Shown here in pieces: positions 1-64,000 of a stretch of DNA of 64,000 bases (its first letter is position 1; the number at the start of each line of letters is the position of its first letter). Location of the stretch: positions 1 through 64,000 of the forward strand of contig JAGYIV010000014.1 of the NCBI GenBank assembly GCA_018402345.1, given 5' to 3'. Both the position numbers and the translations under genes were made by a program. The notes beneath the pieces were generated by a model, which worked only from the letters and a program-made list of their open reading frames with translations, made no database searches and was not told where the DNA came from. The DNA is from Terrimicrobiaceae bacterium (GTDB lineage: Bacteria > Verrucomicrobiota > Verrucomicrobiia > Chthoniobacterales > Terrimicrobiaceae).

Positions 1-39
1 GGGCTTTCAACGTTGGCGCGGCACGATTAGGCTTCGCGA

Positions 40-1040
40 ATGAGTGAAGTAACGCACCAGGCCTTGAGGGAATTGTTGTGCCAACTGGGATTGGCGTGCC
101 GTGATGCGGTGCTGGCGGGAAGGCGCGGGGTGGATGTGGCGGCTCTGGCGCGTGTGGACGGAGAAGGTGGCGGCGACACGATCTATGCGGTGGACCGCAT
201 CGGCGAGGCGGCGATCCTCGAGTGGTTCCGCGCGCATTGGCCGAAATGCTTCCCGGTGCAGATCGTCATGGAGGGACTTGAGGGCGACACTTGTTTTCCC
301 GAGGGGTCGCGCCGGCGGAGACGGATTGGAAATGCATCATCGATCCGATCGATGGCACGCGCGGCATCATGTATGACAAGCGCAGCGCATGGGCGCTGGC
401 GGGCATCGCGCCGCAGGCGGGCGAAGGCACGATGCTCTCCCACATCGTCGCGGCGGCGATGACCGAGATTCCCACCACGCGCCAATGGAGGGCGGACCAG
501 TTTTCGGCGACACTCGGCGGGGCGGTGGTCGGCGTGTCAGAGGATGTGCGCGCCGGCGGCAGCTGGCCGCTCGAGGCCTCGCCGTCGCAGGCCACTGGGT
601 TCGCCCACGGGTTTTCCTCGTTGGTGAAATTTTTCCCCGAGGGGCGCACGTTGACCGCGCAAATCGAGGAGCGCCTCTGGGACGAGTTGATCGGGCTGAA
701 CAGCTCGCCGTCGCCTGTGGTGTTCGACGATCAATACATCTGCACCGGCGGGCAATTCTATGAACTCGCCACCGGCCGCGACCGCATGGTGGGGGATTTG
801 AGACCGTTGATTTTCCGCACCCTCGACATGGAAACCTCGCTGGTGTGCCATCCCTACGACTGCTGCGCGGCGCTGGTGCTGCAACAAGCGGGCGTTGTCT
901 TCGAGCATCCCCTCGGAGGATTTCCCGATGCGCCGCTGGACACCGAATCGGGCGTGACGTGGATGGCTTACGCGAACGAATCCCTCGCGGCGCAGGCGCG
1001 GCCGGTGCTCACCCGCATCCTGGAGCAATTTCTCGCATGA
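40..1040 (+). pseudogene. inositol monophosphatase-like phosphatase, frameshifted
   Basis: The family removes phosphate from inositol phosphates or related small molecules using Mg2+ in the cytoplasm. The first part (about 40-290) and second part (291-1040) are in different frames. Joined, they give about 333 residues, a normal family length. The second part carries the metal-binding signature IIDPIDGTRG and a C-terminal region ending in an ANE-type motif. The frame changes near position 290, where one base appears to be missing; with it the join would read GDTLFSRG. The stop overlaps the start of the next gene (ATGA), so the pair looks translationally coupled. The substrate cannot be read from the sequence. 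The break may be a sequencing error or a real lesion. Confidence 0.75.
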
Positions 1041-1669
1041 GCCGCGAAGCGTTTCTCGCCGGTCTCGGCGCTGCCATCCTGAAGACACTCTTCCTCACCC
1101 TGCGTCTGCGGATCGAGGATCGAAGCGGGTTGCTGGAGGGGAGGCTCGCCGGGCCTGTTATTCTTTGCTTCTGGCACAACAGGATTTTGGGAATCACGTT
1201 TGCCTACAATGCCATCTACCCCGGCGGGCGCAGGGGGGTGACAGTGCTGACGAGCCCGAGCAAGGACGGCGAGATTCTCGCGCGGCTCGTGGGGGCGTTT
1301 CGCATGGGGGCGGTGCGCGGCTCGAGTTCGCGGCGGGGATTCCAGGCCCAGCGCGAGCTGGTGCGCCTTGTGCGCGAGGGGCGAGATATCGCGATCACGC
1401 CCGACGGCCCGCGCGGCCCGAAATACAGGCTCGGGCCGGGCGTTGTCCAACTTGCACAGTCCACCGGCGCGCCTGTGCTGCCATTGCACGCCACGTTCTC
1501 GAGGGGCGTGCGCATGAAGACATGGGATGGCTTCATCATCCCGTTGCCATTTTCCGCGGTGTCGGTCACGATCGGCGCTCCGGTGCACTTTCCCGAGACG
1601 CCCACCGACGAGGCGTTCGAGGAGGCACGAAGACATTTGGAGGAATTATTGAACCATGGTGCGGATTGA
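1037..1669 (+). CDS. DUF374 / lysophospholipid acyltransferase-like protein
   Basis: A 210-residue protein of the DUF374 family, related to the acyltransferases that load acyl chains onto lipid A or glycerophospholipids at the inner membrane. The motif FWHNRIL near the N-terminus corresponds to the HX4D-like acceptor region, and TPDGPRGP at mid-protein is the family hallmark. An N-terminal hydrophobic stretch could anchor it. The ATG at 1037 overlaps the preceding stop by four bases and fixes the start. Its own stop lies inside the start region of folD, so three genes overlap in a row. The actual acyl acceptor is unknown. Confidence 0.8.
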
Positions 1670-2533
1670 TGGAGCGGCGGTGGCCGCAAAAGTAATGGAA
1701 GAAACCAAGCAGCGCATTGCCGCGCTGGCGGAGCGTGGCATCAAGCCCGGCCTCGCTGTCGTGCTTGTGGGCGACGACCCCGCCTCGCGCGCCTATGTGC
1801 GCTCGAAGGACCGCAAGGCCGCCGAACTCGGCCTGCACTCGGTGAAAAAGGAACTTGCCCGCAGACACCACGTCAGGAGGATTTGCTGAATCTCGTCGCG
1901 GAACTCAACGCTGATCCCGCCGTGCACGGCATCCTCGTGCAATCGCCCCCGCCGCCGCAGATCGACGAGGCGGCGATCGTGCGCGCCATCGATCCGCGCA
2001 AGGATGTGGATGGATTCCATCCGGTCAACGTGGCGAAACTCGCCATGGAAGACCCCACCGGCTTTGTGCCCTGCACGCCGCTCGGCTGTATTCGCCTGCT
2101 CATCGAGGCCGGCATCGAAACCGCTGGCAAGCGCGCGGTGGTCGTGGGGCGTAGCATGATTGTGGGAAAACCCATGGCGCTCCTGCTCATGAAACGCGGC
2201 CCCGGCGGCGATGCCACAGTGACAGTGGCGCACTCGCGCACGAAGGACCTCGCCGCCGTGACGCGCGAGGCGGAGATCGTCATCGCCGCCATCGGGCGTC
2301 CACACTTTCTCGGAGCCGACCACATCCGCGAGGGAGCGGTGGTGATCGATGTCGGCATCAACCGCATCGACGATCCGACCTCGCCAAAAGGCTACCGCCT
2401 CGTCGGCGATGTCGACTACGATGCCGTCGCGGACCGCTGCTCTGCCATCACCCCGGTGCCCGGCGGCGTCGGTCCCATGACGATCGCCATGCTCATGTCG
2501 AACTGCGTCACCGCTGCGGAGCGGCTTGGATAG
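1656..2533 (+). pseudogene. folD: bifunctional methylenetetrahydrofolate dehydrogenase/cyclohydrolase FolD, frameshifted
   Basis: FolD interconverts 5,10-methylene-, methenyl- and 10-formyl-tetrahydrofolate in one-carbon metabolism. The N-terminal part (1656 to about 1855) has the catalytic YVRSK motif. The C-terminal part, in another frame, has [24 protein letters not shown], the NAD(P)-site GRSMIVGKP and the closing [10 protein letters not shown]. Joined, they make about 292 residues, normal for FolD. One base seems to be missing around 1855-1865: adding it lets the first frame run into [15 protein letters not shown]. Since folD is usually essential or near-essential, a sequencing error is the simpler explanation, but a real mutation is not excluded. 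Confidence 0.88.
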
Positions 2534-2585
2534 ACCAAAAGCGGATTTTTTGGACTTCTTCCGATTAGCGCAGGCGAGTTAAGCC

Positions 2586-2608
2586 GGATGGGACAACCCT
2601 GACCCCTT
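2586..2608. repeat. possible transposon-end-like fragment before the toxin-antitoxin pair
   Basis: The stretch ends in CCTGACCCC, the same 3' end seen on the RAYT-type elements at 19-24 kb (CTGACCCC), and has GGGACAA just upstream. The resemblance is short and could be chance. Confidence 0.25.
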
Positions 2609-2653
2609 CAACATTCGATTGAAGTGGTCATTTTAATCAGTCATGTTGACCAT

Positions 2654-2959
2654 ATGAAAGTCATGTCCGCTGAATTGAAGACGCATCTTGGCAAATACTT
2701 GAGAGAGGTGGAACAAAACCGGGTGACTCTGGAGGTTTGCCTCAGAGACCGGACTGTGGCTTACTTGGTTCCTGCAAACGGCACCTTGCCAGTGTATTCG
2801 TCTCATTCACCACGCGAGGCGCTAAGCCGTGAGGGAATCAAGTTGGACTCATCCTTGCCTCGGCGTGCCAAGGCACAGCTTGCTCCACCAGTGCTCGCCG
2901 GGGATGGGCGCGAGGACTTGGCAACGGTGGCGGCGATGAGGGAGGGCAGGGATTGGTGA
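2654..2959 (+). CDS. Phd/YefM-type antitoxin
   Basis: A protein of 101 residues beginning MKVMSAELKTHLGKYL, typical of the N-terminal DNA-binding half of Phd/YefM (prevent-host-death) antitoxins. These repress their own promoter and neutralise the partner toxin. The ATG at 2654 is preferred over an in-frame start 30 bases upstream because the family begins at this point. The stop overlaps the toxin's GTG by four bases, the usual antitoxin-toxin arrangement. The C-terminal half, which should bind the toxin, is rich in charged residues and ends REGRDW. Confidence 0.8.
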   Translation: MKVMSAELKTHLGKYLREVEQNRVTLEVCLRDRTVAYLVPANGTLPVYSSHSPREALSREGIKLDSSLPRRAKAQLAPPVLAGDGREDLATVAAMREGRDW

Positions 2960-3357
2960 CAGCTTTTTTTGATACCAGTGCGATTGTTCCGTTGATCCTT
3001 CGAGAACCACACTCGGAAGCTGCGCGAGCGGCTTGGGAGTTTGCGGAGGAATGCTTTGCGTGGAAATGGCTGCGAGTTGAAGCCGAGGCGGCCCTTGTCC
3101 GCCGAAAGGCCTCCGCCTAGGCATGGCACCTTTGGCGAACGATCGAGGGAAGCATGTGCTGGGTCGAACCCGAAGCGGATTGGATCGAGTCACTGAGAAC
3201 CTTCAACCGGGGCGTGGGGCTGCGTGCGGCGGATGCAGGTCACCTTTTTGTGATGGAGCGATGTGCTGCAGGCTTGGAGAATCTGGTTCTTGTTACCTTC
3301 GACTCCGAAATGACAAAGGCAGCCCAGAGACGGGGTCTCGCACTCTTCACTCGGTAG
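2956..3357 (+). pseudogene. VapC-type PIN-domain toxin with internal amber stop
   Basis: PIN-domain toxins are Mg2+-dependent RNases. Translation from the GTG at 2956 gives FFDTSAIVPL, with the first conserved Asp, and then WLRVEAEAAL with a conserved acidic residue. An in-frame TAG lies at 3118-3120. The same frame then continues to 3357 with AADAGHLFVMERC and LVTFDSEM, the usual third acidic cluster and last strand. The full frame is 133 codons, a normal VapC length. So this is a nonsense change rather than a frameshift. The active site would be incomplete, and the locus is probably an inactive toxin with a surviving antitoxin. Confidence 0.82.
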
Positions 3358-3544
3358 GCGAGGCGGTCGGTTGGGTTTGTCCTGGCTGAGGCGGAGGTTT
3401 GTGTGGCGTAATTTTGAAAAAATTTCGTGGGCGGTAGGTGTGGACTTGCCGGTGGTGGTCAAAAGCCGTTTCGGCTTCCGCTACGGGGTGGGGCGTTAGT
3501 CGCTTCTTGGAACAAATATCTGATGATTAGTGTTTTGGGGGAAC
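3358..3544. other. short non-coding gap
   Basis: A gap between the toxin remnant and the end of the minus-strand membrane-protein gene. It contains a GGCTGAGGCGGAGG stretch loosely like the hairpin at 18.09 kb. I see no RNA gene or terminator with a clear stem. Confidence 0.3.
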
Positions 3545-4558
3545 TTAGTAAAGTCTGAATAGTTTCGGTAATTTGGGGAAATGGTTTCTCTGTGCCAAGA
3601 AATGCAGGAGAAGTGGAAAAACAAGAGCCGGGACGCTCATCATAATGACCGATTTGATCACTTCCAATTTTTCAGACGAAAAGGCGATGTTGATTATACC
3701 CGTGAGTCCAATGATAACAGCAGGAAGAATCATTGCTGCATAATAAATGAGTGCGACGTTTCTTTTGTTCAGGTAGTTGCAAACTGATTGTAGACGGAAT
3801 GTGATGAGTGTGGCTGTTTTTACAAACAGAAAAATCAGGAGAGGACTTAATACCAGAAAGTCAAAGTAACGAATCATCTCTTTCATTTTTTGTTCATTTT
3901 CATGCGCAACATCATACGATGGGTAAAGATACTTAATATAATTCATTTCAATTAAAAGCTTATATGTTAGCACTAATAATAAAGCGAAAATCACGGTGAG
4001 CGTGTAGGAAATCACCTTGTTTGTTCGTTTTGGTTCAACTTGCTGATTATTGATTTGCTTCTTAGCGAGTAGAAGCAGGAGAAAAGGGGAGGCGCAGGCG
4101 AACACTGCATAACACAATATTCCAAATGTCACCAGGATAGGTCTTTCCGAATAATCAGTCAACAAAAAAATAGAAAGGAATAGAACCGCACACAATGTCC
4201 CGTGGGAATAAGCTCGAAGGGTAATTTGTTTCCAATTGATTGATTTTCTGCTGAAAAAAACTGTGGTTAAGTAACCGATTGTAAGCGTTCCAGCAACGAA
4301 GATGGATGTTGCAAACAGGATGTCTGGAACAATCGATGCGAGATATTTTATAGGAAGTTCCGGATCATAGTATTTTGGAGTGTTCAACCAGTCAAACCAG
4401 TCTGGTAATTTCAGGATGAAGTCTCTATTAAAAGAAATAAAACCCACTAAAAATACTGATACGCAGAAGCCCAAGACCAAATAAAAATAGTATGCGGGCA
4501 GCGTGCGAGGCAAGGATTCAAATGCCTGTGGGGGTAATTCTTTTGAATTAGTGATCAT
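3545..4558 (-). CDS. multi-pass membrane protein of unknown function, AT-rich
   Basis: A 337-residue protein with about seven or eight hydrophobic segments (for example residues 22-42, 82-105, 117-135, 140-165, 186-207, 240-260, 272-292 and 305-322), so an inner-membrane protein. I do not recognise a family. It starts six bases after the end of the upstream SUMF1-type gene on the same strand, so it is probably the last gene of the operon beginning with the ECF sigma factor at 10.1 kb. The DNA is clearly more AT-rich than the surrounding genes, which suggests separate acquisition. A tyrosine-rich loop follows TM1. Nothing in the sequence gives a substrate. Confidence 0.7.
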   Translation of the reverse strand: MITNSKELPPQAFESLPRTLPAYYFYLVLGFCVSVFLVGFISFNRDFILKLPDWFDWLNTPKYYDPELPIKYLASIVPDILFATSIFVAGTLTIGYLTTVFFSRKSINWKQITLRAYSHGTLCAVLFLSIFLLTDYSERPILVTFGILCYAVFACASPFLLLLLAKKQINNQQVEPKRTNKVISYTLTVIFALLLVLTYKLLIEMNYIKYLYPSYDVAHENEQKMKEMIRYFDFLVLSPLLIFLFVKTATLITFRLQSVCNYLNKRNVALIYYAAMILPAVIIGLTGIINIAFSSEKLEVIKSVIMMSVPALVFPLLLHFLAQRNHFPKLPKLFRLY

Positions 4559-4564
4559 AAAAAA

Positions 4565-7542
4565 TTAATTCTTGTTCAAAGGGTTTGGGATGGGGTCGAT
4601 TTTGATGCTCGCGATCACGTAGGAGTCTATTACCGATCTATTTGAGAAATAGTAAGGGCTCCAATCACTTTCACTTGATATTGAAACCAATGATGGTCCA
4701 TCGGCATAGCGCATTAACGATAAGCTATTTGAATAAATAGGCTCGAGTTTATCCCCCAGAATTTCCTTTGCTTTGCTGAGCGGCATTCCGAGGTGGATGC
4801 CATTGGAAAGCTGAAATGGATTTTCATCTTGCCTATGGGATGTGCTGCGAAAATCTCCTCCAGCAAGTTTATCTTCAACAAGTAGCAATAATGTCATTCC
4901 GTCATCGTAAAGAAGGGCTTCCCTCTTTTGTTCGAGGTCGAGCGTTGCTATGGGTGGGCCGATTTTATCGATGATTTCGCTTTTGGTTGCACCCAAGGGG
5001 CAGTTGGCAATGCTGCGGGAAGGATTGGCCCATAGAAAATTCAAGTCCGTTTGTAGGCGCCCGCCCCTTCGTTGAGGAGGCACAAACGAGGCGGGGAGCA
5101 CCTTGATTGATTGGATGTAGTCGCGATTTCGAACATTTTTGGTTTGAAACGATACATTTTGATCACTAATGGCAAACGACTTGCGCATTTCATCGTAGTT
5201 ATCTGGCAAGCTTTCCCGTGCCTTGTTGAGCTCCATCATGGGGTGGATTCCATTCGAAAGCTTCCATCCTCCCCAGTAAGTATTTACTGTATAACTTGAC
5301 GATGGGGCGGCGAATTGCATGCTCTGAGAATCCGTTATAAACGTGATGTTTTCTTTATCCTCGATGGAGACGCCGCACAATTTCCCATCGTCAAAATAGA
5401 GAATGCAATCACTTCCGTAGACAAGTTCCGAGCTGCTGGTGCCGTCTTTTATGTGACAAGTAGGCGCACCCAGGATCTGGATCACATCATCGACAGAGGA
5501 ACCGTAGGCGCACCCGAAGATGCTTTTGCCGGGGTCGATCGTTCGATTTTTGAGCGGTTTGGGGCTTTTGAACCAAGGGGGTGTTGTGATTTCGGCGAGG
5601 GCTTGCGGAGGGGGCGTGATTTCATTTGATGCTTGCTGGTTGTCTGGAGGTGTTGGCAGGTTGGTGCTCTTGGTTTTGGGTGGTTGATTTTCCGGCGGTG
5701 GCTGTGCCGTGCGATCGGTTTCTTGAGGTGTGTTGCGGGCGACCCTAAACCCAAGCGAGCGGGCGCGGCCGGTTTCTTTGGCGAATTCTCGCAGCGGACT
5801 CTCTGCTCTAAAGTGGAGATCGGTATGAGTGGTGCCAGACATATAGGAGCCTCCTAAAATTCCGTATGTCGGAATATCAATATCCCAAACCCATTCGAAC
5901 ACATTGCCGCTCATGTCATGGATTCCCAATTCATTGGGTTTTTTCATACCCACAGGGCGCGCCCATTTTTCCCCGGTCGTCGCCATGCCATGCCACGTCG
6001 TTCAAGGCATTGCTTCCGCTGAATCTGTAGCCTTTGAGTGAATGCCGCCACGGGCCGCAAACTCCCACTCGGGTTCGGTGGGGAGGCGGTAGCCATTGGC
6101 GTTGAGGTTCATTTCCGGCTCTTCCTCATCGGATTTATAGATTTGTCCACCTTGCCAGTAGACGGGTTGGAGTCCCTCTTTTTCGCTTTTGGCATTGCAC
6201 CAGAGCATGGCTTCGCGGCGGGAAACGCCTTCCATGGGCAACTCCGGCTCGTTCGTGCGTGTGGGGCGGGATAGCGTGTAGCCGTGCTGCTGGGCATAGG
6301 ACTGGATGGCAACCCACTCGGCATTCGTGACTTCGTATTTTGCGATCTGAAACGACTCGACCTTTGTCCCGGCCAAGTTCGCTTTGTCAGAAAGCGTTCC
6401 ACCCTCGATGGCAATCATTTCCGTGGGATTGAATTGTTCGGGATTCTTGCGAACCGGAAAATTTTTCTTCGGGGGGATGCCGCACCCAGCTGAGGGAGAT
6501 CTCACGTGAGCTTTGGAAATGGGGTCGATTTGAATGCTGTAAATCGTATAGTTATTGATGTCTTTTCGAGCATCTTCTTCAGACATACCTGGTGTGTGTC
6601 GGGAGCTGGATCGAATGGTGACCAGGGAGTCGCCTTCTTGGTAGGCAATTTGATAGAGTGAATCTGAGGCATTAAATTTCTCTCCCAAGACTTCTTTTGC
6701 TTTTGACAATGGACCGTCCAACGCGATGCCGTTTGTCATGAAGATCGTGTTATCTCGTGCTGTATAGGGGGCTTGATTTAGTAGCATGGAGGAGGTTTGA
6801 AAGAGGCCTCCGCCTAAAACCCCATCCCAAACAGTGAGAAGGGCTTGACTGTTGTGGTAAAGCAGGCCGATTTTATTGGAGCCGAGATCCACTTTGCCCT
6901 CAGGTTCGCCAAGAATTTTTATGATTTCAGCTTCAGTCGATCCGAGAGGCGCATCCAAAGATGCTTTTTCCAAGATCGACACTTTCACTTATATTAGCCG
7001 ATTTATGTTTTTTAACATCGATACTATAAATCGTGTAAGAACTAATGTCATTTCTATCTTTGTCGTATTGCGAGCTGCAAATGCAAAGTAATGAGAAAAT
7101 CTCCATCTTTGTAAGAGGCGCGATAAAAATCCTTATTTAACTCAAGTCGGTCTCCGAGGATGTCTTTGGCCTTCTGCAAGGAACTCCCAATCGAAATCCC
7201 GTTGGGTAACGCATATGGAGTTTTATCTTTGTTATAAGAAGTGCTTATATTTAAAAAAGAGTTGCTTGAAAATTTTCCATCCTGTAGTTTCCCATGGTTA
7301 AAGCCCAAAAGAGCTGTTCCTTTATAAAACAAGAGGGCGGTTTCGTTATCCGACAACCGGAAATTGGCGAACGGCTTGCCTAAGATCTTGATGACCTCTT
7401 CCTCAGTGGAGCCAATCGGGCAGCCCAAGAGGCTTTTGCCGGGATCAATGCTGGCGTTTTGCGGGGAAGTGGTCTTTGCGGAGGACATGATCGAGGGCGC
7501 GGAGTAGGTGAGCTTCTCGGGCTTGTTGGGCTGTGGTGTCAT
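4565..7542 (-). pseudogene. multidomain protein: four BamE-like repeat units around a SUMF1/FGE-like domain, multiply frameshifted
   Basis: Read 5' to 3' on the minus strand, the order is a proline-rich linker, repeat 1 (about 7455-7010), repeat 2 (about 6960-6500), a SUMF1/formylglycine-enzyme-like domain (about 6430-5750), another Pro/Thr-rich linker, repeat 3 (about 5535-5080) and repeat 4 (about 5010-4570). Repeats open with DPGKS(L/I)xGC or a variant, then GSTEEEVIKILGKP, then a short beta-rich part, then NGI.....KAKE.LG. This recalls the SmpA/BamE outer-membrane lipoprotein fold. The SUMF1 part has YRLPTEPEWEFAARGG, MSGNVFEW and LGFRVAR, but no Cys in the GGSY segment where true formylglycine enzymes have catalytic cysteines. 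Coherent protein moves between frames near 7076, 6955, 6030 and 5990. Its start is uncertain: it may begin at 7542 or be fused to the upstream thioredoxin. Confidence 0.65.
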
Positions 7543-8165
7543 TTTTCCATTTTGCGAGGGCGTCCTTCGGAGACAGAGTGGCGACATCGTTGCGGGCGTT
7601 GCGCGAGGCGATGCGTCCGGCGGGGTCGAGGACGATCAGGGTCGGGAATGCTTCTGATGTTGAATGTGCTGTCCAGGAGTGCCTTTTGAGGTGATCCGAA
7701 GGGGAGCGCGGGCCATGGCATGCCGGCTTCCTTCATGTAGGAAAGCATGGCTGCGGCATCCCGGTCCGAGCTGGCGAAGACGACGTCGAACTGGTCGGGG
7801 ATTTGGTTGCGGAATTCGACGAGTTTTGGGGTGAATGTCCGGCATGGCCCGCACCATTGGGCCGAGAAGTAAATGCCGACAAACTTTCCTTTGAGACTTG
7901 CAGGGTCGACGGGGGAGCCGTTGGCATCGACAAGTTCTTTGCCGATCAATTGATCCAAAGTGTATGCTTGGGCGTTTGCGGGCGCGTTTTGAGTGCTCGG
8001 GGTGGACGTTGGTTTTTCTGCGCGTTCATTGCGGCTGGAAGTTGATTCAGTAATTGGGAATTCCGGGAGGGTGGGGTGGGGAGGGGGTGGAGAGAGTTTA
8101 TCTGCGTTCGTGGTGAATAGACTTCCTGCCAAGATGCTGAGGGTGAGTAGGATTTGTTTTTTCAT
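7539..8165 (-). CDS. secreted thioredoxin-like (TlpA/nucleoredoxin type) protein, frame disturbed at C-terminus
   Basis: The N-terminus has a signal peptide (MKKQILLTLSILAGSLFTTNA) followed by a Pro/Ser-rich spacer. From residue 67 comes a thioredoxin fold with the redox motif WCGPC (Cys105 and Cys108), as in tryparedoxin/nucleoredoxin-like proteins of the periplasm. After SIP at residue 174 the good sequence continues in another frame (TLIVLDPAGRIASRNARND), so an extra C in a CCC run near 7645 is likely. The next segment shifts again into the reading frame of the downstream repeat protein. Together this suggests that the thioredoxin and the BamE/SUMF1 gene were one long secreted protein. It starts 28 bases after the anti-sigma-like gene and is probably in its operon. 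Confidence 0.72.
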   Translation of the reverse strand: MKKQILLTLSILAGSLFTTNADKLSPPPPHPTLPEFPITESTSSRNERAEKPTSTPSTQNAPANAQAYTLDQLIGKELVDANGSPVDPASLKGKFVGIYFSAQWCGPCRTFTPKLVEFRNQIPDQFDVVFASSDRDAAAMLSYMKEAGMPWPALPFGSPQKALLDSTFNIRSIPDPDRPRPRRTHRLAQRPQRCRHSVSEGRPRKMEK

Positions 8166-8193
8166 GGGTTGGTTGGGTTGAGAGGGTGGGAAG

Positions 8194-9576
8194 TCACGCT
8201 GCGGCCAATCGGGCGGCGCGTTTGATTAGATCGAGAAAATCGGCGCGCTGGCGGTCGGGATCGGCACCCAGGTTGTTTGCCGCGAGGTGGTGGAGGGCGT
8301 TCCAATCGAGGGTGTCGGACTCCGGAGTGTGGGCGAGTTTCATCCCGAACGCGGCCACGGCGGCGGCGAATTGGAAGTCGGTCGAGTTTTTTCTGTCTGG
8401 CTTGATGGCATTTGCGAGGAATGCGATCGAGTTGTGGCGGCAGTCGGTGTCGCTTGGAAATTTGTGGTGGACGGTGAGGTTGCAGAGTGTTGCATCCGCC
8501 GCCGCACGGTTCCACCCCGGCGTGGGAACGATTTCATAAATCGCTGTGAGTGAAAAAGGTAACGCCGGATTGTGCAGGCTCTTGAGGGTCCGCCCGCTGC
8601 CGCCTTGGTTCTCGTAACCGATCAAGCGGTATTCAGAGACCAGGTTGGGGTTGAATTTTAAAGAAATGGAGAAGGTCTTCAGCAAGAGGCTGATGTCGTC
8701 CGAGGGGTTGCGGACATCGAGGCTGACTTTGAGGAGGATGCGGTCGGGATTCCACGGGGCCTTGCCGGCCTCGAGATCGATGGCGACCGGGCCGCACGCT
8801 TGGGCATTTTCCATGGAATAGCGGAAGGCATTGACCAGTTCATCGATCCGGATGCTCTTGGGGTCCGGCAATCTGCCCGCGTGAATCTCGCTGCGCACCA
8901 ATGCGTAGGAGTCGCTCGTCGCGCTCATGGGGAGGTAGGTTTCCGGGGTATTGCTGGTCGCGGTGAAGGGATTGTCCGCCGTGCGGCGGGCATGCTTGGT
9001 GGAGGGCTGGCCAGCGCGCAGGGGGGTGGAGGTGAATTCGGGATTGAAGGGTTGGCAGTCTTCGGATGCAGCGGCGGTGCGCTGCGTGGAGGTGGCAAGG
9101 GTGGCGAGAGATGAATCCGGGGCGTGATCGATGGGCTGTGCGGCGTCGTTTTTCAGCAGTCCGCTCTTGGGCTTTGACGCATCCACCATGGCCGGCTCGT
9201 AGTGGGCTGTGCTTGGTTCATGGCTCGCTTCGGCGACGGGCGTCGGCTCGGCGGGCGGGCGGGTGGACACGCCTCCTAATATCAAGGCGATCGCAGCCAC
9301 TGCGGCGAGGCTCAGCGGGAGGGCGAATCGAATGACTTTGGATGCCAATTGTCGGGAGGCGACATTTTTTTGGCATTGGGAAATGAGGCGCTCGCGTTGG
9401 TCGGGGGCGAGGCTATCGGTGGATTTCGTCACCCCGCGCAGGCTGTCCATGAGGGTGATCGTCTCGTGAAGCTCCTGCTGGAGTTCGGGGGAGGACGCCA
9501 AGGCATGCTCGAACTCGTCGCGGCGCTTGCCGTGGAGTTCGCCAAGGGCGTAATCGATACAGTCGGGGTTTTTCAT
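8194..9576 (-). CDS. anti-sigma-like membrane protein: YfbK relative lacking the von Willebrand domain
   Basis: A 460-residue protein. Residues 1-45 look like a short anti-sigma N-terminus (CIDYALGELHGK). A single membrane helix follows at 82-103, then a low-complexity linker to about 200. Residues 200-285 match the region that precedes the vWA domain in YfbK-type proteins (SYALVRSEIHAGRLPDPKSIRIDELVNAF, PWNPDRILL). From about 300 the C-terminal YfbK domain follows directly (FNPNLVSEYRLIGYEN, TAIYEIVP, DFQFAAAVAAFGM). The roughly 180-residue vWA domain normally between them is absent. The ATG at 9576 overlaps the sigma-factor stop (ATGA), giving a coupled sigma/anti-sigma pair. The role as anti-sigma is inferred from this context. 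Confidence 0.8.
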   Translation of the reverse strand: MKNPDCIDYALGELHGKRRDEFEHALASSPELQQELHETITLMDSLRGVTKSTDSLAPDQRERLISQCQKNVASRQLASKVIRFALPLSLAAVAAIALILGGVSTRPPAEPTPVAEASHEPSTAHYEPAMVDASKPKSGLLKNDAAQPIDHAPDSSLATLATSTQRTAAASEDCQPFNPEFTSTPLRAGQPSTKHARRTADNPFTATSNTPETYLPMSATSDSYALVRSEIHAGRLPDPKSIRIDELVNAFRYSMENAQACGPVAIDLEAGKAPWNPDRILLKVSLDVRNPSDDISLLLKTFSISLKFNPNLVSEYRLIGYENQGGSGRTLKSLHNPALPFSLTAIYEIVPTPGWNRAAADATLCNLTVHHKFPSDTDCRHNSIAFLANAIKPDRKNSTDFQFAAAVAAFGMKLAHTPESDTLDWNALHHLAANNLGADPDRQRADFLDLIKRAARLAAA

Positions 9577-10088
9577 TGGGGTTGCTGCTCCGGGAGGGGG
9601 TGGTCGGTGTTCCAGAGTGTTTTCAATGACTTGATCGTCTCGTGCAGTTGCACGCCGATGTGCGAGATGCTCATCTTCATCACAGCGGCCATCTCTTTGT
9701 AGGAAAGGTCGCCTTCGAACTTGAGCTTCAGGAGTTCGCGCTGGCGTGCCGGGAGCGCGGCGACAAGGGAGGCGAGTTTTTTCCTGTCCTCCTCGGCGAT
9801 CAACAGACGCCGGGGGCACATGTCGACCGGCAAATCCTGCTCTTCGAGGAGTTCCAGATGGCGAGCGCTTTTGCGGCGGTGATCGAGGGCGCAATTCCGG
9901 CAAACAAAGTAAAGCCAAGGAGCGAGGCGGGGCTCCAATTTCTCCAAATCCTGACGACTCAATCGCAAAAATGTCTCCTGCACGGCATCCCTCGCGGCGT
10001 CGAGATCGCCAGTGATTTGCCTGGCATAACTGACCAACGGCTTTTCAAACCGCTCGATCGCCAAGGTGATGGATTGCTCAGAGGACAT
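9573..10088 (-). CDS. ECF-type RNA polymerase sigma factor
   Basis: About 171 residues from the ATG at 10088; a GTG nine bases upstream is an alternative start. Region 2 is seen in GDLDAARDAVQETFLRL and LAPWLYFVCRN. Region 4 is a helix-turn-helix, LPARQRELLKLKFEGDLSYKEMA followed by MSISHIGVQLHETI. No extra C-terminal domain is present. It probably directs transcription of its own operon, running through the anti-sigma-like, thioredoxin and repeat-protein genes on the same strand. The stop overlaps the next start by four bases. I cannot assign it to a named ECF group with confidence. Confidence 0.92.
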   Translation of the reverse strand: MSSEQSITLAIERFEKPLVSYARQITGDLDAARDAVQETFLRLSRQDLEKLEPRLAPWLYFVCRNCALDHRRKSARHLELLEEQDLPVDMCPRRLLIAEEDRKKLASLVAALPARQRELLKLKFEGDLSYKEMAAVMKMSISHIGVQLHETIKSLKTLWNTDHPLPEQQPQ

Positions 10089-10565
10089 GGGTGTCACAGG
10101 GGGTCAACGGAGAAGTGGGAATTTTATTAGGAAAAAAATTCAACATTTTTTCTGCGGGGGTGTCCGTGCGCCTGCAAAGCAAGATTCGCACCCAACCCGA
10201 GGGTGGTGCATATGAGCGCCTTCGAAAATCCGATAATCGTTGAGACATTGAGACGAGCCTTTCCGGGACCGTCAAAAAAATGGCCGATCGGCCAAAAAAG
10301 TTGCGGGATTGAAACCGGGGGAATACGCTGCCAAAGTATGTCAATATGAGCGACAACCCACGCCTATTCAAAACTCATTATCTTTGGCAACAGCTTCTAA
10401 AAACCCCCAACTTTTCCCCTGCAAACTAAGGCAGTGGCTGGCGCTGTTTGCTGACATGGCAAAAAACCTCACCGATCGCTGAACCCGACTCGAGATTACC
10501 ATGGGAGGCGTTGTGGGTTGTATACCCCATTGAGTTTCAGCTTTCTTAACTCAACTTTGCTGCCC
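10089..10565. other. intergenic region between sigma-factor operon and small lipoprotein gene
   Basis: About 480 bases without a convincing gene. It should contain the promoters of both divergent transcription units. The one clear element is the palindrome at 10281-10294. A run of C's and A's lies around 10405-10420, without a convincing stem. Confidence 0.5.
10281..10294 (-). promoter_or_regulatory. perfect 14-bp palindrome TGGCCGATCGGCCA
   Basis: It reads the same on both strands and sits about 190 bases upstream of the ECF sigma gene. On the minus strand it can fold as TGGCC-GATC-GGCCA and is followed by a run of seven T's, which looks like an intrinsic terminator. It could equally be an operator for a dimeric regulator. 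Confidence 0.45.
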
Positions 10566-10748
10566 ATGAAAAACCACTTTTTCCTATTACTGGCCTTCGC
10601 GGGGTCGTTTGTTTTCTCCGGATGCAGTTTCAGTGTCCGAACACAAAAAACGGAGCCCACTGAGCATGTGCGGACAACCACAGAAAAAACCACTACAAAG
10701 CGTCCTTATTCCACTACTGTCGAGACACAAACATCCCGCACTTATTAA
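10566..10748 (+). CDS. small putative lipoprotein
   Basis: A 60-residue protein with a lipoprotein signal peptide (MKNHFFLLLAFAGSFVFSGC), Cys20 being the likely lipidation site. The mature part is short and rich in Thr, Arg and Lys, with no recognisable domain. The ATG at 10566 is chosen because it opens the signal peptide. It is the first of several small envelope proteins between 10.5 and 13.1 kb. Confidence 0.65.
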   Translation: MKNHFFLLLAFAGSFVFSGCSFSVRTQKTEPTEHVRTTTEKTTTKRPYSTTVETQTSRTY

Positions 10749-11157
10749 GCGAATTAACCACAGCGGCAAGGTGGGAGCCTTTGAGAAAAAGTAACCGCTG
10801 GTTGGCCCAATGGGCGCAGCATCGAGGGGGATGCAAGTCAAAGACCGCCGACAGGCATCTCCGAGGAAGAAGTGGATTTGTGAAAGCCTGCGAATCAACT
10901 GAGCGAGCAAATGATGCATCGCACATCGAGTGATTGAATTGGATTGAATCGCGTAGAATTGTTGTGTCCGCTCCACCCCTTTCGCAAACCGCTTCTGCGA
11001 ATTTTTATCATTCTGATAAACAAAAACGGTTTCGAGATTACAATTCAGCCTAAAGAAGCATTTTCCTACTTACCTCCGCGCAGCTTCGCAGGCGAGGCCG
11101 CGCGGAGGGTTCGTAGGATTATTTCGACCGCACCCGCAGTTTCATGGAGGGCTGACT
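10749..11157. other. intergenic region with large hairpin
   Basis: About 400 bases without a convincing gene on either strand. Its notable content is the extended stem-loop at 11065-11117, described separately. Confidence 0.5.
11065..11117. repeat. 53-bp hairpin, REP-like
   Basis: The outer arms CCTAC/GTAGG and the inner arms CTCCGCGC/GCGCGGAG are complementary, around an 18-base loop containing CTTCGCAGGCGAGG. It lies 40 bases past the 3' end of the minus-strand small membrane-protein gene. It looks like a dispersed palindromic repeat more than a terminator, because no T-run follows. Confidence 0.5.
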
Positions 11158-11307
11158 CTACATCAGTCGGCGTCCTTGGATCAGGCGAACAAGGACGACT
11201 ATAAGTGCAACCACCAGAAGGATATGAATCAATCCTCCCATGGTGAAACTCGTAATCAAGCCCAGAGCGTAGAGCAGAATTAAGACGATCGCGATGGTTA
11301 TTAACAT
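11158..11307 (-). CDS. lmo0937-family small membrane protein
   Basis: A 49-residue hydrophobic protein, MLITIAIVLILLYALGLI, then a second hydrophobic stretch IHILLVVALIVVLVRLI ending in QGRRLM. This matches the widespread small two-helix family often annotated lmo0937, linked to stress responses but of unknown mechanism. The ATG at 11307 is preceded by an AAAGGA ribosome binding site eight or so bases upstream, which fixes the start against a longer upstream frame. Confidence 0.8.
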   Translation of the reverse strand: MLITIAIVLILLYALGLITSFTMGGLIHILLVVALIVVLVRLIQGRRLM

Positions 11308-11469
11308 AGGGATGGTTCCTTTCTTTTTTGAAAGGAGGATTCGGGGAGTCCTCATCCTCGCGTTTCTTGGATTGCACAATGGCCCGCATGTCCCGGCCTT
11401 TCCATGGGGTGATCGCCTCATGGCCAAGCTCAACTCCCCGAGCGAGATTCATAGTAGACGACACACATC

Positions 11470-11682
11470 ATGAAAACAGAACCCACACTCGAACACGCCG
11501 ATCAAACAAAAAATAAACACAATTCAATCTGCAACATTGTATTGGAGAAGACGCGCGAGAGTGCCCAGGCGGCGGATGAGATTTTGCACCACCATACTTA
11601 CAAGTTGCTCGCCTCGGGAATGCTTCTGGGCTTGGCCATCGGGTATCTGGTGACACAAAAATGCCGAGGCTGTTGGCGTTGA
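11470..11682 (+). CDS. small YqjD/ElaB-like (DUF883-type) membrane protein
   Basis: A 70-residue protein with a charged helical N-terminal half (KTRESAQAADEILHHHTYK) and a C-terminal membrane helix (LLASGMLLGLAIGYLVT). This layout matches the YqjD/ElaB/DUF883 group, inner-membrane proteins that in Escherichia coli associate with ribosomes in stationary phase. The assignment rests on layout and short motifs only. It sits with other small stress-type proteins. Confidence 0.6.
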   Translation: MKTEPTLEHADQTKNKHNSICNIVLEKTRESAQAADEILHHHTYKLLASGMLLGLAIGYLVTQKCRGCWR

Positions 11683-11716
11683 CAGCCCTCCTGAAGCTTC
11701 GACCGCCTGAATTCTC

Positions 11717-11938
11717 ATGAAAAATCTCCTCCTTGCGTCCATCCTGATGATCATTCTCGGCGTGGTGGCCTTGACCTATCAAGGTATCACCTACACTACC
11801 ACAGAGAAGGCGGTAGACATGGGGCCGATACAAATCACGGCTGAACGCACACATACCCTCCCGCTCCTGCCAATTCTCGGCGGCATCGCCATTGTCGGCG
11901 GCGTGGTTTTGTTTTTTGTCTCACGGAAAAACACCTGA
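11717..11938 (+). CDS. small conserved two-helix membrane protein (DUF3185-like)
   Basis: A 73-residue protein: helix 1 is LLLASILMIILGVVALTYQG, followed by a polar loop ITYTTTEKAVDMGPIQITAERTH and helix 2 LPILGGIAIVGGVVLFFVS. The YQGITYTT..EK..DMGPIQ loop is conserved in a family of small membrane proteins found beside stress genes; function unknown. It starts 34 bases after the YqjD-like gene and is probably co-transcribed with it. Confidence 0.65.
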   Translation: MKNLLLASILMIILGVVALTYQGITYTTTEKAVDMGPIQITAERTHTLPLLPILGGIAIVGGVVLFFVSRKNT

Positions 11939-12066
11939 TCCCCCTGGGGGCAGCGGGAAGGCCGTGTGGTCCAAGCCCTCCGGCGAACATACTCCGGTTC
12001 AGCGAAATGGGGCGGGGAGCATGTGGTAGGTAAGCACCCCCATGGCAAGGGAATCTCCGCGAAAGT

Positions 12067-12408
12067 ATGCAGGCGGTCATGAAAATAATTCCAATACTCC
12101 TTGTTGCTTCGATGCTCACTGGATGTTCCGCTCTTGATGAACTGAGACGAGTCACCGACTCGAACTTTCAGGGTCGGTCGGGCAATAACTACCAGAGATC
12201 GCAACCTTACAACCAGAGCGCTTATAGTGATGGCTACCAGCAAGGCTATCGGGCAGGGTATTACGATGCCGAACGCAGGAAGGGTTACCGCCCTCAGTCC
12301 AATTACGGCGGTTCTTCCTATAACTCCGCCTTCTCCGATGGATACTACAAAGGCTACGATGTCGGGTATTACGATTCGAAAAACCGCGGAACTTACAACT
12401 TGCGCTGA
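12067..12408 (+). CDS. Tyr/Gly-rich lipoprotein
   Basis: A protein of 113 residues from the ATG at 12067; an ATG at 12079 gives a tighter signal peptide. The lipobox is LVASMLTGC. The mature part has two copies of a YSDGYQQGYRAGYYDAERRKGY-like unit, the second being FSDGYYKGYDVGYYDSKNRGTY. Such GYxxGY repeats are common in surface lipoproteins, without a known activity. The downstream terminator at 12488 probably ends this transcript. Confidence 0.65.
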   Translation: MQAVMKIIPILLVASMLTGCSALDELRRVTDSNFQGRSGNNYQRSQPYNQSAYSDGYQQGYRAGYYDAERRKGYRPQSNYGGSSYNSAFSDGYYKGYDVGYYDSKNRGTYNLR

Positions 12409-12487
12409 GGGTGGTGGATCGATGATGGCGAATTCTTAGAATCCCATCACAGCGGCCCGGCCCTTCTCGTCAGCTAAACCAACAAAA

Positions 12488-12517
12488 AAGCCATTCCGCC
12501 TAGCAGCGGAATGGCTT
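12488..12517. terminator. bidirectional intrinsic terminator
   Basis: A perfect 12-bp stem AAGCCATTCCGC / GCGGAATGGCTT with loop CTAGCA. A T-rich stretch follows on the plus strand and a run of T's (from the A-run at 12484-12489) on the minus strand. It lies between the convergent lipoprotein gene and fasciclin gene and can serve both. Confidence 0.9.
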
Positions 12518-12558
12518 CTTTGTTTGGTTTCTATTTTTAGATCAATCGAGAGTTGATT

Positions 12559-13071
12559 TTAGTCTTCGACCACGACGGTATCGATCACGTGAATGATGCC
12601 GTTTCCGGTGGTTAGGTCTGTGGCAACAACCGTTGCATCGCCAAAGGACACCTTCCCGTTTCGCACGGCGATCTCGACTTCATTGCCGTCGAGTGTTTTC
12701 ACTTCGCCGGCTTTGATGTCTGCGGCTTTGACCCGGCCTTCAATGACATGCCCTTTGAGGATGGCCGCGAGTTTTTCGCGGTTCTCTGGTTTGAGCAGGT
12801 CTTCGAGTTGACCGGCGGGGAGTTTTTTGAACGCCGCGTTGGTCGGAGCGAAGACAGTGAACGGACCCTGCCCTTGGAGGACAGTGACGAGTTCCGCTGC
12901 TTTGATCGCAGACACTAGCGTGCTCAACTCCGGCTTGCTTGCGGCCGCGGCCACGATGTTGGCTTGGGTCACAGCAGGGGCCATGGGATCCGCCGCGGTG
13001 GCGTGTTGAGGTGTGAGTGTGGCAACCGCAAGTGCGGCGGCCATGGTGGTGATGGTGATGTATGGTTTCAT
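12559..13071 (-). CDS. secreted fasciclin-domain protein
   Basis: 170 residues with a signal peptide ending near ATAADP, then one fasciclin (FAS1) domain: LSTLVSAIKAAELVTVLQGQGPFTVFAPTNAAFKKLP is the first conserved block, and GNGIIHVIDTVV the last. FAS1 domains mediate adhesion or polymer interaction outside the cell. The ATG at 13071 is used because it opens the signal peptide. The gene ends 41 bases before the bidirectional terminator. Confidence 0.92.
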   Translation of the reverse strand: MKPYITITTMAAALAVATLTPQHATAADPMAPAVTQANIVAAAASKPELSTLVSAIKAAELVTVLQGQGPFTVFAPTNAAFKKLPAGQLEDLLKPENREKLAAILKGHVIEGRVKAADIKAGEVKTLDGNEVEIAVRNGKVSFGDATVVATDLTTGNGIIHVIDTVVVED

Positions 13072-13272
13072 GTGTTTGTTTCTCGATGAATTCGAGGCGG
13101 CCATTAACTCATGCTCTGGGAATAGCTGGTATGGGGTGTTGGCCTTACATGTGGAAGGTGGGCGACTCGTTCCACCTTATGCGGGCGGCTTGGGTGCTTA
13201 ACCCTATGGCGGAAAAGTCGGGAAGGTTGATGCTGGCTCCGAATCCGTGAGAAACGGCTTCGTCGAATGTAG

Positions 13273-14969
13273 ATGATTTCCCATATCCACTCTGCGCTGG
13301 AGTTTTCCGCCCAGCTCCCTCGCTACACCGAAATCCTGCGGGTGTTGTTCAAATATGGATTTTCCGATGTCCTGAAGTTGCTAGCCCTCCAGCGCATCAT
13401 GGGAATTGAGGCCAGCGAGATGCCGACGCATGACTCAGGCCTGCTGGCGAAACCTCCCGAAGAACGGTTGCGATTGGCTTTGGAGGAATTGGGGCCGACG
13501 TTTATCAAATTTGGGCAGATCGTGAGTTCGCGCCGCGATTTGGTGAACGCGGAATACTTCGGCGAGCTGCGCAAGCTGCAGGACGATGTTCCCACTTTTC
13601 CCGGAAAAGAAGCGAAGCACATCTTCCTCGAGGAAATAGGGATGAGCGCAAGCAACGCCTTTGCCTCCTTCGACGACGAGCCCATGGCTGGAGCTTCGAT
13701 TGCCCAAGTGCATCGGGCCACGACGCATCAAGGGGTAGCTGTGGCCGTAAAAATCCAACGTCCTGGCATTCAGGGTCTCATCGATAGGGATCTCTCCATC
13801 CTGCACGACTTGGCGGGACTCTTGGAGAAGCATGCTCCGGATATCGCCGTCATGAACCCGGTTGGCGTCGTGAAGGAGTTTTCAAAAACGATCCTGAAAG
13901 AGCTCGATTTCACGAATGAGGCCGACAATATGGAACGCTTTTCTATTCAGTTTGATAAAAACGAGGCTATCAAGGTTCCCGGCGTCCTGCGCGAGTTCAG
14001 TAGCAAAAAAGTCCTCACCATGGAGTTTATCTCGGGCTGCGCTGTCACTGAGCCCAAGGTGCTCCGCAGGCATCGGATCGACCCAATCCTGCTTTCGGAG
14101 AACATTTCCAAGCTTATTTTCAAGCAAATCTTCGTGCATGGGTTCTTCCACGGGGATCCTCATCCCGGCAATATGACCGTGCTTCCAAGGGGAGTCGTGG
14201 GCCTCTACGACTTCGGGATGATGGGGGAATTTTCCATGGGCTTTCGATCGAGTGTGGCCAATCTCCTTGCCGGCTTGGCGGAGAAGGACACCCGGCAGGT
14301 CATGAGCGCGCTGGTCGATATGTCCGAATCAGGAAAATTGGTTGATTCGGAAAAGATGCTGCGAGCCGTCGAGGAGTTCAGCAACAAGAACCTCACCAAA
14401 CCCCTCGCGCAGATTCACCTGTCGAGCGTTTTTAACAAGCTGCAGGAACTCTTGCGCGATCAACATCTCCAAATGAAGGGGAGCTTTTACTTGGGTATCA
14501 AGGCTCTCTCCCAGATCGAAGCGATCGGGCGTGAACTCAATCCCAACCTCAATTTCGTCGTGATCGGAGAGCCCTACGCGACCAGGTTGCTTGAGATGAA
14601 ATATCGCCCCGAACACATTTTTCATATTTTGAGGAAGCTCTCCTCGACCTCCCTCGACATACTGGATGATTTCCCGGGAGACATCCGCATCCTCTGGAAG
14701 CGCCTGCAGCGCGGTGAAATCAATATTCCAATCATCATATTGATACAAAGGGCATTGAGCCTCTTCAAAAGACGCTGAACACAACCTTCAACCGACTTGG
14801 CAACGCCATTCTCACCGCCGCTGTCTTGATCTGTTCGACAAGTCTCATTCGCTCCGACCTCTCGCCAAAAATCTGGGGTATCCCCGCTATTGGCTTAATC
14901 GGGTTGGTCTGGGGGGTATGGATGGGCCTCCGACACGCGCTCTCCACCCGACGCAGCGACGGGCTGTGA
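13273..14969 (+). CDS. UbiB/ABC1 (AarF) atypical kinase, frameshifted near C-terminus
   Basis: ABC1/UbiB proteins are membrane-associated atypical kinases/ATPases linked to ubiquinone and lipid metabolism. The main frame runs 13273-14778 (501 residues) and shows the KxGQ motif (FIKFGQIVSSRRDL), the Ala-rich loop AGASIAQVHRA, the Lys in VAVKIQRPG, HGDPHPGN and YDFGMMG. After GEINIP (about 14730) the normal family ending continues in another frame to 14969: HHIDTKGIEPLQKTLNTT, then two membrane helices (AILTAAVLICSTSL; IWGIPAIGLIGLVWGVWM). One base appears to be missing near 14730. As it stands, the protein loses its C-terminal membrane anchor. Confidence 0.88.
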
Positions 14970-15322
14970 AGGACTTGCGATTCGCGCTGCGGCGCGTCCG
15001 TATAAAAATGCCGGCTTATACTAATGTGTCCAAGGGTGGTGATTTTCGAGGGCGCTTATGTAGGTGAGGCGTCTGTCATCTTTGCACATAAAAGAGAGGG
15101 GCACAGGCGTCCCTGCCTGTGTGAGGTGCATGGTGCCATGGTTCCTAAGTGGCCGTCGTGTGAAAGAACGCCAGTCTCTGCACGGCCGAGACGGCTATGC
15201 CCCCTTCTTACGCGCGGCTACCCTGACAGTATTGTGCTTATCGACTGACAACGAAAACTTACACCCGCAGGCGAGACGCCCGCCCACCATTCCAAAAGTC
15301 CAAAAGCGATCGGATGTTGGGA
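14970..15322. other. intergenic region with three small hairpins
   Basis: About 350 bases with no convincing gene. Three short stem-loops of similar design are spread through it (15102-15121, 15180-15200, 15267-15283). Confidence 0.5.
15102..15283. repeat. cluster of three REP-like palindromes
   Basis: Hairpin 1 is CACAGGC-GTCCCT-GCCTGTG. Hairpin 2 is GCACGGCCG-AGA-CGGCTATGC, with one mismatch and one G-U pair. Hairpin 3 is GCAGGCG-AGA-CGCCCGC, with one mismatch. The shared GGC(C)G-AGA-CG(G)CC core of hairpins 2 and 3 suggests a dispersed repeat family rather than terminators. Confidence 0.5.
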
Positions 15323-15709
15323 TTACATTTTCTTGATGATCCCTTGAAGAGTCGTTGCCCCGTCCTCGATCGCTTGTGAGAGCGTCTTAGAGGCTTGGCC
15401 AAGCAGGTTGTGGGCTTTCTTTTTGGCGAGGATACGGGACTCTCCCGTGGTTTGGGCTCCCTCTTGGATGCCGGTGCGGAGCAATGCCGTGGCCTCATCG
15501 AGGAATTTGAGCGCTTGTGTCGCCAGTTTATTATGCTGGACGGTCGGTTTGGCGGTGGCTTTGGAGGTATGCTTTGCGAGGACGGTCGTTTTCTTTGTCG
15601 ATGGTTTTTGGCTGGAGCGCGGCGCGTGATTGTTGTCATGACCAAAATATGGATCATCGGATGCACGGTCGATATGGGTAGTTTTCAGACCCGTTGCGGC
15701 CGAGATCAA
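15323..15709 (-). CDS. small basic hypothetical protein
   Basis: About 128 residues if started at the TTG at 15709, which overlaps the stop of the upstream oxidoreductase. No ATG exists in this frame before the C-terminus, so the start is uncertain. The N-terminal half is polar and low-complexity with many Lys and His. The C-terminal half looks like an amphipathic helix bundle (LATQALKFLDEATALLRTG, then AHNLLGQASKTLSQAIEDG). The Lys/Ala-rich middle is reminiscent of nucleoid-associated proteins, but I recognise no family. Confidence 0.4.
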   Translation of the reverse strand: MISAATGLKTTHIDRASDDPYFGHDNNHAPRSSQKPSTKKTTVLAKHTSKATAKPTVQHNKLATQALKFLDEATALLRTGIQEGAQTTGESRILAKKKAHNLLGQASKTLSQAIEDGATTLQGIIKKM

Positions 15710-16791
15710 CCCGGCAGACGATCCAAGCGAAGAGCCGCTTCCTGAGCCTTCAAGCAGAGTTCCGCCGCGAGGAATGTGTGCCGCTGCGTCATGGCCTTTT
15801 CGGTGCCGTGCAGGCAATCGAGGATCAACTCTCCGAAGAACGGGAAGCCGACATTGCCACTACACGGGATGCGGTGTTCGCCTTTGGAGTCGACGAGGAG
15901 GAGTTGCTCGCCGCCGTTGGTGGTGGCGATGTCGATGTATTTTCGCAATTCGATGTAGCCCTCGGTGCCGAGGATGGTCAGACGCCCATCGCCCCATGTG
16001 CCCAAGCCGGCGGGTGTGAGCCAGTCGACCCGGTAGTAGCCTGTTGTCCCGTTGTCGGCCACCAGGCTGCACTCGCCGAAATCCTCCAACTCTGGATACT
16101 TCGGGCTGGCCACATTGCCGGCGGCGGAGTGGACAACCTTGGCATCGTTGGCGCCTGTGAAAAAGAGGAACTGTTCGCTTTGGTGGCTGCCGATGTCGCA
16201 CAGGATGCCTCCATATTTCTCTTTCTCGAAAAACCAATCCGGTCTGGAGGGGGCGTTGAGCCGGTGGGGGCCGGTGCCGATGGTTTGCACTACCTTGCCA
16301 ATAGCTCCAGCGGCCACCAACTGGCCCGCGCGCACGGCGCATTCGACATGGAGGCGCTCGGAAAAGTAGACGGCGTATTTTCTTCCCGTGGCTTCGCAGG
16401 TGCGGCGTGCCTCGGCGAGTTGATCGAGTGTCGTGAAGGGCGTTTTGTCGGTGAAGTAATCCTTCCCCGCCTCCATGACCTTGCACCCGAGCGGGCCACG
16501 CTCGTTCGGCACCGCGGCGGCGGCAACGAGTCGCACCTCGGGATCCTCGAGGATTTCCTCGAGCGAGCGTGCCGGCCGCGCGCCGGGGAACTTCGCAACA
16601 AACGCCGCCACCCGCTCGGGAACGGGGTCGTAGACCCATTTGATAACGGCGCCGGCTTCGACGAGGCCGTTGCATTGTCCATAAATATGCCCGTGATCAA
16701 GGTGCGCTGCCGCCATTACAAAGTCCCCAGGCTTGCAAACCGGTGAGGGTTTGCCCACCGGCGCGTGTGTCATTCCATCAGTCGATGCCAT
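15706..16791 (-). CDS. Gfo/Idh/MocA-family oxidoreductase
   Basis: 361 residues. The N-terminal part is a Rossmann-like NAD(P) fold (VYDPVPERVAAFVAKFPGA; DKTPFTTLDQLAEAR corresponds to the EKP region). The C-terminal part is the alpha/beta substrate domain with CDIGSHQSEQFLF, the conserved G.H segment. The usual Gly-rich N-terminal motif is atypical here (AAAHLDHGHIYGQC). Such enzymes oxidise or epimerise sugars and inositols. It follows another family member by five bases on the same strand, so the two are co-transcribed and may act on one substrate. Confidence 0.85.
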   Translation of the reverse strand: MASTDGMTHAPVGKPSPVCKPGDFVMAAAHLDHGHIYGQCNGLVEAGAVIKWVYDPVPERVAAFVAKFPGARPARSLEEILEDPEVRLVAAAAVPNERGPLGCKVMEAGKDYFTDKTPFTTLDQLAEARRTCEATGRKYAVYFSERLHVECAVRAGQLVAAGAIGKVVQTIGTGPHRLNAPSRPDWFFEKEKYGGILCDIGSHQSEQFLFFTGANDAKVVHSAAGNVASPKYPELEDFGECSLVADNGTTGYYRVDWLTPAGLGTWGDGRLTILGTEGYIELRKYIDIATTNGGEQLLLVDSKGEHRIPCSGNVGFPFFGELILDCLHGTEKAMTQRHTFLAAELCLKAQEAALRLDRLPG

Positions 16792-16796
16792 AAGAG

Positions 16797-17984
16797 TCAG
16801 GTGGTGGCGGGGTTCCCGCGTCGGCGGGCCGCGGGTGTTGATTGGGTTGGTTTCCTCTTTTTGGTTTTTCCGGAGGAGGCTTTGAGACGGGCCAGCAACT
16901 TGGCGTAGCGGGGGGCTGACATGGGAAGCTCCACAGTCGTGTCTTCGATGCTGGAAAGCAGGATGGCATTCGCCAACTCCACCGAGTGGATGCCCTCGGC
17001 GGCGGGTGAGAGCAGCGCCTCGCCGTGGAGGATAGCGTTGGTAAAATTCTTGAGGATTCCGACGTGTTGCTCACCGCGATGAGGTGGCAGCGGAATCGAG
17101 ACATCCCAAACCGGCGGACGGCCAAACTTCTGGTCGGTGGTGCGGCTGAATTCGGTGGCGGGAATTTCGTTTCGTCGAAACTCGATGCGCCCGTCCTCGA
17201 CCACCACGCGTCCACGCTCGGCGGCGACCTCCAAGCGGTTCGTGCCGGGGGCCTCGCCGGTCGATGTGATGAAGATGCCTGTCATTCCATTGGGATACTC
17301 GAAGTAGGCGGTGACATCATCCTCCACCTCGATCCGATGGTAGCGGCCAAATTGACAAAAGCCGCGCACCTTGGAAGGCATCCCGAAAATCCACTGGAAG
17401 AGATCGAGATTGTGCGGGCATTGGTTGAGCAGGACTCCGCCCCCCTCGCCGGCCCAGGTCGCGCGCCACCCGCCGTGGGCATAGTAGGCCTCCGTGCGAA
17501 ACCAGTCGGTCACCGTCCAATTGACCCGGCGGATTTGTCCAAGCTCACCAGAGGTCACGAGTTGACGGAGCTTTTGGTAAACCGGATCCGTGCGTTGGTT
17601 GAACATGGCCGCAAAAACCTGGTCGAGGCTGCGGTGAGCAGCGAGCAACGTGAGCGCGTCCGCTTTTTCGACGGAAATGGGTTTTTCCACGAGCACATGC
17701 AGGCCGGCTTTCAGTGCGGCGATTCCGATGCTGGAGTGAGTGTAGTGCGGGGTGCAGATGAGTATCGCGTTGACTGCTCCCGAGCGAATGAGTGCCGCCG
17801 AGTCTTGAAAACCAGGGGATGCCGGGGAACTCCGCGGCAACGGACTGCTCTGGTCGCAGACTGCCGCAAGCTCGCACCCGGGCACCAAGCCGTCGAGGAT
17901 GGATCGTGCATGGGTTGTTCCCATAAGACCAAGGCCCACGATGCCCAGCTTCACGGTGGAGATTTTTTTGGCGGTGGAAGGCAC
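16797..17984 (-). CDS. Gfo/Idh/MocA-family oxidoreductase
   Basis: 395 residues with a canonical N-terminal nucleotide site (KLGIVGLGLMGTTHARSI) and the catalytic EKP motif (HVLVEKPISVEKADAL). The C-terminal domain contains GGGVLLNQCPHNLDLFQWIFG, the conserved histidine segment of the family. The C-terminal 25 residues are very basic (SSGKTKKRKPTQ) and may be an extension without catalytic role. It is the first gene of a two-gene unit with the oxidoreductase at 15706-16791. Substrate unknown; a sugar or inositol derivative is likely. Confidence 0.9.
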   Translation of the reverse strand: MPSTAKKISTVKLGIVGLGLMGTTHARSILDGLVPGCELAAVCDQSSPLPRSSPASPGFQDSAALIRSGAVNAILICTPHYTHSSIGIAALKAGLHVLVEKPISVEKADALTLLAAHRSLDQVFAAMFNQRTDPVYQKLRQLVTSGELGQIRRVNWTVTDWFRTEAYYAHGGWRATWAGEGGGVLLNQCPHNLDLFQWIFGMPSKVRGFCQFGRYHRIEVEDDVTAYFEYPNGMTGIFITSTGEAPGTNRLEVAAERGRVVVEDGRIEFRRNEIPATEFSRTTDQKFGRPPVWDVSIPLPPHRGEQHVGILKNFTNAILHGEALLSPAAEGIHSVELANAILLSSIEDTTVELPMSAPRYAKLLARLKASSGKTKKRKPTQSTPAARRRGNPATT

Positions 17985-18091
17985 TGTCTCGATTGAATCA
18001 AACTTTAATAGTCCAGCGTCAATTGGAAAAATGGCTTTCGGGAGTTACGGAATGGGCGGGTTGGTATTGGCGGTTGATTTTGCGTTGTAGC

Positions 18092-18105
18092 CTCGCTGAG
18101 GCGAG
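18092..18105. repeat. small hairpin next to the transposon insertion
   Basis: CTCGC-TGAG-GCGAG lies about 60 bases before the left end of the first RAYT element. It is short but perfect, and resembles REP-type palindromes that such transposases act on. Confidence 0.35.
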
Positions 18106-18167
18106 TGTTTGGTCACGGGCGGCGAAGATTGCTTTTTCTTTTAGTGGAGTTTTGTCCCTCAAGGTTT

Positions 18168-19203
18168 GGGGTCAGTCCCACACATTGACATATTTTTGAA
18201 TTCAGCGAGGGTTTATGGATGGCAAGGCAACTGAGGTTGGAATATGCGGGGGCGATATACCATGTGATGAGCCGAGGGGATCGGCAGGAGGCGATTTTTT
18301 TGGATGACGAGGACCGGCGTCGTTTTTTGAAGACGCTGGGAGAGGCGTGCGGTAAGGCGGGTTGGCAGGTGCATGCGTATTGCCTGATGGGGAATCATTT
18401 TCATCTGGTGCTTGAGACGCCTGAGCCGACGCTTGTGGCTGGGATGAAGTGGTTATTGGGAACCTATACGCAGAGGTTTAATGCGAGGCACCGGATGCGT
18501 GGGCACTTGTTCGCCGGGCGCTACAAGTCGCTGTTGGTGGACGGGGCGGATGACATGTATTTGCGGGTGGTGTGCGACTATGTGCATTTGAATCCGGTGC
18601 GGGCGGGGTTGGTTGCGGCGGAGGGGGAGCTGGCGGACTATGCGTGGAGCAGCTATCCACAATACGTGAAGCCGGTGGGTCGGCGGCCTGAGTGGTTGAG
18701 GGTGGATCGGTTGCTCGGGGAGTTGGGCATTCGACGGGACAATGGGTCGGGGCGGTGGGAGTTTCGTGAGTATATGGAGGCGAGGCGGTGGGCGGAGGGG
18801 CACGCGGACGAGGAACTCTGGAGCGGGATTCGGCGTGGGTGGAGGTTCGGTGGGGAGGATTTTTTGGAGAGGTTGATGGAACGTGGAGCGGGGGAGAGCG
18901 CGAAGCAGGAGATTCACGAGGGGGAGGTTGTTGCCGAAGCGATGGAGGAAAAGGCGAGGCGCGTGATCGCGGAGTTTTTGGGGGAAAGGAGAGTCGGGCT
19001 TGAGGAGTTGCGAGAGCGAAGGAAGGGAGATCCGCTGAAAATCGAGCTGGCGGAGGAACTGCGCGCGCAGACCGCGATGTCGATGAAGTGGATTGCAAAA
19101 GAACTCAACGCCGGAGCGCCGAAAAGTGTTTGGAACGCGCTGAGGGAGCGGCGGAAGACGGGCTGGGGTTGATAAAAATATGTCAATATGTGGGACTGAC
19201 CCC
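18168..19203 (+). mobile_element. RAYT element, copy 1, with 30-bp terminal inverted repeats
   Basis: The left end (18168-18197) starts GGGGTCAGTCCCACA and ends in TATTTTT. The right end (19174-19203) is its inverted copy with one difference. The element holds one intact transposase gene. The right end extends into the 3' end of the minus-strand helicase gene and supplies its stop codon. Confidence 0.85.
18219..19172 (+). CDS. REP-associated tyrosine transposase (IS200-like Y1 family)
   Basis: 317 residues. The HUH motif lies in YCLMGNHFHLVLETP, and YVHLNPVRAGL contains the probable catalytic tyrosine segment. SRGDRQEAIFLDDEDR near the N-terminus is typical of RAYT proteins. A C-terminal extension of about 120 residues ends in a helix-turn-helix-like part (MSMKWIAKELN). 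These enzymes cut and join single-stranded DNA at palindromic ends. It differs from the copy at 23307 at about 13 positions, so the duplication is fairly recent and both frames remain open. Confidence 0.95.
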   Translation: MARQLRLEYAGAIYHVMSRGDRQEAIFLDDEDRRRFLKTLGEACGKAGWQVHAYCLMGNHFHLVLETPEPTLVAGMKWLLGTYTQRFNARHRMRGHLFAGRYKSLLVDGADDMYLRVVCDYVHLNPVRAGLVAAEGELADYAWSSYPQYVKPVGRRPEWLRVDRLLGELGIRRDNGSGRWEFREYMEARRWAEGHADEELWSGIRRGWRFGGEDFLERLMERGAGESAKQEIHEGEVVAEAMEEKARRVIAEFLGERRVGLEELRERRKGDPLKIELAEELRAQTAMSMKWIAKELNAGAPKSVWNALRERRKTGWG

Positions 19204-21528
19204 AGTAGCCTTCCTGGCCGCTGCCTGAAGCTCATTCCATCGCGGAAAGAGCGGATCTGCTGCGTGAATAATGTGACGGAGCAGGCTTTTCCACTCGAGT
19301 ATGGCACGCTCGATATCCCCTCGGCGGATTGAGTCGGTTTCTTTTAACAGAGCGCGCATTCCACCGCTCCTATGGAGCAACAAGGCTTCGCAGGTTCCCT
19401 CGCCGAACCCCGGACAAAGTCCGCCCTCGAGATAGCCTTCATGGTCCACATGGCCGTAAATTTCCCGCGCCACGGCGGCCAGGCGGTGGCTCGGGCCATC
19501 CGCGAAATCCAGGAAGCGCGGGCCCCCTCGCAGATTGGCAAGGTGGGCGACGATATCTTCGATCGGGTAAGTGGCGTCCTCCAGAGCGGCGGCGACCATG
19601 AGACCCTCGCCGCCCTGAAAACGGCTGAAGAGCCGGCCGCGTGGAGTCGGTGCGCCGCGGTCATCCAACAGACCGAGTTTTCGCCAAGCGTAGGCCGCAG
19701 ATCCCGGGGGTGGATTGAATGCCGGCGACTCGCCTACCTCGAAGGACGAACTCACCCGTCGCCGCGGAGGATCAAGGAGCGCGGTGCTGTCGGTAAGGAG
19801 GAGCGCGCTAACGGGAATAGTGGCGAGTGAAAGGCGCGCCATGAGGTTCGAGCCGTGGCACGCGGTGGAGTGAAAAACACCGGGCGACCATTGGGATTCG
19901 AGAAGCGGGATGATATCACGGACCAATTCGTCTTCGGTGAAGATCTCCGTGTTGCGCAGACCGAGGAGTTTTTGAATCCAAGGCAGCGGCTGGAAATGAG
20001 TGCCTGCGAGACGTGCGATGGACACTTCCTTTCCATAGGCAAAACTCCGCCCGTCGCGGATTTTGCAGGCTCTGCCATGAGGGAGCAGGTCGAGGCTTCG
20101 AGGGGTGCGAAGCGCCGGAATCCAGCGTTCTTTGTGCCAGGCGAGGCACTGGCCAAGTGGGCGGGTTTGCTCCACGGCGGCTTTCAGTGGATGCCAGCGA
20201 TCAGCAAGTCCGAGAAACTCGACTCTCGTCGGACCATGACGCTCGCTGGATTTCGAGATTTCCAGAGCGATTGCCAAATCGGGGGCGATCTTCTGGCGGC
20301 TGAAAAGCCTTTCGCAGACGAGAGCTGCCCGAGCGAGGGGGCTTTTGCCATCGGAGGAGTCGGCTTCCATGACGCGTAGCAAGGTTGGCCAATCCATTTG
20401 GTTCACCCGACGGAGTTGGCGTGGGGAGGCATCCAGAAGACTGGGCAGATTCTGGGCCGTCAGAACAAATCCCCGTTCATCAAGACCTCTTCGTCCGGCT
20501 CTGCCAAACATCTGCAGCAACTCGTCGGAGCGGAGTTCGCGTTGGAAGCGGGCGTCTCCGTAGCTGGTCGAAGTGACCATCACAGAGCGCACAGAAAAAT
20601 TGATCCCTGCCGCGAGGCCGGTGGTCGCCACGATGACATGGAGTTTTCCGGCTTTACCAAGCGGTTCGATCCAATCCGCCCGGGCGGAATAGGGGAGGCC
20701 GCTGTGATGAAAGGCCACGCGGTGTTGCAGGAGCCGGGCCAGGTCGCGGCCGAGGAGGTTTTGATCTTCCAGAGTCATGCGACGCGGGCTGTCCACGGGT
20801 AGGGCGGCGGCGATCTGTGTCGCCATTTTTTCTGCATCCCGCCGACGCGGGGCAAAAAGCAGAAGCGGAGTGAGTCCCGCATGGAGTGCGGCCGCAGCCA
20901 CCCGCGGCCAGAACCCATGCACGGAATCCGGCACTCGCGGCAGATTCTCGATCGGCAATTGGTCCAGAGGAACCGGACGATCTTTCACTTGGATCAACTC
21001 CACACGCCGACCGAGCCTTTTCAGCCACTCCGCGATATCCGCAGGGTTCCGCACACTGCCACTCAGGAGCAGCAGGCGGGTGGATGCCGGAGGAAGAGCC
21101 ATGGCCATCTCGTAGTTCAACCCCCGCTGCGCATCGGCGAGCATCTGGTATTCGTCGAGAATGAGGAACCCTGGGGCATTTCCGCTCAGAATGCGCTCGC
21201 GCTGGGTCTCGAGTGTCGCCACCAAGACGGGGGCGTGGAGATTCTCCGCGAGATCGCCTGTGGCGATGCCGACATTCCATCCGAGGGATTTCCACTCTCT
21301 CCATTTGTCATTCGCTAGAGCGCGCGTCGGCACAGTGTAAACGGCCTGTCCGAGCCGGACGGCCTCGGGTGTTTTCAAAAAAAGCTCAAAGACCCGCGTC
21401 TTTCCAGCACCTGTCGGGGCATCAATGATCACGTCCGCGCCGCTCTTGAGGTGACGCACCGCATCCTGCTGCCAGAGATCCGGCAGATTCAAAGGAGCGA
21501 ACGGAACCTGGAATCCAGGGGAGTTCAA
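19183..21528 (-). CDS. Ski2-like DEAD/DEAH-box helicase
   Basis: 781 residues. Motif I is APTGAGKT, motif II is LDEYQ (an unusual DEYQ in place of DEAH/DEVH), motif III is SGS, and motif VI is QMFGRAGRRG. The order and the long C-terminal part fit the Ski2/Hel308-like superfamily 2 helicases that unwind DNA or RNA with ATP. The last six residues (GVSPTY) and the stop are encoded by the right end of the RAYT element at 19174-19203, so the original C-terminus was replaced. The ATG overlaps the stop of the preceding gene fragment. Its cellular role is unknown. Confidence 0.85.
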   Translation of the reverse strand: MNSPGFQVPFAPLNLPDLWQQDAVRHLKSGADVIIDAPTGAGKTRVFELFLKTPEAVRLGQAVYTVPTRALANDKWREWKSLGWNVGIATGDLAENLHAPVLVATLETQRERILSGNAPGFLILDEYQMLADAQRGLNYEMAMALPPASTRLLLLSGSVRNPADIAEWLKRLGRRVELIQVKDRPVPLDQLPIENLPRVPDSVHGFWPRVAAAALHAGLTPLLLFAPRRRDAEKMATQIAAALPVDSPRRMTLEDQNLLGRDLARLLQHRVAFHHSGLPYSARADWIEPLGKAGKLHVIVATTGLAAGINFSVRSVMVTSTSYGDARFQRELRSDELLQMFGRAGRRGLDERGFVLTAQNLPSLLDASPRQLRRVNQMDWPTLLRVMEADSSDGKSPLARAALVCERLFSRQKIAPDLAIALEISKSSERHGPTRVEFLGLADRWHPLKAAVEQTRPLGQCLAWHKERWIPALRTPRSLDLLPHGRACKIRDGRSFAYGKEVSIARLAGTHFQPLPWIQKLLGLRNTEIFTEDELVRDIIPLLESQWSPGVFHSTACHGSNLMARLSLATIPVSALLLTDSTALLDPPRRRVSSSFEVGESPAFNPPPGSAAYAWRKLGLLDDRGAPTPRGRLFSRFQGGEGLMVAAALEDATYPIEDIVAHLANLRGGPRFLDFADGPSHRLAAVAREIYGHVDHEGYLEGGLCPGFGEGTCEALLLHRSGGMRALLKETDSIRRGDIERAILEWKSLLRHIIHAADPLFPRWNELQAAARKATGVSPTY

Positions 21529-21800
21529 AATCCACGAATCTTGGGCTGTTGTGGAGCGAGTTGTTGGAGTTCCACAAGCGGCTCCGTTCGTCGGCCGACG
21601 CGGAAGTGCTCGAGGCCTCTGTCGCGGGGTTTGCCAAGATTGATCGCCGAGGCACTTTGTAACCAGAGGTTCATTTTATCCAGCGAGGGAAGCCGCGAGG
21701 CACTTTGGTTTTCGTTTAGAAGCCGCGCGGACGCGGCATCGATTGCCACAGGGTCTTTGCTCATAAAAATCGAGTGATGATCCACAAGGAAACCGCGATT
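21525..21800 (-). pseudogene. fragment of a DUF362-type (iron-sulfur) protein
   Basis: The open frame has SIFMSKDPVAIDAASARLLNE, which matches the conserved C-terminal DPVAID segment of DUF362 proteins, then about 60 more residues to a stop overlapping the helicase ATG. The N-terminal two-thirds, including any cysteine motifs, are missing; a stop lies just upstream near 21802. I therefore call it a remnant, truncated in the same rearrangement that left the solitary transposon end at 21955. Confidence 0.5.
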
Positions 21801-21817
21801 CAGAAATGATCACCCTC

Positions 21818-21957
21818 CTACTGCAGCGCCAGAGCGTCAAGAATCCAAAGGACGACTTGACCGTGAATCATGGCATCCGCAATTTCGGGAGTTGTGCTTC
21901 TCTTTAATCCACGGCGAGTCATGAAGATCATCTCTGTAGTGGCCTCGACGTTTCAAA
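21818..21957 (-). other. short protein-like fragment abutting the solitary RAYT end
   Basis: On the minus strand a stop-free stretch reads VEATTEMIFMTRRGLKRS and then PEIADAMIHGQVVLWI before a TAG at 21818-21820. It looks like coding DNA cut off by the transposon end, but I do not recognise the family and the frame choice is uncertain. Confidence 0.25.
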
Positions 21958-21984
21958 AATATGTCAATATGTGGGACTGACCCC
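21955..21984. repeat. solitary RAYT right end, 30 bp
   Basis: Identical over all 30 bases to the right end of copy 1 at 19174-19203 (starts AAAAATATGTC, ends GGGACTGACCCC). No transposase gene or left end lies beside it. It sits 32 bases past the 3' end of the ion-channel gene. Confidence 0.85.
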
Positions 21985-22016
21985 AATGCCCGCTCAAGGT
22001 TAGGAATTGATCCGCG

Positions 22017-23210
22017 CTAATAGCGAATCATGTAGTAGAGATAGCTTGCCATGAGGCCGGAGAAGTAAATGAGAGGGAACGCCCACCGGGCCACATGGTC
22101 CACCCGCTCGGCTGTTGCTTTGTGACCTGCCTTGCACAGGGAGGTGAGGGCCAGACTCTCTAGGACGGACAGGCACATCACGAGGAATGAATAAAGCAAG
22201 ACTGTGTCGGTGAAGGTGAAGTAGGAAATGCGCGGCATCGAACCCTCGATTAGAAACTGATAGGCGACGATGGTGAGAATGCCTATGAAGGCGACGTTGA
22301 GCCGGTCCGAGAGGTTGTCCACCTCCATCCAGAAAATCGCCCACATGAGCAGCACGAGGATGATCAGCGGCAGGATCACTTTCCAAACAACGCTCGCCGA
22401 CTCGCGCTGCAGGGTGACGGTGAAAAGAAGCTCGGAGACCGGCCGCGCTTCCCCGTAGTAGCGTTGGCTCGACAGCCCGGACACCATGTCGAGGTTGAGC
22501 AGGCGCCACTGCGCGATATTGACCCGGCCGTTTTCCATGACGTGTTCTTCGGTGGCGCCCAACATTTGTTCGTTCACCTCCAGGAGCACCTCCTGGCTGT
22601 TGTTGCCGAAGGCCACCATCCTGGCCTCCAGCGTTTGCGTGTCGAAGGGGAATGGTTGCAGCTTCATCGGGGTCTCCAGCGTGACGTTGCGCGCCTCGAG
22701 GAAGCGGACCCGTCCGTCCGCGCGAACCTCGATCTGGATGGCGCTGATGTCGCCCGCACCGATTTCGTTGACGATCACGAATTGCGGCCACCAACCGGCG
22801 AAGACTTCATTGAATTGGAATTGTCCCTGGAAAAGTTTCGTCTCCGTTCCTTCCGCCGCCGGGTCGAAGGCCAGTCGAGGGTCATCCCACTCCGCCACCG
22901 TGACGAGTTCGATTTGGAAAGTTTCATCCACTTCGTCCAGATCGAGGATATCGGCGAGGAAGACCCCCACTTTCACCACCGTCGGCGAGGCCGGTGGATT
23001 CGGCATCCCGGCGTCGATAGCGCGTCCCTCTCCCAAGCACAGCACTAAAAAAATCAGCCCGGCGACGCAGCCTTGGAGAATTCGAAATCGCGGGAGAGCT
23101 CGGCGATTTTCCTTTGGCCGCTGTGAGTGAAGCCGTCCGCTCGCCTTATCGCGCTGGGGCTGGGGGACAATCGCCTTTCGCGCGGGTTGCTCGATTCGAT
23201 AACTCGCCAT
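22017..23210 (-). CDS. pentameric ligand-gated ion channel (Cys-loop receptor superfamily, bacterial type)
   Basis: 397 residues. Hydrophobic residues 47-62 are probably a signal sequence, so the true start may be later than 23210. Residues 78-270 are a beta-rich ligand-binding domain with VKVGVFLADILDLDEVDETF near its start and the loop signature PFPFDTQTLEARM, where the animal loop cysteines are absent as in GLIC and ELIC. Four membrane helices follow: M1 about 277-295 with the conserved Pro, M2 about 303-322, M3 about 333-353 and M4 about 377-394. The family forms proton- or ligand-gated cation or anion channels. Transposon ends lie on both sides of the gene. Confidence 0.9.
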   Translation of the reverse strand: MASYRIEQPARKAIVPQPQRDKASGRLHSQRPKENRRALPRFRILQGCVAGLIFLVLCLGEGRAIDAGMPNPPASPTVVKVGVFLADILDLDEVDETFQIELVTVAEWDDPRLAFDPAAEGTETKLFQGQFQFNEVFAGWWPQFVIVNEIGAGDISAIQIEVRADGRVRFLEARNVTLETPMKLQPFPFDTQTLEARMVAFGNNSQEVLLEVNEQMLGATEEHVMENGRVNIAQWRLLNLDMVSGLSSQRYYGEARPVSELLFTVTLQRESASVVWKVILPLIILVLLMWAIFWMEVDNLSDRLNVAFIGILTIVAYQFLIEGSMPRISYFTFTDTVLLYSFLVMCLSVLESLALTSLCKAGHKATAERVDHVARWAFPLIYFSGLMASYLYYMIRY

Positions 23211-23255
23211 CTCTTTTGCATAGCGGAGAGCAGTGGCGATGGCGAGTCAAGGTTT

Positions 23256-24284
23256 AGGGTCAGTCCCACACATTGACATATTTTTGAATTCAGCGAGGGT
23301 TTATGGATGGCAAGGCAACTGAGGTTGGAATATGCGGGGGCGATATACCATGTGATGAGCCGAGGGGATCGGCAGGAGGCGATTTTTTTGGATGACGAGG
23401 ACCGGCGTCGTTTTTTGAAGACGCTGGGAGAGGCGTGCGGTAAGGCGGGTTGGCAGGTGAATGCGTATTGCCTGATGGGGAATCATTTTCATCTGGTGCT
23501 TGAGACGCCTGAGCCGACGCTTGTGGCTGGGATGAAGTGGTTATTGGGAACCTATACGCAGAGGTTTAATGCGAGGCACCGGATGCGTGGGCACTTGTTC
23601 GCCGGGCGCTACAAGTCGCTGTTGGTGGACGGGGCGGATGACATGTATTTGCGGGTGGTGTGCGACTATGTGCATTTGAATCCGGTGCGGGCGGGGTTGC
23701 TTGGGGCGGAGGGGGAGCTGGCGGACTATGCGTGGAGCAGCTATCCACAATACGTGAAGCCGGTGGGTCGGCGGCCTGAGTGGTTGAGGGTGGATCGGTT
23801 GCTCGGGGAGTTGGGCATTCTACGGGACAATGGGGCGGGGCGGTGGGAGTTTCGGAAAGTGATGGAGGCGAGGCGGTGGGCGGAGGGGCATGCGGACGAA
23901 GAGCTATGGAGTGGGATTCGGCGTGGGTGGAGGTTCGGTGGGGAGGATTTTTTGGAGAGGTTGATGGAACGTGGAGCGGGGGAGAGCGCGAAGCGGGAGA
24001 TTCACGAGGGGGAGGTTGTCGCCGAAGCGATGGAGGAAAAGGCGAGGCGCGTGATTGGGGAGTTTTTGGGGAAAAGGAGGGTCGGGTTTGAGGAGTTGCG
24101 GGAGCGAAGAAAGGGGGACTCGCTGAAAATCGAGCTGGCGGAGGAACTGCGCGCGCAGACCGCGATGTCGATGAAGTGGATTGCAAAAGAACTCAACGCC
24201 GGAGCGCCGAAAAGTGTTTGGAACGCGCTGAGGGAGCGGCGGAAGACGGGCGGGGGTTGATAAAAATATGTCAATGTGAGGGAC
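23256..24284 (+). mobile_element. RAYT element, copy 2, right end degenerate
   Basis: The left end (23256-23285) equals that of copy 1 except for its first base. The right end (from 24262) keeps AAAAATATGTCAATGTGAGGGACT but loses the GACCCC tail. The element holds a complete transposase gene. Confidence 0.8.
23307..24260 (+). CDS. REP-associated tyrosine transposase (IS200-like Y1 family)
   Basis: 317 residues, the second copy of the transposase at 18219-19172. The HUH segment YCLMGNHFHLVLE and the YVHLNPVRAGLL segment are intact. Differences from copy 1 number about 13 and cluster in the C-terminal half, for example EYME to KVME and GERRVGLEEL to GKRRVGFEEL. The upstream 50 bases are the same in both copies. 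With a degenerate right end this copy may no longer move by itself. Confidence 0.95.
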   Translation: MARQLRLEYAGAIYHVMSRGDRQEAIFLDDEDRRRFLKTLGEACGKAGWQVNAYCLMGNHFHLVLETPEPTLVAGMKWLLGTYTQRFNARHRMRGHLFAGRYKSLLVDGADDMYLRVVCDYVHLNPVRAGLLGAEGELADYAWSSYPQYVKPVGRRPEWLRVDRLLGELGILRDNGAGRWEFRKVMEARRWAEGHADEELWSGIRRGWRFGGEDFLERLMERGAGESAKREIHEGEVVAEAMEEKARRVIGEFLGKRRVGFEELRERRKGDSLKIELAEELRAQTAMSMKWIAKELNAGAPKSVWNALRERRKTGGG

Positions 24285-24352
24285 TTTAGATACACATCTT
24301 CATCCTTGACATGGCGCGGTAAACTGTATCATGAATAAGGTCAAATGAGCGC

Positions 24353-24988
24353 ATGAAAAAAATTTTAATGAAAATTCCGGTGTTTTTTTTGTTGATTTTG
24401 GTTTCTAAAAGTCTGTCTGCAGATAATGAAACCCTACCTCCTCAAGTTTGGGAAAAAATCAAGTTGGTGGTTCTAAATAATTCAGAATTGATTTTAAAAA
24501 ATGAGATGAAGCTTCTTCCTTATGACACGTTCAATAAACAAAACGTTTCATTAGATGTAAAATCAATTGGATCAAGTCGCTCTACTGAAAATAATTATCG
24601 CACAACTTGGGGTTCTTTTGATAAAAGCACATCTTCATCTCAAAGTAAACAAGTTACAATAAGAGGAGGAAAGAAATTTGCATGGTCAGCTTTAGAATTC
24701 TTTTGGGTCTTACGCAATCAGGATGATAAGTCAATTATTTTGAAACGGTGTGACCCTAAGTTTTTTACTAAAGAAGGAGAAAATCAGGCAGAGTTTTCAA
24801 TCGAGACAGAAAGTTCCAATACAAAATATGCCACGATTGGTATTCATAATAAATCTGGAGAAGCCGTAACAGGGTGGGTTGTTCGTTTAATAGCCTTATT
24901 TGACGGGAGAGTTTTGGGAGTTAAAGCATCATCCCCAAGTTTAGAAAAACTCGCAAAATCAGGGGCAGTATTAGCAAAGGAGAATTAA
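24353..24988 (+). CDS. AT-rich secreted protein of unknown function
   Basis: 211 residues with a clear signal peptide (MKKILMKIPVFFLLILVSKS, cleavage near LSA-DNE). The mature part is rich in Ser, Lys and Asn and ends GAVLAKEN; ATIGIHNKSGEAVTGWVVRLIALFDGRVLG resembles a beta-sandwich strand set. I recognise no family. The base composition is much more AT-rich than the surrounding genes and the gene starts about 70 bases past the RAYT copy 2 right end, so it was probably acquired. Confidence 0.7.
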   Translation: MKKILMKIPVFFLLILVSKSLSADNETLPPQVWEKIKLVVLNNSELILKNEMKLLPYDTFNKQNVSLDVKSIGSSRSTENNYRTTWGSFDKSTSSSQSKQVTIRGGKKFAWSALEFFWVLRNQDDKSIILKRCDPKFFTKEGENQAEFSIETESSNTKYATIGIHNKSGEAVTGWVVRLIALFDGRVLGVKASSPSLEKLAKSGAVLAKEN

Positions 24989-25388
24989 TTTTTGAGTTTG
25001 CAGTTTGACTATTCAGTGTGCCATTTTGAATATTTTTTAGTGATATCAGTGATGCCGATAGCCACTACATCTTGGATTCTTTGTGAAGGTATGTTGGCAG
25101 CGAGGAAGGGGATCGGGGAGCGTGCCCGGCCTCGGGCGCACCGCCACTTGCCTTTGCGGGGCGATTGAAAAATCTGCTCAGGGTCGGCTCGAACCTATCC
25201 ATCTCGGGCGCGGGACGCACCCATGGCACCTCAAGGAGGGCACACCCCGTGGCCGGTGCGGGCGTGGAGTTCGCGGATGGGGATTGAGATGGCGAGCACG
25301 GATAAAATATGACACGCGTGACACGAAGAGCCAATTCTGGGGTTGGAGGGATTGACCGCTGGTTGGCGGGTTTCTAAGGTGCGCGGCG
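24989..25388. other. intergenic region before the crcB pair
   Basis: About 400 bases. The first 90 are AT-rich like the preceding gene, then GC-rich sequence follows. Open frames here look like chance. I looked for a fluoride (crcB) riboswitch in the last 100 bases and did not find its conserved core. Confidence 0.45.
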
Positions 25389-25811
25389 ATGGACAACTCG
25401 GGGACGTTGCGGATTTCGCGGTTTTGGGAGTCGGTGTTGATTGGGCTGGGCGGGGCGCTTGGGGCGTTGGCGCGGCACGGGTTGGAGGCGTTTCAGCCGG
25501 GTGTGTCCGCGGGGGTTGTGGGGTTCCCATGGGTCACGCTGGGGATCAACACGGCGGGGGCGTTTCTTTTGGGATGGGTATTGGCGTGGAGTGCGACGCG
25601 GCGCGGGGCGCCGGGGTGGGTGCGGCCGTTTGCGGGGTTTGGGTTTTGCGGGGCGTTCACGACATTTTCGACGGTGACGTGCGAGTTAGTGGTGTTTGCC
25701 CAAGCGGGGGATGTGGTGATGGCGGCGGTGTATCTGGGGGCGAGTGTGGTGTTGGGGATTCTGGCGGCGGAGGCGGGGGAGCGGCTGGCGGCGGGAGGTG
25801 GCCGTGGATAA
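25389..25811 (+). CDS. crcB: CrcB/Fluc fluoride channel subunit 1
   Basis: 140 residues with four hydrophobic helices. The family motifs are present: GGALGALARHGLE at the start of TM1, LGINTAGAFLLGW, and GFCGAFTTFSTVTCE, which holds the phenylalanine- and Thr/Ser-lined pore segment. CrcB/Fluc exports fluoride ions across the inner membrane. It overlaps the next crcB by eight bases. Two adjacent genes suggest a heterodimeric channel, in contrast to single-gene homodimers. Confidence 0.92.
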   Translation: MDNSGTLRISRFWESVLIGLGGALGALARHGLEAFQPGVSAGVVGFPWVTLGINTAGAFLLGWVLAWSATRRGAPGWVRPFAGFGFCGAFTTFSTVTCELVVFAQAGDVVMAAVYLGASVVLGILAAEAGERLAAGGGRG

Positions 25812-26187
25812 GTTGCTGCTTATCGCCGTGCTGGGGGCCGTCGGATCGCTGGTGCGTGTCCACTTGGGGGGCTATGTGCACAATGCCGGGAACCGCTCGC
25901 TTCCGCCGGAGAGGCATTTCCCGTATGGCACGCTGTTCGTGAATGTGCTGGGGTCGTTTCTGCTCGGGGCGGTCGGCGGGCTGGGAATGTCCGGCGATCT
26001 GTCGCCGCTGTGGGTGGCTGCGGTTGGGACCGGGTTTTGCGGGGCGCTCACGACATTTTCGACGTGGGCGGTCGATCTTCAGCGCGGGCTTCGCGCGGGG
26101 CGATACGGTGCGGCGGCGGCGAATCTTTTGCTGTCCCTGCTGCTGGGCACCTGCGGCCGCCTGGCTGGATTTATCCTCTGCCGCTGA
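25804..26187 (+). CDS. crcB: CrcB/Fluc fluoride channel subunit 2
   Basis: 127 residues from the GTG at 25804; a longer upstream frame has no family similarity before this point. The motifs are LGAVGSLVRVHLGG, PYGTLFVNVLGSFLLG and GTGFCGALTTFSTWAVD, matching the partner subunit. The C-terminus ends GFILCR. The end abuts the minus-strand lipoprotein gene with no gap, so transcription there is convergent. Confidence 0.92.
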   Translation: MDKLLLIAVLGAVGSLVRVHLGGYVHNAGNRSLPPERHFPYGTLFVNVLGSFLLGAVGGLGMSGDLSPLWVAAVGTGFCGALTTFSTWAVDLQRGLRAGRYGAAAANLLLSLLLGTCGRLAGFILCR

Positions 26188-26778
26188 TCAGCGGGTGGAT
26201 TTTTTCTTGGTGTCGGGAACGGTGTAACGGAGGGGACGGAAGAGACCGGTTTGTCCATCACGTTCCCAGTAGGCTTCGGAGACGCGTTTCCACGTTTGCT
26301 CCTTGCCGTCGGCGTAGAGGGAATTGTCCTTGAGGCGCGCGCGGATTTCGGCGCGGAGGGCCTTGGAGGAGGCGTTTTGCGGAGAGCCGAGCACGGGGCT
26401 GCGGAGGGTGATGGTGTTCTGATCCACCAATTGCGCGTGGAGAAAAACAAAGGCTCCCTCGGGCAGGTCAGCGGCGGGTTGTGTGTTGCGGAGGCTGTGG
26501 AAGGTGTATTCGCCGACGCGGGAGCCCCAAGCCTCGAAAGTGTAGCTGCGCCGCGCACCGCCGCGCTTGGGCAGCGAGACCTGCACGCTGTAGGTGTCTG
26601 CGGAAAGGGGGGTGACGACCGCGCGGGAGACGGCACCCTTTTTGTCGCGGTGTTCCCACTCCCCGAGCAACCACGTGTTCAGGTTGTCGGAGGGCTTCGA
26701 GGTGAGGGGGTTTTCAAAAAAGCACCCGGCAAGCAGGAGTGGAAGCAGGGCCAGGGCCGATCGCAGAAGTATCCTCAT
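26188..26778 (-). CDS. putative lipoprotein
   Basis: 196 residues with a lipobox (ALALLPLLLAGCF, Cys19). The mature part starts ENPLTSKPSDNLNTWLLGEWEHRDKKG, where the LGEWEH stretch resembles lipocalin-like or META-like beta-barrel strands. The rest is beta-rich and ends with a basic tail (PDTKKKSTR). I recognise no named family. It is ten bases downstream of glgC on the same strand and may be in one transcript. Confidence 0.7.
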   Translation of the reverse strand: MRILLRSALALLPLLLAGCFFENPLTSKPSDNLNTWLLGEWEHRDKKGAVSRAVVTPLSADTYSVQVSLPKRGGARRSYTFEAWGSRVGEYTFHSLRNTQPAADLPEGAFVFLHAQLVDQNTITLRSPVLGSPQNASSKALRAEIRARLKDNSLYADGKEQTWKRVSEAYWERDGQTGLFRPLRYTVPDTKKKSTR

Positions 26779-26787
26779 GCCTCTGCC

Positions 26788-28083
26788 CTATATCTTCGTT
26801 CCATCCGGAATGACACTGTTTTTCGGAACTACGACGATGCCGTCACGGATATAGTATCCGTCGCCGTCGACGTTGCCTTGGCCTTTTTTGGAGGAAATGA
26901 CAACGCCGTGGCCGATGCGGGCGTTCTTGTCGATGATGGTGTCCTCGATCGAGCAATCGCGGCCCACGCCGATGGGTGGCACGCCGGGAACCGGCACTTC
27001 GCTTTCCGACTCGTAGAGGTCGCCGCCCATCATGACGGTGTTCCGCAGGGTCGAGCCCGATTGGATGATCGAGCGGATGCCCAGCACGCAGCGCTCGAGG
27101 GTGACATCACCGAGGATGCAGCCGTCGGAGACCATGGCGCGGGTCATTTTCGCGGAGTGGATGACGCTCGCCGGGAGGCAAAGGGGCTGGGTGTAAACGG
27201 TGCCGCCGGGCGCGTAGAAGCTGTATTTGGGCGTGGTGTCGGCCATGTCGAGGTTCGCCTCGAAAAACGCGCGGATCGTTCCGATGTCTTCCCAGTAGCC
27301 TTGGAAAATGTAGGCCATGACCTTGCGGGTGCGGATCGCCTCGGGGATGATGTTTTTGCCGAAGTCGATAAGGTCGTTGTCGAGGCAGGCCTCGAGGGCC
27401 TCGCGGTTGAACACGTAGATGCCCATCGATGCCTGGAACAACTCCTCGTTGCCGGGGTGGCCGATGGACTGCAGAAGGTCCGCTGGAATCCTCAGCGTGT
27501 CCAGCACGGCGGGGTCGCCGGGTTTTTCGACGAATTCGCTGATGTGGCGTTTCTCGTCGGTGAGCATGATTCCGAAGCCCGAAGCGGCCTCGCGGTTCAC
27601 GGGGATCGTGCCGATGGTGATCTCCGCGCCGCTGTCGATGTGTTGCTGGACCATGTGGCGGTAGTCCATGCGGTAGAGTTGGTCGCCGCTGAGGATGACG
27701 AAATACTTCGCGGGATGCTCTAGGAAGTAGCGCATGTTCTGACGCACGGCATCGGCAGTGCCCTGATACCATTTCGAGCCCTCGGGGGTTTGCTGGGCCG
27801 CGAGAATCTCGACGAAGCTCGGGGTGAAATCGTCGAACTTGTAGGTCTCGTTGATGTGGCGGTGGAGCGAGGTGCTGTTGAACTGGGTGAGGATGTAAAT
27901 GCCGCGGAGGCCCGAGTTCAGGCAGTTGCTGATCGGGATATCGACGAGGCGGTATTTTCCTCCGAGCGGCACGGCGGGTTTGGCGCGTTCCTTGGTGAGC
28001 GGGAACAGTCGGGTTCCGGCGCCGCCGCCCATGATGATGGCCAGCGTGTTGGACTTGAAAGAGGAGGAGGGTTGGACAGTCAT
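26788..28083 (-). CDS. glgC: glucose-1-phosphate adenylyltransferase
   Basis: 431 residues. GlgC makes ADP-glucose from glucose-1-phosphate and ATP, the committed step of glycogen synthesis. The N-terminal nucleotidyltransferase motif is GGGAGTRLFPLTKERAKPAVP. The substrate-site segment is ASMGIYVFNREAL, WEDIGTIRAFFEAN marks the end of the catalytic half, and a left-handed helix repeat region follows (GCILGDVTLERCVLG). The ATG at 28083 is preferred because family proteins start near SNTLAIIMGG; upstream sequence in the frame is the antisense of glmS. It is divergent from glmS across 48 bases. Confidence 0.96.
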   Translation of the reverse strand: MTVQPSSSFKSNTLAIIMGGGAGTRLFPLTKERAKPAVPLGGKYRLVDIPISNCLNSGLRGIYILTQFNSTSLHRHINETYKFDDFTPSFVEILAAQQTPEGSKWYQGTADAVRQNMRYFLEHPAKYFVILSGDQLYRMDYRHMVQQHIDSGAEITIGTIPVNREAASGFGIMLTDEKRHISEFVEKPGDPAVLDTLRIPADLLQSIGHPGNEELFQASMGIYVFNREALEACLDNDLIDFGKNIIPEAIRTRKVMAYIFQGYWEDIGTIRAFFEANLDMADTTPKYSFYAPGGTVYTQPLCLPASVIHSAKMTRAMVSDGCILGDVTLERCVLGIRSIIQSGSTLRNTVMMGGDLYESESEVPVPGVPPIGVGRDCSIEDTIIDKNARIGHGVVISSKKGQGNVDGDGYYIRDGIVVVPKNSVIPDGTKI

Positions 28084-28131
28084 CGCAGTTGCAAGCTTGC
28101 TCAGCGCGGGTGAAATTGTCACGTTGCATTT

Positions 28132-29979
28132 ATGTGCGGAATTGTTGCTTACGTGGGCTCGTCGAATGCCATTCCCATCCTGTTGGACGGGCTCAACCGC
28201 TTGGAATACCGGGGTTACGACTCCGCTGGCATCGCGGTGGCGCGGGCGGGCGGGATTGACGTGCGAAAAGCCGTCGGCCGCATCGCGAACCTCGCCGCGG
28301 AAATCCAAAAGTCGCCTGTGTCAGGCACGGTGGGCATCAGCCACACGCGGTGGGCCACGCACGGCGCGGTGACGCGGGAAAACGCCCATCCTCATACCGA
28401 CAAGTCCGGCCGATTGCACCTCGTGCACAATGGCGTGATCGAGAACTACCAGACGCTTCGTGAGCAATTGCAGGAACGGGGCCACGAGTTTCATTCGCAG
28501 ACGGATACAGAAGTTCTGGCGCACCTCGTCGGCGAGGCCTTCGACAAGGGCGGCGCGCGTGATTCCGCCGCATTGGTCGAGGCGGTGAGGGCGGCCTTGC
28601 GGCAGGTGATCGGGACGTATGGCATCTCGGTGGTCCACGCCGATGTGCCCGGTATGCTGGTCGGAGCGCGGCGCGGGAGCCCGCTGGTGCTGGGCATCGG
28701 CAAGCACGAGCATTTTCTGGCGAGCGATGTCAGCGCGATCGTCTCGCATACCCGCGAGGTGGTGTATTTGAACGACTACGAGATCGTGGCGCTGCAGGCG
28801 GATGGATTCGAGATTTCCACGCTTTCGGGATCGGGGGCGGATTTCCATGTCAGCACGGTCGAGTTCGATGCCGGTTCGGTGGAGAAAGGGAAATACCCTC
28901 ACTACATGCTCAAGGAAATCCACGAGCAGCCGAACACGGTGCGCGATGCGATGCGCGGAAGATTATCGGCCGAGGAGGCAACCGCGATCCTCGGCGGGTT
29001 GAACATGACAAATGCCGACCTACGCGCGGTCGACCGCATCGTTCTCGCGGGCTGCGGCACGGCCTTCCATGCGGCGCTGGCGGGCGAATACATCCTCGAA
29101 TCACTGGCCCACATCCCGGTGGAATGCGAGTTCGCAAGCGAGTTCCGCTACCGGAACATTCCGTTCCAGCGCGACACGCTTGTCTTCGTGATCAGCCAGA
29201 GCGGCGAGACGGCCGACACGCTGGCCGCCTTGCGCGAGAGCCGGCGGAAGGGTCACCGCACACTGGGGATTTGCAACAATGTCGCCAGCACGATCGCGCG
29301 CGAGAGCGACGGCGGGGTCTACATGCACGCTGGGCCGGAGATCGGCGTGGCGGCGACAAAGTCGTTCACCTCGCAGCTCACCATCTTTGTCCTCCTCGGG
29401 CTGCTCCTCGGCCGCATCCGGCACCTTTCTCACAGCGACGGGCTGAATATCATTTCGGAACTTGAAAAACTCCCCGACCTCGTGGCGCGCACGATCGAGT
29501 TGGAGACGCAGGTCGCCGCGATCGCCAAAAAATACGCCAAGGCGAACAACTTCCTGTTCATGGGCCGCCAGGCGCACTACCCGATCGCCCTCGAGGGCGC
29601 GCTGAAGCTCAAGGAGATCAGCTACATTTCCTCGTCCGGCTACCCCAGCGCCGAACTCAAGCACGGAGTCATCGCGCTCATCACCGAGGACACGCCGTCG
29701 CTGTTTATCGCCCCGCAGGATGCGGTGTTTGAAAAAAACATCAGCAACATCGAGGAGGTGAAAGCCCGGAGGGGACCGGTCATCGCCATCGGCACAGAGG
29801 GCGACACGGCACTCGCGAAGATTTGTGACGACGTGATTTTGATTCCCGAGGCACCGCATTATCTGACGCCGATCCTCGCCACGATTCCGCTGCAGTTGCT
29901 CGCCTACCACATCGCCAATGAACTTGGCTGCGATGTGGACAAGCCGAGGAATCTCGCCAAAAGCGTGACGGTCGAGTAG
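28132..29979 (+). CDS. glmS: glutamine--fructose-6-phosphate aminotransferase (isomerizing)
   Basis: 615 residues. GlmS makes glucosamine-6-phosphate for cell-wall precursors. The N-terminal glutaminase domain starts MCGIVAYVG with the catalytic Cys2 and has GISHTRWATHG. The two SIS domains of the isomerase half follow, with AGCGTAFHAAL and SQSGETADTLAAL. The C-terminus (DKPRNLAKSVTVE) matches family ends. No glmS ribozyme is possible here: only 48 bases separate the start from divergent glgC. Confidence 0.97.
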   Translation: MCGIVAYVGSSNAIPILLDGLNRLEYRGYDSAGIAVARAGGIDVRKAVGRIANLAAEIQKSPVSGTVGISHTRWATHGAVTRENAHPHTDKSGRLHLVHNGVIENYQTLREQLQERGHEFHSQTDTEVLAHLVGEAFDKGGARDSAALVEAVRAALRQVIGTYGISVVHADVPGMLVGARRGSPLVLGIGKHEHFLASDVSAIVSHTREVVYLNDYEIVALQADGFEISTLSGSGADFHVSTVEFDAGSVEKGKYPHYMLKEIHEQPNTVRDAMRGRLSAEEATAILGGLNMTNADLRAVDRIVLAGCGTAFHAALAGEYILESLAHIPVECEFASEFRYRNIPFQRDTLVFVISQSGETADTLAALRESRRKGHRTLGICNNVASTIARESDGGVYMHAGPEIGVAATKSFTSQLTIFVLLGLLLGRIRHLSHSDGLNIISELEKLPDLVARTIELETQVAAIAKKYAKANNFLFMGRQAHYPIALEGALKLKEISYISSSGYPSAELKHGVIALITEDTPSLFIAPQDAVFEKNISNIEEVKARRGPVIAIGTEGDTALAKICDDVILIPEAPHYLTPILATIPLQLLAYHIANELGCDVDKPRNLAKSVTVE

Positions 29980-29991
29980 GCGCGCTCGTTT

Positions 29992-31182
29992 TCAGGCGCG
30001 GCCCTTGAGCATGCCGTGCCAGTAGAGAAATGGCAGCGCGTAGCGTTTGAGGAGCCACATGGAGTAGCGCTCCTTGGCCTGGTTGAAGGGAAACGTCTCG
30101 CACGGGTTGCCGTCGTAATCGAACTCCGCGAGCATCATGCGGCCTCGACGGGTGACGATCGGACACGAGGTGTAGCCGTTGTAGGAGGCCTTGAGTGGAC
30201 GGCCCGCGCGGTGCGCGAGGAGGTTGGAGACAAGCACCGGCGCCTGCTTGCGGATCGCCGCGCCGGTGCGGCCGGTCGGCAGGCTGCTGGCGTCGCCGAG
30301 TGAGAAGATGTCGGGAAACCGCGTGTGTTGCAGGGTGTGGGCATCGACATCCACCCAGCCCGCGGAATCCGCCAGCGGGCTGGATTTCACGAAATCCGGC
30401 GCGCACATCGGCGGGGTGACATGGAGGAGGTCGAAGGAGATGGTCTGGCGCTCCTTGGTGTCGAGATGTTCGAAGACAGCCTGTTTCTTTTCGCCGTCCA
30501 CTGCGACGAGGTGGGTGCGGAAGAGGGTCTCGATGCCGCGGGCGGCGACGATTTTTTCCAACGCAGGGCGGTAGTGGGCCACGCCGAAAATCGCGGCGCC
30601 CGGCGCAACGTAGAGCATGCGCGTGCGGTCGCGCAGGCCCTTGCGGCGGAGGTAATCCTCCGCGAGGTAGAGAATCTTCTGGGGCGCGCCGCCGCATTTG
30701 ATCGCGGTGTTCGGCATGGTGAATACCGCGGTGCCGCCGGTGAAATTCCGCAACGCCTCCCAAGTGGAGTCCACGGTGTCGAAGCTGTAGTTCGAGCAAA
30801 CGCCGTTTTGCCCGATCGCTTGGCGGAGGCCAGGCACGGCGTCCCAGTCGAGTTTGATGCCTGGGCACACGACAAGCTGGCCGTAGGTGTGGCGGCCGCC
30901 GTCCGTGGTGACCACAGTTTTGTTCTCATGCTCGAACGCCTCTGCGGCGGTGCGCAGCCATGTGACGCCCTTCGGCATGACATCCGCCTCCGCGCGGGCG
31001 GTGGTTTCCTTTTTCACCACGCCGCCGCCGACGAGCGTCCAGAGCGGTTGGTAGTAGTGCTGGGAGGACGGCTCGATGAGTGCGACGGTCAGTTTCGGCG
31101 CGGCGCGGCGGAGGCGTGCTGCGACGGTGATTCCGGCGGTGCCGCCGCCAACGATCAGGATGTCATGGGTGGTTGTGTTCAT
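29992..31182 (-). CDS. sulfide:quinone oxidoreductase (SQOR-like)
   Basis: 396 residues. FAD motif: [20 protein letters not shown]. Redox cysteines corresponding to those of SQOR enzymes are Cys163 (KCGGAPQK) and Cys340 (YTSCPIVT); a third Cys lies at 129. The family oxidises H2S to a persulfide and passes electrons to membrane quinone. The C-terminal helices ([14 protein letters not shown]) could bind the membrane. It is the last gene of a four-gene sulfide operon, six bases after the TauE/SafE permease gene. Confidence 0.9.
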
Positions 31183-31188
31183 GGGTTT

Positions 31189-32001
31189 TCAGGTGAGGGA
31201 CTGGAGGGCCGCGATATTCCTGTAGAGCATGTAGGCACCGACGGCCCACATGGCGGCCGAGAAGACCTTGCGCAGCGCGGGGCCGCTTAATTTTCCGCGC
31301 ACAGCCCCTCCCGCAAGCATGCCTGCGAGGCCCCCCACGAGAAACAGCACGGAGACCGGCATCGGGAATTTCTGGCCTTGTAGGAGGTTCGCTCCCACGC
31401 CCGAGAGGGAGATTAAAAAGATGACCATGAGGGATGTCGCCACCGCGCGGTGGATCGTGGTGCCGGTGACGTAAAGGAGCGCTGGAACGATGACAAAGCC
31501 ACCGCCGATGCCGAAAAGGCCCGATAAAATCCCCGCCGCCGCGCCAGCCAGCGAGAGCCGTGTGTAGCAGCCCGGGCCAAGACGGCCGTTACCTTGGGAC
31601 ACACACGGGCCGACGGAGTCGGTTGTTTCCGCCTTGCCGCGCCACATCCGCCAGCCGACGAAGGCCATGAGGAGGGCGAAGACCGAGAGGAGCGCGGCTG
31701 CGGGAATGAAGTGTCCGATCCATGTGCCAACGGGCGCGAACACCATGCCGCCCGCCGCGAAGACGAGGCCCGCTTGGAGTTCGATCTCGCGGGCCTTCAA
31801 GCGGAGGGCAGCGCCGAAGCCTGCGGTGAGGCCGACCGCGGCGAGGCTGAGACCGATCGAGGTGCGGACGGGAATGCCCAGCCCGTAGATCAGCAGCGGC
31901 ACGGCGAAGATCGAACCGCCGCCCCCGGTGACGCCAAGCGAGATTCCAACCACCAGACCGTAGGCGAGGCCGAGCAGGTCGATGCTGTGGAATGCGTCCA
32001 T
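31189..32001 (-). CDS. TauE/SafE-family permease
   Basis: 270 residues with about eight hydrophobic segments. The two family repeats are visible: GISLGVTGGGGSIFAVPLL in the first half and GILSGLFGIGGGFVIVPALL in the second. TauE/SafE proteins export or import sulfite, sulfonates and related anions. Its place between a persulfide dioxygenase gene and sulfide:quinone oxidoreductase suggests that it moves sulfite or thiosulfate produced by the pathway. Confidence 0.9.
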   Translation of the reverse strand: MDAFHSIDLLGLAYGLVVGISLGVTGGGGSIFAVPLLIYGLGIPVRTSIGLSLAAVGLTAGFGAALRLKAREIELQAGLVFAAGGMVFAPVGTWIGHFIPAAALLSVFALLMAFVGWRMWRGKAETTDSVGPCVSQGNGRLGPGCYTRLSLAGAAAGILSGLFGIGGGFVIVPALLYVTGTTIHRAVATSLMVIFLISLSGVGANLLQGQKFPMPVSVLFLVGGLAGMLAGGAVRGKLSGPALRKVFSAAMWAVGAYMLYRNIAALQSLT

Positions 32002-32022
32002 GGCGTCGGGGGCGGGTGGATG

Positions 32023-33441
32023 TCAGGCGCCGAGGAGATCCGCGGGAGCGTTCTCGAACTTGTCGAGAATGCAGGTCGCCGGGATTCCATGGCGCTCCAA
32101 GAACGCGCAGGCACCGGTGGCGCGCATGCCGCTTTGGCAGGACACGAGCAACGGTTTTTCCCTTGGAACATCCGCTAGCCCCGGCAGCAGCCTGGTGTGG
32201 GCGATGTTCTTTGCCCCGCGCAGGTGGCCAGCCGAGAATTCGGTGGCCTTGCGGACATCGAGCGGTTGGTCGCCGTTGGCCAAATACGGAGCCGCCTCCA
32301 GGAATGTGATGTGCGGTGTCGCGTGGATCACGTCGCTGCCTGCCGCAGACACTGCGGCGGCCGGCAGGAAGCCCACGATCTTGTCGAAGCCGATGCGCAC
32401 GAGTTGGTGAATGAAGCCTTCAGCCTCCTGGGGATCTTTTGCGATGACAACGATCTCCTGGTCGGGGGTCAGGTAGCTTCCCGCGAAGTCTGAGAATTTC
32501 TCCGGCGGCGTGAAGAGGCTGCCTTTCAAATGGCCCGCGAGAAACGCCTCTCGCGGCCGTGTGTCGAGGACGACGAAGCCCGGTTCCGCAAGGCGTGGCG
32601 TGATTTCCGCCACGCTGGTCTCGCGGGGAGCCGGCAGCGTTCCCAGCACGGCCGGGCCGACCTTGTTCACATGCTTCATGTTTGCGAAATAGGGCGGCGG
32701 CTCGGGTTGTCCGCTGAGGATGAATTTCACGAAGGCGTCCTCGCCCTCGTGGAGCGCGATTTTCAGGGCCGGATTGAATTTTTCCTCGTAGCCGAACGTG
32801 GAGTTCGGCACCGAGCCCAGCGCCTTGCCGCAGGCGCTTCCGGCGCCGTGTGCCGGCAAGACCTGCACGTGGCACGGCAGCTCGGAGACCTTGCGGAGGC
32901 TGTGGTAGAGAGCCCTCGCGCCTGGCTCCTGGGTGTTCTCGAGGCCCGCGGCCTGCTCGAGCAGGTCGGGGCGGCCAGCATCCCCCACAAACAAAAAGTC
33001 CCCGCTGAGCAGCGCGATCGGCTCGTTGGCTCCGCCGCCGTGGTCGGTGACGAGGTAAACCATATGCTCGGGGGTGTGGCCTGGCGTGTGGACGGCCTTC
33101 AACTCGATATTGCCGATGTGGAAGGAATCTCCGTCGTGCAACAAATGAAGGCCAGGCAGGTCCTTGGCCCACTCGCTTTGCCAGTTCGGCCCGCCCTCGG
33201 CGGAAAGGTAGAGTTTGATGCCGGGGTCGGCCGCGGCGAACTCCCGCGCGCCGCTCACGAAGTCGGCGTGGATGTGCGTCTCGGCGACGGCGGTGATTTT
33301 CAGGCCCTCCTGCGCCGCGATGTCGCGGTAGCGTTGGATGTCGCGCTCGGGGTCGACCACGACGGCCTCACCGGAGCGTTGGCAACCGATGATGTAGGCG
33401 TATTGGGCAAGATGGGGGTCGGCGATTTGTCGTAAAAACAT
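32023..33441 (-). CDS. persulfide dioxygenase-rhodanese fusion (CstB-like)
   Basis: 472 residues. The N-terminal metallo-beta-lactamase fold has the iron ligands HIHAD (His56, His58, Asp60), HTPGHTPEH (His118, His122) and GDAGRPDL (Asp154), as in ETHE1/CstB non-heme-iron persulfide dioxygenases. Two rhodanese domains follow: the first (about 285-365) lacks a catalytic Cys (VVIAKDPQEAEG), while the second has Cys435 (LVSCQSGMRA). It converts low-molecular-weight persulfides to sulfite and thiosulfate. It lies 18 bases after the rhodanese-DUF2892 gene. Confidence 0.88.
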   Translation of the reverse strand: MFLRQIADPHLAQYAYIIGCQRSGEAVVVDPERDIQRYRDIAAQEGLKITAVAETHIHADFVSGAREFAAADPGIKLYLSAEGGPNWQSEWAKDLPGLHLLHDGDSFHIGNIELKAVHTPGHTPEHMVYLVTDHGGGANEPIALLSGDFLFVGDAGRPDLLEQAAGLENTQEPGARALYHSLRKVSELPCHVQVLPAHGAGSACGKALGSVPNSTFGYEEKFNPALKIALHEGEDAFVKFILSGQPEPPPYFANMKHVNKVGPAVLGTLPAPRETSVAEITPRLAEPGFVVLDTRPREAFLAGHLKGSLFTPPEKFSDFAGSYLTPDQEIVVIAKDPQEAEGFIHQLVRIGFDKIVGFLPAAAVSAAGSDVIHATPHITFLEAAPYLANGDQPLDVRKATEFSAGHLRGAKNIAHTRLLPGLADVPREKPLLVSCQSGMRATGACAFLERHGIPATCILDKFENAPADLLGA

Positions 33442-33459
33442 GGGATTGGCGGGTTGGTG

Positions 33460-34014
33460 TTAGTTGGTTGAGCAGCTAGTTCCTTCGATGCGCTGGTTCC
33501 AGGGCAGCTTGGCCATGAGGATCGCCAAGCCGCACCAGTCGGTGACGCCGGCGAAAATCAACCCCGCGCCCATAAATCCCGAAAGGAGGAAGAACGCCGG
33601 ATTGACAAGGTATCCTAGGACCACGCCGCTCGCGACAACCGTGCCGATCGTGATGCGCACCTGGCGGTCGAGCGGAAGCACACGCGAGGTGCCGCGGTTC
33701 ACGGGAAGGCCCGCATCCGCCCACGCAGAAGTGCCGCCTTCGACGACATGGCATTCGCGGAATCCCGAGCGCTCGAGCTTTTCGGCGGCCTGTTTGGCCC
33801 GTGTGCCCGCGTGGCAGAGGATGTAAACGGGCTCGTCCTTCGACATGCCGAGGCCCGTGGAAAGATGCGTGGGGTCGAGTTTGTCGAGCGGGACGAGGTC
33901 CACGCCAGGCACATGCACGCGGGCGTGCTCGGCCGGGGTGCGCACGTCGAGTAGACGCGCTCCCGGTGTTTGTTGGCGGATGGTGTGGAGTTCGGTTGGT
34001 TGGATTGTTTTCAT
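33460..34014 (-). CDS. rhodanese with C-terminal DUF2892 membrane domain
   Basis: 184 residues from the ATG at 34014; in-frame ATGs at 34026 and 34032 are alternatives. The rhodanese domain carries Cys67 in the loop CHAGTRAK, and LLDVRTPAEHARVHVPG is the family N-terminal signature. From about residue 120 two hydrophobic helices form a DUF2892-like domain (ITIGTVVASGVVLGYLVNPAFFLLSGFMGAG). Such proteins shuttle sulfane sulfur at the inner membrane. It is the first gene of the sulfide operon. Confidence 0.88.
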   Translation of the reverse strand: MKTIQPTELHTIRQQTPGARLLDVRTPAEHARVHVPGVDLVPLDKLDPTHLSTGLGMSKDEPVYILCHAGTRAKQAAEKLERSGFRECHVVEGGTSAWADAGLPVNRGTSRVLPLDRQVRITIGTVVASGVVLGYLVNPAFFLLSGFMGAGLIFAGVTDWCGLAILMAKLPWNQRIEGTSCSTN

Positions 34015-34038
34015 AGATTCGTTCATGAGCATAGACGT

Positions 34039-34050
34039 ATATTTGAATAT
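34039..34050 (-). promoter_or_regulatory. candidate operator: ATATTTGAATAT
   Basis: A palindrome with 5-bp arms ATATT/AATAT around two bases, 7 to 25 bases upstream of the possible starts of the first sulfide-operon gene, inside an AT-rich patch that may be the promoter. Sulfide operons are often controlled by ArsR-type persulfide sensors; no such gene is in the window. Confidence 0.35.
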
Positions 34051-34126
34051 GTCAACAGGGGAATTTTCCTGATTTGTGGCAGTGGGGCGCTTGTCAATCG
34101 GGCGGGGGTGGGGTTGAAAGAAGGGG

Positions 34127-35530
34127 ATGCGCAAAACAAAAATCATCTGCACGTTGGGACCGGCCTCGGACTCCATGGAAAAAATCGAGGCGTTGTTGGC
34201 GGCGGGAGCGAATATTTTCCGCCTGAACATGAGCCATGCGCCGCACGAATGGGTGCGGGACGTGGTGAAGCGCATCCGCGCCGCGGCGAGGGCGAAGAAC
34301 GTGAATTGCGGCATCCTGCTCGACACACAGGGCCCGGCGATCCGGACTGGGAATCTGTCGGCGAAGTTGAATTTGAAGCCTGGAGATATTTTCGAGTTCA
34401 CAGTTCGCGGGGCGAGGAGCGAGGAGGAGTATTCGGTGGATGTGAACTACGACGGCCTCGTGAATGACATTCATGTCGGCGACACGGTGCTGGTGGACAA
34501 TGGCGTGTTGCACATGAAGGTGCTTGAGAAGGATCAGAACCGGGTGCGGTGCGAGGTGCTCACGGAGGGAAGCTTGGGATCGAAGCGGCACATCAATCTG
34601 CCCGGCGTGAAAGTGAACCTGCCGCCGCTGACGGAGAAGGACCACGAGGACATCCGTCTCGGTGTTGAGGTCGGTGTTGATTTTGTGGCGTTGAGTTTTT
34701 GCCGCGAGGCGGCGGACATCCTTGAGCTGAAGCGGGTGTTGCAGAGCCTCGGAAGCAAGGCGCGGACGGTGGCCAAGATCGAGGACCAGAACGCGGTGAA
34801 GTTCATCAAGGACATCGTGATCGCCTCCGATTCCATCATGATCGCGCGCGGTGACCTGGGCATCGAGTGCCGCATGGAGGAATTGCCGATCATCCAGCGC
34901 CGGATCATCAAGAAGTGCATTCAAATCGGGCGACCGGTGATCGTAGCCACACACATGCTTGAAAGCATGATCGAGAATCCGGTGCCCACGCGCGCGGAGA
35001 TCACGGATGTGGCTAACGCGGTGTTCGAGGAGGCGGATGCGGTGATGCTGAGCGGAGAGACGGCGACGGGGAAATACCCAGCGGCGTGTGTCGAGGTGCT
35101 TGATCGTGTGGCGCGGCGGATTGCATTGAGTGGCGGGGCGGGCTACGCGGCCGAGGCGATCGTGGACACGCAGCGTAAGAAGACGGTGCTCGCGGCGGTG
35201 AAGCTCGCGAACTCGCTCGAGAATTCAAGCATCGTGGTCTTTACTCGGCATGGGGAGATGGCCGACACGGTGGCGCGGTTTCGTCCGACGCGCTCGACGA
35301 TCTTCGCGTTTGCGCCCTCGGAGGAGGTGGTCAGGCATCTGTCGCTGAACTGGTGCACGCACGCATTGCGTCTCGATTTCCATACGGACCCCGAGGAAAC
35401 CTTCGCGGAGGCGGAGAAGGAGTTGGTGAAGCGCGGGTTGGTCTCGAGCGGAGAAAAGTTGATCGTGCTGCGCGAACTCTTCGAGGGCGAGGAGCACTTC
35501 GAGTCGATTCAGATTCGCACGGTGCCCTGA
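34127..35530 (+). CDS. pyk: pyruvate kinase
   Basis: 467 residues. The enzyme transfers phosphate from phosphoenolpyruvate to ADP in the last step of glycolysis. It begins RKTKIICTLGPASDS, the family N-terminus. The catalytic site Lys lies in VAKIEDQNA, followed by MIARGDLGIE and the MLESMI / TRAEITDVANAV blocks. The C-terminal allosteric domain is present (SGETATGKYPAACVEVL onward to IQIRTVP). It starts 112 bases from the divergent sulfide operon and converges with pgm. Confidence 0.96.
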   Translation: MRKTKIICTLGPASDSMEKIEALLAAGANIFRLNMSHAPHEWVRDVVKRIRAAARAKNVNCGILLDTQGPAIRTGNLSAKLNLKPGDIFEFTVRGARSEEEYSVDVNYDGLVNDIHVGDTVLVDNGVLHMKVLEKDQNRVRCEVLTEGSLGSKRHINLPGVKVNLPPLTEKDHEDIRLGVEVGVDFVALSFCREAADILELKRVLQSLGSKARTVAKIEDQNAVKFIKDIVIASDSIMIARGDLGIECRMEELPIIQRRIIKKCIQIGRPVIVATHMLESMIENPVPTRAEITDVANAVFEEADAVMLSGETATGKYPAACVEVLDRVARRIALSGGAGYAAEAIVDTQRKKTVLAAVKLANSLENSSIVVFTRHGEMADTVARFRPTRSTIFAFAPSEEVVRHLSLNWCTHALRLDFHTDPEETFAEAEKELVKRGLVSSGEKLIVLRELFEGEEHFESIQIRTVP

Positions 35531-35544
35531 GGGGCGCGCGGGGC

Positions 35545-38917
<3,373 letters not shown>

Positions 38918-38921
38918 TCCC

Positions 38922-39629
38922 ATGGGCGACACCCCCAAGCATGTCGCGGTGATCATGGACGGCAACGGCCGTTGGGCACAGTCCCGCGGCCTTCCGCGCC
39001 TTGCCGGCCACGAGGCGGGCTCGAAATCCATCGAGCGCTGCGTGCAGGCGTGCATCGACACCGGCGTCGAGTATCTCACGCTCTACGCCTTCTCCTCCGA
39101 GAACTGGAAGCGCCCGGCACTGGAGGTGAATGGCCTCATGCTCCTGCTCGAGAAGTTCCTCAACCAAAAACGCGACGAGATGGTGCGCGAGGGGATTCGG
39201 CTGCATCACATCGGGCGCATCGACGAACTCCCCACCGTCTGCCGACGCAAGCTCCGCGAAGTCATGGAGGCCACCGCGTCGAACACCCGCCTGCATCTGG
39301 TCCTCGCGCTTAGCTACAGCGGCCGGGCGGAGATCGTGGATGCCGTGAAGTCCCTCGCGGCGGATGCCGAAAGCGGCGCGATCCAGCCCGACGACATCAC
39401 GCCTGACCTGTTCGCCTCGCGCTTGAACACCTCAGACATGCCCGACCCCGACCTGCTCATCCGCACCTCCGGCGAGATGCGGATTTCGAATTTCCTGCTC
39501 TGGCAGCTCAGTTACACGGAAATCCACGTCACCAAAAAACTCTGGCCCGACTTCCAGAAGGACGACTTCCTCGCCGCGCTTGAGGACTACCGCTCTCGCT
39601 CGAGAAGGTATGGATGCGTTGCGGGTTGA
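38922..39629 (+). CDS. uppS: isoprenyl transferase (undecaprenyl diphosphate synthase)
   Basis: 235 residues. Catalyses cis-condensation of isopentenyl diphosphate onto farnesyl diphosphate to make the lipid carrier for peptidoglycan. The signature VAVIMDGNGRWAQSRGLPR includes the catalytic Asp. YAFSSENWKRP and DPDLLIRTSGEMRISNFLLWQ with ELYF-like YTEIHVT complete the family motifs. It starts four bases after purA and is followed by the photolyase gene after six bases, so the three may be co-transcribed. Confidence 0.96.
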   Translation: MGDTPKHVAVIMDGNGRWAQSRGLPRLAGHEAGSKSIERCVQACIDTGVEYLTLYAFSSENWKRPALEVNGLMLLLEKFLNQKRDEMVREGIRLHHIGRIDELPTVCRRKLREVMEATASNTRLHLVLALSYSGRAEIVDAVKSLAADAESGAIQPDDITPDLFASRLNTSDMPDPDLLIRTSGEMRISNFLLWQLSYTEIHVTKKLWPDFQKDDFLAALEDYRSRSRRYGCVAG

Positions 39630-39635
39630 TTTACC

Positions 39636-41162
39636 ATGAAAACCCTTCTTGTCTTCGGCGACCAGCTCACGCTGGAGAATACAGCGCTTGAGGCCGGCAC
39701 GCTTGGTGCGGACCGGGTGGTGCTCATCGAGGCGCGCGACGACGGTCCAGCCCACAAGATCAAGCGCGTGTTCCATCTGGCCGCAATGCGGGCGTTTGCC
39801 GAGGAGTTGCGTGGGCACGGATGGGACACCCGCCAGTTCGGGATCGATGCCACGCCTTCGTTTCGCGAAGCGCTGGTGGCGCATCTCGAGTGTGAGCGGC
39901 CGGATGTCCTCGTTGTCATGGAGCCGAACAACTGGGGGCGGCAGAAGCTGCTCGAGGAGGTGTCGAAGCAAACCGGCGTGTCGCTTCGCATCACGCCAAC
40001 CTGCCAGTTCGTCACGCCGCGCGCCGACTTTTTGAATTTCGCCAAAGGCAAGAAACGCCTGCTTATGGAAGCCCATTACCGCCGCATGCGGCAGTCGCTC
40101 GGCATTCTCATGCGGTCGGATGGCGAGCCCGAGGGTGGGGCGTGGAATTACGATGCCGAGAATCGCAAGACCGTGCGGGATTGGAAAAAGGACGGTGCTC
40201 CCAAGCCGCCACGTCCGGTGACGGCGCGGCGTCCACGCGACAAGTTTGTCGAGACGGCCATCGCCGATGTGAACAAATGGTTCCCCGACAGCCCCGGCCG
40301 CGCGGAGGATTTCTGGTTGCCGCACACGCGGGAAGGCGCGCTGGAGGCGCTCGCGAGCTTTGTCGCCGAGCGGTTGCCGCTCTTCGGCGATTACCAGGAT
40401 CTCATGCTCGAGGATTCGCCCACCATGTTTCACAGCATGATCGCCGGGCCGTTGAATCTCGGCTTGCTCCTGCCGATGGAGTGTGTGGATGCCGCCGTGC
40501 GCGCCCATACCGCCGGGCAGGCCCCGCTGGCGGCGGTCGAGGGATTCGTGCGCCAGATCATTGGTTGGCGGGAATTCGTCAACGGCGTCTATTGGCTGAA
40601 AATGCCCGCCTACCTCGAGTCCAACGCGCTTGGTGCCACGCTGCCGCTGCCGAAATTTTTCTACACCGCGGAGACCTCTATGAATTGCCTGCGCTGCTCG
40701 CTGGGCGAGGCCCGCGACACGGCGTTCAACCACCATATCCAGCGACTCATGATTCTCGGGAATTTCTGCCTGCTCGCAGGCATCCGGCCCCAAGAGGCGC
40801 ACGACTGGTTTTTGGAGATGTATATCGACGCGCACGAGTGGGTCATGGCCGCGAATGTGCTCGGCATGGCGCTTCATGCGGACGGCGGGTTCATGGCCAC
40901 GAAACCCTATGCGGGCGCGGCGGCCTACATTTCGAAAATGTCGAACTACTGTGCCGGTTGCTCCCATGACCCCGTGAAAAAATCCGGCCCCGGTGCGTGC
41001 CCCTTCAATTTGCTTTATTGGGATTTCTACGACAGGCACGCCGACCGGTTCGCCTCGAATCCCCGCACGAGTATGATGGTCCGCTCGTGGCAAAAGCGCC
41101 TCCCCGACGAGCGGGCGAAGATCACCGCCGAGGCCCGCGTGTTTTTGGACGGATTGGAGTGA
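39636..41162 (+). CDS. iron-sulfur cryptochrome/photolyase (FeS-BCP, PhrB-like)
   Basis: 508 residues. The FeS-containing bacterial cryptochromes and photolyases repair (6-4) photoproducts or act as light sensors. Four cysteines align with the cluster ligands of the PhrB type: Cys351 (MNCLRCS), Cys439 and Cys442 (YCAGC) and Cys455 (GACPFN). The N-terminal alpha/beta domain opens TLLVFGDQLTLEN, and the C-terminal FAD domain has QIIGWREFVNGVYWL and DAHEWVMAANVLGMA. Whether it is (6-4)-specific cannot be told from the sequence alone. Confidence 0.92.
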   Translation: MKTLLVFGDQLTLENTALEAGTLGADRVVLIEARDDGPAHKIKRVFHLAAMRAFAEELRGHGWDTRQFGIDATPSFREALVAHLECERPDVLVVMEPNNWGRQKLLEEVSKQTGVSLRITPTCQFVTPRADFLNFAKGKKRLLMEAHYRRMRQSLGILMRSDGEPEGGAWNYDAENRKTVRDWKKDGAPKPPRPVTARRPRDKFVETAIADVNKWFPDSPGRAEDFWLPHTREGALEALASFVAERLPLFGDYQDLMLEDSPTMFHSMIAGPLNLGLLLPMECVDAAVRAHTAGQAPLAAVEGFVRQIIGWREFVNGVYWLKMPAYLESNALGATLPLPKFFYTAETSMNCLRCSLGEARDTAFNHHIQRLMILGNFCLLAGIRPQEAHDWFLEMYIDAHEWVMAANVLGMALHADGGFMATKPYAGAAAYISKMSNYCAGCSHDPVKKSGPGACPFNLLYWDFYDRHADRFASNPRTSMMVRSWQKRLPDERAKITAEARVFLDGLE

Positions 41163-41241
41163 GGGAGGAGATTGGTTCGTTCCGGGGACGCGTGCAAGAT
41201 CGCGGCTTGTCGTCCGGCGGGACATCTGCACTATTCCCTGC

Positions 41242-42645
41242 GTGGACTACGATCTCATCGTGATTGGATCGGGGCCGGCAGGGGAGAAGGGGGCCGCGCA
41301 GGCGGCGTATTTCGGAAAGAAGGTGGCGCTTGTCGAGCGCGGAGCGTTTTACGGCGGTGCCGCGGCGAATACCGGCACGTTGCCCTCGAAGACGCTCCGT
41401 GAAACGGCACTCCACCTCTCGGGGTTTCGCAAGCGCCAGCTCTATGGTGCCGGTCTGGCGGAACCCCCGCGGGTGGATGCCGACATGTTCCTTCGCCATT
41501 TCAGACAGGTGCGTAACCAGGAGCGGGAACGCATCGCAGCGAACATGGCACGCCACAATGTGGAGATTCACCGCGGCGCCGCTTCGTTTCTCGATCCGCA
41601 CCGCGTGAGGGTTGAGCGTGACGACGGTTCCTCCACGATCCTTGAGGGAGGGGTCATCCTGATCGCCACTGGCACGCGGCCAAACCATCCACAATCCTAT
41701 CCGTGGCATGACAAGCGCCTGTGCGAGTCGGACAGCATCCTGCGCATTCGGACTCTCCCCCGAAAACTGCTCGTGATCGGCGGCGGCGTGATCGGGAGCG
41801 AATACGCGTGCATCTTTTCCGCCCTGGGAGCCGATGTGACGCTGGTCGACGGCCGTTCTCGACTCATGGGATTTCTCGATGTCGAGGTCTCCGCCGCCCT
41901 CGAGACGGCGATGCGGAACATGGGGATAGAGCTTCTACTCGGAGAGAATGTCGAGTCGCTGGAAACTGGCGAAAAACTCGCCGCCGTCTTCTCGAGGGGA
42001 GGAGGCGGCGCGTATGACGCCGTGCTTGCCGCGAGCGGGCGCGCGGGGAACACCGACAAGCTCGCGCTCGAAATGATCGGTCTGCAGCCCTGCCAGCGCG
42101 GCCTCCTCAAGGTCGACGAGCATTACAGAACCTCCGTGCCGAACATTTATGCCGCGGGCGATGTGATTGGATTTCCAGCGCTCGCCTCGACCTCTATGGA
42201 ACAGGGTCGGCTCGCCGTGTGCCACGCCTTTGACTTGAAATACAAAACCAACCTCTCGCGCATCTTGCCGCTGGGCATTTACACGATCCCGGAGTGTTCG
42301 TGCGCGGGGGACACCGAGGAGTCGCTTCGCGAAAAGGGGATTCCATACGTTGTCGGCAAGGCGGATTACTCGAACAACAGCCGTGGATTCATCATCGGCG
42401 ACAAGGAGGGTTTTTTGAAACTCCTCTTCCGCGCCTCGGATATGAGGCTGCTGGGCGTGCATTGCATCGGCGAGGTTGCGACGGACCTTGTCCACACCGG
42501 TCTCACAGCGCTCCTGCTCGAGCAGGGTGCCGACCTCTTCATCGACACCTGCTACAACTACCCCACCCTCTCCGAGATGTATAAATATGCGGCCTACGAC
42601 GCCCTCGGCCGCGCCCATCGGGGCGAGATTTGCCATGCAGGGTAG
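41242..42645 (+). CDS. sthA: soluble pyridine nucleotide transhydrogenase-like (SthA) flavoprotein
   Basis: 467 residues from the GTG at 41242. FAD motif: DLIVIGSGPAGEKGAAQAA. In place of the redox CxxxxC disulfide of lipoamide dehydrogenase, the corresponding region reads GAAANTGTLPSKTLRE, which is the mark of SthA, an enzyme that transfers hydride between NADPH and NAD+. The second nucleotide site is LLVIGGGVIGSEYACIFSALG. The C-terminal dimerisation domain ends with CYNYPTLSEMYKYAAYDAL. It is followed after one base by the 3D-domain gene. Confidence 0.9.
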   Translation: MDYDLIVIGSGPAGEKGAAQAAYFGKKVALVERGAFYGGAAANTGTLPSKTLRETALHLSGFRKRQLYGAGLAEPPRVDADMFLRHFRQVRNQERERIAANMARHNVEIHRGAASFLDPHRVRVERDDGSSTILEGGVILIATGTRPNHPQSYPWHDKRLCESDSILRIRTLPRKLLVIGGGVIGSEYACIFSALGADVTLVDGRSRLMGFLDVEVSAALETAMRNMGIELLLGENVESLETGEKLAAVFSRGGGGAYDAVLAASGRAGNTDKLALEMIGLQPCQRGLLKVDEHYRTSVPNIYAAGDVIGFPALASTSMEQGRLAVCHAFDLKYKTNLSRILPLGIYTIPECSCAGDTEESLREKGIPYVVGKADYSNNSRGFIIGDKEGFLKLLFRASDMRLLGVHCIGEVATDLVHTGLTALLLEQGADLFIDTCYNYPTLSEMYKYAAYDALGRAHRGEICHAG

Positions 42646-42646
42646 A

Positions 42647-43204
42647 ATGTCCAACATGATTCGCAGAGACCGTTTCGGAGCCCTTGCGGGATTCACTTTT
42701 GCCATTCTTTGCGTGCTTTTGCTTGCCGCGTGCGCCACGCCGAGAGAACGCAGGATCACCGCCACCGCCTATTGCGGCTGCGGATCGTGCTGCGACTGGG
42801 AGCGGGGGAGCTGGAAATACCTGAAGCTCGATGTGTGGAACCGGTATGTCAGCAAAGGCAACCGAAAGGGAAAAACCTACACCGGCCGCACAGCCTCCGG
42901 CACCCGGCCCCGCGAACCGCACGCTGGCCTCTTCACCGGCGACAGCCTCCAACGCCCCTGGACGATCCCCTTCAAGATCATCCTGCCGTGGAACATTCCC
43001 TCCCGCGACGGAACAATCGCCGCCGACACGCGCTACTACCCCTTTGGCACCCGCATGCATGTCCCCGGTTGGGGCTGGGGAGTCGTCGAGGACCGTGGCG
43101 GTGCCATCAAAGGCCCCGACCGCATCGATCTCTTCCACAAATCCCACAACGAGGGGCTCAAGTGGGGCAGACAAACCCTCCCAGTAACCGTCGTCAAAAA
43201 GTAG
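42647..43204 (+). CDS. 3D-domain lipoprotein/secreted protein
   Basis: 185 residues from the ATG at 42647, with an ATG at 42656 as alternative. A signal sequence with a lipobox-like LLLAACA precedes the mature part. The domain has TATAYCGCGSCC, a Cys-rich start, then RMHVPGWGWGVVEDRGGAIKGPDRIDLF, where the three aspartates give the 3D name. 3D domains occur in lytic transglycosylases and related peptidoglycan-acting proteins. It starts one base after the transhydrogenase stop. Confidence 0.8.
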   Translation: MSNMIRRDRFGALAGFTFAILCVLLLAACATPRERRITATAYCGCGSCCDWERGSWKYLKLDVWNRYVSKGNRKGKTYTGRTASGTRPREPHAGLFTGDSLQRPWTIPFKIILPWNIPSRDGTIAADTRYYPFGTRMHVPGWGWGVVEDRGGAIKGPDRIDLFHKSHNEGLKWGRQTLPVTVVKK

Positions 43205-43259
43205 CAAGCGCCTAAAGTTCTCCAGCAATGAGCTGGTCCATCTTCGGAAGAAGGTGGGG

Positions 43260-43330
43260 AGCGGGTAGCGGGAATCGAACCCGCATGGCCTGCTTGGAAG
43301 GCAGGAACTTTACCACTAAGCTATACCCGC
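43260..43330 (-). tRNA. tRNA-Gly, anticodon TCC
   Basis: Folds as a full cloverleaf: acceptor GCGGGTA/TACCCGC; D-arm GCTTAGTGGTAAAGT; anticodon stem CCTGC/GCAGG with loop CTTCCAA; T-arm GCGGG-TTCGATT-CCCGC. The discriminator is T and CCA is not encoded. Confidence 0.97.
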
Positions 43331-43420
43331 GAAAGATAGGTTTACGTTTAGGTGTGGGTTGGGGATTGGTCAACTGGAAACATGCTTCCTACGCGCGCGC
43401 TCGGGGTCGCGAGGATTGGT

Positions 43421-44110
43421 TCAACGGGGGGAGCGGGTGAGGTGGAGCACGCATTCGCCGTCGATGATGGTTGTCGATTTGATTTTGAAGTCCAGCGGGC
43501 GGGGGAGGAAATCGCCGGGGATTCCAGTGAGGGTGGGGGCGGCGGCGCCCCCGAAGATGATCGGGGCGATGGTGAGTTGGATGGAGCTGATCAGATCGAG
43601 TTCTGCAAGCGAGCGGACGAGTTCGCCGCCACCCTCGCAGACGATGCGTTTCACGCCGTAATCGGTGCGGAGCATTCGTAGCGCGGGGACAAGTGGCACG
43701 GACGGGGCGTCGAACAGGTGGAGGTCGCAGAGCGGGGCGAGTGCGGAGCGTGTGCGTTGCGGCATGCGCGTGGTCGAAAGAATCACGGCTGTAGACCCGC
43801 CTGGTTGGAAGATTTTCCATGCGGGGTCGAGGCGACCGGCGTTGCTGACCACAACACGAAGCGGTTCGGGGGGAAGACCGCGGGAAAGGCGTTCCCGACG
43901 AAGGGTTTCGTCGGTGAGGCGCATGGACATCGTGTCGGCGGCCACGGTGCCGCGTCCGGCGAGGATCGCATCGTGGGCGGCGCGAACGGTGCGGAGGCGT
44001 GACTTGTCGGTGGGAGAGGTGAACAGCGAGGGGGTGCGGTTTTTTGTGCTGATCTTGGCATCCGCCGTGATCGCGAAATGGGCGGTGATTTTCGGAAGCG
44101 CGTGGGTCAT
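43421..44110 (-). CDS. RibD C-terminal/dihydrofolate reductase-like protein
   Basis: 229 residues. The fold is that of the reductase half of RibD and of DHFR, an NADPH-dependent oxidoreductase: HFAITADAKISTKNRT at the start, AAHDAILAGRGTVAAD with the family motif, and VCEGGGELVRSL near the end. No deaminase half is present. It may reduce the riboflavin intermediate or another pteridine-like compound. The ATG at 44110 overlaps the upstream stop (ATGA). It ends 91 bases from the tRNA-Gly gene on the same strand. Confidence 0.85.
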   Translation of the reverse strand: MTHALPKITAHFAITADAKISTKNRTPSLFTSPTDKSRLRTVRAAHDAILAGRGTVAADTMSMRLTDETLRRERLSRGLPPEPLRVVVSNAGRLDPAWKIFQPGGSTAVILSTTRMPQRTRSALAPLCDLHLFDAPSVPLVPALRMLRTDYGVKRIVCEGGGELVRSLAELDLISSIQLTIAPIIFGGAAAPTLTGIPGDFLPRPLDFKIKSTTIIDGECVLHLTRSPR

Positions 44111-45156
44111 GCCTCCGGGCGGCGGCCCTCTTCGAGGTTGTGTTCCACGCGGTGTTCGAGGTCTTCGACTGTTTTTTCCATCTCCGCCAGCGGGGTCGTG
44201 TCGTGTTGGGAGGAGCGGTAGAGGATATAGATCAAGCCACCGGCGAGGCTCCAGAAGACCTGCATCATGAAGCCCGAGAGGGAGACTAAGGTGGCGATGG
44301 ACTCGGGGGTCGCGTAGAGGGAGCCGAGAATTTTGATGAAGAGGCCCTCGCGGAGGCCCGCGCCGCCGATGCTGATTGGAAGGGCCGTGACGGTCGCGAC
44401 GATGGGCATGACGCAATAGATGCTCAGCAGGTTGAGCCCTGCGGCAAAGGCCTTCGCGCCGAACCAGAAGGTCGAAAACATGAGGAGGTGGGCGGGGATC
44501 GAGAGCAGGAACGCCGCGCCGACCGACTTGCCTGCGCGGGCGTATTCGAGGAAAGCCCCGGCGGCCTCGATGATTTTCTCGCGGGCGGGAAGCCAGTGGG
44601 GAAGCTTGCGGGTGAGGTCGAACCTGCCCGTGATCCAGGCGACGGCTATGAAGCCGATCGAGCCGCCGAGGATCACCCCGGCCGTGGCCACGCCGTAGCG
44701 TGTCACCTCGTGGGCCATGAGGTCGTCCCAGCGGAGCAGGATGACAACCGCCGAAACCGCCGCCAGTGCCAGCACGCCGACCACACGGTCGATAAACACG
44801 CTGAGCAGCGCGCCGGCCTTTTTATCCGGAGCCTCGCGCATGATGAGGAAGATTTTAACGATGTCACCGCCGGTTGACCCGAGAAGGAAGAGGTTGAAAA
44901 ACATGCCGACCATGAGGATGCGCAGGCTCCGCAAGTAGGAGATGGCGATGCCTTGGACCCGGAGGAGGATTCTCCAGCGTTGGGCCTGGAGGAGGAGACC
45001 GCAACCGAGCGCCGCAAGGGCTGGAACGAACCACCCTGTGTGAGCCACCTCCAGCGCGGCAAGCATCGCGGCGTTCTGCTCCTGGTTGCGGAAGATCCAC
45101 CAAAAGAGGCCGGCGGTGACGGCGATTTGGACGGCGGTGAGGATGTGGCGTTTCAT
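44107..45156 (-). CDS. LPG-synthase-TM/UPF0104 family flippase-like membrane protein
   Basis: 349 residues with about eight membrane segments. The family motifs are LRILMVGMFFNLFLLGSTGGDIVKIFLI in the first half and ALPISIGGAGLREGLFIK in the second. The family includes the flippase domain of MprF and proteins that move lipids or lipid-linked sugars. There is no C-terminal synthase domain; instead a charged tail (EKTVEDLEHRVEHNLEEGRRPEA). It overlaps the RibD-like gene by four bases. Confidence 0.88.
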   Translation of the reverse strand: MKRHILTAVQIAVTAGLFWWIFRNQEQNAAMLAALEVAHTGWFVPALAALGCGLLLQAQRWRILLRVQGIAISYLRSLRILMVGMFFNLFLLGSTGGDIVKIFLIMREAPDKKAGALLSVFIDRVVGVLALAAVSAVVILLRWDDLMAHEVTRYGVATAGVILGGSIGFIAVAWITGRFDLTRKLPHWLPAREKIIEAAGAFLEYARAGKSVGAAFLLSIPAHLLMFSTFWFGAKAFAAGLNLLSIYCVMPIVATVTALPISIGGAGLREGLFIKILGSLYATPESIATLVSLSGFMMQVFWSLAGGLIYILYRSSQHDTTPLAEMEKTVEDLEHRVEHNLEEGRRPEA

Positions 45157-45207
45157 CAGGGCGCGGGGCAGGGAACCATGGGTGGAATGAACATGGCAAG
45201 AGCGACC

Positions 45208-46119
45208 TCAGCCATAGCGGCGCGTCCATTCGTCCGCCGCCTTGCGGATGTCTCCCGGTTCGGTGCGCGGGGCGATTTCAAAAATGGTCGCGCAGGATTT
45301 CGGAAGGAGCGGCACAAGTTCATCGAACGGCGTGTCGCCGGTGAAGGGCGGGCAGTGGTCGCGGAACGGCCAGTGGGTGTCGTGGATGTGGCAGCCGAGG
45401 AGGCTGGGGGCCATGCGTTTGAGAAGTTGAGCATGGTCGATCAGGCCGATGTTGTGCTTGATCTGGGCATGGCCAAAGTCGTGCCAGTAGCCCGCGTGCG
45501 GAGAGTCGAGGCGCTTGAGAAAAAGGTCGAACTGGCGGTCCAGCGGAGCGGACTCGTAGTGCTCGCGGTTTTCGAGGCCGAGCTTCACTCCCGACGTGCC
45601 TGCGTGGCCCGTGACCTGCGCCAGGCACTCCAGGATCAGTGCGTCGTGGGCCTCAGCGACTTGTTCTCGCGCCTTGATGGCCTCGAATTTGGCGTTGATG
45701 TGCTCCGGAGAGAACATGCCGTGGGTCTCAACTGATCTCCGGAGGGTGCGGGTGAGGTCCAGCGAGCGGATGCGGCCCGTGTGGATGACGACAAGCGGAG
45801 CCTCGAGCTTCGCGGCCCAGTCGATGGTGGCCAGCGTGAGTTTCACGGCCCGCTCGCGTTCCGAGGGGCGCGGGGAGGTGAATTCGTAGCAATCCGGCGA
45901 ATCGCTCGTCACCTCGATCGGCATGGGGAGGAAATTGTGGACGCTCGAGACGCGGAATTTGCGTTTCGATTTTGCCGCGAGGATGCCCTCCAGTTGCGAG
46001 GAGCGGATGCCATGGCTGATCTCCAGGGTGTCGAATCCGAGGCCGAGAATCTCCTCCACGATGGCGCGGCCGTCCTGGTGTTTCCATGAGTTCCAGCATG
46101 TCGAGAGCGAGAGGTTCAT
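45208..46119 (-). CDS. sugar phosphate isomerase/epimerase (xylose-isomerase-like TIM barrel)
   Basis: 303 residues from the ATG at 46119, which overlaps the upstream stop. A TIM-barrel fold of the AP-endonuclease-2/xylose isomerase superfamily: ILGLGFDTLEISHG near the start, PLVVIHTGRIRS mid-barrel, KLGLENREHYES carrying the metal-ligand Glu, and WHDFGHAQIK and CHIHDTHW with further ligands. It probably isomerises or epimerises a sugar; the substrate is not evident. Confidence 0.85.
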   Translation of the reverse strand: MNLSLSTCWNSWKHQDGRAIVEEILGLGFDTLEISHGIRSSQLEGILAAKSKRKFRVSSVHNFLPMPIEVTSDSPDCYEFTSPRPSERERAVKLTLATIDWAAKLEAPLVVIHTGRIRSLDLTRTLRRSVETHGMFSPEHINAKFEAIKAREQVAEAHDALILECLAQVTGHAGTSGVKLGLENREHYESAPLDRQFDLFLKRLDSPHAGYWHDFGHAQIKHNIGLIDHAQLLKRMAPSLLGCHIHDTHWPFRDHCPPFTGDTPFDELVPLLPKSCATIFEIAPRTEPGDIRKAADEWTRRYG

Positions 46120-47357
46120 TTGAACAATCGGTGGGCGGCGCGGAGTCCGGAGTCCAACGCCGCTTGGATACTGGCTCCGCAAGCCCAGTCACCCGCAGTG
46201 TAGACATTCGCGGGGAGGTTCGGGAAGGGGATTCGGGCTGCGAATCCCGGCGGCTGGGCGGGGACGGCGTAGGGCACGCGAATCGTCTCAAGGTGCTCCA
46301 GTGCTCCCTCGGCCCTTGGAAAGACGCCTGTGATCTCGCGTGCCGCCAGCACGGGTAGAGCATCGGAGGGATATCTTGCTGGATCGAGGACGGTGGCGGA
46401 GATCAGATGCCAATCGAGCGGGGCATAGGAGGGAGCGATGTTGGTGATCTGGACAAAATGGCGAACCACCGGCTCGTGGGCGTCCGGCAGGACCAGACAG
46501 GGGTGTCTGTAGAGGGAGGTTCGGGTTTTGAAATACACAACGGCAACCTCGCGGCCCGGCGGAGGCGCCGGGCGTTCGAGGAGAGCGCAAGCCGAGGGCT
46601 CGTCCACCGCGAGGACAACCCGTGATGCGGGCAGGAAAGCGCCGTTGGCCAGAAGCACGCCGGTGGCGGATCCGCCGCCGGTTTCCACCGAGGCGACGCG
46701 CGTGTTGTAGCGCAGGCACTCCATTGGGATTTCGGAGGCGATCGCCTTTGGAAGCGCCGAGATGCCGCCCGAGGGAAGCCAAGCCGTGCCGGTGAGGAAT
46801 CGTTTCAGATAAAGTAAAAAGAGGGCGGAACTTGTCTCGAGTGCGTTGTCGAGGAACACACCGCCGAAAAACGGGCGGGCGAAACGGTCGATGAACCCGC
46901 GGCTGAACCCCGAGCGACGGAGGAAATCAGCCGTCGTCGAGTCGCCGGGAGCGGAGCAACCCCCGGCAATGGTGGAATCCGAGGTGGCGAGCAACCGCAG
47001 GCCCAACGCGGCGAGGCGGGCCTTGTCGGACAACGTGAGTGAGCGGGAAAAAACGGCGTTGAGCGGATTGGCCAGCGGGCTGGTGAGGTGGTGGAGGAGT
47101 CCGTCGTGGTGCAACAGCGCGCCGGACTCAAACCAGCGCGGCTCTAGGCGGTGGATATTCACCAACCTAGACACCGCCGGATACGAACTGAGAACGACCT
47201 GAAATCCGTGATCGAGGGTGAAGCCGTCGCGGTGGGTGGTGCGTTGGCGGCCGCCGGGTCCGGGTGCCGCTTCGAGAAGCAAAAAAGGCCGGCCTGCGCG
47301 GGTCAGTTCCCTTGCGCAGGCAAGGCCCGCAAGACCAGCTCCGACGATGACGATCAT
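46116..47357 (-). CDS. FAD-dependent amine-oxidase/phytoene-desaturase-like oxidoreductase
   Basis: 413 residues. The FAD motif is MIVIVGAGLAGLACARELTR, followed by GGRQRTTHRDGFTLDHGFQVV, the typical second block of the NAD(P)-binding amine oxidase/protoporphyrinogen oxidase/carotenoid desaturase superfamily. The C-terminal end has NVYTAGDWACGASIQAALDSG, the conserved FAD-contact segment. No carotenoid gene is nearby. It overlaps the isomerase gene by four bases. Confidence 0.88.
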   Translation of the reverse strand: MIVIVGAGLAGLACARELTRAGRPFLLLEAAPGPGGRQRTTHRDGFTLDHGFQVVLSSYPAVSRLVNIHRLEPRWFESGALLHHDGLLHHLTSPLANPLNAVFSRSLTLSDKARLAALGLRLLATSDSTIAGGCSAPGDSTTADFLRRSGFSRGFIDRFARPFFGGVFLDNALETSSALFLLYLKRFLTGTAWLPSGGISALPKAIASEIPMECLRYNTRVASVETGGGSATGVLLANGAFLPASRVVLAVDEPSACALLERPAPPPGREVAVVYFKTRTSLYRHPCLVLPDAHEPVVRHFVQITNIAPSYAPLDWHLISATVLDPARYPSDALPVLAAREITGVFPRAEGALEHLETIRVPYAVPAQPPGFAARIPFPNLPANVYTAGDWACGASIQAALDSGLRAAHRLFK

Positions 47358-47390
47358 AGTCGGCGGAGGGCGTCGGGCATGGGCAGCCGG

Positions 47391-49400
47391 TCAAAAAGGA
47401 TCATCGTCATGGCCGGGATCCACCCCACCCGCGAGGGGTTGAAAGTGGTCGGGGGTTTCGAACAAATGCTCCGGAAGTTCGCGAAGGAAGCGGGAGGGTG
47501 GCTGGAACGCGCTGGCGTAGCCGGAGCCGAGGCGCATTTCCGGGTAGGTGAGGTGGAGTTCGTCCATGCAGCGGGTGATGCCGACATAGAACAGGCGGCG
47601 CTCCTCCTCCAGCGACTCTGGGTGTTCGATGCAGCGCATGCTCGGGAACATGCCGTCTGCAAGCCAGATCAGAAACACCACGCGCCATTCGAGGCCCTTG
47701 GCCTGGTGGAGGGTGGAGAGGACGACCTTGTCCTCCTGGTCGCGCACGGTGGAGGGGGTGTCGATGCCTCCAAGGAGGGCGAGTTGGGAAAGAAAGTCAT
47801 CCGTCGATTCAACCTGTGAGGCGAAGGCCTCGATGGTCTCGAGGTCCTGCTGGCGGTCCTCGGCGTTGGAGAACTTGTGTTTCAGGTAGTCGTCGTAAAC
47901 GGCGAAGCGGACGCGCTTGATCATGTCCGCTGGGGCGAGGGCGGGGCTCTCCAGCGGGGCGATCTCCGCGAGGGTGTGGACGAGTTGCATCCACTCGTCG
48001 CGCGCCTTTGAGGGCACTTTGATGTGGGCGAGTTCGCCGAAGGCCGGACGCCCCGCGAGGATCGACGAGACGGTTTGCCAGAGGGTGTCGGCGGTTTTCA
48101 GGCCGATGCCGGGAATCATGCGGACGAGGCGCTTGAAGGCCGTTTCGTCGCGCGGGTTTGCCGCCAGTTTGAGAAACGCAGCGAGATCCTTCACGTGGGC
48201 TTGCTCGAAAAAGCGGAGGCCGCTGGTGACAGTGAAGGGAATCCCGCACTTCGTAAACTCGATCTGGGTTTCCATCGAGTGGTAGTGGGCGCGGTAGAGA
48301 ACGGCGATCTCCGAGGGGGGGGTGCCGTCCTCGATAAGTTCCATAACGCGCCGGGCGACATGGGCCGCCTGGGCTGTGTTCGTCGGGAGAACCGAGAGGA
48401 GGGGTTTGCGCGGGGCTGCGGTGCGGGAGGGGGCGAGGTTTTTCGGGAACTGGTTGGTGTTTCCCATGATCGCGGCGTTCGCCAAATCGAGGACACCCGG
48501 CACGCTGCGGTAGTTTGTCTCGATCTTGAACACGCGGGTGCCAAGGCGTTTTTGCGGGAAGCCGAGGATGTTTTCGAAATTCGCGCCGCGCCACGAGTAG
48601 ATACTCTGGGCGTCGTCGCCCACGGCCATGATGTTCCCGTGCCCGGCGGCGAGGATGTCGATGAGTTCGGACTGGAGTCGGTTGGTGTCCTGGTATTCGT
48701 CCACAAGGATGTGGCGGAAGCGTCGCTGGTAGGCGGCGGCGATGTCCGGGCGCTCGAGGAAGAGCGCGTGGGTCTTTGAGAGAAGGTCGTCGAAATCCAT
48801 GGAGCCCGCCTCGCGCTTCCGTGCCTCGTAGGCTGATTGGACCTTGGCGATGTCCTCCTCGAGCGGGAGGAAGTAGCGGTATTTGGCTGCAAGAACGGCG
48901 CGGATGGGTTCGGTGGTGTTCGTGGCGTAGCTGAAGATGTCCGACAGGACACCTGCCTTCGGGAATTTGCGACCGGAAGTGACGAGATTCGCCTCGGCAA
49001 GCACGGCGGCGATCATGTCCTCCGAGTCCTCGCGGTCCATGATGGTGAAATTGCGGGGGAATCCGGCATCCTCCGCGTGGGAGCGCAGGATGCGGTTGCC
49101 GATCGAGTGGAACGTGCCGCTCCAGAGTCCGTCGGCCCCCGAGGGCACGAGGTTCTGGACGCGTTCGATCATTTCCCTCGCCGCCTTGTTGGTGAAGGTG
49201 AGGAGAAGGATTGCGTAGGGAGGGACACCCTGTTCCAGAAGCCAAGCGACGCGGTAGGTGAGCGCGCGTGTCTTCCCGCTGCCCGCTCCCGCGATGACGA
49301 GCGCCGGGCCCGGCGGTGCGGTGACGGCGGCGAACTGTTCCGGGTTGAGTTCCGCCGCGAAATCGATGCCTCTGGCAGGGCCTTGCACGGGGCGGGTCAC
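47391..49400 (-). CDS. UvrD/PcrA-type superfamily 1 helicase
   Basis: 669 residues from the GTG at 49400, which overlaps the DacA-type stop as GTGA. The upstream part of the open frame is antisense or out of frame with other genes and is not protein-like. Motif I is IAGAGSGKTRALTYR, motif Ia LTFTNKAA, motif II VDEYQDTN, motif III GDDAQSIYSWRGA, and motif VI RLFYVGITR. The enzyme unwinds DNA 3' to 5' in repair and replication restart. Compared with typical UvrD it is short, ending soon after motif VI with HFQPLAGG. Confidence 0.93.
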   Translation of the reverse strand: MTRPVQGPARGIDFAAELNPEQFAAVTAPPGPALVIAGAGSGKTRALTYRVAWLLEQGVPPYAILLLTFTNKAAREMIERVQNLVPSGADGLWSGTFHSIGNRILRSHAEDAGFPRNFTIMDREDSEDMIAAVLAEANLVTSGRKFPKAGVLSDIFSYATNTTEPIRAVLAAKYRYFLPLEEDIAKVQSAYEARKREAGSMDFDDLLSKTHALFLERPDIAAAYQRRFRHILVDEYQDTNRLQSELIDILAAGHGNIMAVGDDAQSIYSWRGANFENILGFPQKRLGTRVFKIETNYRSVPGVLDLANAAIMGNTNQFPKNLAPSRTAAPRKPLLSVLPTNTAQAAHVARRVMELIEDGTPPSEIAVLYRAHYHSMETQIEFTKCGIPFTVTSGLRFFEQAHVKDLAAFLKLAANPRDETAFKRLVRMIPGIGLKTADTLWQTVSSILAGRPAFGELAHIKVPSKARDEWMQLVHTLAEIAPLESPALAPADMIKRVRFAVYDDYLKHKFSNAEDRQQDLETIEAFASQVESTDDFLSQLALLGGIDTPSTVRDQEDKVVLSTLHQAKGLEWRVVFLIWLADGMFPSMRCIEHPESLEEERRLFYVGITRCMDELHLTYPEMRLGSGYASAFQPPSRFLRELPEHLFETPDHFQPLAGGVDPGHDDDPF

Positions 49401-50242
49401 TGCGAGGCGATGCGCGACGCGCCGAGTTGTGATGAGTTCATGTTGAGGCCGAAGGAGAGGAGCTTGGCGGATTCGGTCGCCACGACCCCCTTGGTCGAGC
49501 CCAAGACGACAGCCACGACCTCCCTGCCGTTGTGGGATCCGCTGGAGATGAGGCAATGCCCGGCAGCGTGCGTGTAGCCGGTCTTCATGCCGTTGCAGAA
49601 CGAGTAGGTGCGGAGGAGGCGGTTGGTATTCGTGAGCGGGACGACTTTCCCGGTGGGGAAGCGGAAGTTGTAGCTCTTCTTGGCCATGATCTCGCGGAGG
49701 ACCGGGTTCCTGTAGGCGGCGCGCGCAACACGCGCCATGTCGCGGGCGGTCGAGTGCTGGCTGGGGGCCGGAAGGCCGTTGGCGGTGACAAAGTTCGAGT
49801 TGGTGCCGCCGAGTTGGCGCATGCGGGCGTTCATTTTCTCGGCAAAGGCGGTCTGGCTGCCCGCGTTGTCGCGGGCGAGCGCGCGCGCGACATCGTTGCT
49901 GCTTCGGATGAGGAGGGCGTGTAGGAGTTCGCGGCGCGTGTAAACTTGGCCGGGTTTGATGTAGAGCTTGAACGGCTCGCACTGTGTGTCTGAGAGAGTG
50001 ACGGTGATTTTTTTGTCCAGGTTCCCTGCCTCGGCCACGATCAATGCGGTGAGGAGCTTCTGGGTGCTGGCCACGGCCCGGGGGGAGGTGTCGTTTTTTT
50101 TGTAGAGAACCTTGCCGGTGTTCGCGTCCACGAGGATTGCGGACTTCGCATTGATGGAGAGGGAGGCGCTGGCGGTCGGCGCGGAGAGCGCCGCGGCGAG
50201 GAGAAGAAGAATCGCTGTGCGGAGAAACATCGGAGAGGACAT
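49397..50242 (-). CDS. dacA: D-alanyl-D-alanine carboxypeptidase (peptidase S11)
   Basis: 281 residues. A signal peptide (LRTAILLLLAAALSAPTASA) precedes the penicillin-binding fold. Catalytic motifs: STQK (SxxK) in AVASTQKLLTA, SSN (SxN) in LIRSSNDVA, and KTG in GMKTGYT. The enzyme trims the terminal D-Ala of peptidoglycan stem peptides. No C-terminal membrane anchor is visible, and the C-terminal domain of dacA-type proteins is absent. It overlaps the next gene's start and shares one base with the TPR gene upstream. Confidence 0.93.
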   Translation of the reverse strand: MSSPMFLRTAILLLLAAALSAPTASASLSINAKSAILVDANTGKVLYKKNDTSPRAVASTQKLLTALIVAEAGNLDKKITVTLSDTQCEPFKLYIKPGQVYTRRELLHALLIRSSNDVARALARDNAGSQTAFAEKMNARMRQLGGTNSNFVTANGLPAPSQHSTARDMARVARAAYRNPVLREIMAKKSYNFRFPTGKVVPLTNTNRLLRTYSFCNGMKTGYTHAAGHCLISSGSHNGREVVAVVLGSTKGVVATESAKLLSFGLNMNSSQLGASRIASQ

Positions 50243-50910
50243 TACGGATTCCGCGGGGTGGCGCTAAAGGTTTTTTCCATGGCGGCGTCCTTTTCCACGC
50301 CGAGTTCGCGAGCCTTGTGGTAATGGCGGCGGGCGAGTTCGACGGCGGGGGGATTTTCGCGAAGGTAGAAGACGGCGAGGTTGTAATGCGCGTCGGCGTA
50401 GGTGGGATCGAGTTCGACGGCGCGGCGGAGTTCCTGCTGGGCACCGTCGATCCAGCCGCGCCGTCCGACGACCACGCCGAGGAAATTGCGGGCTCGCGCG
50501 TTCCGTGGATCGTGATGCACTGCTTGGGCGAGGGCGGCGAGGGCGGCGTCGGAGTCCCCGCGGTCCATTTGGATCATCCCGAGGGTGAGCCATGCGGGGG
50601 CTGTCTCGAGGCGGAGGGAGATCGCACGGCGAAGGGAATCCTCGGCGGCGGCGGTGTTGCCGAGTTGGAATTCGACCAGGCCGAGGTTCACCAGACCCAT
50701 GAGATTTTGAGGATCGATCTTGAGGACACGCTGGTAGGCGCGGCGGGCGGTGGCGAAATCCTTGTTGGCGAACGCCGCATTTCCCTCGGCGGCCGCCTCG
50801 GTGATGGCTGACGGAACAAATGGCGGTGGTTGTTGCGCGAAGGCCGGAGCCAGCGCGAGAAGCGCCCCGCAGAGGAAGGCGGACACGATGCTGGCCGCCT
50901 GGGGGATCAT
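50242..50910 (-). CDS. secreted TPR-repeat protein
   Basis: 222 residues with a signal peptide ending AFAQQ. About four TPR units follow: GNAAFANKDFATARRAYQRVLKIDPQN, then LVNLGLVEFQLGNTAAAEDSLRRAI, LTLGMIQMDRGDSDAALAALAQAV and the last at DAHYNLAVFYLRENPPAVELARRHY. TPR arrays mediate protein-protein contact. It sits between proC and the carboxypeptidase gene, overlapping both by one to four bases, which points to one transcript. Confidence 0.9.
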   Translation of the reverse strand: MIPQAASIVSAFLCGALLALAPAFAQQPPPFVPSAITEAAAEGNAAFANKDFATARRAYQRVLKIDPQNLMGLVNLGLVEFQLGNTAAAEDSLRRAISLRLETAPAWLTLGMIQMDRGDSDAALAALAQAVHHDPRNARARNFLGVVVGRRGWIDGAQQELRRAVELDPTYADAHYNLAVFYLRENPPAVELARRHYHKARELGVEKDAAMEKTFSATPRNP

Positions 50911-51704
50911 TCGCCGGAAAGTTCGACGGATCGGCGTTCGGCCGCCTGCACCGCCTCAATAAAGGCGGCCCGCACGCCGTGCTCCTCGAGCGTCGCGAGG
51001 GCTGCGGCTGTTGTTCCTCCCGGGCTGGTGACCATCTCCCGGAGGATGGCGGGGTGCTCGCCGGTTTGCAGGCAGAGTTCGCCCGCGCCTGCGACGGTTT
51101 GAATGGCAAGTCGGCGGGCAAGCGGTGCGGGAAGCCCGCAGCGGATGCCGCCATCGGTCAACGCCTCGATGACAAGAAAGATGTAGGCCGGTCCGCTGCC
51201 GCTGACTGCGGTGACGGCATCGATGAGTTTTTCCTCAACGGCGTGGACCTCGCCGACGCCAGAGAAGATGCGCTCCACGAGGGCGGTATCCTGTGCGGTG
51301 ACCTCCGGGGCGACGGAATACGCCGTGGCCGATTTGCCTACGAGCGCCGGGGTGTTTGGCATGGCGCGGATGATGCGCGAGGCGGGTGCGGATTGCTTGA
51401 GTGTTGAAATGCGAAGGCCGGCGGCGATCGAGACGAGGAGCTTGCCGTCGAGTGCGGGTGCGGACTGGGCCAGCGCGGTCGCCACCTCTTTCGGTTTGAC
51501 GCACAGGATCACGGTGTCCGCCGCGCGGGCGGCGTCGGTATTCGATGCGGTGACTTGAATGCCTGTGGAGTCGCGCAACGCCTCGAGGTGCGACGGTTCA
51601 GGGCTTGCCGCAGTGATTTCGCCAGGCAGGCAAACGCCCGAGCGAAGAAGGCCTTGGATCATGGCGGAAGCCATTTTTCCGGCTCCCAGAAACGCGATGG
51701 TCAT
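50907..51704 (-). CDS. proC: pyrroline-5-carboxylate reductase
   Basis: 265 residues. ProC reduces pyrroline-5-carboxylate to proline with NAD(P)H. The N-terminal nucleotide fold is MTIAFLGAGKMASAMIQGLL; RAMPNTPALVGKSATAY is the substrate-side motif; AVSGSGPAYIFLVIEALTDGG is the family signature; and REMVTSPGGTTAAALATLEEHG the C-terminal one. It overlaps the TPR gene by four bases. Confidence 0.96.
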   Translation of the reverse strand: MTIAFLGAGKMASAMIQGLLRSGVCLPGEITAASPEPSHLEALRDSTGIQVTASNTDAARAADTVILCVKPKEVATALAQSAPALDGKLLVSIAAGLRISTLKQSAPASRIIRAMPNTPALVGKSATAYSVAPEVTAQDTALVERIFSGVGEVHAVEEKLIDAVTAVSGSGPAYIFLVIEALTDGGIRCGLPAPLARRLAIQTVAGAGELCLQTGEHPAILREMVTSPGGTTAAALATLEEHGVRAAFIEAVQAAERRSVELSGE

Positions 51705-51768
51705 GGACTGGAGGTTAGGGGGAAGCAGGTGGCTTTGTAAACGCCCGACCGGATGGCGAATGGGAAGC

Positions 51769-52254
51769 TCAGTCCACGATCGAGATGAGCCACTCGAGCA
51801 TGCTGCCGTAGATGCCGGATTGCATGAGGGCGAATTCGCGCGGGTCGTTAAGGTCTCCCGGGGGGCGGTTCATGTCGTCCTCGGTGAAGTGGTGGAGGGC
51901 GTGGAGGGCGAGTCGGGATTGGGTGAGGGCGCTGAGCCAGTGATCGAGGTGTTTGGGTGGGATGCGGAACACGAAGTCGCCTTCGCCTGTTTTTTCGGCC
52001 CCACGGAGGTCCGCCGCAACGGCTTCGCGGGCGGAGAGAAATTCGGTTTGGAGGTCGGGTTCGACGAAGGCCTTCCAATCCTCGGCGATGTGGTCGAAGG
52101 AGGAATCCTCGACCGGTGGCGGGAAAAGGCGGTCTTCGACGTCGGGATTTCCCGATTCGGCGGCCTCGTGCATGCGGCTGAGAATGTGCATGAGTTGGGG
52201 GGCGATGCCTTCGAAGGAGACGGAGCCGTCGTCGAGGATGCGGACGGTGGCCAT
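51769..52254 (-). CDS. DUF2017-family protein
   Basis: 161 residues, soluble, largely helical and acidic. The middle reads FLSAREAVAADLRGAEKTGEGDFVFRIPPKHLDHWLSALTQSRLAL, and the end GSMLEWLISIVD, which fits the DUF2017 family. In other bacteria DUF2017 genes are often found beside clpS, as here, two bases downstream of clpS. Their molecular role is unknown; a link to the Clp proteolysis system is a reasonable guess from the pairing. Confidence 0.75.
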   Translation of the reverse strand: MATVRILDDGSVSFEGIAPQLMHILSRMHEAAESGNPDVEDRLFPPPVEDSSFDHIAEDWKAFVEPDLQTEFLSAREAVAADLRGAEKTGEGDFVFRIPPKHLDHWLSALTQSRLALHALHHFTEDDMNRPPGDLNDPREFALMQSGIYGSMLEWLISIVD

Positions 52255-52256
52255 GG

Positions 52257-52541
52257 TCAGGAGGATTTCTCCATGGTGGCGAGGAGGAGGTGGCCGTGGA
52301 GTTGTTGGACGTAGAGTTCGGCCTGCTCGCGGATGCCCGACCAGACGATGGAGCGTCCGTTGTTGTGGACTTCCATCATGTGCTTTTCGGCTTTGGATTT
52401 TGAAAACCCGAGGACGCGCTGGAAGACGAGGGTGACGTAGCTCATGAGGTTCACGGGATCGTTGTGGACGACAACGTTCCAGACGGTGTCGAGGTCGGAT
52501 TTCTCGCCGGTTTCCGGAGCTGGGGTTTCGATGGCCGGCAT
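52257..52541 (-). CDS. clpS: ATP-dependent Clp protease adaptor ClpS
   Basis: 94 residues. ClpS delivers N-degron proteins with bulky first residues to ClpAP/ClpCP. The core VWNVVVHNDPVNLMSYVTLVFQRVLGFSKSKAEKHMMEVHNNGRS holds the conserved NDP..NM.YV segment and the His that binds the N-degron. A variable 20-residue N-terminal tail precedes it. It precedes the DUF2017 gene by two bases and follows a hypothetical gene by three. Confidence 0.95.
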   Translation of the reverse strand: MPAIETPAPETGEKSDLDTVWNVVVHNDPVNLMSYVTLVFQRVLGFSKSKAEKHMMEVHNNGRSIVWSGIREQAELYVQQLHGHLLLATMEKSS

Positions 52542-52544
52542 GGG

Positions 52545-53105
52545 TTAGGCGGCGCGGAGTGAGGTATCCGCGGGGGGAAGGGATGCGATGCAGGATTCGA
52601 CGGCGGCCCAGGAGGCGTCGATTGGCGCGGCGCGCATCTCGAGTAGCACGAGGGCGCCGGCAACGATACAGGCGGGAAAGTGGAAGACCGAGGCTCTTGC
52701 GGCGAAGACAACGGCAGCATGGCCCGGGGATTCGCCGCCGGCCACAGCAGCGAGGAATTTTTTTAGGACAGGCTCGGAATTCGGAGCTTGGAGGGCGGCG
52801 GCGATGGATCTGCCCGAGGTGCGGCTCGTTTTCGCAAGCGGTCCGGCGAGGCGCATGTCGAGCGAAGCGTCCACCCGGACGAGTTCGCGGCAGCCATGTT
52901 TGGCTGCGATTGTGGCTTCGCGGATGGCGGGTGCGAGGAGCGGGAGGAACACGGCCTCACGCCATGCGGTGACAGCATTGGGATCAACGGGATCGCCCGA
53001 GAAGGTCAGCGTGCCAAGGGATTCGATTCCGGGGGCGCAGAGTTTCGCTGCGCGGACAATTTCGGCGCGTGTTTGGCAAAGTGGATGGCCTTCGGGAGCG
53101 GACAT
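52545..53105 (-). CDS. hypothetical protein beside clpS
   Basis: 186 residues from the ATG at 53105. No signal peptide. The text runs AAKLCAPGIESLGTLTFSGDP, a middle with LAPAIREATIAAKHGCRELVRVDASLDMRLAGPLAKTSRTSGRS, and an alanine-rich end (HFPACIVAGALVLLEMRAAPIDASW). I do not recognise the family. It lies between a YdjM-like gene (35 bases) and clpS (three bases), so it is probably in the same operon. Confidence 0.6.
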   Translation of the reverse strand: MSAPEGHPLCQTRAEIVRAAKLCAPGIESLGTLTFSGDPVDPNAVTAWREAVFLPLLAPAIREATIAAKHGCRELVRVDASLDMRLAGPLAKTSRTSGRSIAAALQAPNSEPVLKKFLAAVAGGESPGHAAVVFAARASVFHFPACIVAGALVLLEMRAAPIDASWAAVESCIASLPPADTSLRAA

Positions 53106-53139
53106 GCGGCGGGGAACGTGGCCTTTTCGCGTAGTGTTT

Positions 53140-54150
53140 TCAAGAGCCAGTCTGGTCCGCCCTGATCTTCCAGATGCGATGCCAGACGAAAACGAGGGAA
53201 TCCGGACGGATGGTGGAGGGCAAGCGTCGTGGAGTGAGGGGGTGCCACGAGGGATTGCCACGACTGGCGACGGCGTGGCGGAACACGTAATCGGGATGCC
53301 GGCCCATGCGGAGATCGTGAACGAACAAGGTGTCGTCCTCAACCGTTGCCCCGATGAAGCCGTTGGCGAACCATTCCAGCCGGGCGACTGCGGGCACCTC
53401 GGCGGCTGAGGCGATGGCGGTATCCTCTGAGGGATGGAACACAAAGCGGATCGGACCGTCGTTTGCCACAAGGGAATCGTAGCCCTCGAGGTGTCCGCCA
53501 TCCGTTCGCACCACGACACGCCAAAGGAGGGTGTTGAACGGGGTGGGGGTGATGAACATTTCGCGATCGCGCATGCCTTCGGAATCGAGGGTCCGGCGGG
53601 CGTTTTCGGCAACGAGGCCTTGAGCAGTCCACGACCACCCGAGGTAAAGCGTGCTAGCGGCGAGGCCACCCGCCAGCCAGCGACCGGCGGCGCGCGAGTT
53701 CGGTTTGATCAATGCAGCCGCCATGCCCGCCAGAAGGGGGAGTGTGTAAAGCGGATCGATGATGAACAGCGTCGCCCATGAGGTGGGCGGTGATTCCGAA
53801 GGCCAGAAAAGCTGGGTGCCGTAGGCCGTGTGGGCGTCGAGGAGGGGGTGGGTCAAGAGGGCGAGAAGAATGGCCGCCAGCCAGCGCCCAGGAAACTCTT
53901 TCACGGGAGCCCACAGCAAGCGCAACATCGTCCAGATCGCGAGTCCGGCAACGAAGAGCACGGGCAGCGAATGGCTGAATCCCCGGTGCATGGTGAAGTT
54001 CGCCACTGGGTCGCCGTAATCGAGGAACACGTCGAGATCGGGCAGGGTGCCGAGCAACGCCCCCGCAAGGGCCGCCTTGCGCCGTTGGGCCCGAGGAACG
54101 CACGCGGCCGCGGTGCAGGCTCCAAGGGCGAGCTGTGTCAACGAGTCCAT
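53140..54150 (-). CDS. YdjM-like membrane-bound metal-dependent hydrolase (DUF457-type)
   Basis: 336 residues. N-terminal membrane helices carry the family residues: MDSLTQLALGACTAAA, GTLPDLDVFL, MHRGFSHSLPVLF and THPLLDAHTAYG, giving the His/Asp motif of YdjM-type inner-membrane proteins, some of which are DNA-damage-induced. Four to five membrane segments end by about residue 180; the rest is soluble and beta-rich. The function of the soluble half is unknown. The terminator at 54182 lies between its start and the upstream barrel gene. Confidence 0.85.
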   Translation of the reverse strand: MDSLTQLALGACTAAACVPRAQRRKAALAGALLGTLPDLDVFLDYGDPVANFTMHRGFSHSLPVLFVAGLAIWTMLRLLWAPVKEFPGRWLAAILLALLTHPLLDAHTAYGTQLFWPSESPPTSWATLFIIDPLYTLPLLAGMAAALIKPNSRAAGRWLAGGLAASTLYLGWSWTAQGLVAENARRTLDSEGMRDREMFITPTPFNTLLWRVVVRTDGGHLEGYDSLVANDGPIRFVFHPSEDTAIASAAEVPAVARLEWFANGFIGATVEDDTLFVHDLRMGRHPDYVFRHAVASRGNPSWHPLTPRRLPSTIRPDSLVFVWHRIWKIRADQTGS

Positions 54151-54181
54151 GAGTCGATGAGGCGCACGAGACCAAAAAAAA

Positions 54182-54209
54182 GAAAGCCGGTTCTTTCGAA
54201 CCGGCTTTC
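54182..54209 (-). terminator. intrinsic terminator after the barrel gene
   Basis: A 12-bp perfect stem GAAAGCCGGTTC/GAACCGGCTTTC with a TTTC loop; on the minus strand it is followed by a run of nine T's. It closes the outer-membrane-protein transcript before the YdjM-like gene. Confidence 0.92.
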
Positions 54210-54231
54210 GTGAGTTGCTTGTGGCGTTTAA

Positions 54232-54774
54232 TTAGAACGCAAAGCGGAGGCCAGCGCGGCCGAGGAGGGCGTTGCGTGGCACTTCGCCGGAGTAGACGTA
54301 GCGGGCATCGGAGAAGAGACCGATGTTGTCCGTGACGCGGTATTCGAGACCGCCGCCGACGTTTCCGAAGCCGTAGCCTTTGCCGCTGCCGTAGGCGCCG
54401 CCGCCGCCGACCATGGCGTAGGGAGCGAGGCTGAGCGAGCAGATCGGGTAGCGGAGGAAGAGGTTTCCGACGCTGGCCCACTCTGCGTAGGACTTGGAAC
54501 CGCCGACGCGTTCACGGCCGACGATGTCCTGTTCGAAACCGATACCAACATACTTGTTGAAGAAGTAGTTGATGCCGAGACCGCCACCCCAGCCCGGACG
54601 GCCTTCGTCGTAGAAGGCGCCTGCGGCGAAGGCGTCGATTTGGAGTTCTTGGCCGCGGAATTTGCAGGATTCCTCGACGACGACGATTTCCTTGAACGTC
54701 TTGGCAGGGGTGCCCGCGAAGGCGCCCGTGATGGAGACGGCGAGGGTGAGTAGTGCGATGGTTGGTTTGATCAT
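54232..54774 (-). CDS. outer-membrane beta-barrel protein
   Basis: 180 residues from the ATG at 54774. A signal peptide ends at AFAGTPA. The mature part alternates aromatic and Gly residues in barrel-like strands (GWGGGLGINYFFNKYVGIGFEQDIVG) and ends LLGRAGLRFAF, with a terminal Phe typical of outer-membrane barrels recognised by BamA. The barrel is small (about eight strands). A terminator lies 22 bases past the stop. Confidence 0.88.
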   Translation of the reverse strand: MIKPTIALLTLAVSITGAFAGTPAKTFKEIVVVEESCKFRGQELQIDAFAAGAFYDEGRPGWGGGLGINYFFNKYVGIGFEQDIVGRERVGGSKSYAEWASVGNLFLRYPICSLSLAPYAMVGGGGAYGSGKGYGFGNVGGGLEYRVTDNIGLFSDARYVYSGEVPRNALLGRAGLRFAF

Positions 54775-54997
54775 AGGTTTGGTTTTATTTAAATGCGCCG
54801 CGGCTGTGACGCGGTGCAGGGCCGCTTCATCCATGATTCCCTTTAAGAACGCAATGGAAAAAAGATGGGGGCAAAACCCCATTGCCCCCAAGTGGGAATG
54901 CGGTGCGGCCTGCCAACCCCGAGGCAATAACGGCTTGACCTCGTGAGTCGCGCGGGAACATTTCACTGGGTGTCGGCAAGTGGCCGGCGGAAGTCCC

Positions 54998-55237
54998 ATG
55001 ATTGTTTATGTCAAACCAGGATGTTTTTGGTGCACCGATGCTCTTCAGTGGTTGCGAGGGCGCGGGATCGAGCACCGCGCGGTCGATGTGTTTGCGGACC
55101 GGGCGGCGTTTGAGCGCATGAGGGAGATTTCCGGGCAAACGAAGGCGCCCACCTTGGAGATGCCCGATGGAGCGGTGCTGGCTGATTTCGATATCGGGCA
55201 GCTCGAGAAGTTTTTGGAGGGGCGGCGCACGGCATGA
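54998..55237 (+). CDS. glutaredoxin-like protein
   Basis: 79 residues from the ATG at 54998. The redox motif is CFWC near the N-terminus (MIVYVKPGCFWCTDALQWL), and KAPTLEMPDGAVLADFDIGQLEKFL is the TVP-like and C-terminal region. Glutaredoxins reduce disulfides with glutathione or related thiols. It overlaps the next gene by four bases (ATGA). Confidence 0.9.
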   Translation: MIVYVKPGCFWCTDALQWLRGRGIEHRAVDVFADRAAFERMREISGQTKAPTLEMPDGAVLADFDIGQLEKFLEGRRTA

Positions 55238-56052
55238 TGTCCTCGGTGTTGCTGGTCGTGGGGGTGGGGGTTCTTTCCATGGCGTTGCGGAGTTTCCACA
55301 CGCCGGTGTTGTTTCGCGCGGGCACGCTCGGGTTGGTGGCGACGTCGTTTTTGGCCGGATGGCTGCTGGGCGGGAGCTTGGTGGTTGGTGTGATGTTCGC
55401 CTCCACTTGGTTTTTGCTGCCGTGGCTGGAAATCCTGACGCGCGTGAGGCGCATGCGGTTGCCCCTGCACCGGTCGCTGGAAAAATGCCCCCCGCCGCCC
55501 GCGAGCCATTTTCCAGGGTTTTCCGAATTGTCCGACGAGTTGGAATCCGCTGGCTACGAGTATGTGGACGACGTGAACTGGCGCCATGATGACAGTCGTC
55601 ATTTTTACCGGTTGTTCTACAGCGCGCCAAAGCGCACCGCCGGAGCGATCTGCCTGGTCGAGCAGGACGGGGTGTCGTTTTACTATGCGTCGTTTTTTTC
55701 GCGCACTCCCGACAACCGCTTGCTGCTGACGTGGAACTACCCGTTTTCCTACGGTATGCACCCGTTGCCTCGGACCGAGTTGAACAGGGTCGAGGGGATG
55801 CCGGGAATCAAGGAGCTCGGAGACGAGCACGAGGTGTTTCTGGCGGCGAGGACCGGCGGTGCCGGAGATCTTGTCGAGAGCGACATGGCAACGATCCGGG
55901 TGGAGCTTGAGCGCGATCTGAAGCTTCAAATCGAGCACAACATTGACAAGGGAATCCTCAAGCGCGACGGCGAGGAGATGATCCGCTACTCGGTGCGGGG
56001 GATGTTTTTTCTCTGGACCCAGTTTCTTCGGGAGTTTGTGAGATTGTCCTGA
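55234..56052 (+). CDS. membrane-anchored protein of unknown function
   Basis: 272 residues from the first of two adjacent ATGs at 55234. Two hydrophobic helices in the first 65 residues (VLLVVGVGVLSMAL; LVVGVMFASTWFLLPWL) anchor the protein; the rest is soluble with FPGFSELSDELESAGYEYVDDVNW and RLFYSAPKRTAGAICLVEQDG. The family is not one I can name. Coupling to glutaredoxin by overlap suggests the same transcript. Confidence 0.65.
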   Translation: MMSSVLLVVGVGVLSMALRSFHTPVLFRAGTLGLVATSFLAGWLLGGSLVVGVMFASTWFLLPWLEILTRVRRMRLPLHRSLEKCPPPPASHFPGFSELSDELESAGYEYVDDVNWRHDDSRHFYRLFYSAPKRTAGAICLVEQDGVSFYYASFFSRTPDNRLLLTWNYPFSYGMHPLPRTELNRVEGMPGIKELGDEHEVFLAARTGGAGDLVESDMATIRVELERDLKLQIEHNIDKGILKRDGEEMIRYSVRGMFFLWTQFLREFVRLS

Positions 56053-56079
56053 GCGGCTGTCAGCGGAGGGGTTTCACAG

Positions 56080-57540
56080 ATGAGCAGAACGACCGTGATG
56101 CAAAGAACCCCCGGTGGTTGGCGATTTGACAACACCTACTCCCAGCTGCCCGCGGCATTGTTCGAAAAGACGCCGCCGGTGCCGGTAAGCGCTCCCGCCA
56201 TGGCGGTGTTCAATCATGCGCTTGCCGTGGACCTGGGCCTCGATGTGGAGGTGTTGGGTTCCCATAATGGCGCGCTGGTGTTCGCCGGGAACAGTCTGCC
56301 CGGCGGTGCCGATCCTCTTGCGCAGGCCTATGCCGGCCATCAGTTCGGCCATTTTACGATGCTTGGCGATGGGCGGGCGGTTCTGCTCGGCGAGCATGTC
56401 GATCCCGTCGGACGGCGGTGGGATGTGCAATTGAAGGGGGCTGGGCGGACGCGTTACTCGAGGCGCGGGGACGGGCGCGCGGCGCTCGGGCCGATGTTGC
56501 GCGAGTATATCATCAGCGAGGCCATGCACGGGCTGGGCATCCCGACGACGCGCAGTCTGGCGGTGGTGTCTACCGGCGAGGTTGTCGAGCGTGAGGCGTT
56601 GCTGCCCGGGGCTGTGCTGACGCGAATCGCATCGAGCCATCTCCGCGTCGGCACATTCGAATATGCGGCGGCGTTGAGTGACCGGCCTGTCTTGGAAGCG
56701 CTCCTTGGATACACGATCCGGCGGCATTTTCCGGAATGCTTGGAGGCTCCATCGCCCGCCCGTGCATTGATCGAGGCGGTCTGCCGAAGCCAGGCGAGCC
56801 TGTTGGCGCGCTGGTTTTCTGTGGGGTTTGTGCACGGAGTGATGAACACCGACAACATGGCGCTCTCTGGTGAGACGATCGACTACGGACCATGTGCATT
56901 CATGGATGTTTATGATCCCGGCACTGTGTTCAGCTCGATCGACCGTCAGGGACGGTATGCCTTTTCGAACCAGCCGGTGATCGCTCATTGGAATCTCGCG
57001 CGCTTTGCCGAAGCGCTGGTGCCTGTGATGGGGTTTCCCGAGGAGCGCTCGGTCGAGGAGGCGAAAGAGGCGTTGGCAATTTACCCGGGAGCTTTCAAGC
57101 GTGCGTGGTTGGAGGCAATGGGGGCCAAGATCGGGCTTTTCGCGCCGGCCGAGTTGGATATTCCTCTGATCGAGGAGTTGCTGGAGTGGATGCTTGAGAC
57201 GAGGGCCGATTACACAAACACGTTTCGCCGTCTGAATCCAGAGGGTGATGGGGAGGGGTCGCCCGGCTGGCGGATGCGTTGGATGGAGCGTCTGTTGCGC
57301 CAGACTCAATCGCTTGGCGAATCGCGCGGACTCATGAAGCGCAGCAATCCGGCGGTGATCCCGAGAAACCACAAGGTCGAGGAGGCCTTGGAGGCCGCTG
57401 TGGTCGGCGGGGACTTCGCGGCTGTGCACAAGTTGGTTGCAGCGCTGGCCAAGCCGTATGAAGACACTGCCCGCGACCCGGATTTGCTTGAGCCCGTTGC
57501 GCCCTCTGACATGCCATACCGGACGTTTTGCGGGACGTGA
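56080..57540 (+). CDS. selO: protein adenylyltransferase SelO (YdiU)
   Basis: 486 residues. SelO is a pseudokinase-fold enzyme that transfers AMP from ATP to proteins in redox stress. The signature VQLKGAGRTRYSRRGDGRAALGP holds the Lys and the Arg/Asp residues; HGVMNTDNMALSGETIDYGPCAFMD has the Asn and Asp that coordinate Mg-ATP. The C-terminus, YRTFCGT, retains the conserved Cys at the third-last position. It starts 27 bases past the membrane-anchored protein. Confidence 0.96.
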   Translation: MSRTTVMQRTPGGWRFDNTYSQLPAALFEKTPPVPVSAPAMAVFNHALAVDLGLDVEVLGSHNGALVFAGNSLPGGADPLAQAYAGHQFGHFTMLGDGRAVLLGEHVDPVGRRWDVQLKGAGRTRYSRRGDGRAALGPMLREYIISEAMHGLGIPTTRSLAVVSTGEVVEREALLPGAVLTRIASSHLRVGTFEYAAALSDRPVLEALLGYTIRRHFPECLEAPSPARALIEAVCRSQASLLARWFSVGFVHGVMNTDNMALSGETIDYGPCAFMDVYDPGTVFSSIDRQGRYAFSNQPVIAHWNLARFAEALVPVMGFPEERSVEEAKEALAIYPGAFKRAWLEAMGAKIGLFAPAELDIPLIEELLEWMLETRADYTNTFRRLNPEGDGEGSPGWRMRWMERLLRQTQSLGESRGLMKRSNPAVIPRNHKVEEALEAAVVGGDFAAVHKLVAALAKPYEDTARDPDLLEPVAPSDMPYRTFCGT

Positions 57541-57641
57541 ATGGTGTTTTGTAGTAAATTTTAATATAGGGATTTATCTATTTTAAGGCATCCTCAGGCG
57601 AAGTAGAAAAGAATCTGAAACGGGAAAAAAGCAGAAGGCGG

Positions 57642-57667
57642 AATATCAAGAATTAATTCCTGACCCC
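57642..57667. repeat. possible diverged RAYT-type end
   Basis: 26 bases beginning AATATCAAG and ending TTCCTGACCCC. The design, AATAT at one side and CTGACCCC at the other, matches the ends at 19.2 and 22 kb. It lies alone between selO and glgB. Confidence 0.4.
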
Positions 57668-57702
57668 TTTTGGATTTTTAATAGCTGTTCAGGGGCTGGA
57701 AC

Positions 57703-59928
57703 ATGCTTTTTAATTCGGCTCTTATGAACCCCTCACTCTTATCCGACGACGATTATTATCCACTGGTCGAGGCAAGGCACAGCGATCCCTTCCGGGTGAT
57801 GGGTGTTCGATCGCAGGGAAGCGGCGCGGTGGCGCGGGTGTTGAGGCCGGATGTCGCGGGTGTGGCAGTGGTGTTGGACGGGAAGACGGGGGCGCGGCAT
57901 GAATTGGCAGCTGTCGGCGGGGACGGGTTGTTCGAGGCCGAGCTGAGCGGGGTGGATGCCGGTGTCTCCTACGCGCTCGAGTTCACCGCGCACGACGGGA
58001 TGCGCTGGCGGGAGCGGGATGCGTATGCGTTCGGCCCGGTGCTTGGCGAGTTGGACATCCATCTTTTCAACGAGGGCACGCACTACGAGGTGCACAAAAA
58101 GCTCGGCGCGCATGTGATGATGCGGGACGACGTGCCCGGGGTCCATTTTGCAGTGTGGGCACCGTCCGCCCAGCGCGTGAGCGTGGTCGGGGATTTTAAC
58201 AACTGGGACGGCCGCCGCCACCAGATGCGCAAGCTGGTGCCCGCGGGGGTGTGGGAAATTTTTCTGCCCGGCGTGCACGAGGGGGCGCATTACAAATTTG
58301 AGATTCGCACCGCGCACGGGGAGGTGGTTTTGAAGACCGACCCATATGCCTTTTACGCGCAGCACGGCACGGCCACGGGGTGCATGGTGTTCGATCTCGG
58401 GCGATACCAGTGGAGCGACGGCGATTGGATGGAGGCGCGTCCGAAGGCGGATCCCTACAACAGTCCGATGAGCATCTACGAGGTGCACCTCGGTTCCTGG
58501 CAGCGGGTTGACGACAATGGCGAGCGGTTGCTGAGCTACCTCGAGCTGGGTGACCGGTTGATTCCGTATGTGAAGGAGATGGGGTTCACGCATATCGAGT
58601 TGATGCCCGTGATGGAGCATCCATTCGACGGGTCGTGGGGGTATCAGGTGGTGAACTACTACGCGCCTACGAGTCGGTTCGGGAATCCCGACGAGTTCCG
58701 GAATTTCGTCGACCGGTGCCACCAGGCCGGGATCGGGGTGATTTTGGATTGGGTGCCCGGGCATTTCCCAAAGGACGCGCACGGCCTCGCGCGATATGAC
58801 GGGAGCTGCCTTTACGAGCACGAGGATCCTAGGCTCGGGGAGCACCAGGACTGGGGCACGCTCATTTTCAACTATGGCCGGAACGAGGTGAAAAATTTCC
58901 TCATCGGCAACGCGCTGTTCTGGCTCGAGCAGTATCATATCGACGGCCTGCGGGTGGACGCGGTGGCGTCCATGCTCTATCTCGACTACTCAAGGAAGCC
59001 CGGCGAGTGGCTTCCGAACTGCTTCGGCGGGCGGGAGAATCTCGAGGCGATCGATTTTTTGAAGCGGTGCAACGAGGAGTGCTACAGCCGGTTTCCCGGG
59101 GTGGCGTTGATCGCCGAGGAGTCCACCGCCTGGCCCGGCGTGTCGCATCCCACCTACAACGGCGGGTTGGGATTCGGGTTCAAGTGGAACATGGGGTGGA
59201 TGAACGACAGCTTGCGCTACATCGCGCGCGAGCCGGTCCACCGCAAATACCACCAAGGCGATATCACGTTCTCGATGCTGTATGCCTTCCAGGAGCATTT
59301 CATTCTGGTGCTCAGCCACGACGAGGTGGTGCACGGGAAGGGATCGCTCATTAACAAAATGCCCGGCGATATCTGGCAGAAGTTCGCGAACTGCAGGATG
59401 TTCCTGGCATGGATGTGGGCGCATCCCGGCAAGAAGCTCATCTTCCAAGGCATCGAGTTCGGCCAGATCCGCGAGTGGCAGCACGGCTTCAGCCTCGACT
59501 GGCACCTGACCGGCCAACCGCTCCACGACGGCATGCGGCGGTTGGTTCGGGATTTGAACACGCTCTACACGAGCGAACCCTCCTTTTTCGAGTGTGACGA
59601 CAGCTACGAAGGCTATGAGTGGGTGGATTTCGGGGACTCGGAGAGTTCCGTGTGGTCGTTTTTCCGGAAATCCCGCACCGGCGCGCCGGTCTTGTTCATT
59701 GTGAACGCCACGCCGGTGGTGCGCGGCGGGTATCGGGTCGGGGTGTCGGAGCCGGGTTTTTACAAAGAGATTCTCAATACGGATGCCGGTGAATACGGCG
59801 GCGGGAATGTGGGCAACCTCGGCGGCGTGCTGGTGCATAAGGACTGGGCATGGCAGGGGCGTCCGCACTCGATCGAGGTCACGCTGCCGCCGCTTTCGGT
59901 CACGGCATACAAGGTGGTGAATTCCTGA
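57703..59928 (+). CDS. glgB: 1,4-alpha-glucan branching enzyme
   Basis: 741 residues. GlgB moves oligoglucan chains to alpha-1,6 branch points in glycogen. An N-terminal CBM48/starch-binding-like module leads into the GH13 barrel. The catalytic region reads DGLRVDAVASMLYLDYSR, with the nucleophile Asp; VALIAEESTAWPGV holds the acid/base Glu; and LSHDEVVHGKGSLINKMPGD the third acid. The ATG at 57703 is preceded by AGGGG; an ATG at 57724 is an alternative. It shares the pathway with glgC and pgm but is not in one operon with them. Confidence 0.96.
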   Translation: MLFNSALMNPSLLSDDDYYPLVEARHSDPFRVMGVRSQGSGAVARVLRPDVAGVAVVLDGKTGARHELAAVGGDGLFEAELSGVDAGVSYALEFTAHDGMRWRERDAYAFGPVLGELDIHLFNEGTHYEVHKKLGAHVMMRDDVPGVHFAVWAPSAQRVSVVGDFNNWDGRRHQMRKLVPAGVWEIFLPGVHEGAHYKFEIRTAHGEVVLKTDPYAFYAQHGTATGCMVFDLGRYQWSDGDWMEARPKADPYNSPMSIYEVHLGSWQRVDDNGERLLSYLELGDRLIPYVKEMGFTHIELMPVMEHPFDGSWGYQVVNYYAPTSRFGNPDEFRNFVDRCHQAGIGVILDWVPGHFPKDAHGLARYDGSCLYEHEDPRLGEHQDWGTLIFNYGRNEVKNFLIGNALFWLEQYHIDGLRVDAVASMLYLDYSRKPGEWLPNCFGGRENLEAIDFLKRCNEECYSRFPGVALIAEESTAWPGVSHPTYNGGLGFGFKWNMGWMNDSLRYIAREPVHRKYHQGDITFSMLYAFQEHFILVLSHDEVVHGKGSLINKMPGDIWQKFANCRMFLAWMWAHPGKKLIFQGIEFGQIREWQHGFSLDWHLTGQPLHDGMRRLVRDLNTLYTSEPSFFECDDSYEGYEWVDFGDSESSVWSFFRKSRTGAPVLFIVNATPVVRGGYRVGVSEPGFYKEILNTDAGEYGGGNVGNLGGVLVHKDWAWQGRPHSIEVTLPPLSVTAYKVVNS

Positions 59929-59941
59929 ATCGCTTGGCGCC

Positions 59942-59961
59942 CGCCGTCTGATGAAACGGCG
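59942..59961 (+). terminator. weak hairpin after glgB
   Basis: CGCCGT/ACGGCG arms with an eight-base loop, 14 bases past the glgB stop, followed a few bases later by TTTTGG. A terminator is possible but not strong. Confidence 0.4.
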
Positions 59962-60018
59962 CGTGGGTTTTGGAAAACGGGCTTGCCTCTATTGGTTGCG
60001 CTCGTATGGTCCCGTCGC

Positions 60019-61602
60019 ATGACAACCCAGCACAAGACTTTCGCACGGGCTTTTTTTATGCTTGTTGCTATAAATGTTTATATTTCGATTTTCCCTTGTT
60101 TCGCGGCCGCCGAGCGCGGGCCTGTGATAGGAGATGTATTTGAGGGCTTGCGGGAGGGTTTTGCAGACAAGGGAGTTGCCGGAGCCGAGTGCGTGTTTGA
60201 TTTTTCCCCGAGCGGATCTACCTGGATCGAGGGGGTAGACGAACGAAAGGTTTTTCTGGCGTCGATATCGTCGGGCGACTGGCGTCTCGGGATCGGTAAA
60301 GGAGGGCAGATTTATTCGTTGCGCGGGCCGTTCGGCGAGTCGGTTCCTCCCCAGCGGGCGGATGCGCCATGGGTCGACGAGGTGTGGCATTTGGTGGTGA
60401 CAAACGAGCACCTCGTCAGCCCGGTGCATGAATTCCAGAACAGCGACCCCAAGAACAACTGGACCCCTGGAATGCCCATCCAATATTTCATCCACCAGGC
60501 GGGCATCTATCTGAAAAGCCTCACCGGCACGGAAGAGACGGGATCCGCGCAGGAGCCGTTCTACTCGCCATTGCTGGCGAGCAAGTGGGATTCTGCGTCC
60601 GGCACGCTGTATTTGGTGAATTGGGCACAGCAGGCCCGGAGTCCGAATGTGTGGAAGTCCGGCGTGCTTGTGCAAACCGCCTACCGCGATATCGGTGGCG
60701 GGGCGATCGAGGTGGTGCATATTCTGTCGAATTTCGGGGAGGATCTGATCACCTACATGAATGCGCCATGGGGTGGGGTGCGCCACTCCAACCTCCCGAA
60801 CACTATTCTGTCGCAGCCCGACGGGGGATGGAAAAAAGTGGAGGGAACATGGGGGTGGGGTGGAATCCCGAGTGCTCCCTTCAACGAGACTGGAGGCTGG
60901 ATCGGGTGGACGCGCGACCAGGCCGATGAGGCGAGTCCAGCACTCGGGCTGGTGTTTGGATTGGAGTCCGCTGAACGGCCCCCGTGGCAGCGTGCGTGCA
61001 GCAAGATTCTCTACGGGTCCGCGTCGAAGGGGAGCCCGCGCGACTACGATGCGGTGGAGACGAGCTGCAGCATCAATCTGCCCCCCGGCGAGTCCCTCAT
61101 GGTGCGCTGGTATTTGGTGGTCGACCGATTTGACGCGATGCGCGGGAAGGCCGCGAAATTGTCTGGAAAGGCCGCGATGTGGAAACCGAATTTCGATGAA
61201 TCCGTGGTGAAGCCTGTTTGGATCAGTGGCGGGGTGCCTGTGGAAAACGGTGAGGGGAGGCCATCGGTGCTGCTCCATGCATTGCCGGTGAAGGGAACGG
61301 TGCCGGTGTATTTGTTGGAGGAAACGGCCACTGGCAAGCGGTTCGCCGCCATCGATCCTTACACCGGCGTGCGCACGGCGCCATATGGGAACCCGCTTCC
61401 CAAGGATCATCCGGTCCATGCGATCTACGACAACCGCGAGGTGAACTACCAGTATGAAAGCGCTTTTGTTCCCAAGGCGCTCCTTGGGTTTGCCAGCCTC
61501 ACGGAGAAGCCAGGGATGGCGCGTGTCGAATTGCCTGGCATGGGCGGGGAGCCGCTTGTTGTGTGGGCCCCCAAGACGACTGAAATCCCCGCTGTCAAAT
61601 GA
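60019..61602 (+). CDS. secreted protein of unknown function in a sulfatase locus
   Basis: 527 residues from the ATG at 60019, with a signal-like segment (FFMLVAINVYISIFPCFAAA). The mature protein is rich in Trp, Gly and Pro, with blocks such as VDEVWHLVVTNEHLVSPVHEFQNS, WGGVRHSNLPNTILS and SIDPYTGVRTAPYGN-like IDPYTGVRTAPYGN. This could be a beta-sandwich or lyase-type polysaccharide protein, but I recognise no named family. It overlaps the arylsulfatase start by four bases (ATGA), so the two are co-translated and probably act on the same glycan. Confidence 0.6.
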   Translation: MTTQHKTFARAFFMLVAINVYISIFPCFAAAERGPVIGDVFEGLREGFADKGVAGAECVFDFSPSGSTWIEGVDERKVFLASISSGDWRLGIGKGGQIYSLRGPFGESVPPQRADAPWVDEVWHLVVTNEHLVSPVHEFQNSDPKNNWTPGMPIQYFIHQAGIYLKSLTGTEETGSAQEPFYSPLLASKWDSASGTLYLVNWAQQARSPNVWKSGVLVQTAYRDIGGGAIEVVHILSNFGEDLITYMNAPWGGVRHSNLPNTILSQPDGGWKKVEGTWGWGGIPSAPFNETGGWIGWTRDQADEASPALGLVFGLESAERPPWQRACSKILYGSASKGSPRDYDAVETSCSINLPPGESLMVRWYLVVDRFDAMRGKAAKLSGKAAMWKPNFDESVVKPVWISGGVPVENGEGRPSVLLHALPVKGTVPVYLLEETATGKRFAAIDPYTGVRTAPYGNPLPKDHPVHAIYDNREVNYQYESAFVPKALLGFASLTEKPGMARVELPGMGGEPLVVWAPKTTEIPAVK

Positions 61603-63383
61603 ATCATCTGTTTTTTGCGATTTTGGGGATTCTATCCGGGGTGGTCCATGCCGCATCTCCAGGTGGCGACCGGCCGAATGTGTTGTTGGTCATGACCGAC
61701 GACCAAGGGTATGGGGATGCGGGATTCAACGGGAATCCGATCCTCAAGACTCCCAATCTGGATGCGCTTGCCGCGAGTGGCGTGAGTTTCACGGATTTTC
61801 TCGCCAGTCCGACGTGTTCGCCCTCGCGGGCCACGCTCATGACAGGGAGGCACGAGTTTCGCTCCGGCGTGACGCATACGATCGAGGGGAGGAATGTGCT
61901 TCGCGACGGAGTGCCCACCATGGCCGAGGCGTTCCGCAAGGCCGGCTACCGCACAGGCATCTTCGGCAAGTGGCACCTAGGCGAGCCGCGTCCGTTCCAT
62001 CCGCTCGACCGCGGGTTCGAGCACGCATTGCTTGTCGGTGGCGGGGCGGTCGGGCAAACGCCCGATTTTTGGGGAAACACGATGTTCGACCCGCATCTGC
62101 AGGAGAACGGCGGGTGGAAGCCCTACAAGGGCTACATGACCGACATTCTTGCGGACGAGGCGCTGGCATGGATCCGTCGCGACCGCGAGCCGTGGTTTTG
62201 CTATTTGGCCTTGAACGCCCCGCATGAGCCGTTGCAGGTCGGCGAGGAGTGGGCGAAGCCGTATCTCGACGCCGGGTTGCCGCCGAGGTTGGCAAAATTT
62301 TACGGGATGATTGCGAACCTCGATGCGCAGTTGGGGCGGTTGCTTGCCGGGTTGGACAGCGACGGACTCGCGCGCCGCACGGTGGTGGTATTTTTGGGGG
62401 ACAACGGCACGGCCCTCGGTGGAGATCCGCAGCCCGGCGAATTCAACGCCGGTCTGCGAGGCACGAAGGGAAGCGCCTACCAGGGGGGGGCGAGGATTCC
62501 AGCGGTCTTTTCGTGGCCCGGGCATTTTCCAGAAGACCGGCGGGTGAGCACGCTTGCCGGGCTGTGCGATGTGTTTCCCACGCTTGCCGCGCTGTGCGGG
62601 TTGGATGTGAGGGCATTTCCGGAAATGGACGGTAGGTCCCTTGAGCCCATCCTCCTCGCGGGTCGGCAGCCCGAGGGTTGGAGTGATCGGGCTCTTCCAG
62701 TGCATGTGGCCCGGTGGCCCGCCAACACGCCCGTTGACAAGTTGCCATTCCTGAACAGCTCGATCCGCACCCAGCGGCATAGTTTGGTGAACGGGAGCGA
62801 GCTTTATGATCTGGAGGCCGATCCCGGAGAGGAGCGGGACATCGCCGCTTTGCGGCCCGATGTCGTCGACAGCCTGCGCAAGGAGTATTTGGGCTGGTGG
62901 AACGGGGCCAAGGATGGCGCGATGGAGCCGCAGCCGTTCGTTCTCGGGCGTCCGGGCACCGGGCCAGTGGAACTCACGTGCATGGACTGGTCGCCTGGAA
63001 GAACGGCCCGCGAGCCGCTGCCAGTGGGGCTTTGGGAGCAGGAAACGATCGCCGCATGGACCTCCGGCAAGGAGATGTTCCAAGTGGATGGGGGAGTTGG
63101 CGGCTGGATGGTTCGAGTGGAGACGCCGGGAACCTACATGATCGAGCTTCGGAGGAGGCCCGCCGGGGCGGCCGAGCCCGCGCCTTACTTGAACGGGGAG
63201 GCTGTTTTGGAGGTTGGCGGGAAGACTTTTCGAAAAGCGGTTCCGGAGGGGGCGGAGGCGGTGGAATTTCGAGTCGCGATGCCCGCCGGGGAGGTTTTCC
63301 TCGAGCCATTGATTTCCGGACAACGAGCATCCGGTCACCCTGAGGGAGCCTATTTTTGCCGGATCGGGCCGGCTGGACCTTGA
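61599..63383 (+). CDS. secreted arylsulfatase (Cys-type)
   Basis: 594 residues with a signal peptide (LFFAILGILSGVVHA). Metal-site DD in VMTDDQGYGD. The formylglycine site is Cys73 in TCSPSRATLMTGR, so activity needs a formylglycine-generating enzyme. GKWHLG and FLGDNGTALGG give further active-site Lys, His and Asp/Asn. From about residue 475 a beta-rich extension follows (VDGGVGGWMVRVETPGTYMIELRRRP), resembling the C-terminal modules seen in polysaccharide sulfatases. It removes sulfate from a glycan or arylsulfate. The next gene is a GH95-like enzyme. Confidence 0.93.
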   Translation: MNHLFFAILGILSGVVHAASPGGDRPNVLLVMTDDQGYGDAGFNGNPILKTPNLDALAASGVSFTDFLASPTCSPSRATLMTGRHEFRSGVTHTIEGRNVLRDGVPTMAEAFRKAGYRTGIFGKWHLGEPRPFHPLDRGFEHALLVGGGAVGQTPDFWGNTMFDPHLQENGGWKPYKGYMTDILADEALAWIRRDREPWFCYLALNAPHEPLQVGEEWAKPYLDAGLPPRLAKFYGMIANLDAQLGRLLAGLDSDGLARRTVVVFLGDNGTALGGDPQPGEFNAGLRGTKGSAYQGGARIPAVFSWPGHFPEDRRVSTLAGLCDVFPTLAALCGLDVRAFPEMDGRSLEPILLAGRQPEGWSDRALPVHVARWPANTPVDKLPFLNSSIRTQRHSLVNGSELYDLEADPGEERDIAALRPDVVDSLRKEYLGWWNGAKDGAMEPQPFVLGRPGTGPVELTCMDWSPGRTAREPLPVGLWEQETIAAWTSGKEMFQVDGGVGGWMVRVETPGTYMIELRRRPAGAAEPAPYLNGEAVLEVGGKTFRKAVPEGAEAVEFRVAMPAGEVFLEPLISGQRASGHPEGAYFCRIGPAGP

Positions 63384-63430
63384 GTTCGACGGCGCGCTCC
63401 GAAGCCACAATTTCACAGAACACAACCCAC

Positions 63431-64000
63431 ATGCATCCCATCAAAGACCTGAAACAGGAAACATTCCCCGCCGGCAACCATTCCGCATGGATGGAAAGCG
63501 CCGCACACGACTGGCGCGACGCCACGCCGCTCGGCAACGGCACACTTGGCGCGCTTCATTTCGGGGGGTTGGCCCACGACCGGATTTTGTTCAATCACGA
63601 GCGATTCTACGGGGGGGCGGTGACTCCGCCCTTGCCCGATGTCTCCGACTTGTTGCCCGAGGTGCGGCGGTTGCTCGACGAAGGCGAGTTCACCAAGGCG
63701 AACGACCTGTATCGCCAGAGGTGGGAGGAATGGGGCTACGAGGCCGACAGCGCGCATTATCTTCCCGGTCCTGTGTTGAACTGGCGGCAGCAGATTCCGG
63801 GAGCCTTCCATGGCTACTCGCGCTGGCTGGACTTCACGACCGGAGTGGGCGGGCTCGACTGGCGGCTCGACAGCAAGGTGTTTCGGCGGGTGCTGTTCAC
63901 CTCGATGGCCGACGGATGCTGTGTGTTCCAGCCTTGCGAGAACGGGTCGCCGTCCGACGAGGCCCTTCTGTGGTTTTCGGTTCAGGACCCCTCCGACTCG
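63431..64000 (+). CDS. GH95-like glycoside hydrolase, partial
   Basis: The first 190 codons are in the window; the gene runs off its end. The N-terminal block WRDATPLGNGTLGALHFGG and ILFNHERFYGG match the conserved opening of GH95-family alpha-L-fucosidases/galactosidases. There is no signal peptide from the ATG at 63431. It lies 47 bases past the arylsulfatase on the same strand, which points to breakdown of a sulfated, possibly fucose- or galactose-containing, glycan. The catalytic domain is outside the window. Confidence 0.75.
   Translation, partial: MHPIKDLKQETFPAGNHSAWMESAAHDWRDATPLGNGTLGALHFGGLAHDRILFNHERFYGGAVTPPLPDVSDLLPEVRRLLDEGEFTKANDLYRQRWEEWGYEADSAHYLPGPVLNWRQQIPGAFHGYSRWLDFTTGVGGLDWRLDSKVFRRVLFTSMADGCCVFQPCENGSPSDEALLWFSVQDPSDS

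Follow-up and report, generated by a model that had tools for sequence, protein, structure and literature searches.

In ECF pairs, a single-pass anti-sigma protein tethers the sigma factor to the membrane until it is released by a signal from outside. The von Willebrand (vWA) domain is usually regarded as the working part of the three-domain layout of YfbK, ArnB and Sec23/24. What, then, can such a protein do when this domain is missing? The question is raised by a minus-strand gene at 8194-9576 of the window, the 64,000-nucleotide stretch of a Terrimicrobiaceae genome that was analysed. The reading frame is intact (460 aa; ATG at 9576, stop at 8194-8196, no internal stops), and Pfam places PF12450 at residues 193-282 (E 1.7e-16) and PF12034 with its best stretch at 361-456 (E 4.9e-21), while no vWA family matches the protein even at E<=1. 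The joint between the two domains is about 20 residues long, and the vWA domain that belongs to the definition of the YfbK family is not there. An earlier note on this DNA had described PF12450 as running straight into the YfbK C-terminal domain in an intact gene that is translationally coupled to an ECF sigma factor; this description is borne out by the open 460-aa frame and the ATGA overlap, and the domain borders it gave are off by about 10 residues at most. The gene is the only PF12034/PF12450 gene in the source genome. Its parts, and the sigma gene, are as follows.

8194..9576, minus strand: putative anti-sigma factor of the YfbK type without a vWA domain, 460 aa (open reading frame and Pfam)
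9573..10097, minus strand: ECF sigma factor, 174 aa (PF04542 and PF08281); its stop overlaps the anti-sigma ATG as ATGA
9427..9576, minus strand: residues 1-50, helical N-terminal part, likely sigma-binding (modelled helices 4-10, 16-28 and 30-48; dN/dS 0.12 against the congener G019)
9271..9333, minus strand: residues 82-102, probable single transmembrane helix (hydrophobic segment in the same place in G019 and other relatives; modelled helix)
8977..9264, minus strand: residues 105-200, disordered linker (pLDDT mostly <50; dN/dS 0.61)
8731..9000, minus strand: residues 193-282, PF12450, first part of the beta-sandwich (Pfam and model)
8680..8730, minus strand: residues 283-299, the joint, where relatives hold the vWA domain (alignment with relatives)
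8197..8679, minus strand: residues 300-460, YfbK C-terminal domain (PF12034), the other sandwich strands and the helical bundle (Pfam, model and fold search)

The position of the cut is the same wherever it was aligned. In all aligned sets, the protein runs unbroken as far as about 'LVRIGLKGRE' and is picked up again near 'TIAKDVK', ahead of the 'EFNP' strand; the cut always falls between 'KGRE' and 'TIAKDVK', which is the border of the vWA domain, and its exact ends vary by lineage. The structure model of the window protein has a mean pLDDT of 78.9, and most of residues 200-460 reach about 90 or higher. Its top fold match is ArnB (8s05_B; Z 7.3, rmsd 4.0; next row 5.0), where residues 262-460 align with ArnB 2-354 over 151 residues and the vWA domain of ArnB is skipped; with a predicted model as the query, this Z of 7.3 is under 8 and below the level where a fold match stands alone. 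The model of G041, a vWA-bearing relative, matches the same ArnB over its whole length (427 columns, E 6e-17, Z 19.9), and its fold matches include ArnB, ITIH1, a Catenulispora vWA protein and Sec23/24. Searching solved structures by sequence yielded no useful match. The sandwich-then-bundle layout of the ArnB/Sec23-24 core is therefore seen in the window model at a Z under 8, and the vWA insert of this layout is absent from the window protein and present in G041. The beta-sandwich of ArnB is topologically split by its vWA domain, and the predicted E. coli YfbK has an ArnB-type architecture (PMC12852372). The models thus suggest an ArnB/Sec23-24 layout for YfbK-type proteins, with the vWA domain interrupting a beta-sandwich that is followed by a helical bundle. 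Considering that the vWA domain would be an insert in the sandwich, the two halves of the sandwich could close again after its removal.

We consider it likely that the gene encodes a single-pass membrane YfbK-type anti-sigma factor from which the inserted vWA domain was removed in frame, and that the shorter protein works. We propose the following arrangement. The N-terminal helices (residues 1-50) would retain the ECF sigma factor of the same gene pair at the inner membrane; the transmembrane helix 82-102 and then the flexible linker 105-200 would lead to a periplasmic module, a topology read from the hydrophobic segment and the model. Residues 200-460 would be the periplasmic sensor, in which a rejoined beta-sandwich (PF12450 and the first YfbK_C strands) is predicted to be followed by the helical bundle. 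A signal on this sandwich-bundle module would free the sigma factor, and the metal site of the vWA domain would no longer be involved. As this domain is gone with its metal site, its ligand would no longer be the input, or would only ever have been a modulator.

This arrangement can be compared with known systems. YfbK-type proteins (PF12450-vWA-PF12034) encoded beside ECF sigma genes have in common with the window protein the N-terminal helices, the transmembrane helix and both Pfam domains, and they likewise have an overlapping or adjacent ECF sigma gene upstream (also in the Rhizobium record L105); they carry a vWA domain with the DxSGS metal-site motif, whereas the window protein has neither. 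With the Sulfolobus proteins ArnB and ArnE (VWA2; PDB 8s05, 5a8j), the likeness is the beta-sandwich followed by the helical bundle. Unlike ArnB, a phosphorylation-controlled motility regulator, the window protein has no vWA domain, is predicted to be membrane-bound and has a putative sigma-binding part. The Sec23/Sec24 core and inter-alpha-inhibitor heavy chain 1 (6fpy) resemble the vWA-bearing G041 in fold; they are eukaryotic, retain the vWA domain and have other functions. Transmembrane class I anti-sigma factors of the RsiV/RseA kind share the helical N-terminus (modelled helices 4-10, 16-28, 30-48 and 58-102 in the window protein), the one transmembrane helix, which is probable in the window protein, and the co-encoded ECF sigma factor, but the periplasmic part differs and no named anti-sigma family was matched by the sequence of the window protein. 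Pfam gave none for it, and for G019 only a sub-threshold zf-HC2.

Is the short form peculiar to this genome? The same shortened gene stands beside the same sigma gene in two congeners, G019 and G023, and across this three-species set protein identity to the window is 61% (G019) and 31%. A translated search of relatives gave a continuous vWA-less match in another family as well (G028). The sigma gene is adjacent to the anti-sigma gene and co-oriented with it, in the window and in relatives. The anti-sigma gene is unmatched in 12/16 genomes of the genus, not all of which are complete, and G024 holds a decayed copy with several stops (L046 45-956, minus strand); thus the system is dispensable in the genus.

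For a wider view, whole genomes were searched with a profile of the joined PF12450 and YfbK_C core (A1), which tells contiguous from split matches; the tallies per taxon were read from the listed match coordinates. Within the order, 58 genomes matched, and 13 of them have the vWA-less form. An evenly drawn sample of the phylum gave at least 6 such genomes among 135, and family f17 about 20 among 139. The earlier note had ascribed a vWA domain to all homologues and had proposed a search for PF12450/PF12034 proteins without it beside ECF sigma genes; the search gave about 30 vWA-less relatives in Verrucomicrobiota, and the statement is wrong as a generality, though most homologues do have the vWA domain, presumably the ancestral state. 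At the extracted loci, the vWA-less frames stay without a match to a separate vWA profile, and an ECF sigma frame lies directly upstream wherever the contig extends far enough. In most of these genomes the vWA-less gene is the sole YfbK-type match and hence stands in place of the long form; an exception is genus g73, where a divergent vWA-bearing neighbour is present. No contiguous vWA-less match was found in other classes of the phylum among the matches listed, and a scan of genome contigs, part of the survey for relatives beyond the phylum, returned G019 as its sole match. Plasmid records gave only partial matches, none reaching 80% query coverage; among these records, proteins annotated as vWA in Rhizobium, Nostoc and E. 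coli match in two parts with a vWA-sized gap, which makes loss the likely direction of change. A limited search of open papers found no description of vWA-less YfbK proteins, and a paper on class I anti-sigma factors makes no mention of vWA.

Several odd frames were seen at these loci. In g73 (L073 669-3452, L117 2-2344, L118 4967-7477), a sigma-like segment and a vWA-bearing YfbK protein seem to be fused in one open reading frame, which directly adjoins another sigma gene paired with a vWA-less anti-sigma gene. In G126 (L074 3366-4082), a sigma-like segment is joined directly to the C-terminal half of YfbK in a 239-aa frame, which may have arisen by deletion, as a chimera or through an error of assembly. 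In G127 (L061 5050-5537, minus strand), the sigma gene beside a very recent-looking vWA-less gene is itself split over two frames; this assembly may therefore contain indel errors.

How often was the vWA domain lost? On a sigma tree of 46 rows and a core tree of 53 rows, 7 changes of state were counted each, and a single vWA-less clade is rejected by the AU test on both; one origin of the short form is thereby rejected. When family f17 is sampled more fully, the resulting sigma tree (65 rows) has 15 changes, at least 9 of them forced by well-supported branches, and a quick core tree of 70 rows, in which fast rows are drawn together, has 10 changes, at least 5 forced. The loci were chosen partly for vWA absence, and these counts are valid for the chosen set only; the placement of some rows is uncertain owing to fast-evolving rows. 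The 65-row sigma tree also contains a long-lived vWA-less clade of six species (family f8, genus g45). Five syntenic same-genus pairs differ in the vWA domain: G331/G363, G591/G593, G164/G162, G599/G600 and G665/G664. In the first, G331 lacks the domain, G363 has it and the flanking genes match on both sides; the last three pairs likewise share flanks, and G591/G593 do so on one side only. The earlier note had taken homologues with the vWA domain in the same place as a sign of an assembly deletion. Such homologues do exist in other species (G363), but the reading as a deletion artefact fails, as the single-contig assembly G331 is truly without the domain. The shortening is recurrent and domain-precise in the bacterial class of the source, and this is a stronger result than the single gene.

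The protein changed after the loss. In relative-rate triplets, unique changes were always more numerous in the vWA-less core than in its vWA-bearing sister (104 vs 10 for the window, 62 vs 12 and 64 vs 13), with far smaller rate differences between the sigma factors of the same triplets; row L073, where the frame is vWA-bearing, was left out of the rate and selection comparison. Comparing the window gene with its G019 counterpart gives an overall dN/dS of about 0.24; the values are 0.12 in residues 1-50, 0.18 in residues 201-460 and 0.61 in the linker, and all are rough since synonymous sites are near saturation. Both ends of the window protein are under purifying selection. Among positions at least 90% conserved in vWA-bearing proteins, two classes were separated. 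P237, N249, F251, P274, W275, L281, F308, R317, G320, T344, E348, P351, A408 and L414, for example, are kept in nearly all vWA-less lines. Largely lost are 218-222 'DVDTA', Y250, K300, K303, K372, S379, Y443 and the 'EDFNxDxxDAGEIGAGH' loop at about 326-341; these residues probably once faced or served the vWA domain. Losses that look recent retain almost all of the conserved positions (G127 0.99, G631 0.93, G331 0.92), and the window protein stands at 0.48.

The faster change of the core also fits a partly relaxed protein. By the strongest alternative, the signal is no longer received once the vWA domain is lost, and the protein is a plain membrane tether or basal sigma inhibitor heading to loss. 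This would agree with the core rates, with the retention of the 91 formerly conserved positions falling to 48% in the window, and with the absence of a match in 12/16 congeners and the decay in G024. However, the core is held at a dN/dS of about 0.18, the fold-forming residues are retained in all lines, the structure model is confident and the six-species clade of g45 is long-lived; we therefore regard such a remnant as rather unlikely. The working shortened design, which the earlier note had already suggested, draws support from conservation in three species, purifying selection, the well-folded model and the many vWA-less relatives.

A second alternative is that the sensor is split rather than shortened, with the vWA domain supplied in trans by another protein. 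The source genome does have four vWA matches elsewhere (contigs C1, C2 and C4), none near the anti-sigma gene; they lie on different contigs without a link to the anti-sigma system, no separate vWA frame was found near the vWA-less genes except in g73 with its tandem long form, and the decay of residues suggests that no partner docks there. This makes a partner in trans very improbable. An assembly deletion in the window genome, which could be suspected from the neighbour at 4565-8165, broken over several frames here but not in G019 so that indel errors are possible, is refuted as the cause by independent assemblies of other species with the same domain loss (G019, G023 and the single-contig G331 and G297) and by the clean frame across 460 codons, and can hardly be credited.

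For the shortened, working anti-sigma factor, a more general reading may be offered tentatively, and we hold it to be possible rather than probable: the vWA domain of ECF-linked YfbK sensors would be a removable input module, excised cleanly and in frame many separate times at one joint. The sandwich and bundle would keep or change the input alone, the surface that formerly served the vWA domain would be freed and the sigma output would stay fixed. The repeated excision is the surprising part of the finding. Together with close relatives that keep the domain at the same locus, it provides natural matched pairs, with which one can ask what the vWA domain does, whether the sandwich and bundle are able to sense alone and how a protein survives the loss of a whole domain.

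The gene next to the anti-sigma gene in the window (4565-8165, minus strand) has a thioredoxin-like start, repeated segments and an FGE-sulfatase domain. Its counterpart in G019 is one long open reading frame (L042 4350-6527), and its several broken frames in the window reflect either a pseudogene or assembly indels. In G023, too, this thioredoxin-like gene comes next after the anti-sigma gene; it was not found beside the vWA-bearing genes of G041 or G009.
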